Below are positions 1 through 36,336 of a stretch of 36,336 nucleotides of DNA, piece by piece. A program made the translations under genes and the position numbers. How positions within the stretch are numbered: position 1 is the first letter of the stretch; the number at the start of each line of letters is the position of its first letter. This stretch comes from Flavobacteriaceae bacterium (GTDB lineage: Bacteria > Bacteroidota > Bacteroidia > Flavobacteriales > Flavobacteriaceae): the NCBI GenBank assembly GCA_029938265.1, contig JAOZVI010000011.1, forward strand, positions 1 to 36,336. Direction: 5' to 3'. Under the pieces are notes generated by a model. It was not told where the DNA came from. It searched no databases and saw nothing but the letters and a program-made list of their open reading frames with translations.

Positions 1-587
1 ACAAACTCCTTAAAATTTTTAGCTAATTCTTTACCTTTTTCAAAGGCTTCTAAATTGAGCTTTACAATTTTTTCACTTTTACGCTGAAACAATTTTTTTA
101 TTGCATCGGTCATACTTTTTTCAGGAATTGGAAGTAAAGTTGAAGCAGCACCTAATAAAACCATATTTGCAGCTTTTGAGTTACCAATTTTTTTTGCTAC
201 GGAAGTTGCATTGATAATAATGTGATTTTGATGTGTTTTTATTTGTTTATAGACCTCATCTTTTTTTGGATAATCAAAAATATTTTCAAAGGGTTTTGAA
301 TCGGTGATCAACCATCCATCTTTCTTTAAATAAGGTAAATAACGCAATAATTCCATCGGTTCAACTGATAAGATCATATCAGCCTTTTCTTTAGGAATCA
401 GATCGGAATATATTTCATTATCTGAAATTCGAACATGCGATTGTACAGCACCGCCTCGCTGACTCATTCCGTGAACTTCTGATTGTTTTACATTTAAATT
501 TTCGCTTAAAGCAGCGGTATCCAAAACAGCGGCTATTGTCAAAATTCCTTGACCTCCTACACCTGATATTATAATATTTGTATTCAT
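1..587 (-). CDS. iorB: Indolepyruvate oxidoreductase subunit beta (partial, runs off left edge)
   Basis: This is the small gamma-type subunit of the arylpyruvate:ferredoxin oxidoreductase, which with IorA decarboxylates indolepyruvate and related aryl 2-oxo acids to acyl-CoA. The start ATG is at 585-587 and 195 codons are visible before the window edge, close to the usual full length of about 195-200 residues, so little is missing. The N-terminus reads MNTNIIISGVGGQGILT, with the glycine-rich GVGGQG at residues 9-14 typical of this subunit, and SEVHGMSQRGGAVQSHVR follows further in, also characteristic. It starts 14 bases after the iorA stop codon, so the two are one transcription unit. No stop codon is seen, and there is no sign of damage. 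Confidence 0.9.
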   Translation of the reverse strand, partial: MNTNIIISGVGGQGILTIAAVLDTAALSENLNVKQSEVHGMSQRGGAVQSHVRISDNEIYSDLIPKEKADMILSVEPMELLRYLPYLKKDGWLITDSKPFENIFDYPKKDEVYKQIKTHQNHIIINATSVAKKIGNSKAANMVLLGAASTLLPIPEKSMTDAIKKLFQRKSEKIVKLNLEAFEKGKELAKNFKEF

Positions 588-601
588 AAAGGTTAGTCTA
601 T

Positions 602-2212
602 TTAATTTTTAATGGATGCAATTTTTTGTTTGATCTCTTCTTTTTTATTACTTGGTATTCTGACGCATGCACGTTGAGCGAGAATTACTGAAACACCTTT
701 ATAATTGAGTTCTTTGCGTAAAACTGCAACAATTTCATCGTGATTTTTTCTTAACGGAATAACAGTAATAAAATGTTTGGGATCAACGCCAATTCCTAAA
801 CATATATTTTTTATTCTGCCCAAAGCAGAAGAGTCTTGTGCACCAGTCATTGCAACAGCAGAATTATCAGAAATAATAATGGTTATGGGTGTATTTTCGT
901 AAACAGCATCTAATAATCCGGTCATTCCTGAATGTGTAAAGGTAGAATCACCTATAATGGCAATTGCATTTTCCATTCCGCTGTCTGCAGCACCTTTTGC
1001 CATAGTAATAGATGCGCCCATATCAATTAATGTGTTGATCGTATTCAAAGGAGGAAGTGCACCCAAAGCATAGCAGCCAATATCGCCAAATACATTTTTA
1101 TCTCCAATTTCAGGAATTAATTCATTGATTGCGTTAAACATATCGGTATGGCCACAACCATCACAAAGTTGCGGAGGCCTGTTAGAAACTACATCCGGAA
1201 TTACTTCATCAATATCTTTTGTTAAGCCTAGAGCTTTACCAACTACATTAGGTGTCAACTCTCCGGTAAAAGGAAGATCACCACTTAATTTACCGATTAT
1301 CTTAGGATTCTCTTCAAAATAATCGTGTAGGATCTCCTCAATAAAAGGGTATCCCTCTTCAACAACCAAGACCATTTTGCAATGATCATACAAGGCTTTG
1401 ATCTGATCTTTAGGCATTGGATATTGTGAAATTTTTAAAATTGAATAATCACTATCTTCTCCAATATTTTCCATTACGTAGTTATGGGCAATTCCACTAC
1501 AGATGATACCGAGATTAGAATCTTTTAGTTCGAGTTTATTGAATTTTGATAATTCCGAACTTTTGATCATCAAATCTTTTTTACTGATCAATGTTTGATA
1601 TTGATTTCTGGCAAAGGCAGGAATAAGTGCAAAACGCTTGGTGTCAACCGGTAATTGCATACCGTTTTGAGTTCTTCTTTCTTTAAATACAACACCTGCT
1701 CTTGAATGTGATAAACGAGTTACCATTCTCAATAGAATGGGTAATTGAAACTCTTCTGACAGGTCAAAAGCATAATGCATCATATTATAGGCATCTTGCT
1801 GATTAGAAGGTTCTAAAATTGGAATTTGGGCAAATTTCCCATAAAATCTGGAATCTTGTTCGTTTTGAGAAGAATGCATAGAAGGATCATCGGCTACAAC
1901 TACGACCAAACCGCCATTTATTCCGGAAACAGCCATGTTCATAAAAACATCTGAAGCAACGTTTAAGCCTACGTGTTTCATTACAACCATAGACCTTTTT
2001 CCGGTATAAGACATACCTAAAGCTGCTTCCATAGCAGTTTTTTCATTGACTGACCAGGTTGAATGAATTCCTAAACTTTTAGCAGTTTTTGATTTTTGAA
2101 TATATTCGGTAACCTCTGTTGATGGTGTACCTGGATAGGCATAAACCCCTGATAATCCAGCGTCAATAGCTCCTTGAGCCAATGCTTCATTCCCTAGAAC
2201 TAAATTTCTCAT
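602..2212 (-). CDS. iorA: Indolepyruvate oxidoreductase subunit alpha, without ferredoxin domain
   Basis: The large ThDP-binding subunit, 536 residues. The N-terminal pyrimidine-binding domain opens with GNEALAQGAIDAG, and YPGTPSTE lies at 26-33. The ThDP/Mg motif is GDS at 421-423 with the asparagine ligand at N450. RPPQLCDGCGH (345-355) matches the family RPPxLCxGCxH block. Many IorA proteins continue for roughly 80-100 residues as a ferredoxin-like domain with two 4Fe-4S clusters. Here the protein ends soon after QRACVRIPS, and no CxxCxxC cluster-ligand pattern exists. The start ATG at 2210-2212 gives a normal N-terminus. iorB begins 14 bases after the stop, leaving no room for a frameshifted remnant of the missing domain. 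Function is confident; the electron acceptor is uncertain. Confidence 0.9.
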   Translation of the reverse strand: MRNLVLGNEALAQGAIDAGLSGVYAYPGTPSTEVTEYIQKSKTAKSLGIHSTWSVNEKTAMEAALGMSYTGKRSMVVMKHVGLNVASDVFMNMAVSGINGGLVVVVADDPSMHSSQNEQDSRFYGKFAQIPILEPSNQQDAYNMMHYAFDLSEEFQLPILLRMVTRLSHSRAGVVFKERRTQNGMQLPVDTKRFALIPAFARNQYQTLISKKDLMIKSSELSKFNKLELKDSNLGIICSGIAHNYVMENIGEDSDYSILKISQYPMPKDQIKALYDHCKMVLVVEEGYPFIEEILHDYFEENPKIIGKLSGDLPFTGELTPNVVGKALGLTKDIDEVIPDVVSNRPPQLCDGCGHTDMFNAINELIPEIGDKNVFGDIGCYALGALPPLNTINTLIDMGASITMAKGAADSGMENAIAIIGDSTFTHSGMTGLLDAVYENTPITIIISDNSAVAMTGAQDSSALGRIKNICLGIGVDPKHFITVIPLRKNHDEIVAVLRKELNYKGVSVILAQRACVRIPSNKKEEIKQKIASIKN

Positions 2213-2324
2213 TACTTAATTTTTTTACGGGTTAAAATTAGTAGTATTGTTAAAATTATTATATGATTTTCATCATAAATAAAATTTATTAGTGAATTTC
2301 ATAAAAATATTTAATTATTACAAA

Positions 2325-2357
2325 TTTTGTTTACGAAGATCGAGTTTTGTAAATTTA
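2325..2357 (+). promoter_or_regulatory. Putative promoter of yqhD
   Basis: A TTTTG at 2325-2329 and TAAATTTA at 2350-2357 (7 of 8 matches to the Bacteroidota -7 box TAnnTTTG) are separated by 20 bases, and the ATG follows 24 bases later. The region is the divergent iorA/yqhD spacer. I found no equally good box facing iorA. Confidence 0.35.
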
Positions 2358-2381
2358 TAACAAAATAAAAAACTTGATAAA

Positions 2382-3536
2382 ATGGATAATTTTGAATTAT
2401 ATAACCCTGTAAAACTCATTTTCGGAAAAGGTGAAATTTCTAAACTTTCTGAAAATATTGATAAAAAATCAAAAGTGTTGCTAACTTATGGTGGTGGAAG
2501 TATAAAGAGTAACGGAATTTACAAACAAGTTAAAAAGGCTCTTGAAGGTTATAATGTTATAGAATTTGGAGGAATTGAACCTAATCCACAGTTTTCAACA
2601 TTGATGAAGGCTGTTGAATTGGCGAGAGATAAAAAGATTGATTTTATCCTTGCTGTTGGAGGTGGATCTGTAATAGATGGAAGTAAATTTTTATCAGTAG
2701 CTATTCCTTTTAAAGGGGATGAATGGAGTATTTTAACAGGAAATGTAAAGATAGAATCAGGTATTTCTCTCGGAACAGTTCTTACTTTACCCGCAACCGG
2801 AACGGAAATGAATTCAGGAGCAGTAATTTCAAGAAAAGAACTCAATGAAAAAAGGCCTTTTGGCAGTCCGTTTTGTTATCCAGAATTTTCGATTCTCGAC
2901 CCCAGTGTTGTTGCTTCATTACCTGAACGCCAGCTTAGAAATGGCGTAGTTGATGCTTTTGTACATGTTTTAGAGCAATATGTTACTTATCCTAATAATG
3001 CGCCTTTACAAGATAGAATTGCTGAAAGTATTTTAATAACTTTAACTGAGATTGGTGCAGGTGTTATAAGAGATCCTAACGATTATGACTTGGCTTCAAG
3101 CTTAATGTGGTGTGCTACAATGGCATTAAATGGTTTGATTAGTAAGGGAGTTCCTTCTGATTGGGGAACACATATGATCGGTCATGAACTAACAGCAATT
3201 TTTGGAACAGATCATGGACAAACTCTAGCAATTATTGGTCCAAATCTATACCTTAAACTTTTTGATTCTAAAAAAGAAAAATTAGCACAATATGGCAGAA
3301 GAGTTTGGATGCTTAAAGGTGAAAATGATGAAGTTGCAAAAGAAGCAATAAAAAGCACACAGAAATTCTTTACAGAAATGGGAATGAAAACCAAAATATC
3401 TGAAATAGCAACCGATTATGATCATGCTCCACAGGTAGTTTTTGATAAATTTAAAGAAAGAAACTGGTTGAAATTAGGTGAAAAAGGATTAATAACACCT
3501 CAGGTTGCAAAAGAGATAGTTGAAATGAGTTTTTAA
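2382..3536 (+). CDS. yqhD: NADPH-dependent iron-containing alcohol dehydrogenase / aldehyde reductase (YqhD type)
   Basis: A 384-residue group III metal-dependent alcohol dehydrogenase that closely follows E. coli YqhD (387 aa) along its whole length. YqhD reduces short-chain and lipid-peroxidation-derived aldehydes with NADPH. Visible signatures are TYGGGS (35-40) and AVGGGSVIDGSKF (91-103) for the cofactor, and LPATGTEMNSGAVISR. The metal ligands align with YqhD D194, H198, H267 and H281 as D191, H195, H264 and H278, a constant offset of three, so the active site is intact. It stands alone, divergent from iorAB; aldehyde detoxification or disposal of amino-acid-derived aldehydes is plausible. 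The ATG at 2382 gives an N-terminus collinear with YqhD. Confidence 0.9.
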   Translation: MDNFELYNPVKLIFGKGEISKLSENIDKKSKVLLTYGGGSIKSNGIYKQVKKALEGYNVIEFGGIEPNPQFSTLMKAVELARDKKIDFILAVGGGSVIDGSKFLSVAIPFKGDEWSILTGNVKIESGISLGTVLTLPATGTEMNSGAVISRKELNEKRPFGSPFCYPEFSILDPSVVASLPERQLRNGVVDAFVHVLEQYVTYPNNAPLQDRIAESILITLTEIGAGVIRDPNDYDLASSLMWCATMALNGLISKGVPSDWGTHMIGHELTAIFGTDHGQTLAIIGPNLYLKLFDSKKEKLAQYGRRVWMLKGENDEVAKEAIKSTQKFFTEMGMKTKISEIATDYDHAPQVVFDKFKERNWLKLGEKGLITPQVAKEIVEMSF

Positions 3537-3602
3537 TATTTTTATCCTGAATGGTTTTTAAAACCTTCCTGATTTGAATAATGTATTTATAAAAAATCAC
3601 AG

Positions 3603-3610
3603 TAACTTTG
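3603..3610 (+). promoter_or_regulatory. Putative -7 promoter box upstream of the hemC/hemD-like gene
   Basis: TAACTTTG is a perfect match to the Bacteroidota -7 consensus TAnnTTTG, about 50 bases upstream of the ATG at 3660. The nearest upstream TTTG (3573-3576) is 26 bases away, longer than usual for a -33 element, so only the -7 half is supported. Confidence 0.45.
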
Positions 3611-3659
3611 CTGCCGGAATTAAATTGTGCAATCATAATTCTTATAAAGCACCAAGATC

Positions 3660-5243
3660 ATGAGTAGAATTATTAAAATAGGTACACGTCCAAATAAACT
3701 TTCTCTTTGGCAGGCAAATACCGTTGCAAAGCAGTTGAATCATTTTGAGCATGAAACTGAGATCGTGATCATCGAAACTTTAGGGGATTTAAATTTGGGA
3801 AGTCCCAAATATGAGTTGACTGAAAATGACATTTTTACTCAAAATATTGATACTGCGCTTCTTGATGAAAAAATTGATATTGCAGTACATGCCTCAAAAG
3901 AGGTTTCTACAAACTTAAAAGAGGGAATTGTTCAGGCTGCTGTTTTAAAGCGGGGCGATTATAATGATGTATTGGTTTTTAAAGATAATGATGATTTTTT
4001 TAGCAATAAAGTTGCAACTATAGCAACTGAAAGTTTACGATGTAAGTCGCAATGGTTGTATCGCTACCCTAATCACAAGGTTGTGGGAATAAGCGGAAGT
4101 ATTGAAGAACAATTGCAAAAGTTAGATCAAAATGAATGGGATGGAGTTATTTTTGCAAAATCTGATCTGAAAAGATTAGAACTTTTACCAAAGAATCATT
4201 TAAAATTAGATTGGATTCTTCCTGCACCGGCACAAGGAACTATTATGATAACAGCTCGGGAAAATGATAGTGATATACTTACAATTTGTAAAGAACTGAA
4301 TGATCATGAAACCGAGATTTACGTCGGAATTGAACGTGATTTTCTTCGAACTTTAGATACATACCGTTCTTCACCTGTTGGAGCTTTGGCTACAATTAAT
4401 AAAGAAGAAACATTAAAATTTAAAGGTGCAATTTTTAGTATTGATGGAAAAGATAAAACAGAATTCTTAAAAGAAGTATCGGTTGATCATATAACTGATC
4501 TGGGAGAGTATGCTGCAAAATTTTTATTAGAAAGAGGTGGAAAAAAATTGATGCGAAAAGAGATCAATATCGATAAAGAAATATTGGTTTATTCTACAAA
4601 AGCATTATCACTTACGCAAAGAAGTTTTTTTAACGCCAATATTGGAGTTGAAATGGGTGATTTTATCAAAATAAGATTCAATCGTTTAAAACCTTCATTG
4701 GTTAAAGAACCTTTAAATAATATAGTTTTTGTAGATCAGAATGCTGTAGAATCAATATTGAATAATTATTCTTCCGATGAATTAAATTTTACAAATATCT
4801 ATTGTGTAGGTAGGAGAACCAGGCGTTTTATTGAAAAAAATATTGGTAAAGTGACTCATTATGAAAAGAGTATTGAAAAGTTAGCAGATTATTTAGAGAA
4901 TAATATTGAGATCAAAGAGATCAATTTATTCTGTGGAGTTGAAGATAATATGAAATTAAAAAATATTGAAATAAATAAAATTGAATGCTACAGAATACTG
5001 CAATCTCCGGTTAAAGTTGAAGATAAATTTAAAGGAATTCTTTTTTTTAGTCCAGCCGAAATCGAGAGTTATTTATATAAAAATAAAGCTGATGATAAAA
5101 TTGCCTTTTGTGTTGGTATATCTACTGCAAATGAGGCTGCTAAGATTTTTAATAATGTTATTACTGCAAAAATACCAACGGTTGATAGTATGATAAAATC
5201 AGTAAATAGTTTTTTTGAACAGAATACGCAAAAATCTAATTAA
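3660..5243 (+). CDS. HemC-HemD-like fusion protein with degenerate porphobilinogen deaminase active site
   Basis: A 527-residue protein: residues 1-300 resemble porphobilinogen deaminase (HemC) and 305-527 a uroporphyrinogen-III synthase (HemD)-like domain, the architecture of long flavobacterial HemC. The fold signatures remain (IGTRPNKLSLWQA at 7-19, LDWILPAPAQGTIMI at 183-197). Aligned to E. coli HemC, however, the cofactor-attaching Cys242 (in GGCQVPIG) is R236 (in TYRSSPVG). Catalytic Asp84 (HSMKD) is E81 (HASKE). Arg132 is C128, Arg149 is S145 and Arg155 is Q151. Arg11 and Arg176 equivalents are kept. The frame is open throughout, so it is not a decayed pseudogene. It probably does not make hydroxymethylbilane; it may be a repurposed paralogue. 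A LytTR regulator follows after 19 bases. Confidence 0.8.
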   Translation: MSRIIKIGTRPNKLSLWQANTVAKQLNHFEHETEIVIIETLGDLNLGSPKYELTENDIFTQNIDTALLDEKIDIAVHASKEVSTNLKEGIVQAAVLKRGDYNDVLVFKDNDDFFSNKVATIATESLRCKSQWLYRYPNHKVVGISGSIEEQLQKLDQNEWDGVIFAKSDLKRLELLPKNHLKLDWILPAPAQGTIMITARENDSDILTICKELNDHETEIYVGIERDFLRTLDTYRSSPVGALATINKEETLKFKGAIFSIDGKDKTEFLKEVSVDHITDLGEYAAKFLLERGGKKLMRKEINIDKEILVYSTKALSLTQRSFFNANIGVEMGDFIKIRFNRLKPSLVKEPLNNIVFVDQNAVESILNNYSSDELNFTNIYCVGRRTRRFIEKNIGKVTHYEKSIEKLADYLENNIEIKEINLFCGVEDNMKLKNIEINKIECYRILQSPVKVEDKFKGILFFSPAEIESYLYKNKADDKIAFCVGISTANEAAKIFNNVITAKIPTVDSMIKSVNSFFEQNTQKSN

Positions 5244-5262
5244 TTGATTTAAAGGCAACTTA

Positions 5263-6060
5263 ATGTTAACTAAAAAAATAAAATTTACATCAAATAAATT
5301 TGATAAGATCAAGATCTCCTTGATCGTAACAATTATTTTAGTATTTATTTTACTGTTTTTAAAACCATTTGATATGTTTTCATACATAACAAATGCTAAG
5401 TGGTATTTGTACTTTGGATATGGTGCAAGTTTATTTTTAGCCCATTTGATCACTATTTTTGTCGAAGATAGAATCTATCAAAGGCAAGATAAAAAATGGT
5501 ATATTAAAAATGAGATCTTTGTTAAATTACTGTACTTTTTTATCGCTAGTATAATTATATATTTTTACCATTTTTTATTTGTAAAAACGTTTCAAAAACC
5601 ATGGACAAGCTTTCCGGTTTTTGTCTTTAATTATACACTGCCTTTCTTTTTAATGTTTGTTCCTTTAATGATCTTTTACAGAAATTTAAAAGGAGAGATC
5701 TACAAAGAAGCAGAAAGAAAAATAAATTTTGAAGGGACTAATAAAAGCGAAAAATTTACTTTAAAACAAGAGGATATTTTATTTGCCAGGTCAGAGAATA
5801 ATTATGTATTTATTTATTATTTGGATGATGAATTGGTAAAAAAAATAATGTTGCGCAATACCTTATCTAAGGTTCAGAAACAAGCACTTTTTTTAATTAA
5901 ATCGCATCGTTCTTATTTGGTTAATCCAAAAAAAATTGATTCGTTAAAAGGAAATTCACAAAATGCCAATTTACTACTCAAATCTTTTGATGAAAAAATT
6001 CCTGTGTCAAAAACTTATTTTAAAAAGATTCAAGAGTTGAATTTTAATAAAGAATTATAG
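5263..6060 (+). CDS. Membrane-anchored LytTR-family DNA-binding regulator
   Basis: 265 residues. Four hydrophobic segments (about 18-36, 47-67, 85-107 and 116-139) form a membrane part, followed by a short linker rich in charged residues and a LytTR DNA-binding domain at about 165-258. Within it ARSENNYVFIYY (175-186), SHRSYLVNPKKI (214-225) and IPVSKTYFKKIQ are the typical blocks. There is no receiver domain, so it is not a classical response regulator; the membrane part probably senses or is gated by a partner. LytTR proteins generally bind paired direct repeats, and a perfect direct repeat lies just downstream at 6125-6155, in front of the next operon. It is 19 bases after the HemC/HemD-like gene and probably co-transcribed with it. 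Target and signal are not determined. Confidence 0.85.
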   Translation: MLTKKIKFTSNKFDKIKISLIVTIILVFILLFLKPFDMFSYITNAKWYLYFGYGASLFLAHLITIFVEDRIYQRQDKKWYIKNEIFVKLLYFFIASIIIYFYHFLFVKTFQKPWTSFPVFVFNYTLPFFLMFVPLMIFYRNLKGEIYKEAERKINFEGTNKSEKFTLKQEDILFARSENNYVFIYYLDDELVKKIMLRNTLSKVQKQALFLIKSHRSYLVNPKKIDSLKGNSQNANLLLKSFDEKIPVSKTYFKKIQELNFNKEL

Positions 6061-6124
6061 TTTAATTCAAAAATCCGAAATATTTTCATCCCAAATATTA
6101 TTATTTCACCATAAAAAACACTTT

Positions 6125-6155
6125 TTCACAACATTTCTTAGAAGTTCACAACATT
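6125..6155. repeat. 11-bp direct repeat TTCACAACATT, candidate LytTR operator
   Basis: TTCACAACATT occurs at 6125-6135 and again at 6145-6155, a perfect repeat with a 20-bp period, about two helical turns. On the minus strand each unit reads AATGTTGTGAA, which contains the GTT core of the LytTR half-site pattern as I recall it ([TA][AC][CA]GTTN[AG][TG]; AATGTTGTG fits 7 of 9 positions). It sits between the LytTR gene and the ydfG-headed operon, 56 bases before the latter's ATG. Confidence 0.5.
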
Positions 6156-6210
6156 GATTTTTAGTTGATATAAGTTAATTATTTATTTGCTTTATTAATA
6201 TAAAGAATTT

Positions 6211-6972
6211 ATGAGAAAAATAATTTTTATAACCGGTGCAACTTCCGGAATTGGCAAAGCTACTGCCCAAGTTTTTGCGAAAAATAATTATGATCTAATT
6301 ATAACTGGTAGAAGAAATGAAAAGTTAGAAGTAATGGCAAAGGAACTTTCAACTACTTATGGCATTGAGGTTTTTACACTCAATTTTGATATCAGAAAGA
6401 GAGCTTCAGTTAGAGAAGCAATTGCTTCGCTACCCGAAAAATGGAAAAATATTGATGTTCTATTGAATAATGCAGGTCTGGCTGTTGGATTTGACAAAAT
6501 TCAGGATGGATTTATTGATGACTGGGAAGCGATGATCGATACCAATATTAAAGGGTTATTATATGTTAGTCATGAACTAATTCCGCTCTTGATTAAAAAT
6601 AAAAAAGGCCATATCATTAATATAGGTTCAACCGCATCAAAAGTAGTTTATCAGGGAGGAAATGTGTATTGTGCAACAAAATTTGCTGTTGATGCATTAA
6701 GTCAGACTATGCGAATAGATCTCTTGGAACATAAAATATGCGTAACTCAAATTAATCCCGGAGCTGCTGAAACAGAATTTTCTATTGTACGATTTAAAGG
6801 GAATAAGGATCAAGCCGACAATGCCTATAAAGGGTATAAATCATTAACAGCTAAAGATATAGCTTCAACAATTTATTATGTCACAACTTTACCGGAGCAT
6901 GTTTGTATCAACGAATTAGAAATTACTGCTTTAGCACAAGCAAATAGTAATTATTTTAACAAAACAATCTAA
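6211..6972 (+). CDS. ydfG: YdfG-like NADP-dependent short-chain dehydrogenase
   Basis: A 253-residue classical SDR collinear with E. coli YdfG, which oxidises L-allo-threonine, serine and 3-hydroxy acids with NADP and reduces malonic semialdehyde. The nucleotide motif is TGATSGIG (8-15), followed by TGRR (32-35), which favours NADP. NNAG is at 86-89, and the catalytic residues are N112, S140, Y153 and K157. YdfG-specific blocks are present: DDWEAMIDTNIKGLLY, HIINIGSTA, ETEFSIVRFKGN and TTLPEHVCINELEI. It opens the five-gene co-directional group 6211-11605 and is 18 bases upstream of the ThDP enzyme. The native substrate could differ from that of YdfG in this context. Confidence 0.85.
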   Translation: MRKIIFITGATSGIGKATAQVFAKNNYDLIITGRRNEKLEVMAKELSTTYGIEVFTLNFDIRKRASVREAIASLPEKWKNIDVLLNNAGLAVGFDKIQDGFIDDWEAMIDTNIKGLLYVSHELIPLLIKNKKGHIINIGSTASKVVYQGGNVYCATKFAVDALSQTMRIDLLEHKICVTQINPGAAETEFSIVRFKGNKDQADNAYKGYKSLTAKDIASTIYYVTTLPEHVCINELEITALAQANSNYFNKTI

Positions 6973-6990
6973 AAAATAAAATAGAAAAAA

Positions 6991-8736
6991 ATGAAAATAT
7001 CAGCAGGCGAATACATTGCAAAATTTTTAAAGAAAGAAAAAGTGGAAGTGGTATTTGGTATCATTGATGGTACATACCAAGGGTTAATTGCAGGATTGAA
7101 AAAGGAAGGAATTAGATTAATTACACCACGTCACGAAACAAGTGCAGCTCACATGGCTGGTGCATATGCTCGTGTGACTGGAAAATTGGGTGTTTGTTTG
7201 GCGAGTAATGGTCCGGGAGTTGCAAATATTTTACCGGGTGTCACTGTTGAAAATGCTGAAGGTAATAGGGTCTTGTTGATTACTAGTTCTCGTAGATTTG
7301 GTATTGGTTACCCTGATAGAGGAGGTACTTACCAATATTTTGACCAAGTGGGCGTTATTAAAAATATTTCAAAATATTCAGTAACTACGCCGCATGTAGG
7401 CAGAGTGCCAGAATTGATGAAAAAAGCTTTGCGAAAAAGTTTTACCGGTCGTCCGGGTATAGTACATTTTGATCTGCCAGAGAATATAATGAATACTAAG
7501 GTTGAATTTCCTGAATTACAAGATCCAAAAACTTATAGACTGAACTACCGATTAAATGCTTCTAAATCTCAAATAGAAGAGGCGGTTAGTATTTTACTGC
7601 AAGCAAAAAAACCGATTATTCATGCCGGAAGTGGAGTTGTGCATTCAGGCGCTTTTGACGAATTGAAAGAGATAGCAGAATTATTAAAAATGCCGGTAGT
7701 TACAAGTTGGGCAGCTAGAGGAGTTTTAGCTGAAGACTCTGATCTTGCTATTCCAATGGTTCATATTGATGTAAATAATAAAGCCAGAAAAGAAGCTGAT
7801 GCGGTTTTGGTTTTAGGTTCACGTTTGGGGGAAACCGATTGGTGGGGTAAAGCACCTTATTGGAATACACCCGATAAACAAAAGTTAATTCAGGTGGATA
7901 TTGATGAAGAGGTTATTGGTAATATTCGACCGGTAGATGTGCCTGTTTTGGCTGATATCAAAGCCTTTTTAAAAGAACTGATAACTGAATTAAAATCAAA
8001 GGTTTTTGATACTTTCCCGGAAAGAGAAAAGTTTATGACTGAACTTCAAAAAGCTGCTAATAAAGACAGAGCCAAATTGGATAAAAAATTAGAAGATAAA
8101 AAATCACCAATGATTACAGCCCATGTTCCTAATATTGCAGGAAAAGTTTTGCCAAAAGATTCTATTGTTGTTTTTGATGGTGGTAACTCGGCTGTTTGGG
8201 GTAATTTCTTTCATAAAGTAACAACACCAAACACGACGCTTTCTACTTTTAAATTTGGAATGTTAGGTGCAGGTGTTGGTCAGGCCTTAGGTGCAGCAGC
8301 AGCATTTCCTGATCGTCAGGTTTACTGTATTATTGGAGATGGTGCAATGGGATTTCATCCTCAAGAAATTGAAACAGCCATAAGAAATGACTTAAAACCA
8401 ATCTTTTTTGTAATCTGTGATAGACAGTGGGGAATGGTAAAAATGACACAGCAGTTTGCTATGAAACCAATTAAAACCATGATCAAAAAAGAACTTTCTG
8501 CTGAAGAAACGATTAATACAGATCTTGGTGAGATTCAATTTGATAAGCTGGCAGAGAGTATGGGTGCACATGGTGAGAGAGTATCATCACCTGAAGAATT
8601 ACAACCCGCAATTGAAAGATGTGTTAAAGCTGATAAATGTGCGGTTATTCATGTAGATGTTGATCATGTAAAACATATGTGGGCTCCGGGATTGTTGAAT
8701 TTTAAGGCTATGCATCAAGAACCAAAAGGGAAATAA
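6991..8736 (+). CDS. Thiamine diphosphate-dependent enzyme of the acetolactate synthase/decarboxylase family
   Basis: 581 residues with the three-domain layout of the acetolactate synthase, pyruvate oxidase and 2-oxo acid decarboxylase family. The cofactor-activating glutamate is E49 (PRHETSAAHMAGAYAR), Q119 lies in YFDQVG, a central domain spans about 190-335, and the ThDP domain is C-terminal with GDGAMG at 449-454. The second magnesium ligand, usually the last N of the GDG-x(24-27)-NN motif, is D477 (ICDRQWG), exactly 27 residues after D450, so the motif is altered but still has an acidic ligand. I cannot tell whether it is a lyase, decarboxylase or carboligase. No small regulatory IlvN-like subunit is adjacent, which argues against canonical acetolactate synthase. 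A BASS-family transporter gene follows. Confidence 0.8.
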   Translation: MKISAGEYIAKFLKKEKVEVVFGIIDGTYQGLIAGLKKEGIRLITPRHETSAAHMAGAYARVTGKLGVCLASNGPGVANILPGVTVENAEGNRVLLITSSRRFGIGYPDRGGTYQYFDQVGVIKNISKYSVTTPHVGRVPELMKKALRKSFTGRPGIVHFDLPENIMNTKVEFPELQDPKTYRLNYRLNASKSQIEEAVSILLQAKKPIIHAGSGVVHSGAFDELKEIAELLKMPVVTSWAARGVLAEDSDLAIPMVHIDVNNKARKEADAVLVLGSRLGETDWWGKAPYWNTPDKQKLIQVDIDEEVIGNIRPVDVPVLADIKAFLKELITELKSKVFDTFPEREKFMTELQKAANKDRAKLDKKLEDKKSPMITAHVPNIAGKVLPKDSIVVFDGGNSAVWGNFFHKVTTPNTTLSTFKFGMLGAGVGQALGAAAAFPDRQVYCIIGDGAMGFHPQEIETAIRNDLKPIFFVICDRQWGMVKMTQQFAMKPIKTMIKKELSAEETINTDLGEIQFDKLAESMGAHGERVSSPEELQPAIERCVKADKCAVIHVDVDHVKHMWAPGLLNFKAMHQEPKGK

Positions 8737-8852
8737 TAACCGACAAAATATTATAATGAAATAAATATCATTTAAAAAATTTCCAATATTTTACAAATGA
8801 ACTTTTGGTAAAACTTTATGTATATTGTTGACATAATTTTTAGAAATATTTT

Positions 8853-9767
8853 ATGAATCAAGTAGATGATTTAATTTTAAATTTTGACCCAAGCAGTTTA
8901 ATATTGCTAAATGTAATTTTGGCAATTATTATGTTTGGAGTTTCTCTCGACTTAAAGTTAGATGATTTTAAGCGCATTTTACGCAATCCAAAAGGGCCAA
9001 TCATTGGTTTGATCGCTCAATTCTTATTATTGCCTGCATTTACTTTTGGTTTGACATTATTGATAAAACCTGCACCATCGATTGCTTTAGGGATGATTTT
9101 GGTAAGTTCTTGTCCTGGCGGAAATATCTCAAATTTCTTTACAAATTATGCTAAAGGTAATACTGCATTATCTGTAAGTATGACTTCAATATCAACAGTT
9201 TTAGCAATATTTATGACACCCATAAATTTACATTTATGGGGTGGTTTGAATCCTGAAACAGCAGCATTGTTAACAAAAGTAAATATAAGTTTTTGGGATA
9301 TGCTCTTAACTATATTCGTTATTTTGGGAATACCCCTAATTCTAGGGATGTATTTTGCAACTAAAAAACCAAAAATAGCTAAGAAATTAAGGGTGCCTTT
9401 TAAGTATGCTTCAATAATATTTTTCATAGGATTTGTGATTGCCGCCTTTTCAAAAAATTTGGATAATTTTTTAACTTATATTAAGTATGTTATGTATATC
9501 GTTGCTGTTCATAATATTGTAGCATTATCACTTGGATACTTTTCGGCAAAATTTGGAAAATTACCTGAAAGAGATAGAAGAGCGATTACAATGGAAGTTG
9601 GAATTCAAAATTCAGCATTGGGATTAATTCTAATTTTTAACTTTTTTAATGGCTTGGGCGGAATGGCTTTGATCACTGCCTGGTGGGGTATTTGGCATAT
9701 CATTGCGGGATTGACTCTAGGTACTTATTGGTCTAGGAGAAAAATTCCACAGGTAACAACAGAATAA
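8853..9767 (+). CDS. Bile acid:sodium symporter (BASS) family transporter
   Basis: A 304-residue polytopic membrane protein with about nine or ten hydrophobic helices. Family hallmarks are SCPGGNISNFF, an unwound crossover segment of the BASS/ASBT fold, and the later EVGIQNSALGL. Bacterial BASS proteins carry organic anions, including 2-oxo acids and pantothenate-type compounds, usually with sodium. Its position between a ThDP enzyme and two SDR genes suggests that it moves a 2-oxo acid or hydroxy acid used by the cluster; this is inference. It is 116 bases after the ThDP gene and 12 bases before the next. A clear paralogue is encoded at 24764-25690 on the other strand. Confidence 0.85.
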   Translation: MNQVDDLILNFDPSSLILLNVILAIIMFGVSLDLKLDDFKRILRNPKGPIIGLIAQFLLLPAFTFGLTLLIKPAPSIALGMILVSSCPGGNISNFFTNYAKGNTALSVSMTSISTVLAIFMTPINLHLWGGLNPETAALLTKVNISFWDMLLTIFVILGIPLILGMYFATKKPKIAKKLRVPFKYASIIFFIGFVIAAFSKNLDNFLTYIKYVMYIVAVHNIVALSLGYFSAKFGKLPERDRRAITMEVGIQNSALGLILIFNFFNGLGGMALITAWWGIWHIIAGLTLGTYWSRRKIPQVTTE

Positions 9768-9779
9768 TTCTATAAAAAA

Positions 9780-10745
9780 ATGAATAAAAAGAAAAGAATT
9801 TTGGTAACCGGAGCAGAAGGTTATATAGGAAAAAAAATGATCAAAAAATTTATTGATAATCCCGAATATATCGAAGTAGTTGTTGGAATTGATATTAAAG
9901 AATCAAATGATTATGCCAAAGATAATTTCCATTTTATTCAGTGTGATATTTTATCAGAAGTGCCTGATCAATTAATTGAAGAGTACCAAATAAACACAAT
10001 TATACATTTAGCTTCTATTGTAAAAGCTCCAAAAGGGATGACAAGAGAAACCATGTATAAAATTGATGTTGTTGGTACAAAAAAACTGTATGAAAGTGCA
10101 ATTAAAAACAAGGTTGATCAATTTATTATTACTACAAGTGGCGCTTCTTATGGTTACTATAAAGATAATCCCGAGTGGTTAAAGGAAGATGATGAAATAA
10201 GAGGAAATGATGAATTTGCCTATTCTAAACACAAAAGGTTAATTGAAGAAATGCTTTTGGATTACCGTATAAAAAATGATTTGCCAAAACAGCTGATCTT
10301 ACGCCCTGGAACGATTTTAGGAAAAGGAGTTTCAAATCAAATAACGGATATTTTTGAAAAAGCTCTTATTACCGGAATAAAAAATGCCAAAACACCTTTT
10401 GTCTTTATTTGGGATGAGGATGTTATTAATATTATTTATCAGGGAATTTTTGATAATAAAACCGGAATTTATAATTTAGCAGGAGATGGTTATTTAACAT
10501 TGCCACAAATCGCAAAGATCTTAAAAAAACCATTTTTTGGAATACCGGTTAATTTTATGAAAATGGTTTTAGGTTTTATGAAAAAATTAAATTTAACCCA
10601 ATACGGTCCGGAGCAAGTAAAATTTTTATTATACCGCCCTGTATTGTCAAACGAAAAGTTAAAATCTGAATTTAAATATACACCTACGTATTCTAGTAAA
10701 GAAGTTTTCGAATATTATTTAAAAAATAATCCGGCCGGCAGTTAA
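9780..10745 (+). CDS. NAD(P)-dependent epimerase/dehydratase family protein (extended SDR)
   Basis: 321 residues, extended SDR fold. The dinucleotide motif is TGAEGYIG (10-17) and an acidic residue ends strand two (GIDIKE, D38), favouring NAD. HLAS is at 76-79, S120 and S123 lie in TTSGASYG, and the catalytic YxxxK is Y148/K152. RPGTILGKG matches the substrate-binding block of sugar epimerases and related reductases. The C-terminal third (EVFEYYLKNNPAGS at the end) is typical in size. Substrate is unknown: it could act on a nucleotide sugar, but the neighbouring ThDP enzyme and transporter would also fit a small hydroxy- or keto-compound. It is 12 bases after the transporter gene. Confidence 0.75.
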   Translation: MNKKKRILVTGAEGYIGKKMIKKFIDNPEYIEVVVGIDIKESNDYAKDNFHFIQCDILSEVPDQLIEEYQINTIIHLASIVKAPKGMTRETMYKIDVVGTKKLYESAIKNKVDQFIITTSGASYGYYKDNPEWLKEDDEIRGNDEFAYSKHKRLIEEMLLDYRIKNDLPKQLILRPGTILGKGVSNQITDIFEKALITGIKNAKTPFVFIWDEDVINIIYQGIFDNKTGIYNLAGDGYLTLPQIAKILKKPFFGIPVNFMKMVLGFMKKLNLTQYGPEQVKFLLYRPVLSNEKLKSEFKYTPTYSSKEVFEYYLKNNPAGS

Positions 10746-10798
10746 TTAAAAAGGGGGAGAAAAAAGAACCACCGAACCGAATTACACTTACACTTCAT

Positions 10799-11605
10799 AT
10801 GTATAACGTAAAAGAACATCAAAAAATTGTTGTGATCACTGGCGCAGGCAGTGGTATAGGAGCCGAATTTGTAAGATATTTCAATAATCGAGATTGTAAA
10901 ATTGCTTTGCTTGATATTTCATTAAACGGAATGCAAAGTTTAGTGGATGATCTAAGTATGCTCAAAGAGAATTATTTGTTGGTTGAAATTGATATTACAG
11001 AAGAAGAAAAAGTTAAAAATGCTTTTAAAAGTATTGTGCAAAAGTTCAATTCTATTGATATATTGGTTAATAATGCGGGTATTAGTCAGATCAGTTTATT
11101 TGAAAAAACCGACCTAAGTATTTTTAAAAAAGTGATAGACGTTAATTTTTATGGCACTGTTTATTGTACAAAATACGCGCTTTTACAGCTTAAAAAATCA
11201 AAGGGTCAAATTATTACAATATCTAGTGTTGCTGGTTTTTCACCGCTTTACGGAAGAACTGCTTATGCTGCAAGTAAACATGCTTTGCACGGTTTTATGA
11301 ATTCGCTTCAAGCTGAGCTTAGAAGCGATGAAGTAAGTGTTTTATTGGCTTGTCCGTCATTTGTAAAGACCAATATTGAAGATCGGACTTTTAATGAGCA
11401 GGGTTTGCCTTTCGGAGAAAAAAAAGGCACACCGGGTGAAGTAATGACACCAAATTATGTTGTTTCTCAAATTATGAAAGGTGTGAAAAAGGAAAAGGGT
11501 ATTATTTATATTTCAAAAATATCAAAGATATCAAGACTTATTTCTTTTTTCTTTCCAAAAGTATTTGAACGTAAAATGGTTGAAAGAGTAAAAGCAGATT
11601 TCTAG
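10799..11605 (+). CDS. SDR family NAD(P)-dependent oxidoreductase
   Basis: A 268-residue classical SDR. TGAGSGIG is at 14-21, and LLDI ends with an acidic residue at D39, suggesting NAD preference. VNNAG is at 90-94; catalytic N116, S143, Y156 and K160 are all present (YAASK). A C-terminal extension (KISRLISFFFPKVFERKMVERVKADF region) has an amphipathic, membrane-binding look found in some lipid- or retinol-type SDRs. The 53-base gap after the previous gene contains an unusual purine run, AAGGGGGAGAAAAAAG, about 35-50 bases before the ATG, too far to be the ribosome-binding site. Probably the last gene of the five-gene group; a convergent gene ends 21 bases later. Confidence 0.8.
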   Translation: MYNVKEHQKIVVITGAGSGIGAEFVRYFNNRDCKIALLDISLNGMQSLVDDLSMLKENYLLVEIDITEEEKVKNAFKSIVQKFNSIDILVNNAGISQISLFEKTDLSIFKKVIDVNFYGTVYCTKYALLQLKKSKGQIITISSVAGFSPLYGRTAYAASKHALHGFMNSLQAELRSDEVSVLLACPSFVKTNIEDRTFNEQGLPFGEKKGTPGEVMTPNYVVSQIMKGVKKEKGIIYISKISKISRLISFFFPKVFERKMVERVKADF

Positions 11606-11626
11606 ATTTTTTATAAATAAAGTGGG

Positions 11627-12967
11627 TTAGTATAGTTTTATAATATCAGCTCCTCTAAAATAATGCATTAAAATTTTGTTGTAATCATAACCTTTTTCAC
11701 CCATTACTGCAGCTCCTATTTGGCATAAACCTACACCATGACCCCAGCCAGCTCCACGTAATATAAACTTCTGAGGTACTCCATCATTCTCTTCTTGTTT
11801 TTCGATTGTAAAAGCAGCGCTGTAAAGATGAGAATCACTAAGTATTCTACGAATTTCAAGCTCTTTACCTATTATTTTGGTCAATTTAGAGCCTACAATT
11901 TTCAATTTTATTAATCTTGAGGAATCCCCACGCTTAACCGGAATCAAGTCAATGATATTACCAAAATCAAAAGCCGATTTTGTATTTATCAATTTAGCAA
12001 TTTCTTCCTGAGTGTATGCTACAGTCCAACGATAAAAATCTTTTGCCGAATGGTCATAATCATTTAAGACCTGACTTAAAACCTTGTCATCATTAGTATT
12101 ACAAAAGGCTTCAGGATTACCATTAATAAACTTTTCAGCATTAGCTTCATCACTAAAATCTAAATTAAAACCTTTAGGTGCATTATCCAAATCTGGGAAA
12201 GATTTTAAATAAGAATGATTTATTGGTTCCCAGCAATTTTCAAATTTTTCGGTAATACCACCACAACTCTTAGAAAATCTTGCATCTGCAATTTTACCTT
12301 CACTCATTAAAACCACACCTTCTGTTTCTTTAATTGCTTTGATTACATTTGGATTATGAGCCCTGGTTGTTCCCTGGTATCTTTGGCAGTGATCATCAGC
12401 ACAAACATGGAAATCGTGGTGATCTTCCCTGTCATACCAACGTATGTATTCGTCTTTAGTTTCGTGAATTAGTGAGTAATCACCTTCAGTATCACTCAAT
12501 TCATTCTGTTTTTCTATCTGTGCTAATAGCCAGCTACGAGAAATAATAGCATGTGATTTTAATAATTCCAGAGAGCTGTCACCTCGCATTTCCGAAGAAA
12601 TAACACTGTATAAATAGTTCTCGATAGGAAGAACATTAATCAATTGAACTTTACCATCAATTATTTTAAACTTAATATCACCTTGAAATTTTTGAATTTC
12701 TTTTTGTTCCCAATGAAATCCTATTCCGATTACAACATCAATTACAGTACATGCACTATTTTCAAAATCTGAAGGAGATAAATTTAAACCATCAGGAAAT
12801 TTAAACCTTGAATTTTTCGTACTAACGATTATTTTACCTTCCTCAGAACTTATGGTGCATTTCTCAGAAAAAGCCTGACCATTTTTATTAAACAAATAGT
12901 TTCCGTTAAATACAACTTTAATGTTATCACTTAACAATATCCCTACTTCTACTTTTGGAGTTTTCAT
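11627..12967 (-). CDS. SpoIID/LytB-domain protein (lytic transglycosylase family), no signal peptide
   Basis: 446 residues of the SpoIID/LytB amidase-enhancer family; in sporulating Firmicutes SpoIID is a lytic transglycosylase acting on stem-peptide-free glycan. The equivalent of the catalytic glutamate is E126 in SVISSEMRG. The zinc-site cluster HVCADDHCQRYQG supplies H187, C189, H193 and C194. KSHAIISRSW and the terminal GWGHGVGLCQIGA (407-419) are family signatures, so the enzyme looks intact. Unlike exported relatives, the N-terminus (MKTPKVEVGILLSDNIKVVF) has no signal peptide. Upstream in frame there is only a short AT-rich stretch to a TGA at 13004-13006, with no ATG. It is last in the GT2-DUF4922-SpoIID operon, whose other products are also cytoplasmic. 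Substrate is therefore uncertain. Confidence 0.85.
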   Translation of the reverse strand: MKTPKVEVGILLSDNIKVVFNGNYLFNKNGQAFSEKCTISSEEGKIIVSTKNSRFKFPDGLNLSPSDFENSACTVIDVVIGIGFHWEQKEIQKFQGDIKFKIIDGKVQLINVLPIENYLYSVISSEMRGDSSLELLKSHAIISRSWLLAQIEKQNELSDTEGDYSLIHETKDEYIRWYDREDHHDFHVCADDHCQRYQGTTRAHNPNVIKAIKETEGVVLMSEGKIADARFSKSCGGITEKFENCWEPINHSYLKSFPDLDNAPKGFNLDFSDEANAEKFINGNPEAFCNTNDDKVLSQVLNDYDHSAKDFYRWTVAYTQEEIAKLINTKSAFDFGNIIDLIPVKRGDSSRLIKLKIVGSKLTKIIGKELEIRRILSDSHLYSAAFTIEKQEENDGVPQKFILRGAGWGHGVGLCQIGAAVMGEKGYDYNKILMHYFRGADIIKLY

Positions 12968-12999
12968 CTTTTTAAAATATTTTTTTAACAGTGAACTTG

Positions 13000-13015
13000 C
13001 CTGTCAGTAGACAGG
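13000..13015. repeat. Small perfect hairpin CCTGTC-AGTA-GACAGG
   Basis: A 6-bp perfect inverted repeat with a 4-base loop in the 120-base gap between the DUF4922 and SpoIID genes. It is GC-richer than its surroundings. No T-run follows on either strand, so it is not a classical terminator. It could be an mRNA processing or stability element, or a copy of a dispersed genomic palindrome. Confidence 0.5.
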
Positions 13016-13087
13016 GTGGAGGTGTCTTTTTAATAAAAAGATTTCTCCATTTCATTTCACTCCAGTCCGAATGATGTAAATAAAACT

Positions 13088-14029
13088 TTATTCTCCTAGC
13101 ATCACCAGTAACTTATCAAAGTTCTCTTTTGAAACTGTAATCTGTTGGAAAACATCTTTAATATCTTCTTTTGTAATTTTTTCAAAATCTTTTTCTAACG
13201 GAAATATTAACGTTCCTCCCATATCAACAGATGCTGGACTAAACAAAATATTATCATCTCCTTCAGCAAAAAATTGCCATGGGCGGTGCAAATTTCTTAT
13301 AAAAATGAACACTCGGTGCTTACCTTCTACAAAGTAAGAAAGTAGGTTGAGCATTGGTGCTTCACCTTTTTCTAACTCTTTACTATATTGATGGATCTTC
13401 TGAAAAACATCATTTAAAACTCCTTTGTTTTCTCCTTCCAATACAACATAACGGCGCAAAGTATCGTCAACTGCTGTTACTTCTATTTCACCATATCCTT
13501 CTACTTTTTTACCGTATTTGGTTTTAATAGTTTCCCATTCTTTTTCAATAGGCAGAAAACCTAAATTACCGGCTTGAAAATGTAGGTGATCAGGTGCAGA
13601 AGCGCCACATTTTGGTGCATTGTAGAATATTACAGTTTCAGGTAGATCTTTGCTTAAAGAAATAAAGTTTATAAATTCAGTTTCTATCTGTTGATCTATA
13701 TGAGCTACATTTGAGATTGTGAAATGTTCTTTGAAAATAGGAAAAGGATTAACTAAAATCTCATAATTATCACCCCACAGTACCTCAGTTTGAATATCAG
13801 GACGGTTTGCTTTACAAAGGAAGCATTTTCTTTCTTGAATGGATTTCTTATCTAGTTTTGCAGCTGATGAAATGATACGTTTTGGATTGTATTGAATATT
13901 GATATCAAAACCATTAAAATTAAAGGTTTTTAATTGCGCATTGTTTAGCCCCTCGCGGTTCTCTGCAAACATGGGCCAATCTCTCAACTGTTCTTTGTAT
14001 AATTTTTTTGCTTTGTTTTGATATGACAT
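13088..14029 (-). CDS. DUF4922 protein, GalT/HIT-like nucleotidyltransferase or phosphorylase
   Basis: 313 residues. I read this as a GalT-branch HIT-superfamily protein. KCFLCKANRP (68-77) resembles the zinc-binding CFLCxGN of galactose-1-phosphate uridylyltransferase. NPFPIFKEHFTI (94-105) resembles the NPFP strand of GalT and Ap4A phosphorylases. CGASAPDHLHFQAG (141-154) carries an HLHFQ (148-152) in place of the HPHGQ nucleophile motif. Such enzymes form a nucleotidyl-histidine intermediate and act on NDP-sugars or dinucleotides, so a sugar-nucleotide exchange or phosphorolysis is predicted; the substrate is unknown. There is no signal peptide. It begins 4 bases after the GT2 stop codon, so translation is probably coupled. 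Assignment to DUF4922 is from memory of the family. Confidence 0.75.
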   Translation of the reverse strand: MSYQNKAKKLYKEQLRDWPMFAENREGLNNAQLKTFNFNGFDINIQYNPKRIISSAAKLDKKSIQERKCFLCKANRPDIQTEVLWGDNYEILVNPFPIFKEHFTISNVAHIDQQIETEFINFISLSKDLPETVIFYNAPKCGASAPDHLHFQAGNLGFLPIEKEWETIKTKYGKKVEGYGEIEVTAVDDTLRRYVVLEGENKGVLNDVFQKIHQYSKELEKGEAPMLNLLSYFVEGKHRVFIFIRNLHRPWQFFAEGDDNILFSPASVDMGGTLIFPLEKDFEKITKEDIKDVFQQITVSKENFDKLLVMLGE

Positions 14030-14033
14030 GGAT

Positions 14034-15503
14034 TTATCCTTGTTTTTTAATCAATTCTTTCCGGGCTATAAACTCGTATGAACGCAATCTGTCTTTATAA
14101 ACATTATGAGCATTAGTTTGTTCGATGCTCAGTGATGCATCAGAGTTTTCCTCCCAACGGCGCACTAAATAAACCGAATCGTAAACACGGCCAATTTGAT
14201 GTGTACGAGAAATTGAAAGACCTAAACCATAATCTTCACCGTAGTTTACATTAGGAATTTTCACATCACGCAACATTGGAGTATAAAATGCACGTGGCGC
14301 TCCAAGTCCGTTAATGCGTAATGCATTATTACGTCCGTTTTCCGGAGTCCATTCTTTATGATCTATTAGACCGGGAGGAATTTCGTTTAGATCAGCATCT
14401 GTAATTGTATAAGAACCAACCACCATTGCAGCATTTTCTTTATAGAATGCTCCAACCATTTTTTCAAGAGTTTTCCCGTCTGAAGTATAAACATCATCAG
14501 AATCTAACTGTACTGCAAATTTACCGCAGTTATCATTATGAACGCCTAAATTCCAACATCCACCAATACCTAGATCAGTTCTTTCAGGAATTATGTGAAC
14601 AATATTATTGAATTCTTTAGCTAATTTTTTCAAGATATCGGTAGTGCCATCTGTAGAGTGATTATCAACCACAATAAGGTTAAAATTAAAATCTGTTTTT
14701 TGTTTCATGACCGAACGTACAGCATCTTCTATAGTTCTTGCTCGATCGCGTACAGGAATGATAACAGAGGCTTCTACAGGATAATCTGCATCCTCAAATT
14801 TAACCTCAGTAAACTCAGGCTTTAGGTATGCGCCAACTTCTTTTAAATATTTAGTAACTGCTTTTTCCATCTCAATTTGTACTCCGCGGTTTGCCGGATC
14901 AACATAATCGAAAATCTTCTTACCAGATTTTCGAGTATCAACTTGGGTTTGAGAATAAAGAAACTCAGCAATATGCTCAATTCCCCAATTTTTAGAGATA
15001 GACAGCCTCATGCTGTAAATCCCTGCATGCTTATAATCTTCAGTAAAATTAGCAGCAGCTTCTTTAAGAGCTTCAGCCTTTACAAACAACATTGGGCCGA
15101 AATTAAAATCATCTCTCAGTGATCCTACTTGATATTCAATCACCGGATGCTTAGTTAGTTTTCCTTTGATATTGTCAGAATAATTTGAATAAACAATCCC
15201 AGCGTTAGTACTAGATGCTATGTATTCAAATCTTTCGATAGCAAAATATCCAAAACTGATGTTTACTTCTTTTGTAATAATAATTGAGTATTCTGTATCA
15301 GATTTTTCAGCAATAGCTTTTACTGCCGATGTCGAAACCATACTTCCCAATTTTAATTTTTGACATTTTGTAGTTGGCATTTTAATAGCTTCTTTGGTAA
15401 CAAGAAAAATACTCTTTACCATTTCACTTGCTTCAAGTTCTTTAATGAACTCATTCTGACTGGGTCCTACATAAAGTAGAAATGCATTTATTTTAGCATT
15501 CAT
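14034..15503 (-). CDS. Glycosyltransferase family 2 protein with an extra N-terminal GT-A-like domain
   Basis: 489 residues. The C-terminal half (about 243-489) is a canonical GT2 domain: EASVIIPVRDRARTIEDAVRSV, VVDNHSTDGT (278-287), and the metal-binding LDSDD (333-337), followed by GEDYGLGLS. The N-terminal 1-235 has a similar rhythm (INAFLLYVG, SDTEYSIIITKE, FGPMLFVKAEALKEA) but no DxD motif, so it looks like a second, degenerate GT-A domain; that is inference. No signal peptide or membrane helix is visible, so it acts in the cytoplasm. It heads the operon with DUF4922 and SpoIID genes and has a good promoter match upstream. The acceptor and donor are unknown. Confidence 0.8.
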   Translation of the reverse strand: MNAKINAFLLYVGPSQNEFIKELEASEMVKSIFLVTKEAIKMPTTKCQKLKLGSMVSTSAVKAIAEKSDTEYSIIITKEVNISFGYFAIERFEYIASSTNAGIVYSNYSDNIKGKLTKHPVIEYQVGSLRDDFNFGPMLFVKAEALKEAAANFTEDYKHAGIYSMRLSISKNWGIEHIAEFLYSQTQVDTRKSGKKIFDYVDPANRGVQIEMEKAVTKYLKEVGAYLKPEFTEVKFEDADYPVEASVIIPVRDRARTIEDAVRSVMKQKTDFNFNLIVVDNHSTDGTTDILKKLAKEFNNIVHIIPERTDLGIGGCWNLGVHNDNCGKFAVQLDSDDVYTSDGKTLEKMVGAFYKENAAMVVGSYTITDADLNEIPPGLIDHKEWTPENGRNNALRINGLGAPRAFYTPMLRDVKIPNVNYGEDYGLGLSISRTHQIGRVYDSVYLVRRWEENSDASLSIEQTNAHNVYKDRLRSYEFIARKELIKKQG

Positions 15504-15555
15504 TATTATTGATTTATATTATCTTTAAAATATTAATATTTTTCTATAAAAATCT

Positions 15556-15704
15556 ATTATTGCAAAAATATGCAAATAACTTCACTATCATGCAATAATT
15601 AATAGTGATTATTGCTACATGAAAGATATTTAGGTTTTCTATTATTTATATACTATATTAAACATGAATCATTTACAAATTACAAATTTTAAAAATATTA
15701 TTGC
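15556..15704. repeat. Four copies of ATTATTGC in a divergent promoter region, candidate operator
   Basis: The 8-mer is at 15556-15563 (+), 15592-15599 (as GCAATAAT), 15608-15615 (+) and 15697-15704 (+). The second and third form a perfect inverted repeat with an 8-base spacer, while the first overlaps the -7 box facing GT2. With about two-thirds AT composition I estimate roughly 0.02 chance occurrences of the 8-mer, both strands, in this 276-base spacer. Two copies share a longer ATTATTGCATG. The protein that would bind is unknown. Confidence 0.55.
15563..15595 (-). promoter_or_regulatory. Putative promoter of the GT2-DUF4922-SpoIID operon
   Basis: On the minus strand TTG (15593-15595) and TATTTTTG (15563-15570, perfect TAnnTTTG) are spaced by 22 bases, about 60 bases before the GT2 ATG. 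Both elements overlap copies of the repeated ATTATTGC motif, which suggests repression or activation at this promoter. Confidence 0.55.
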
Positions 15705-15745
15705 ATGTTTGTTCTGATTTATGATAGAAAATATTAGAAGGGTAG

Positions 15746-15753
15746 TATATTTG
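15746..15753 (+). promoter_or_regulatory. Putative -7 promoter box of namZ
   Basis: TATATTTG is a perfect match to TAnnTTTG, 26 bases upstream of the namZ ATG. No TTG lies at the expected -33 distance, so the promoter may depend on an activator, or be weak. Confidence 0.5.
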
Positions 15754-15779
15754 CTTCATAAGTTCAGAATTCAAATATC

Positions 15780-17012
15780 ATGAAAAAAATCTTATTAATT
15801 GTACTTTTAGTCTTTAACTTATACAGAATTGATGCTCAATTTGTAAAAACCGGACTCGAAGTACTTCAGGAAAATAACTTTGAAATATTAAGGAGTAAAC
15901 GCGTAGGACTTATAACTAATCCAACTGGAGTTGATAAACAGCTAGTATCAACGATTGATATCCTTTTTAATGCGCCTGACATTGAACTTAAAGCACTTTA
16001 CGGTCCTGAGCACGGTGTTAGAGGTGATTATTCAGCAGGTGATTTTGTTGAATTCTTTAAGGATTCAAAAACTGGTTTACCGGTATATAGTTTATACGGA
16101 AAGAATAAAAAACCAAGTAAAAAAATGCTTGAGGATATTGATGTTTTGGTTTATGATATTCAGGATATTGGCTCACGCTCATATACCTATATAAGTACCC
16201 TAGGACTTGCAATGGAAGCAGCGGCAGAAAACAATATTAAATTGGTTGTACTCGATAGGCCAAATCCGCTAGGTGGAGAAAAAATGGAAGGTATGATTAC
16301 GGAACCTGAATTTATTTCATTTGTCAGCCAATTCCCAATACCTTATATCCATGGTTTAACAGTTGGAGAATTAGCTCTTTTTCTTAATAACGAAAAACTA
16401 TTGAATAATGGTATAAAATGTAATTTGGAAGTTGTACCAATGAAAAACTGGAAACGTTCAATGACTTTTGAAGAAACCGGTTTGCCTTGGGTAGCCTCAT
16501 CACCGCATATCCCACATCCAGATTCAGCCAAATTTTATCCTGTGTCAGGTATTCTTGGCGAACTATATGTTTATAGTATCGGTGTTGGTTATACATTACC
16601 ATTTGAACTATTTGCAACAGAATGGATTGATGCCGATAAACTTACTGCAAATTTGAATGCCCTTAAATTACCTGGTATAATTTTTCGTCCAATTCATTTT
16701 AAACCATACTATAGCACATCAAAAGGTAAGATGATTCACGGTGTTCAAGTGCATTTTTCTGATTATCAAAAAGCCTCAATTTCATTAATTCAATTCTACA
16801 TTTTGCAAGAAGCTTATAAGCTATGGCCTGAATATAATGTTTTTGAAATGTGTGAAAAATCAAGACTAAGTATGTTTGATAAGGTGTGTGGAAGTGATAA
16901 AATACGTAAAACATTTACACAACGATGGTTGGTTGAAGATATTGAAACCATGTGGTTTAAAGACATAGAATTATTCAAGAATAAAGCAGAAAACTACTTT
17001 TTATATGATTAG
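15780..17012 (+). CDS. namZ: Exo-beta-N-acetylmuramidase NamZ (DUF1343, GH171 family), exported
   Basis: 410 residues. A signal peptide (MKKILLIVLLVFNLYRIDAQ, cleavage near residue 20) sends it to the periplasm. The DUF1343/NamZ family releases MurNAc from the non-reducing end of peptidoglycan fragments. Conserved blocks are RVGLITNPTGVD (41-52), LYGPEHGVRGD (73-83, with the likely catalytic E77), YDIQDIGSRSYTYISTLG, LDRPNPLGG (158-166) and SSPHIPHPDSAKFYP. Length is normal for the family. It is divergent from the GT2-DUF4922-SpoIID operon across the region with the ATTATTGC repeats, and convergent with an AmpG-type permease. In Bacillus subtilis namZ is clustered with nagZ and amiE; here a NagZ-AmiE fusion is encoded at 20783, which supports the assignment. 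Confidence 0.88.
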   Translation: MKKILLIVLLVFNLYRIDAQFVKTGLEVLQENNFEILRSKRVGLITNPTGVDKQLVSTIDILFNAPDIELKALYGPEHGVRGDYSAGDFVEFFKDSKTGLPVYSLYGKNKKPSKKMLEDIDVLVYDIQDIGSRSYTYISTLGLAMEAAAENNIKLVVLDRPNPLGGEKMEGMITEPEFISFVSQFPIPYIHGLTVGELALFLNNEKLLNNGIKCNLEVVPMKNWKRSMTFEETGLPWVASSPHIPHPDSAKFYPVSGILGELYVYSIGVGYTLPFELFATEWIDADKLTANLNALKLPGIIFRPIHFKPYYSTSKGKMIHGVQVHFSDYQKASISLIQFYILQEAYKLWPEYNVFEMCEKSRLSMFDKVCGSDKIRKTFTQRWLVEDIETMWFKDIELFKNKAENYFLYD

Positions 17013-17046
17013 GGTCACTCAGTTAAATTAATTCTACAATTGCTCA

Positions 17047-18384
17047 TTAGATCTTTTCAGTTTTTTTTCCAAAATTAGGATCTATTTTTACAAATTTATA
17101 TAGTAATATCATTGGAATCATACAAAGCAATACCCATAGAAAAAAGTTGGTATAACCAAGTGATTCTTGCAACCAACCACTCCACATACCAGGTAGCATC
17201 ATTCCCAATGCCATAAAACCGGTTGTAAATGCAAAGTGAGCTGTTTTGTATTTACCACTATCTCTGGCGATATATATCATATACATCATATATGCTGTAA
17301 AACCAAACCCATAACCAAATTGTTCTAAAGCAATTGCTCCACCAATCATAAAATCAGATTGAGGTGTGAAATAAGCCAATAAGAAATACATACTATTAGG
17401 TATATTTATTGCTAAAATCATAGGAAAAAACCATTTTTTTAATCCGTCTCTTGACACAATGATTCCTCCTAATATTCCTCCTACTGTAAGTAAAATAACA
17501 CCAATCGTACCATAAAAAATACCTACTTTTTCATTGGTCAATGCCAAGCCTCCATTTGCTAAATCATCAAACATAAAAGGTTGGGCTAATTTTACTAATT
17601 GCGCCTCTCCAAGACGAAATAATAGTAAAACAGAAAGATGAATACCTATATTTTTTATCTTAAAAAAAGTAACAAAAGTCTTAGAAAAATCACCAAAAAC
17701 CGACTTTAATGAAACATTTGTTTCTGCTGTTTCAATTTTTGGTAAACTCCATATATGGTAGATTCCTGCTAAAACCAGAAATATTGCAACGCCTGAAAAT
17801 ACAGTAGTCCATGCAGAAAAATAATCTCCACCATTATTTTTGTATAAATATCCTGAAAACCAGACCAACCCACCTTGTCCTGCAATCATCGCTACTCGAT
17901 AAAAAGAAGATCTAATTCCTACATAAAAAGATTGTTCATCCTCTTCTAAAGCATCCATATAAATACCATCTGCAGCAATATCATGTGTTGCGGAATTAAA
18001 TGCCACCAAAGCAAGACCTGCTAAAGTTAAAGCAATAAAACTATCACTTTGGATAAAATAAGCTGTAATGGCAAATGCAGCGCCCATTAAAATTTGAGTA
18101 GTAAAAATCCACCAACGTTTTGTTTTTAATGCAACTACTATCGGACTCCAAAAAGGCTTTATTACCCAAGGAATATTCAAATAACTTGTATAAAGTGCAA
18201 TCTGTGTATTGGATAAGCCTAAGTTGGCATACATGGCAACTGCAACACTCATTACAACAATATATGGAATTCCCATTGTAAAGTACAATGAAGGTATCCA
18301 TGTCCATACCGAACGTATTTTGGAAGATTCTATTCCTACATCATTTGGCTCGTTGATCTGTTCTGGTGTTATTTCTTCTTCCAT
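17047..18384 (-). CDS. ampG: AmpG-like MFS permease, probable muropeptide importer
   Basis: A 445-residue major facilitator protein with about twelve hydrophobic helices. The N-terminal block SLYFTMGIPYIVVMSV, the segment TQIALYTSYLNIPWVIKPFWSP and GTIGVILLTVGGILGG match the AmpG pattern, in which the first loop resembles SLVGLPYTLKFLWAP. AmpG proteins import GlcNAc-anhydroMurNAc peptides; relatives in Bacteroidota may import other wall fragments. The neighbourhood (NamZ, SpoIID family, NagZ-AmiE) supports a cell-wall recycling substrate. It ends 34 bases from the convergent namZ. A 23-base inverted repeat lies 18 bases before its ATG. General sugar-phosphate or siderophore MFS transporters are an alternative, less favoured. 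Confidence 0.78.
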   Translation of the reverse strand: MEEEITPEQINEPNDVGIESSKIRSVWTWIPSLYFTMGIPYIVVMSVAVAMYANLGLSNTQIALYTSYLNIPWVIKPFWSPIVVALKTKRWWIFTTQILMGAAFAITAYFIQSDSFIALTLAGLALVAFNSATHDIAADGIYMDALEEDEQSFYVGIRSSFYRVAMIAGQGGLVWFSGYLYKNNGGDYFSAWTTVFSGVAIFLVLAGIYHIWSLPKIETAETNVSLKSVFGDFSKTFVTFFKIKNIGIHLSVLLLFRLGEAQLVKLAQPFMFDDLANGGLALTNEKVGIFYGTIGVILLTVGGILGGIIVSRDGLKKWFFPMILAINIPNSMYFLLAYFTPQSDFMIGGAIALEQFGYGFGFTAYMMYMIYIARDSGKYKTAHFAFTTGFMALGMMLPGMWSGWLQESLGYTNFFLWVLLCMIPMILLYKFVKIDPNFGKKTEKI

Positions 18385-18401
18385 AATTTATTTCTTGTTG
18401 T

Positions 18402-18424
18402 CATTATTTAGTGCTAAAATAATG
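18402..18424. repeat. Inverted repeat CATTATTT-N7-AAATAATG upstream of ampG
   Basis: Perfect 8-bp arms at 18402-18409 and 18417-18424 with a 7-base spacer, ending 18 bases upstream of the ampG ATG on the minus strand. It may be an operator or a 5' UTR hairpin. It is not the ATTATTGC motif of the namZ region. Confidence 0.45.
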
Positions 18425-18577
18425 GATAATTTTTTATTAATCTGCAAAATTCAAATTTTTAGTTTTATGTAGATTTGAGGAGTAGAAACCCGATGATATG
18501 ATCTTTCACTAAAAGCATTTAATAACTATTTATTCTGAACTTAATTATTTCCGACTAAAATTCTGTAAATAATTTCA

Positions 18578-18585
18578 TAAATTTG
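18578..18585 (+). promoter_or_regulatory. Putative -7 promoter box of the E2 acyltransferase operon
   Basis: TAAATTTG is a perfect TAnnTTTG, 22 bases upstream of the ATG at 18608. No TTG is found at the usual -33 distance. Confidence 0.5.
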
Positions 18586-18607
18586 CAGTCCTTAAAAATA
18601 GAAAACA

Positions 18608-19912
18608 ATGTCAAAATTTGAGTTAAAACTACCTAAAATGGGTGAAAGTGTTGCCGAGGCCACAATTACTTCTTGGTTAAAGGAGGTTGGAGATACAGTT
18701 GAAATGGATGAGACAATTGTTGAGATTGCAACTGATAAAGTTGATAGTGAAGTTCCATGCGAAGTAGAAGGTGTTTTAGTTGAAAAGTTATTTGATGTGG
18801 ATGGTGTTGTCGCTGTGGGCCAAACAATTGCAATTATTGAAGTAGAAGGCGAGTCTTCGGAGATGAAGGAATCTGATAAAGTTAAAGATGAATTGGATGA
18901 AGAAATTATTGCTGAAATACCAACTGTTGAAAAAATAAAAGCTAAACAGGTAGAGGAAACGGTTGCTTTGATCTCTTCTAAATCAGATAGATTTTATTCG
19001 CCTTTGGTAAAGAATATTGCAAAAAAAGAGGGTATTTCTATGGATGAATTGGAGGCCATAATTGGTACTGGAAAGGATCAAAGAGTTACAAAAAATGATA
19101 TTTTATCCTTTATTGATAATAGAGGTAATCAACCAAAAAAAGCACTGATCGAACAACCAAATATTGGAAAATCAGTTGTGCATAAATCCCAAAGTACTGG
19201 TGTTGGAGATGAAATAATAGAAATGACGCGTATGGGTAAACTCATTGCAAAACATATGGTTGAATCAATTAAAACTTCGGCACATGTGCAAAGTTTTGTA
19301 GAAGTTGATGTGACCAATATTGTAAAATGGCGTGATAGGGTAAAAGATGAATTCTTTAAAAGAGAAGGTGAAAAGATTACTTTTACACCAATATTTATGG
19401 AGGCAATTGCCAAAGCAATTAGAGATTTTCCGATGATTAATATTTCTGTAGATGGCGATAAGGTCATTAAAAGAAAAGATATTAATTTAGGAATGGCAGC
19501 AGCTTTAGCAGATGGAAATTTAATTGTTCCTGTGATTAAAAGAGCAGATCAATTGAGTTTGGTTGGTATGACCAAAGCTGTAAATGATCTTGCAAAAAAA
19601 GCAAGAACAGGTAAATTGAGTCCTGATGATATTCAAGGTGGTACTTTTACAGTTACTAACGTAGGAACTTTTGGAAGTATTACGGGAACTCCAATTATTA
19701 ATCAACCTCAAGTAGGCATTATTGCTTTGGGTTCAATTAGAAAAATGCCTGCTGTTATTGAGACTCCAGATGGAGATTTTATCGGAATACGTCAAAAAAT
19801 GATTATATCACACTCTTATGATCATCGGGTAGTAAATGGTGCTTTGGGTAGTCTTTTTGTTAAAAAAGTAGCTGATTATCTTGAAGCATGGGATGCAAAT
19901 AAAGATTTTTAA
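18608..19912 (+). CDS. 2-oxo acid dehydrogenase E2 component (dihydrolipoyllysine acyltransferase)
   Basis: 434 residues with the standard E2 layout. A lipoyl domain (1-80) carries lipoyl-lysine K44 in ATDKVDSEVP. An acidic linker follows, then a peripheral subunit-binding domain at about 129-170 (SPLVKNIAKKEGISMDELE) and a catalytic acyltransferase domain at 203-434. The catalytic block is SYDHRVVNGALG: histidine H406 is present, but the aspartate of HxxxDG is N410. That aspartate supports the active site in this family, so activity may be lowered or compensated. Substrate class (branched-chain, 2-oxoglutarate or pyruvate) cannot be set from sequence alone; branched-chain type is most likely. 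No E1 or E3 genes adjoin, so it is an orphan E2. The next gene starts 21 bases on. Confidence 0.88.
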   Translation: MSKFELKLPKMGESVAEATITSWLKEVGDTVEMDETIVEIATDKVDSEVPCEVEGVLVEKLFDVDGVVAVGQTIAIIEVEGESSEMKESDKVKDELDEEIIAEIPTVEKIKAKQVEETVALISSKSDRFYSPLVKNIAKKEGISMDELEAIIGTGKDQRVTKNDILSFIDNRGNQPKKALIEQPNIGKSVVHKSQSTGVGDEIIEMTRMGKLIAKHMVESIKTSAHVQSFVEVDVTNIVKWRDRVKDEFFKREGEKITFTPIFMEAIAKAIRDFPMINISVDGDKVIKRKDINLGMAAALADGNLIVPVIKRADQLSLVGMTKAVNDLAKKARTGKLSPDDIQGGTFTVTNVGTFGSITGTPIINQPQVGIIALGSIRKMPAVIETPDGDFIGIRQKMIISHSYDHRVVNGALGSLFVKKVADYLEAWDANKDF

Positions 19913-19933
19913 AATTATTTTTAAAAAAATTAA

Positions 19934-20752
19934 ATGAATTTAAAATTAGAACGACCTTTAGTTTTCTTTGATTTAGAAACAACAGGAGTACAAATTGCCA
20001 CAGATAGGATTGTTGAGATATCTATCTTAAAAGTTTTTCCTAACGGAAATAAAGAAAGTAAAACCTGGAGAGTTAATCCTGAGATTGAAATTCCCAAGCA
20101 GGTAATCGATATTCATGGAATTACAAATGAAGATGTAGTTAATGAACCCAAATTTAAAGAGTTGGCTTCAAAAGTGAGTAAGATGATTGAAGGTTGTGAT
20201 TTGGCAGGCTTTAATTCAAACAGATTTGACATTCCGCTTTTAGCAGAAGAAATGTTAAGAGCCAAAGTCAATTTTGATATGCAAGATAGAAAAGCCATTG
20301 ATGTTCAGGTAATATTCCATAAAAAAGAACCTCGTAACCTAAGTGCCGGATATCAGTTCTATTGTGACAAAGATTTGAAGAATGCTCATTCTGCTGAAGC
20401 AGATACATTGGCAACTTACGAAATTTTAGAGGCTCAGGTAGAAAAGTATGATGATATTAAAAATGACGTAAATTTTTTAAGTAATATCTCATTACATAAT
20501 AAAAGAGCTGATTTCGCCGGTTTTATTTTATTTAATGAAGATGGAGAAGAGATTTTTTCGTTTGGAAAATACAAAGGAAAAAAAGTTGTTGATGTGCTAA
20601 GGGATAACCCGGGGTATTATAGTTGGATTCAAAATGCTGATTTTCCATTATATACAAAAAAGACATTAACTAATATCAAGAATAAAACAGATTCAAACAA
20701 GCAAATAAATTCTTTAGAGGATTTAAAAAATAAATTCAATCAAAAAATTTAG
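19934..20752 (+). CDS. DnaQ-like 3'-5' exonuclease with a C-terminal DUF3820-like domain
   Basis: 272 residues. The N-terminal DEDDh exonuclease domain is complete: D13 and E15 in FFDLETTG, D99 in FNSNRFD, H152 and D157 in AHSAEADTLATYEI. IDIHGITNEDV (58-68) is the conserved Exo I/II connector. The C-terminal part contains FSFGKYKGKKVVDVLRDNPG and YYSWIQNADFPLYTKKTL, matching the small DUF3820 module often appended to such exonucleases in Bacteroidota. It is shorter than a polymerase III epsilon-exonuclease with GIY-YIG fusion and probably acts in repair or RNA/DNA trimming. It lies 21 bases after the E2 gene and 30 before nagZ-amiE, so co-transcription is likely without an obvious functional link. 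Confidence 0.85.
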   Translation: MNLKLERPLVFFDLETTGVQIATDRIVEISILKVFPNGNKESKTWRVNPEIEIPKQVIDIHGITNEDVVNEPKFKELASKVSKMIEGCDLAGFNSNRFDIPLLAEEMLRAKVNFDMQDRKAIDVQVIFHKKEPRNLSAGYQFYCDKDLKNAHSAEADTLATYEILEAQVEKYDDIKNDVNFLSNISLHNKRADFAGFILFNEDGEEIFSFGKYKGKKVVDVLRDNPGYYSWIQNADFPLYTKKTLTNIKNKTDSNKQINSLEDLKNKFNQKI

Positions 20753-20782
20753 TAAAAATTGTAAATCTTAATTACTTACCTA

Positions 20783-23698
20783 ATGATTAAAAATATTTTA
20801 TTGATTCTTGTTTTTTTATTTGTGTCGTCTCTGCATTCTCAGATAGATCCATTACAAACAAAAGATAGTATTGCACAACAAAAATGGGTAGATAGTATTG
20901 TGAGTAGCATGAGTGTTGATCAAAAAATCGGTCAATTATTTATGATAGCTGCATACTCAAATAAGGGTGCTGAGCATGAAAAATTTATATCTAATCTAAT
21001 TGATAAATACCATATTGGTGCGCTTATTTTTTTCCAAGACAATGCCATAAAGCAAGCAGTATTAACCAATAAATATCAATCAATATCTAAAATACCCTTA
21101 CTTATAGGAATTGATGGAGAATGGGGTCTTCAAATGCGCCTAAAGAATACAGTATCATTTCCTTATAATATGGCACTTGGTGCGGTTAGAGATGATAGAC
21201 TTATTGAGCAAATGGGTAAGCAGATGGGTAAACACTTTAAAAGAGAAGGAATTCATATTAATTTTGCACCAGTAGTTGATGTTAATATAAATCCTAAAAA
21301 TCCCGTTATTGGTAATCGATCTTTTGGTGAGGATAAGATCAATGTTGCCAATAAATCTATCGCATTTACAAAAGGAATTCAAAGTAAAAGTGTAATGGCT
21401 TGTGCCAAACATTTTCCCGGACACGGAGATACATTTCAAGATTCTCATAAAACCTTACCAACAGTTGATGCCAGCTTAGAAAGATTGGAATCTATTGAGT
21501 TATATCCTTTTAGAAAAATAATTGATCAGGGTCTTGGGAGTATTATGGTTGCACATTTAAGTGTACCCAGTTTGGAGCCACAAAGCAATTTGCCATCTTC
21601 ACTTTCCTCTAATATTGTTACTGACTTATTGAAAGAAAAGATGGGTTTTAAAGGATTGATAGTTACTGATGCTATGAATATGCAGGGTGCTGCTAATTTT
21701 GCTTCATCAGAAGAGATTAATTTACAGGCTATATTGGCAGGAAATGATTTATTAGATGTTCCTAAAAAAATTCCTGAAACTATTGTGAAATTTAAAAAAG
21801 CAATATCTTCCGGAGTTTTAACTGAAGAACGTTTGAATGAGTCGGTTACTAAGATTTTGAAAACCAAATATTGGTCTGGGTTAAATAATTATAAACCAAT
21901 AGATACAACTAATTTAATTTCGGATTTAAATACTGTAGAAGATAAAATTTTAAATAGGAGATTAGTCGCAAATTCGGTCACTTTAATTAAAAATGATAAT
22001 AATATATTACCCATTAAAAATTTAAAAGATAACAAAATTGCCTATGTTAAATTTGGGAAAAATAATAATAAAACTTTTATAAAACGACTTAATGATTATA
22101 CAAAAGTGGATGTTGTAAGCGGAAATAGTTTGAGCGTAATATTAAATAAGTTAAATAATTACCAAACGGTAATCATTGGATTTCACAAAGGATCAAGTGT
22201 ACTTGCCAATTATAAATTTACTGAAAATGAATTGCATTGGATTCAGGAAATTTCGAGAAAACACAAAGTGATTTTAGATATTTTTGCCAGTCCGTATAGC
22301 TTACTGCAAATAAAATCATTTACCAATATTGATGCAGTAATGATCTCCTATCAGAACAATGATCTTTTTCAGGATATCTCTGCACAAATGATATTTGGTG
22401 CCGTTGATATTCAAGGAAAATTACCGGTAAATATTGGTAAGAATTATCCTGTAGGATTTGGTTTGCATGTTGCTGATCTACACAGATTGGGTTATTCAAT
22501 ACCTGAAGATGTAGGTTTGGATAGTAATAAATTACAAAAAATCGATTCGGTTGCAAAATTGGTAGTTGACTCATCTATGGCGCCGGGTTTACAAGTTTTA
22601 GTTGCACGTCATGGCAAGGTTGTTTACCGGAAAAGTTATGGTTATTATACCTATGATAAAAAGGTAAAAGTAGATAATAACAGTATTTATGATCTGGCAT
22701 CTGTTACTAAGATTTTAGGTGGTTTACCTATGATCATGAAAGCAGAAGAAGATGGCAGATTTACCCTGCAAACTACTTTAGGCGAACTGATGCCGGTAAT
22801 TAGGGATAGCAATAAAGACACTTTAACGGTACAGGAAACGCTTTCACATTATGCAAAATTAAAACCATATATTCCATATTATAAAACTATGGTTGATAAG
22901 TATGATAATAACAATCCCATGCCTAAATATTTTCAACACGAAAAATCAAATGAATATAATATTGAAGTTGCAAAGGATCTTTTTTTACGTTCGGATTATA
23001 AAGATAGTATTTACCAGCTAATTGCCGATGCTCCGCAAAGACAAAAATTAAGATATAAATACAGTGGTATGCCTTTTTATTTATTTGTAGATTATATTGA
23101 GAAGCAATACCACAAACCCCTTGATGAGTTGAATGACGATAATTTTTATGCGCCCTTGGGAGCTACAACTTTAACATACAATCCTCTACAGAAGTTTGAC
23201 AAATCTCAGATTGTTCCAACTGAAAAAGATAATTTTTTTCGTCATCAATTATTACATGGTACTGTACACGATGAAGGTGCAGCAATGATGGGTGGTGTAA
23301 GTGGTAATGCAGGGCTTTTTGCAAACTCTAATGATGTAGCAAAGATCATGCAAATGTATTTACAAAAGGGTTATTACGGTGGAAAAACATATTTAAAACC
23401 TGAAACAATTGACATTTTTAATTCTAGATATTACGAAGCAAAAGGTAACAGGAGAGGGTTGGGTTTTGATAAGCCTCAGGTAGATCCAAAAGAAAAAGCA
23501 ACCTGTGGTTGTGTGTCTTTTAAAAGTTTTGGGCATAGTGGTTATACAGGAACCTATACTTTTGCAGACCCTGAAACTGAAATTGTGTATGTTTTCTTGT
23601 CCAATAGAGTTTATCCTACTCGAAACAATAATAAATTAGGTAAACAAAATATACGCACTATAGTTCAGGGTTTGATACAGGAGGCAATAATTGAATAG
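20783..23698 (+). CDS. Exported NagZ-AmiE fusion: GH3 beta-N-acetylglucosaminidase plus beta-lactamase-fold hydrolase
   Basis: 971 residues. A signal peptide (about 1-20, ending LHSQ) directs it to the periplasm. The GH3 NagZ part (about 30-560) has KHFPGHGDTFQDSH (209-222) with the Asp220/His222 catalytic dyad typical of NagZ and the nucleophile D296 in VTDAMNM. A serine-hydrolase domain of the beta-lactamase/AmiE family follows (about 575-971): SxxK as S640-V-T-K643, the YxN-like Y760-S-G and the third motif H918-S-G920. In B. subtilis the separate NagZ and AmiE (a beta-lactamase-family amidase) remove GlcNAc and the stem peptide from muropeptides in sequence; here both activities would be tethered. 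AmiE identity is inferred; a DD-peptidase or esterase is the alternative. Confidence 0.88.
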   Translation: MIKNILLILVFLFVSSLHSQIDPLQTKDSIAQQKWVDSIVSSMSVDQKIGQLFMIAAYSNKGAEHEKFISNLIDKYHIGALIFFQDNAIKQAVLTNKYQSISKIPLLIGIDGEWGLQMRLKNTVSFPYNMALGAVRDDRLIEQMGKQMGKHFKREGIHINFAPVVDVNINPKNPVIGNRSFGEDKINVANKSIAFTKGIQSKSVMACAKHFPGHGDTFQDSHKTLPTVDASLERLESIELYPFRKIIDQGLGSIMVAHLSVPSLEPQSNLPSSLSSNIVTDLLKEKMGFKGLIVTDAMNMQGAANFASSEEINLQAILAGNDLLDVPKKIPETIVKFKKAISSGVLTEERLNESVTKILKTKYWSGLNNYKPIDTTNLISDLNTVEDKILNRRLVANSVTLIKNDNNILPIKNLKDNKIAYVKFGKNNNKTFIKRLNDYTKVDVVSGNSLSVILNKLNNYQTVIIGFHKGSSVLANYKFTENELHWIQEISRKHKVILDIFASPYSLLQIKSFTNIDAVMISYQNNDLFQDISAQMIFGAVDIQGKLPVNIGKNYPVGFGLHVADLHRLGYSIPEDVGLDSNKLQKIDSVAKLVVDSSMAPGLQVLVARHGKVVYRKSYGYYTYDKKVKVDNNSIYDLASVTKILGGLPMIMKAEEDGRFTLQTTLGELMPVIRDSNKDTLTVQETLSHYAKLKPYIPYYKTMVDKYDNNNPMPKYFQHEKSNEYNIEVAKDLFLRSDYKDSIYQLIADAPQRQKLRYKYSGMPFYLFVDYIEKQYHKPLDELNDDNFYAPLGATTLTYNPLQKFDKSQIVPTEKDNFFRHQLLHGTVHDEGAAMMGGVSGNAGLFANSNDVAKIMQMYLQKGYYGGKTYLKPETIDIFNSRYYEAKGNRRGLGFDKPQVDPKEKATCGCVSFKSFGHSGYTGTYTFADPETEIVYVFLSNRVYPTRNNNKLGKQNIRTIVQGLIQEAIIE

Positions 23699-23728
23699 AG
23701 AAATTGGTTCTATCTTCAACAAATTTGC

Positions 23729-23748
23729 AGTAAATAATTTACTTTTTT
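23729..23748 (+). terminator. Weak AT-rich terminator after nagZ-amiE
   Basis: AGTAAAT (23729-23735) and ATTTACT (23737-23743) form a small stem, followed directly by a run of six T (23743-23748). It overlaps the TAA stop of the convergent acyltransferase gene at 23739-23741. The stem is all but GC-free, so confidence is low. Confidence 0.35.
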
Positions 23749-24767
23749 GTTTTCGTTAAAATTAAAACCATTAGAAAACTTAAAATTATATATATCCAAC
23801 CAACAGTGTTTCCAAAAAAATAAGTGATAATACTTTTTTGAATAAAGTAAAATATAGGAAAAACAGTAATTCCAAGTACAAATTTTATAGTAGCAATATA
23901 TTCTTTTTCCTTAATTGTGGGTTTGAAGTGATTCCAGATCAGAAGTGGAAAAAAACTATTTATTTTAACTAATAAAAGTAGCGGATTAAAGCCTTTATTT
24001 TGTGAAGGATAAATGGGCGATAAATTATCAAGATTGTTTAATTTTTCATTTGCTTTTATAGGATCAAGAAATTCATCTTTATCAAAAAATTTGACTATTT
24101 CATCGTGTTTTTCAATATCTTCTATATGTGTAGTTAGTAGTTTTAATTGCTTACTTACTTCTGCTTTTATTTCTTTTACAGAATTATTTTTATCAAAATT
24201 ATTATAATATTCATTTGCTGAGATGGGTTTGCCAAAATAGAGTGAGGCTTTGCTTGCATAAGCAGTAGGATTATTGTAATTTAAACCAAAAGGAATGATA
24301 TCTATTTCATTGTCAGGATTTCTTTCTATAGCACCAAAAATAATACGTGTAAATCCTTTACCTATTACACGTACCCGATGTTGTAAATTGTGATTCCCTT
24401 CAGGATAAATAAGTAAAGCTTTTTTCTCATCTAAAAGATCAAAACAGTGTTTAAAAATGGCTTCGTTATTGGTAAGTGTTTCAAAACCATCTCTGATCCT
24501 GTATATCGGCAACATATTTATTGATGACAGCAAAAAATTATAAATTGGATTTTTAAATATATGAGCACTAGATAAAACATAGGTTTTAATGTCATTTGTA
24601 GTGCATGCCAATAAAGAATCAATTACTGAATTTTGATGATTGCCAACAAAAAAAACTGCTTTTCCCTTTGGAATATTCTCCTTACCATATACAAGTATTT
24701 TTTTATAAAAAAAGAACAAACCAATCTGTAAATAGATTTTAACAAAAAATTGCCAGATAGACTTCAT
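23739..24767 (-). CDS. PlsC-like lysophospholipid/glycerophosphate acyltransferase
   Basis: 342 residues. An N-terminal hydrophobic segment (about 6-25) precedes the acyltransferase domain. Motif I is VGNHQNSVID (41-50): N43, H44 and D50 make an HX5D rather than the HX4D of E. coli PlsC. Motif III is YPEGNHN (121-127), where PlsC has FPEGTR, and SAHIFKNPIYNFLLSSINMLPIYR is the motif II region. The C-terminal 75 residues hold two or three membrane helices. This larger form is common in Bacteroidota and makes phosphatidic acid or remodels membrane lipids; donor and acceptor are not clear. Its ATG overlaps the TGA of the upstream BASS gene by four bases (ATGA, 24764-24767), so translation is coupled. 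Confidence 0.82.
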   Translation of the reverse strand: MKSIWQFFVKIYLQIGLFFFYKKILVYGKENIPKGKAVFFVGNHQNSVIDSLLACTTNDIKTYVLSSAHIFKNPIYNFLLSSINMLPIYRIRDGFETLTNNEAIFKHCFDLLDEKKALLIYPEGNHNLQHRVRVIGKGFTRIIFGAIERNPDNEIDIIPFGLNYNNPTAYASKASLYFGKPISANEYYNNFDKNNSVKEIKAEVSKQLKLLTTHIEDIEKHDEIVKFFDKDEFLDPIKANEKLNNLDNLSPIYPSQNKGFNPLLLLVKINSFFPLLIWNHFKPTIKEKEYIATIKFVLGITVFPIFYFIQKSIITYFFGNTVGWIYIILSFLMVLILTKTKK

Positions 24768-25690
24768 ATGATTGCTGTTTTTTTAGTTCTATATGACCAG
24801 AAAAGAGCTAATAATAGACTCGAAAGTATATCCCAAATAGCCCAAAAAGCTACTAAAATAGCCATACCACCCAAGCCTTTAAAGAATGAGAATACCAACA
24901 ATAAACCCAAACCAGAGTTTTGAATGCCTGTTTCAAAAGTTAATGTTTTTTGATCTCTATAAGATAAACCAGAAAATTTAGCAGTGTAAAACCCTGTAAT
25001 ATAAAGAATTATATTATGAAGAATTACCAATAAAAAAACATAATGAATATATTTTAAAAAAACATCTAAATTATTGTAAAAGGCAACAGCAATAAATGCG
25101 ACAAATATAATAATTGAAATAGGTTTTAAAAATTTGGATATTTTGGTGGCTAATTGAGGTTTAAGATTTTTAAAGATCATACCGGCAACTAAAGGGATTC
25201 CTATTATTATTAAAACCAACTTGCCAACTTCTAAAGGATTGAGTGAAATTACCTTTAATAAAGATGCTGTAGGTTTATAAAAATTTCCCCAAAGGGCAAA
25301 ATTCAAAGGTGTCATTATTAACGCTGCTAAAGATGCAAAGGCGGTTAAGCTTACTGATAATGCAGGATTTCCACCCGCCAATTTACTCATAAAATTTGAA
25401 ATATTACCACCAGGACAAGCGGCTACCATAAACATTCCTAAAGCAATACTTGGTAAAGGATTTATAATTATTATTAATAAATATGTAATTAACGGAATTA
25501 ATAAGAATTGAGAAAAGATTCCGATGATCACCGGTTTTGGTGCCTTAAACATATTGGTAAAATCAGTAATTTTTATATCCAAAGCAACGCCAAACATAAC
25601 CAAAGCCAAAGTAAGATTAACCAGCCAAATATTATCTGAGTTTAGATTTATTTGTATATGATCAATATTTTGGACAAAATTTTCCTGCAT
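24764..25690 (-). CDS. Bile acid:sodium symporter (BASS) family transporter, second copy
   Basis: With the start chosen here it has 308 residues beginning MQENFVQNIDH. An upstream TTG at 25747 would extend it by 19 residues but would overlap the DUF4159 gene by 50 bases. The ATG at 25688-25690 lies 7 bases after that gene's stop and gives an N-terminus matching the paralogue at 8853. Nine or ten helices are visible, and the hallmarks AACPGGNISNFM and ETGIQNSGLGLLLVF are conserved. The two window copies are similar along their whole length, including LPSIALGM/APSIALGM and FKGLGGMA/FNGLGGMA. Substrate is probably an organic anion but not known. It is in the rsmE-DUF4159-BASS-plsC run. Confidence 0.85.
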   Translation of the reverse strand: MQENFVQNIDHIQINLNSDNIWLVNLTLALVMFGVALDIKITDFTNMFKAPKPVIIGIFSQFLLIPLITYLLIIIINPLPSIALGMFMVAACPGGNISNFMSKLAGGNPALSVSLTAFASLAALIMTPLNFALWGNFYKPTASLLKVISLNPLEVGKLVLIIIGIPLVAGMIFKNLKPQLATKISKFLKPISIIIFVAFIAVAFYNNLDVFLKYIHYVFLLVILHNIILYITGFYTAKFSGLSYRDQKTLTFETGIQNSGLGLLLVFSFFKGLGGMAILVAFWAIWDILSSLLLALFWSYRTKKTAII

Positions 25691-25697
25691 TATAAAA

Positions 25698-26390
25698 TTA
25701 GTTTTTAAAGGCATAAGAAATGATATTTGCACCCATTTGAAGTGCAAGTAATCTTATTTCTTCAGGATCTTTATGTATTGATTGATCTTCCCAACCATCA
25801 TTTAGATCACTTTCATAATCGTAAAAACAAACCATCCTTCCTTTATAAAAAATCCCAAATCCTTGAGGAGGTTTATTGTCGTGTTCATGAATTTTTGGCA
25901 AGATAGTAAAATTATATTTTTGATGGTAAATGGGATGCTTATATGGTATCTCTTGAAATTCAGATTCAGGGAAAACTTTTTTCATTTCTCTTCTGATATA
26001 TCTATCTAAACCATAATTATCAGAAATATGTAAAAAACCTCCCGAAATTAAATAAGTACGAAGATTTTCAATTGCAAAATCGTTTAGAAAAACATTTCCA
26101 TGACCAGTCATAAAAACTATAGGATATTTAAAAATTTCGTTGCTTTCGGCTGAAACAGTTTGAGGTTTTACATCTATTTTTGTATTGATATTTTCATTAC
26201 AAAAAGTGATCAAATTGGGTAAAGCAGTTGGATTTGAATACCAGTCACCACCTCCATCATATTTAAGAATTGCGACTTGCTGAGCATTTGTATTATAAGA
26301 TATAGAAACAAATAAAAAAATAAGTACAATATTTTTTAAAAATAACTGCCTTATTAGAGGAAATTCCAAATTTTGAATATTAAATTCCAA
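25698..26390 (-). CDS. DUF4159 domain protein, exported, with uncertain non-ATG start
   Basis: Up to 230 residues. A signal peptide ends at about SISYNTNAQ, followed by the DUF4159 core: ILKYDGGGDWYSNPTALPNLI, FMTGHGNVFL, GGFLHISDNYG, KIHEHDNKPPQGFGIF and DGWEDQ. The family is widespread in Bacteroidota and its biochemical role is not established; the fold resembles glutamine-amidotransferase-like alpha/beta domains. No ATG is available between the upstream TGA at 26403-26405 and the signal peptide. The candidate starts are TTG codons at 26388-26390 and 26367-26369, each inside one unit of a 21-bp-period repeat. I give the longer form. It is 8 bases after the rsmE stop and 7 before the BASS ATG. 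Confidence 0.8.
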   Translation of the reverse strand: MEFNIQNLEFPLIRQLFLKNIVLIFLFVSISYNTNAQQVAILKYDGGGDWYSNPTALPNLITFCNENINTKIDVKPQTVSAESNEIFKYPIVFMTGHGNVFLNDFAIENLRTYLISGGFLHISDNYGLDRYIRREMKKVFPESEFQEIPYKHPIYHQKYNFTILPKIHEHDNKPPQGFGIFYKGRMVCFYDYESDLNDGWEDQSIHKDPEEIRLLALQMGANIISYAFKN

Positions 26391-26394
26391 ATTT
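26361..26394. repeat. 13-bp direct repeat AAATTCCAAATTT, 21-bp period
   Basis: Copies at 26361-26373 and 26382-26394 span the end of rsmE's downstream gap and the start of the DUF4159 gene. Each contains one of the two possible TTG start codons. The 21-bp period equals seven codons and duplicates the peptide element LEF. Confidence 0.6.
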
Positions 26395-26398
26395 ATTG

Positions 26399-27106
26399 CT
26401 ATTCATTAATTATCGAAACCGCATTACAAACTACGATACCAGCAGTTTCAGTGCGCAATCTACTTTTACCCAAAGATAAAGGAATAAAATTATGCTGCAA
26501 GGCTATCTCAATTTCTTTGAGTGAGAAGTCTCCTTCAGGACCAATTAAAACTGTAATATTCTTTTTTTCTTTAATGAGATTCTTTAAAGTGTTTTTTTCT
26601 AAATTTTCACAATGAGCTATTAGTTTAATTCCTTTTAGATCATTCTTGATAAGGTCAGAAAATTTTATTGGTGGATTTAATTTTGGTAAATGATATTTTA
26701 GAGATTGTTTGACTGCGGAGACCAATACTTTTTGCATTCTTTCTAATTTGATGATTTTACGTTCTGAATTATCACAGATAATTGGTGTAATTTCATCAAT
26801 ACCTATTTCGGTAGATTTTTCTAAAAACCATTCAAAACGGTCATTCATTTTGGTTGGTGCAATTGCAATATGTAAGTTATAATTCCAATTTTTATCTTTT
26901 TCTTCAAAAGAGATTATTTGCACCAAACATTTTTTATCATTGGCGATGATGATCTGTACCTTAAATAATAAACCTTTTCCGTTGGTTATAAATAAAATAT
27001 CCCCTTCTTTTTTACGTAAAACACGAACAATATGTTTACTCTCTATTTTATCAAAAATAAATTCAGTTATTGACGAATTGATATCTGGATTGTAAAAAAG
27101 TTGCAT
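26399..27106 (-). CDS. rsmE: 16S rRNA (uracil1498-N3)-methyltransferase RsmE
   Basis: 235 residues from the chosen ATG at 27104-27106 (MQLFYNPDI), which is the usual Bacteroidota RsmE N-terminus; a TTG two codons upstream is less likely. RsmE methylates U1498 of 16S rRNA using SAM. The N-terminal PUA-like part contains HIVRVLRKKEGD. The C-terminal SPOUT knot has IAPTKMNDRFEWFLEKSTEIGI, IICDNSERK, LIGPEGDFSLKEIE and LSLGKSRLRTETAGIVV, all diagnostic. Length is normal. It is upstream of the DUF4159, BASS and plsC-like genes, spaced by 8, 7 and -4 bases, so these four form one operon. No good TAnnTTTG box precedes it in the 106-base gap. Confidence 0.93.
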   Translation of the reverse strand: MQLFYNPDINSSITEFIFDKIESKHIVRVLRKKEGDILFITNGKGLLFKVQIIIANDKKCLVQIISFEEKDKNWNYNLHIAIAPTKMNDRFEWFLEKSTEIGIDEITPIICDNSERKIIKLERMQKVLVSAVKQSLKYHLPKLNPPIKFSDLIKNDLKGIKLIAHCENLEKNTLKNLIKEKKNITVLIGPEGDFSLKEIEIALQHNFIPLSLGKSRLRTETAGIVVCNAVSIINE

Positions 27107-27212
27107 GATCAAGTTGCAGTTGAAAATTCAATGGTAAAAGTATAAAAAAGAATTTGCTTAAAGTTTGGATAAATAATTATTTGATATTAATACTATAACT
27201 AATTGCCACAAA

Positions 27213-28334
27213 CTAAATAATTTCTTTTCTGTAAGTACTACGCCTTTTGATAATTTTTGAATTAAAATTTTTCCAAAGTAATTGAATAGCTTTATTATTT
27301 TCCAATTCGGGTGTTCTCCTATTTGTAATGATTCCTTTTTCAATACTTGTTTTATAAAATTCATCAAAAATAATAGCAATAACACCTTTATTTTGATATT
27401 CAGATTTTATTCCAATTAAATAAAAAACAGATTCCTTAGGATGCTTTTTTGCCTTTAAAAAATGTATAAATCCAAATGGAAATAATTTACCTTTTGATTT
27501 TTGTAAAGCTTTAGAAAAAGAAGGTAAAGTGATGGAAAATGATACCAATTTACCATCTTTATCAACTACAAACTTGATAAACTCAGGATCAATCAGTCCA
27601 ATAAATTTCTCTTTAAAATATGTTATCTGTCTTTTTGAAATTGGTACAAAAGAAGAAAGCTTTGAATAAGATTCGCTAAATAACTCGAACATTTCATCAA
27701 CATAAGGCATGATTTTCTTCGAACTTGTAAAATTTAAGGGTTTTAGATCATATCTTTTACATACAATTCCGGCCAATCTTTTGTATTTTGTAATATCAAC
27801 ATCCTTCATTAAAAAAGAGGACTCCGTATATTTTTTTTCTTTACTGTATCCTAACTTTTCTAGATGTTCTTTATAATAAGGATGATTATACCAGGTAATC
27901 ATTGTTCCTCTTTCCTCAAAACCATCGGTAAGAACGCCAACTTTATCTAAATTTGAAAAACCAACAGGTCCTTCAATAAATTCTAATTTATTTTGTTTTC
28001 CTATCTCTTCTACTTTTGATAATAATGCTTTACTTACTTCAATATCATCGATCATATCCATCCATCCAAAGCGCATCTTTTTTATGTTTTGGTCTTTAAC
28101 TTCAAATGAATTGATAATTGCAGCAATTCTGCCAACTATTTTATTATTTTGATAAGCGAGAAAAAATTTGGCATCGGCATGTTCAAAAACAGGATTTTCT
28201 GTTTTATCAAAACTATCAACTTCATCTTTAATAATTGGAGGAACCCAATAAGAATTGTTTTTATATAGTTTAAAAGGAAATTTTACAAATTGCGTTAATT
28301 CCTTTTTTGTAGTAATTTCTTTTAACGTGATCAT
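27213..28334 (-). CDS. GNAT-fold protein, function unknown
   Basis: 373 residues. I recognise it as a Bacteroidota protein usually described as GNAT-family or hypothetical. The N-terminal half reads FPFKLYKNNSYWVPPI, with FFLAYQNNKIVGRIAAIIN resembling a GNAT beta-strand pair, and IEGPVGFSNLDKVGVLTDGFEERG. The C-terminal part (VFYLIGIKSEYQNKGVIAIIF, then NNKAIQLLWKNF and RRSTYRKEI) has a Q/RxxGx-like acetyl-CoA loop (QNKGV). Two tandem GNAT-like halves are possible. Substrate is unknown. It lies 19 bases after the outer-membrane protein gene and 100 bases before rsmE, all on the same strand. Confidence 0.7.
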   Translation of the reverse strand: MITLKEITTKKELTQFVKFPFKLYKNNSYWVPPIIKDEVDSFDKTENPVFEHADAKFFLAYQNNKIVGRIAAIINSFEVKDQNIKKMRFGWMDMIDDIEVSKALLSKVEEIGKQNKLEFIEGPVGFSNLDKVGVLTDGFEERGTMITWYNHPYYKEHLEKLGYSKEKKYTESSFLMKDVDITKYKRLAGIVCKRYDLKPLNFTSSKKIMPYVDEMFELFSESYSKLSSFVPISKRQITYFKEKFIGLIDPEFIKFVVDKDGKLVSFSITLPSFSKALQKSKGKLFPFGFIHFLKAKKHPKESVFYLIGIKSEYQNKGVIAIIFDEFYKTSIEKGIITNRRTPELENNKAIQLLWKNFNSKIIKRRSTYRKEII

Positions 28335-28353
28335 CGGCCAAAATTACTGTTTT

Positions 28354-29559
28354 TTAGCTTTTATCTTCGTTATTTTTTTGTTTTTTGTAGTATTTTTTTT
28401 CGGCTTTTTCTTTCCTCTTCTGTTGCTTAACCAATTGTTTATTTCTTTTCTTTTGAGCCTTTTGCGCTTTTTTATTCACAGGAGGCTCTAAACTTCTTTC
28501 TTTTACATTAGAAGCTTTTACTTTACGCATTTTTTTATTACTGGATGATTTTTTGGCTCCACCGGCAAATAAACCAAAAGTAATTGTGTTGAAAAATCCT
28601 TTATTCTCTTGTTCTAATCGAACTTCATTATTATTTGTTTTACTCTTAATGATCTTATCTTTGTGTTTATCCAAACGCCATGAAACACCACCGCCAAATA
28701 GAAATGTGTTATCTCCTCGTTCGTCATAGATCATTCTTGCCGAAAGGTCAAATTGCATATCTTTATTGAACAAATAAGCACCACCTGCACCAAACTGAAT
28801 ATCATTAGGGATACTTTTTTTATTTCTAAAAAAGATTTGTCCTTCTCCAAATACAGACCATTTTTGTGTTAATGCATAGGTAGTTGTACCTATAAATGAA
28901 CTTTCCATATTCTCAGTAAAAACCTCATCCACAATAAAATTTGTCAATACAACCCACCTGTTACTCAGGTCATTTTGCGTGAAAATGGCAAATCTAGGAC
29001 TGATTCCTTCAGGATTTTTTTGTAGGTCATATAGTAAATTGGTATTGAGCCCAGCATAAACACCAACGGCAGGAATCAATCTTTTTTTATCAAATGCATG
29101 TCTTGCTTCCCAGCTGTGAATTTCTTTAGATTTATCAGTATATGTTGGTTTATAAACCAGATATTTTGCACCAACTGTAAATTTACTGAGACCAAAACCG
29201 GATTCAGAAGAAATAGTAGGATGTGTATTGTTTCTATTTTCGCTTTGTATATTTAGATCCAGACTGAATTCTAAACGTTCAAAGAACTGACCTGTTCTGA
29301 GCGTAATATCTGTTCCAAATGATTTAGAACTATAACTATGTTGTATAGGTGATGCATTTGGATCATCAGGAAACTCCCAATACAAATAATCACCAATATT
29401 TTTATAAAATAGACCACCTTCAACCTGATATACTCCGGTACCAACACTAAACGGACTGTCAGAAAAACCAGGACGTTTAGAATTGATCACATCGGTATAT
29501 TGTGCATAACCAATTTGAAAACAAAAAATTAGCGGGATAAGCTTTAAAAAATGCCGCAT
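28354..29559 (-). CDS. Outer-membrane beta-barrel protein (phenol MetA-like transporter family) with polybasic tail
   Basis: 401 residues. A signal peptide (about 1-19, ending GYAQ) is followed by alternating beta-strand sequence of an outer-membrane barrel. RPGFSDSPFSVGTGVYQVEGGLFY is the start seen in the MetA-pathway phenol degradation family, and FGAGGAYLFNKDMQFDLSARMIYDE follows later. The barrel seems to end near 330 (FFNTITFGLFAGG). From about 333 to 401 comes a tail with 23 lysines and 4 arginines against 6 acidic residues, ending KKQKNNEDKS. Barrel proteins normally end with their last strand, so this tail is unusual. It would lie in the periplasm or, if the topology is inverted, at the surface. 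Transport substrate is unknown. Confidence 0.75.
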   Translation of the reverse strand: MRHFLKLIPLIFCFQIGYAQYTDVINSKRPGFSDSPFSVGTGVYQVEGGLFYKNIGDYLYWEFPDDPNASPIQHSYSSKSFGTDITLRTGQFFERLEFSLDLNIQSENRNNTHPTISSESGFGLSKFTVGAKYLVYKPTYTDKSKEIHSWEARHAFDKKRLIPAVGVYAGLNTNLLYDLQKNPEGISPRFAIFTQNDLSNRWVVLTNFIVDEVFTENMESSFIGTTTYALTQKWSVFGEGQIFFRNKKSIPNDIQFGAGGAYLFNKDMQFDLSARMIYDERGDNTFLFGGGVSWRLDKHKDKIIKSKTNNNEVRLEQENKGFFNTITFGLFAGGAKKSSSNKKMRKVKASNVKERSLEPPVNKKAQKAQKKRNKQLVKQQKRKEKAEKKYYKKQKNNEDKS

Positions 29560-29579
29560 TCTATATATTTAATTTAATT

Positions 29580-29612
29580 CAAAAATAAGATTTTCTTTAT
29601 ATAAACGCTCAA
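29580..29612 (-). promoter_or_regulatory. Putative promoter of the outer-membrane protein gene
   Basis: Minus-strand TTG (29610-29612) and TATTTTTG (29580-29587, perfect TAnnTTTG) are spaced by 22 bases, about 20 bases before the ATG at 29559. It could drive the run of six minus-strand genes down to 23739. Confidence 0.5.
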
Positions 29613-29628
29613 GTTGTCTGCAAATTGT

Positions 29629-29636
29629 TATTTTTG
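29629..29636 (+). promoter_or_regulatory. Putative -7 promoter box of the DUF4834 gene
   Basis: TATTTTTG, a perfect TAnnTTTG, lies 18 bases before the ATG at 29655. No TTG is at a normal -33 distance; the closest (29614-29616) is only 12 bases away. Confidence 0.4.
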
Positions 29637-29654
29637 GATTTAAATTTAAGAAAA

Positions 29655-29933
29655 ATGCAAGAGGCATCAATGACAGGGTTTTTACGAACCATATTGATAA
29701 TAATATTGGCTTATTACGGTATAAAATTTATTGGCAGATATCTTTTCCCAATTTTCTTTCAGAAATTAGTAAAAAACATGGAGAAAAAGGTAAAAGAACA
29801 GCAAGGATACCAACAACCTGAAGAAAAAATAAATGTTGGGGAAACTACTGTTGAAAAAGCTCCTCGTGACACAAAAGGTAACAATAAAAATGTAGGTGAA
29901 TATGTTGATTATGAAGAAGTTGATGATGAATAA
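29655..29933 (+). CDS. DUF4834 family small membrane protein
   Basis: 92 residues from the ATG at 29655 (MQEASMTGFLRTILIII). A TTG start 30 bases upstream would place the promoter box inside the coding region, so I rejected it. One membrane helix (about 9-30) is followed by a charged, soluble C-terminal half ending in the acidic EYVDYEEVDDE. The N-terminal MQEASxTGFLRTILII and YYGIKF block is the DUF4834 signature found throughout Flavobacteriia; function is unknown. It is 67 bases upstream of the YfhO-family gene on the same strand, and no promoter box lies between them, so co-transcription is possible. Confidence 0.8.
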   Translation: MQEASMTGFLRTILIIILAYYGIKFIGRYLFPIFFQKLVKNMEKKVKEQQGYQQPEEKINVGETTVEKAPRDTKGNNKNVGEYVDYEEVDDE

Positions 29934-30000
29934 AAGTGTAAAGTTCAAAGTATCATTTTATTATAAAGTACTATAAAGAGTTATAACCATCTTCTAAGAA

Positions 30001-32415
30001 ATGAATTTCAAAAAAATACTTCCTTATCTTATTGCAATTTTAACTTTTGTAATTATTTCACTGGCATATTTTTCACCGGTTTTAGAAGGTAAAAAGTTGT
30101 TTCAAAGTGATATTGCTCAGTTTAGAGGAATGTCTAAAGAAATTCAGGATTTTAGAACTGAGTATGGTGAAGAACCATATTGGACAGATAGAGCTTTTGG
30201 TGGTATGCCTTCTTATCAGCTAAGCACGTATTATCCTAATGATTATATCAAAAAAGTTGATAGTTTACTTAGGTTTTTACCGAGACCGGCAGATTATTTG
30301 TTTTTGTACTTCATTAGCTTTTTTATTTTGTTGATGGTTTTAAAAACCGATTGGAAGTTAGCAATTATAGGTGCTTTGGCATTTGGTTTTTCAACATATT
30401 TTATCATTATACTTGGGGTTGGTCATAATGCAAAAGCCCATGCAATTGCCTATATGCCATTGGTATTGGCAGGAGTTTTATTGGTTTTTCAAAAGAAAAA
30501 CCTACTGGGATTTATACTTACGTCTATTGCCATGGCATTAGAGATCAATGCCAGTCATCCTCAAATGACCTATTATTTGTTATTTATGATCGTGATTTTT
30601 GGAATTGTTTATTTGATTAACGCATTTCAAAATAAAGAATCATCAGTTTTTTTTAAAAATATTGGAGTTTTATTTGTAGCTGTAATTTTAGCTGTTGGTG
30701 TAAATGCAACCAGTTTATTGGCAACCAAAGAATATGCGGATGAAAGTACACGCAGTAAAAGTGAATTGACCATTACGCCTGATGGTAAAGATAAAGATAT
30801 AACTTCAGGTTTATCCAGAGAATATATTACTCAATACAGCTATGGAATTTTAGAAACTTTTGATCTTTTTATTCCCAGATTTATGGGAGGATCCAATAAT
30901 GAGAATATTGGAAAAGATTCTAATACTTATGAGTTTGTTAAAGATGTAGGTGGTGCTAAACAAGCCAAAGGATTTGCTGAAAATGCTCCTATGTATTGGG
31001 GAAATCAACCAATTGTAGCCGCACCTGCTTATATTGGTGCTATAATGATATTTTTATTTGTGTTAGGAATATTTCTGGTAAAGGGTAAGCTAAAAAAATG
31101 GTTGGTAGCTGCTACTATTTTCTCAATTTTATTGAGTTGGGGAAAGAATTTTGGTTTTTTAACAGATCTGTTTATTGATTATGTTCCGCTTTACAATAAA
31201 TTCAGAGCAGTTTCTTCCATTCAGGTAATTGCAGAACTAGCGATTCCAATTCTAGGGATCTTAGGTTTAAAAGTATTTTTTGATAAAGAAGTTTCTAATA
31301 AAGAAAAGATAAAAGCATTAAAAAATAGCGTGATTATTGTTGGTGGTTTAGCATTGGTCTTTGTAGTTGCAGGAACAAGTTTATTTGCTTTTGAAAGTAT
31401 TAATGATGCCAGATATGAGAATATGGCACCTGGTTTTTCTGAAGTTTTAATTGCAGATAGGAAGTCTATATTTTTTGACGATAGTTTGCGTTCATTGATC
31501 CTGGTTTTTCTAACAGTGGTTTCTCTTTGGTTTTTTCTAAAAGGAAAGATCAATAAGAATATTGTATTTGTTACATTGTTGTTATTGATTTTATTTGATC
31601 TGGTTGTTGTAGATAAACGCTATGTAAACAATGATGATTTTATTTCGAAAAGTAAACTTGAGAAACCTTTTCCAAAATCAGATATCAATACTGAAATATT
31701 AAAGGATAAAAGTCATTACAGAGTGATGAACTTTATGGTAAATCCCATGAATGATGGAAGTACTTCTTTTTATCACAATTCTATTGGAGGATATCATGCT
31801 GCAAAACCTAGACGTTATCAGGAACTTTTCGATTTCCAAATTACTAAAAATAATTTTGATGTGTTAAATATGTTAAATACTAAATACATCATTTTTCCTG
31901 ATGATAATAATCGTGCTAATGTTCAAATTAATCCTGATGCAAATGGAAATGTATGGTTTGTTGATAAAATAAAATTTGTCAATTCTGCTAATGAGGAAAT
32001 CAAAGCATTAGACAGTATAAATACAAAACGAGTTGCTATAGTAAGCTCAGTATTTAAAAATGATTTAGAAGGATTTTCTTTTCAAAATGATTCAACGGCT
32101 ACAATTCAACTGACAAATTATAAAGCTAATGCATTAACTTATGAAAGCAATGCCAAAACAGATCAATTGGCTGTTTTTTCTGAGATCTATTACAAAAATG
32201 GGTGGAATGCATATATTGATGGTAAATTAACACCACACTATAGGGCTAATTATGTTTTAAGAGCAATAATCATTCCTTCAGGTAAACACCAAATATTTTT
32301 TAAATTTGAACCAAAAATTATTAAACAAGGCAATACAATTACTTTAGTTTCATATTTATTGCTAATTTTTATCCCTTTGGGATGGTATTTTAAAGAAAAG
32401 AAATCGAATAAATGA
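30001..32415 (+). CDS. YfhO family polytopic membrane protein (GT-C-like)
   Basis: 804 residues. An N-terminal signal-anchor helix (about 7-28) is followed by a periplasmic loop with SDIAQFRGM and DRAFGGMPSYQLS, then around twelve membrane helices. The C-terminal extracytoplasmic domain ends with one more helix (TLVSYLLLIFIPLGWYF). This matches the YfhO family, whose characterised members in Gram-positives are involved in glycosylating teichoic acids from lipid-linked sugars. The acidic pair in the first loop (S36-D37) is where GT-C enzymes keep their catalytic aspartate. Here it heads a run with a methyltransferase-like and two GT4 genes, so a role in surface glycan or glycoprotein assembly is likely. 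The stop overlaps the next ATG by four bases. Confidence 0.85.
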   Translation: MNFKKILPYLIAILTFVIISLAYFSPVLEGKKLFQSDIAQFRGMSKEIQDFRTEYGEEPYWTDRAFGGMPSYQLSTYYPNDYIKKVDSLLRFLPRPADYLFLYFISFFILLMVLKTDWKLAIIGALAFGFSTYFIIILGVGHNAKAHAIAYMPLVLAGVLLVFQKKNLLGFILTSIAMALEINASHPQMTYYLLFMIVIFGIVYLINAFQNKESSVFFKNIGVLFVAVILAVGVNATSLLATKEYADESTRSKSELTITPDGKDKDITSGLSREYITQYSYGILETFDLFIPRFMGGSNNENIGKDSNTYEFVKDVGGAKQAKGFAENAPMYWGNQPIVAAPAYIGAIMIFLFVLGIFLVKGKLKKWLVAATIFSILLSWGKNFGFLTDLFIDYVPLYNKFRAVSSIQVIAELAIPILGILGLKVFFDKEVSNKEKIKALKNSVIIVGGLALVFVVAGTSLFAFESINDARYENMAPGFSEVLIADRKSIFFDDSLRSLILVFLTVVSLWFFLKGKINKNIVFVTLLLLILFDLVVVDKRYVNNDDFISKSKLEKPFPKSDINTEILKDKSHYRVMNFMVNPMNDGSTSFYHNSIGGYHAAKPRRYQELFDFQITKNNFDVLNMLNTKYIIFPDDNNRANVQINPDANGNVWFVDKIKFVNSANEEIKALDSINTKRVAIVSSVFKNDLEGFSFQNDSTATIQLTNYKANALTYESNAKTDQLAVFSEIYYKNGWNAYIDGKLTPHYRANYVLRAIIIPSGKHQIFFKFEPKIIKQGNTITLVSYLLLIFIPLGWYFKEKKSNK

Positions 32416-32924
32416 TTGAGCATCACAAAAAAAGATATAACCATACAATAGAATTTTTACAAAAAGTACTTCCTGCTCCTGCCACTATTTTAGATTTAGG
32501 TGTAAGAAACGAGATTAGTGAGTTATTGGAAACCCTCGGTTATACTGTTTATAACACAAAAGGAGAAGATCTGGATATTGATTTCCAAACTGTAAATAAT
32601 CAACAAATAGATGCCGTTACGGCTTTTGAAATATTTGAACATTTATTAGCGCCTTATAATGTTTTAAAAGCAATTAAAGCCAAAAAACTGATTACAACAA
32701 TTCCTTTAAAATTATGGTTTGCAGATGCTTATCGAAGTAAAACGGATAAATGGGATCGGCATTATCACGAGTTTGAAGATTGGCAATTTGACTGGTTGTT
32801 AGAAAAATCAGGATGGGATATCAAGACCTCTGAAAAATGGACAAGTCCGATAAATAAGATTGGTATTCGACCAATTTTAAGAAAATTTACACCTCGATAT
32901 TACGCTGTTTACGCTGAACGATAA
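32412..32924 (+). CDS. Class I methyltransferase-like protein with a degenerate SAM motif
   Basis: 170 residues. ATILDLGVRNEISELLETLGY (about 24-44) sits where a SAM-binding LDxGxGxG motif would be, but the glycines are replaced (LDLGVRN). VTAFEIFEHLLAPYNVL is the usual motif after strand four, and WDRHYHEFEDWQFDWLLEKSGW resembles the late part of glycan-associated methyltransferases. SAM binding is therefore doubtful but not excluded, as some family members vary here. It begins with ATGA overlapping the YfhO stop (32412-32415), so it is translationally coupled, and is 11 bases before the GT4 gene. A glycan-modifying methyltransferase is the best guess. Confidence 0.7.
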   Translation: MIEHHKKRYNHTIEFLQKVLPAPATILDLGVRNEISELLETLGYTVYNTKGEDLDIDFQTVNNQQIDAVTAFEIFEHLLAPYNVLKAIKAKKLITTIPLKLWFADAYRSKTDKWDRHYHEFEDWQFDWLLEKSGWDIKTSEKWTSPINKIGIRPILRKFTPRYYAVYAER

Positions 32925-32935
32925 ATTTAGTTTTT

Positions 32936-34132
32936 ATGCGAATTGGTATGATCTTAGATAAAATATTTCCTCCCGATCCCAGGGTTGAAAATGAAGCTGT
33001 TGCTTTGATCGAAAATGGTTATCAGGTATTTTTATTTTGTCTTAAATATGGTAACGAATCTGCTAATGAAGTAATTAATAAAATTCAGGTAAAAAGATAT
33101 ACTTCAAATAAACTGGAATATAAACTTTCGGCTTTGGCCTATACTTTTCCTTTTTATACAAATTCCATGTCAAAAAAAATTGCTCATTTCTTATCTGAAA
33201 ATAGAATTGAAGCAATTCATATTCACGATATTCGAATTGCAGAAGCTGTTTATAAAGCAAATAAAAAGTTTGGTTTACCAACAGTTTTAGACCTGCACGA
33301 TAACATGCCGGAAGTGATGAAGGAATATCCTCATTTGCAAAATTTTCCGGGTAAACAGTTGATCTCTCCACAAAAGTGGAAAAAGAAAGAGGAAGAATTT
33401 ATTGCCAAAGCAGATAAAGTAATCACAGTTTCCAAAGAATTCGTTGAAGAAGTTCAAAAAAGAACCCAGATCAATAATGATAAAATTGTTTTGGTACCAA
33501 ATACGGTTCAAAGATCCTTTTATGCGAAAGCAAAAATAGAAAATAGTATTTTAGATAAATATAAGGGTCATTTTGTAATTCTTTATTTAGGTGATACAGC
33601 ATTAAGAAGAGGATTGCAAACAGCAATAGATTCTGTTGAAAATTTAAAATTGAAGATTCAAAATTTAAAATTGGTTATTGTTGGAAAAAGTACAACAGAT
33701 AATATTTTAAAAGAACAGGTTAGAGATAAGGATTTAGATAATTTTGTTGATTTTGAAGGCTGGCAAGATGTTTCACTTTTCCCTTCCTATATTATGGCAA
33801 GTGACATTTGTATTTCACCACTTTACAGAAATCCGCAACATGATGTGGCTTATGCAAACAAACTTTTTCAGTATATGAGTTTTACAAAGCCTGTTTTGGT
33901 AAGTGATGCAACTGCTCAAAAAAACTTGATAGATAGAACAAAAAGCGGGCTGGTTCATAAAGAAAAAGATGCAGAAGATTTTGCTGAAAAATTGATGATA
34001 TTATATAAAGATCCGATTCTACGTGAACAATTAGGTAAAAACGGTAAAAGGTTTATTGAAGAAGATTTTGTTTGGGAAAAAGTTTCTAGTAATTTAGTAG
34101 ATATTTATGATGAATTTAATATCAATATATGA
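32936..34132 (+). CDS. Glycosyltransferase family 4 protein
   Basis: 398 residues, GT-B fold. The N-terminal domain starts MRIGMILDKIFPPDPRVENEA and includes IHIHDIRIAEAVY and VLDLHDNMPEV. The C-terminal nucleotide-sugar domain starts at about 213 (FVILYLGDTALRRGLQTAI) and contains SDICISPLYRNPQHD, then ANKLFQYMSFTKPVLVSD, which is the usual donor-binding region (E/Q-x-KPV). There is no signal peptide; the protein is probably peripheral at the inner membrane. A 14-bp in-frame direct repeat at 33639-33673 duplicates NLKL. The stop overlaps the following GT4 ATG by four bases. Acceptor and sugar are unknown. Confidence 0.85.
   Translation: MRIGMILDKIFPPDPRVENEAVALIENGYQVFLFCLKYGNESANEVINKIQVKRYTSNKLEYKLSALAYTFPFYTNSMSKKIAHFLSENRIEAIHIHDIRIAEAVYKANKKFGLPTVLDLHDNMPEVMKEYPHLQNFPGKQLISPQKWKKKEEEFIAKADKVITVSKEFVEEVQKRTQINNDKIVLVPNTVQRSFYAKAKIENSILDKYKGHFVILYLGDTALRRGLQTAIDSVENLKLKIQNLKLVIVGKSTTDNILKEQVRDKDLDNFVDFEGWQDVSLFPSYIMASDICISPLYRNPQHDVAYANKLFQYMSFTKPVLVSDATAQKNLIDRTKSGLVHKEKDAEDFAEKLMILYKDPILREQLGKNGKRFIEEDFVWEKVSSNLVDIYDEFNINI
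33639..33673. repeat. 14-bp in-frame direct repeat AAAATTTAAAATTG, 21-bp period
   Basis: Copies at 33639-33652 and 33660-33673 in the GT4 gene at the start of the donor domain. The 21-bp period keeps the frame and gives ENLKLKIQNLKLVIV. It has the same period and AT-rich style as the repeat at 26361-26394. Confidence 0.6.
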
Positions 34133-35406
34133 AAGCATTGATCATCACATATTATTGGCCTCCTGCTGGGGGAAGTGGCGTTCAACGTTGGTTGAAATTT
34201 GTAAAATATTTACAGGATTTTGATATTGAACCTGTTGTTTATACGGTGGAAGATCCTAAATATGCATTGATCGATGAAACTTTGGAAATGGAAGTTCCTA
34301 AAAATTTAAAAGTTTTAAAACAGCCAATTTGGGAACCTAATAATTTATTAACTCTATTCAAAAGCAAACAACAAAAGACCAGCGCAGGTTTTTTGGATCC
34401 GAATCCTTCTTTTTTAGAAAAGCAATTGCAATATATACGTGCAAATTATTTTATTCCGGATGCCAGAAAATTTTGGGTGAAACCATCCGTAAGATTTCTT
34501 TCAGAATATTTGAGAAATAATAAAGTAGATGTAGTTATCACAACTGGTCCACCACATAGTTTGCATTTGATTGGAATGGAATTGAAAAAAAGATTCCCTA
34601 TTAAATGGATTTCCGATTTTAGAGATCCGTGGTCAGATATTGATTATTTTCATCAGTTACCTTTAACAGAAAAAACCATTCAAAAGCATAAAGAATTAGA
34701 AAAGAAAGTTTTACAACAATCGGATGCAGTGATTGTTATAGGGAAAACCATGAAGGAGAAATTTGATAAATTCAATAGAAATATTCATGTTATCAGTAAT
34801 GGATTTGATGGAGATATAGCAGCTAGTGAAAAAGAGTTGGATAAAAAATTCTCCATCACCCATATCGGATTAATGAATGCTGATAGAAATCCGAAAATAT
34901 TATGGGAGGTATTATCAGAAATTAAGAATGAGAATTCAGAATTTGCAAAGGATCTGGAAATAAAATTAATTGGTGAAGTTGCAAAGGAAGTAAAAAATTA
35001 TATTGCTGATCTTAAATTGGAGAAAAATACAAAATATATCACTTATGTTCCTCATCAAAAAGTTATAGCATATCAAAAAATGGCACAGGTATTATTATTA
35101 GCTGTGAATAATGTTGCCTCTGCAAAAGGAATTATCACTGGTAAAATATTTGAATATTTACAGGCGAAACGACCAATAGTTGCAATTGCTCCTAAAGATG
35201 GAGATTTGGCAGAAATTATTAGCAAAACAAATTCAGGTTTTGTTGTTGATTTTGATGATAAAGAAAAATTAAAGGAAGTTATAAAAAATTATTATCATAG
35301 TTATAAAAATAAGATATTGCAAATTGACTCTAAAAATATAAATCAATTTCACCGTAAAAATCTTACAAAGGAATTAGCTGATGTAATACATTCAATTATT
35401 AATTGA
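34129..35406 (+). CDS. Glycosyltransferase family 4-like protein
   Basis: 425 residues, GT-B fold. It begins MKALIITYYWPPAGGSGVQRWLKFVKYL, the glycine-rich acceptor-side loop typical of this GT4 subgroup, with VVITTGPPHSLHLIG and KWISDFRDPWSD following. The C-terminal domain has ISNGFDGD, then FSITHIGLMNADRNP, and GKIFEYLQAKRPIVAIAPKDGD, which is the donor-binding EYLQAKRPI region. There is no signal peptide. It is the last gene of the plus-strand glycan run and ends inside a strong hairpin terminator. It starts with a four-base overlap on the previous GT4, so both enzymes probably act on one glycan. Confidence 0.85.
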   Translation: MKALIITYYWPPAGGSGVQRWLKFVKYLQDFDIEPVVYTVEDPKYALIDETLEMEVPKNLKVLKQPIWEPNNLLTLFKSKQQKTSAGFLDPNPSFLEKQLQYIRANYFIPDARKFWVKPSVRFLSEYLRNNKVDVVITTGPPHSLHLIGMELKKRFPIKWISDFRDPWSDIDYFHQLPLTEKTIQKHKELEKKVLQQSDAVIVIGKTMKEKFDKFNRNIHVISNGFDGDIAASEKELDKKFSITHIGLMNADRNPKILWEVLSEIKNENSEFAKDLEIKLIGEVAKEVKNYIADLKLEKNTKYITYVPHQKVIAYQKMAQVLLLAVNNVASAKGIITGKIFEYLQAKRPIVAIAPKDGDLAEIISKTNSGFVVDFDDKEKLKEVIKNYYHSYKNKILQIDSKNINQFHRKNLTKELADVIHSIIN

Positions 35407-35417
35407 ATGTATATTTT
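35386..35417 (+). terminator. Rho-independent terminator of the glycan operon, overlapping the GT4 stop codon
   Basis: Perfect 13-bp arms, ATACATTCAATTA (35386-35398) and TAATTGAATGTAT (35400-35412), flank a single central base and are followed by ATTTT. The stop codon TGA of the GT4 gene (35404-35406) is within the second arm. Confidence 0.65.
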
Positions 35418-35426
35418 CTCAATTGT

Positions 35427-35451
35427 AAAAAATCAAAATTGTTTGTTTGAT
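35427..35451 (-). terminator. Terminator of the small outer-membrane protein gene
   Basis: On the minus strand ATCAAA (35446-35451) pairs with TTTGAT (35432-35437) across an 8-base loop, followed by a run of six T (plus-strand A-run 35427-35432). It lies 9 bases past the stop of the minus-strand gene. Confidence 0.45.
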
Positions 35452-35459
35452 ATGATTTT

Positions 35460-36056
35460 TTAGAACAGTTTTGCAATACCAAATCCAAAAGAAAGACTAT
35501 CATAAGCATCAATATTTATGTCATATGTTAATGCTCCAAATATTTCCCAGTTATTTGGAATATGGAATGGAACTTCTACACCGAATCTAACCAATGCAAA
35601 GTTTTCATCTTTCGAAAACTCCATACCTCCACCAGCCATTAAAGCTAAATGTTCCATAGGCTTATAGGATAGCATTATTGCTGGTGCGATAGGGTAGCTA
35701 CGTTCAATACCTGGTATTTCCACTTCCTCATTTTTAGCAAAGTATTTATTACCGGATTCACTTTGACCTTCTACAATAAACTCTTCGACAATAATATCCG
35801 TATGTAAGCCTAATGCCCATTTTTCATTAAATGCATAATTGTAATTAAAACCAAATGAAGGTAATGAAATCCATTTGTCACCTGAGTCATTCTTAACTCC
35901 TGATCGGATATGGGTGTGACTCAAAACCAAAGAAATCGCATGTTTCTTATGATGTTCTTCATGATTTTCTTCGTGTTCAGTTTCCTGAGCACAAGAATTA
36001 TAATTACTAAAAAACAGAAGAAAAGCTACTAAAAAAAAGATGCGGTAATTTATCAT
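35460..36056 (-). CDS. Small outer-membrane beta-barrel-like protein with histidine-rich N-terminus
   Basis: 198 residues. A signal peptide (about 1-23, ending NSCA before QETE) is followed by a short charged segment with seven histidines between residues 28 and 49 (H28, H32, H35, H36, H39, H47, H49). Alternating beta-strands end in SFGFGIAKLF, with a terminal phenylalanine typical of outer-membrane barrels. FGFNYNYAFNEKWALGLHTDI and EIFGALTYDINIDA are typical strand pairs. An eight-stranded barrel is plausible from length. The histidine cluster suggests metal binding, but this is inference. I do not recognise a named family. It is convergent with the glycan operon and divergent from wecB. 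Confidence 0.7.
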   Translation of the reverse strand: MINYRIFFLVAFLLFFSNYNSCAQETEHEENHEEHHKKHAISLVLSHTHIRSGVKNDSGDKWISLPSFGFNYNYAFNEKWALGLHTDIIVEEFIVEGQSESGNKYFAKNEEVEIPGIERSYPIAPAIMLSYKPMEHLALMAGGGMEFSKDENFALVRFGVEVPFHIPNNWEIFGALTYDINIDAYDSLSFGFGIAKLF

Positions 36057-36126
36057 AACAGAAAAAGTTTAAAATGGATAAATGATTTATTTAAGATAAT
36101 ACGGATAATTTTTTAGGTGATTATAA

Positions 36127-36134
36127 CAAAGATA
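36127..36134 (-). promoter_or_regulatory. Putative -7 promoter box of the His-rich outer-membrane protein gene
   Basis: Minus-strand TATCTTTG is a perfect TAnnTTTG, about 70 bases before the ATG at 36056. No TTG is found at the expected -33 distance. Confidence 0.4.
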
Positions 36135-36238
36135 TAGTTTTATTTGAATCTAATGTTAACGGAAGTTGTAAATTAGTCAGACCATCTTTTTTGAACATTA
36201 AACGCAATCATCTGTGGGTATTCTTAAGTAATAAAGTT

Positions 36239-36246
36239 TATATTTG
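36239..36246 (+). promoter_or_regulatory. Putative -7 promoter box of wecB
   Basis: TATATTTG is a perfect TAnnTTTG, 36 bases upstream of the ATG at 36283. The -33 element is not clear. Confidence 0.45.
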
Positions 36247-36282
36247 AAGCTTATTAAACCCGATATGAAAATTTAATATTGA

Positions 36283-36336
36283 ATGAAGAAAATTGTAACC
36301 ATTTTAGGAGCTCGTCCACAATTTGTTAAGGCAGCT
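36283..36336 (+). CDS. wecB: UDP-N-acetylglucosamine 2-epimerase (non-hydrolysing), partial at right edge
   Basis: Only the first 18 codons are in the window: MKKIVTILGARPQFVKAA. The GxRPQxxKxA block directly after the first strand is the N-terminal signature of non-hydrolysing UDP-GlcNAc 2-epimerases, which make UDP-ManNAc for surface polysaccharides. This fits the preceding glycosyltransferase run. The ATG at 36283 is placed as in relatives, and a promoter box lies just upstream. Confidence 0.8.
   Translation, partial: MKKIVTILGARPQFVKAA

Follow-up and report, generated by a model that had tools for sequence, protein, structure and literature searches.

A HemC-HemD fusion without its cofactor cysteine, retained in Flavobacteriaceae that appear to have lost heme synthesis

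Why would a bacterium keep a gene of heme synthesis whose product seems to have lost the means of catalysis? The question is raised by a stretch of 36,336 nucleotides of a Flavobacteriaceae genome (assembly GCA_029938265.1, contig JAOZVI010000011.1), hereafter the window, which carries a gene, hemCD, for a fusion of hydroxymethylbilane synthase (HemC) with uroporphyrinogen-III synthase (HemD). A first-pass annotation, made from the letters alone, saw there a repurposed paralogue, perhaps a tetrapyrrole or porphobilinogen sensor. The explanation that we find probable is another one: a single, orthologous HemCD would have turned into a pseudoenzyme with the loss of heme synthesis, and it would have been kept for a non-catalytic role, likely that of a scaffold, perhaps older than the loss itself. 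Features of the locus are collected in Table 1.

Table 1. Features of the hemCD region of the window (residue changes are given as window residue, then E. coli position)
Feature	Position	Strand	Basis or remark
iorA-like oxidoreductase alpha subunit	602..2212	-	apparent ancestral heme-operon flank, as in Lutibacter
Iron-containing alcohol dehydrogenase (FeADH)	2382..3536	+	occupies the place of Lutibacter hemJ-hemH-AraC-hemA (compare L116)
TAACTTTG, -7-box-like motif (TAnnTTTG) upstream of hemCD	3603..3610	+	conserved in G398; one base off in G146
Cys-less HemC-HemD fusion (putative pseudoenzyme)	3660..5243	+	527 aa; no other PF01379 match in the genome
HemC (hydroxymethylbilane synthase-like) domain, residues 1-300	3660..4559	+	PF01379/PF03900; model TM-score about 0.91 to solved HMBS
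E81 codon at catalytic Asp84 position	3900..3902	+	alignment
C128 codon at Arg132 position	4041..4043	+	alignment; replaced by C, C, H, H, Q in the five Cys-less lineages
S145 codon at Arg149 position	4092..4094	+	alignment; lost in 5/5 Cys-less lineages
Q151 codon at Arg155 position	4110..4112	+	alignment
R236 codon at dipyrromethane-cofactor Cys242 position	4365..4367	+	alignment; cysteine in all 81 intact homologues
HemD (uroporphyrinogen-III synthase-like) domain, residues 305-527	4572..5240	+	PF02602 E 1e-12; fold match 3mw8
LytTR-domain protein	5263..6060	+	PF04397 E 1e-15; probably co-transcribed with hemCD; subclade-specific neighbour
Short-chain dehydrogenase	6211..6972	+	71% identity to L135 9663-10421, directly downstream of the L135 Cys-less hemCD

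The former active site

The open frame of 527 codons described at first stands, with no internal stop. Its product matches PF01379 (E 3e-52), PF03900 (E 2e-7) and, further on, the HEM4 family PF02602. In the predicted structure (pLDDT 87; TM-score about 0.91 to 4mlv and 1pda over the target) the three-domain fold of hydroxymethylbilane synthases (HMBS) is retained, and a HemD-like domain follows it. Domain order, length, fold and what appears to be the ancestral operon position are those of the HemC-HemD fusions of the family (TIGR00212/PF01379-PF03900 followed by PF02602), to which the protein is 45-57% identical. Unlike them, it has lost the cofactor cysteine, Asp84, Arg132, Arg149, Arg155 and the GG motif, and its gene lies outside a heme operon, with no pathway around.

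The residues were compared by aligning the protein with HemC of Escherichia coli K-12, whose numbering comes first here, and with 81 intact homologues of the family. All five substitutions of the first-pass annotation (Cys242 to R236, Asp84 to E81, Arg132 to C128, Arg149 to S145 and Arg155 to Q151) are exact, in columns that are each invariant in the 81 intact proteins. Other changes accompany them (S13 to N12, S81 to A78, G240-G241 to T-Y, a degraded lid loop), while R11, K83, R131 and R176 are retained. The functions of Cys242, Asp84, Arg149 and Arg155 have been described for HMBS (PMC8561815). A protein deprived of these catalytic residues should have no HMB-synthase activity, in keeping with the initial prediction that it should not polymerise porphobilinogen.

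Sequencing error, an early concern, is excluded as the cause of the changes: relatives in independent assemblies also carry a Cys-less HemC, among them G146 (90% identity to the window protein), with identical residues at the changed sites, and G398 (77% identity), with F at the cysteine position and N at that of R149. In the window protein, invariant HemC positions have been lost more often within the active site (12 of 23) than elsewhere (14 of 77; p 0.002), by a list of active-site residues drawn up from what is generally known of HMBS structures, and the enrichment is significant in four of the five Cys-less lineages. At the former cysteine position the Cys-less proteins have R/R/F/H/Q/K/S/N, a free variation that led us to reject a heme ligand at that place. 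In two lineages the lid has been deleted.

Heme synthesis and the history of the locus

The window's genome (2.73 Mb, 90% complete) yielded no second hemC, GGC-bearing or otherwise, in a PF01379 search, and hemA, hemB, hemE and hemH were not found in it. A heme-copper oxidase is present. The host thus seems to depend on heme without producing any, and it is probably a heme auxotroph. A sole hemC in a heme-making genome had been named at the outset as a finding that would refute the first reading; the gene is indeed alone, but the genome does not seem to be a heme-making one.

The same picture is found in relatives. The gene hemB is missing in all eight Cys-less genomes (the window's and seven other Flavobacteriaceae), some of them with completeness ratings of 100% and 97%; among the seven tested, all lack hemA and possess COX1, and six lack hemE and hemH, the exception being G330, where hemE is intact and hemH broken. 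Absence of hem genes and presence of the oxidase are also seen in the window's genus mates G146, G398 and G397. To be sure, most of these genomes are metagenome drafts, and those of the window (G000), G146, G330, G397 and G398 are incomplete (69-93%, with G397 at 75% and G398 at 69%). Such drafts could in principle conceal the other hem genes of a working, Cys-less HMB synthase, and the TIGR00212 score, 225 bits for a cut-off of 164, would suit an enzyme. However, five catalytic residues have changed together, the absence of hemB recurs in nearly complete genomes and the flanking hem genes are missing within contigs, so that we regard a functional synthase as extremely improbable.

The high score has a practical consequence. 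TIGR00212 is the NCBIfam equivalog model of hemC, and Cys-less proteins (P0001, P0003, P0009) exceed its cut-off. Automatic annotation will therefore miscall Cys-less HemCD as hydroxymethylbilane synthase, and pathway-completeness scores will be misled, crediting heme auxotrophs with a HemC step that they lack.

Retention of the gene is not the rule. Among 397 genomes sampled from the family, 21 with at least 90% completeness are without hemB; five of these keep hemC, in every case Cys-less, and about 16 have no hemC, hence the proposed second role is not indispensable. Three less complete genomes without hemB (G112, G165, G202) also have a hemC match, probably because of assembly gaps.

Cys-less HemCD is distributed over the window's genus, in two subclades about 50% identical to each other, and over three other places: locus L135 (genome G400), G368 and G197. 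Species close to the last two, G200 in the genus of G368 and G365 in that of G197, have the GGC motif, an intact HemC and the full pathway or operon. The order of the intact locus is hemJ-(VPS10-like)-hemH-AraC-hemA-hemCD-hemE-EI24-hemF-hemB in G200, and hemJ-hemH-AraC-hemA-hemCD-hemB-hemL-hemE-hemN in Lutibacter. In G368 the position of the intact locus is preserved, hemH, AraC, hemA, hemE, hemF and hemB are gone, and hemCD, the only hem gene remaining there, is left with EI24 and the outer flanks. In G197 only AraC and hemCD remain of the operon. L135 (8001-10421) has a Cys-less hemCD between flanks of the Lutimonas type (HSP90-like, FabH-like and symporter-like) and no hem genes. A fossil operon of the Lutibacter type can be read on contig C17 of G330 (L097 2869-6941), with hemJ, a junction of hemH and hemL remnants (the 3' end of the former, the 3' part of the latter), and intact hemE and hemN; hemA, hemCD and hemB are missing from it, hemA and hemB from the genome as well, and hemCD survives on another contig.

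In the window, hemCD appears to sit at the ancestral site of the heme operon, with iorB-iorA upstream as in Lutibacter, where a similar iorA gene, judged from its N-terminal sequence and its size, stands beside hemJ-hemH (L116). This apparent position and the lack of a second hemC make the gene an orthologue, and the first description of it as a paralogue is not supported.

How often did this happen? The hemCD gene tree groups G197 with G368, both fast-evolving, which would suit a shared origin of their changes. By contrast, in the tree of the VPS10-like neighbour gene G368 pairs with the GGC-bearing G200, its sister (support 100/99), and a clade of G368 and G197 is rejected (p-AU 0.02); their losses are therefore independent, and we read the grouping in the hemCD tree as convergence or long-branch attraction. 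A second neighbour gene, CNNM, neither supports nor rejects a shared origin (p 0.24). Cys-less HemCD with loss of the pathway has arisen at least three times, the window's clade included. The pathway may also have been lost separately in the window's subclade, in L135 and in G330, since the flanks differ there, being Lutibacter-like, Lutimonas-like and relocated, respectively.

Selection on the retained gene

Is the gene more than a leftover? In a branch codon model omega is 0.065 in the window's subclade and 0.087 in G330/G397, for 0.030 in intact homologues, and omega = 1 is rejected in both (2dlnL 451 and 215). The rise of two- to three-fold indicates that constraint is partly relaxed. Between the window and G146, hemCD has dS 0.46, dN 0.045 and omega 0.10, close to the dN/dS of its neighbours (0.07 for FeADH, 0.14 for the LytTR gene). 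On the long branches synonymous sites are saturated, which makes omega unreliable for the tips of G197 and G368 and for the stems. For these two genomes the argument comes from stop codons: an unconstrained gene should show 9.5 of them in G368 and 15.8 in G197, not one is seen, and all indels are in frame. Over all Cys-less lineages, frames are open where 4 to 16 stops would be expected. Purifying selection keeps hemCD in the Cys-less lineages, and the early statement that it is conserved rather than decaying proves correct.

Neutral decay is rejected by these tests. A relic that merely awaits deletion while its active site drifts would account for the raised omega, for the many relatives that have neither hemB nor hemC and for the partly deleted operon of G330, but it squares poorly with the constraint just described and with the sparing of hemCD when its operon partners were lost, and we hold it to be unlikely. 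A homologous fold kept, catalytic residues lost and purifying selection are the marks of a pseudoenzyme, and we infer the non-catalytic function from retention alone.

The retained role could also belong to the HemD-like domain alone (for example a non-heme role of HemD-family proteins that has gone unnoticed in Bacteroidota), HemC being carried along as a fused structural partner. Of 41 invariant residues in the HemD part, 35-37 are kept in every Cys-less lineage; in the HemC part it is 55-74 of 100. A stand-alone HemD-family protein of about 250 aa (G000:C254:3882-4499, with equivalents L195-L205) is encoded in all 11 genomes searched, heme auxotrophs included, and may itself have a non-heme role; it has the HemD fold (uroporphyrinogen-III synthase, PF02602), and differs from the window protein in being a separate gene without a HemC domain. 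HemD matches survive in hemB-less genomes as far as Bacteroides ihuae, where PF01379, hemB and hemE all lack a match. Against a role of HemD alone, omega in the window's subclade is alike in both parts (0.062 for HemC, 0.064 for HemD), the HemC part persists in every lineage, and the catalytic region of HemD has itself been partly lost in the window (T358-S359), most other invariants being kept. We consider such a role rather improbable, though less so than a relic.

The neighbours of hemCD and its possible second role

The co-oriented LytTR gene, which starts 19 bases after the hemCD stop codon as first described, was, together with the conserved fold, the ground of the first reading. It adjoins hemCD only in the window's subclade (G000, G146 and G398); a LytTR gene was not found beside hemCD in G330, G397, G368, G197 or L135. 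As a general partner of HemCD it is rejected, and no neighbour gene is common to all Cys-less lineages. The -7-box-like motif upstream of hemCD is presumably a promoter element, from what is generally known of Bacteroidota. Farther downstream, the window codes for an N-acetylmuramidase, NamZ (15780-17012), and for a protein of 971 aa in which a GH3 glycosidase is fused to a beta-lactamase-like domain (20783-23698).

Could the old HemC cleft have become a binder of tetrapyrrole, heme or porphobilinogen, as sensor or heme chaperone, coupled to LytTR in the window's subclade? Hosts with COX1 that appear to make no heme would have a use for one, the linkage to LytTR persists in G146 and G398, and in four of the five lineages Arg132 is replaced by a possible heme ligand (C, C, H, H). 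There is a parallel in CgdH2, a HemN-like protein without coproporphyrinogen dehydrogenase activity that binds heme and is a proposed chaperone (PMC10320005): CgdH2 and HemW, grouped as HemN-like heme chaperones, are likewise members of a heme-pathway family, kept for another role without the pathway activity (PMC10320005), but theirs is an unrelated radical-SAM fold, and heme binding has been demonstrated there, whereas in the window protein it would be hypothetical. However, the arginines that hold propionate and acetate groups are those that were lost, nothing constrains the cysteine position, two lineages have dispensed with the lid, and four lineages other than the window's subclade have no LytTR beside hemCD. 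Furthermore, one transition is enough to turn a CGN codon for R into a codon for C, H or Q, so that the pattern at position 128 may be mutational. The sensor proposal thus keeps its linkage within one subclade and is weakened otherwise; a binder working through the old cleft appears unlikely, about as much as a relic.

The pseudoenzyme account would run as follows. A flavobacterium loses heme synthesis, the porphyrin pathway being deleted around hemCD; the cofactor cysteine and the catalytic arginines disappear from the HemC cleft, and the protein, still folded and with both its domains, would be retained by purifying selection for a non-catalytic role. As it is the old cleft that decays, a scaffold or a protein that binds a partner, acting through a conserved surface and the HemD-like domain, seems a likelier candidate than a tetrapyrrole sensor within that cleft. 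That at least three independent losses of the pathway ended in this way suggests that the role preceded the loss: it might already be at work, as moonlighting, in heme-making Flavobacteriaceae, and be exposed once the pathway is gone. We found no report in the open-licence literature of a Cys-less HemC or pseudo-HemC, nor of a comparable case of retention for HemC.

A broader and more tentative proposal, to which we give somewhat less than an even chance, is that HemCD has a widespread second function, independent of tetrapyrroles, for which alone independent auxotroph lineages keep the protein while releasing its active site. The repeated keeping of a dead enzyme after pathway loss is a natural experiment, parting catalysis from a hidden function. 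The second role could be tested directly in a relative that lends itself to genetics, such as Flavobacterium johnsoniae. If the proposal is true, the Flavobacteriaceae as a whole would have a core enzyme of heme synthesis whose bifunctional nature is hidden.
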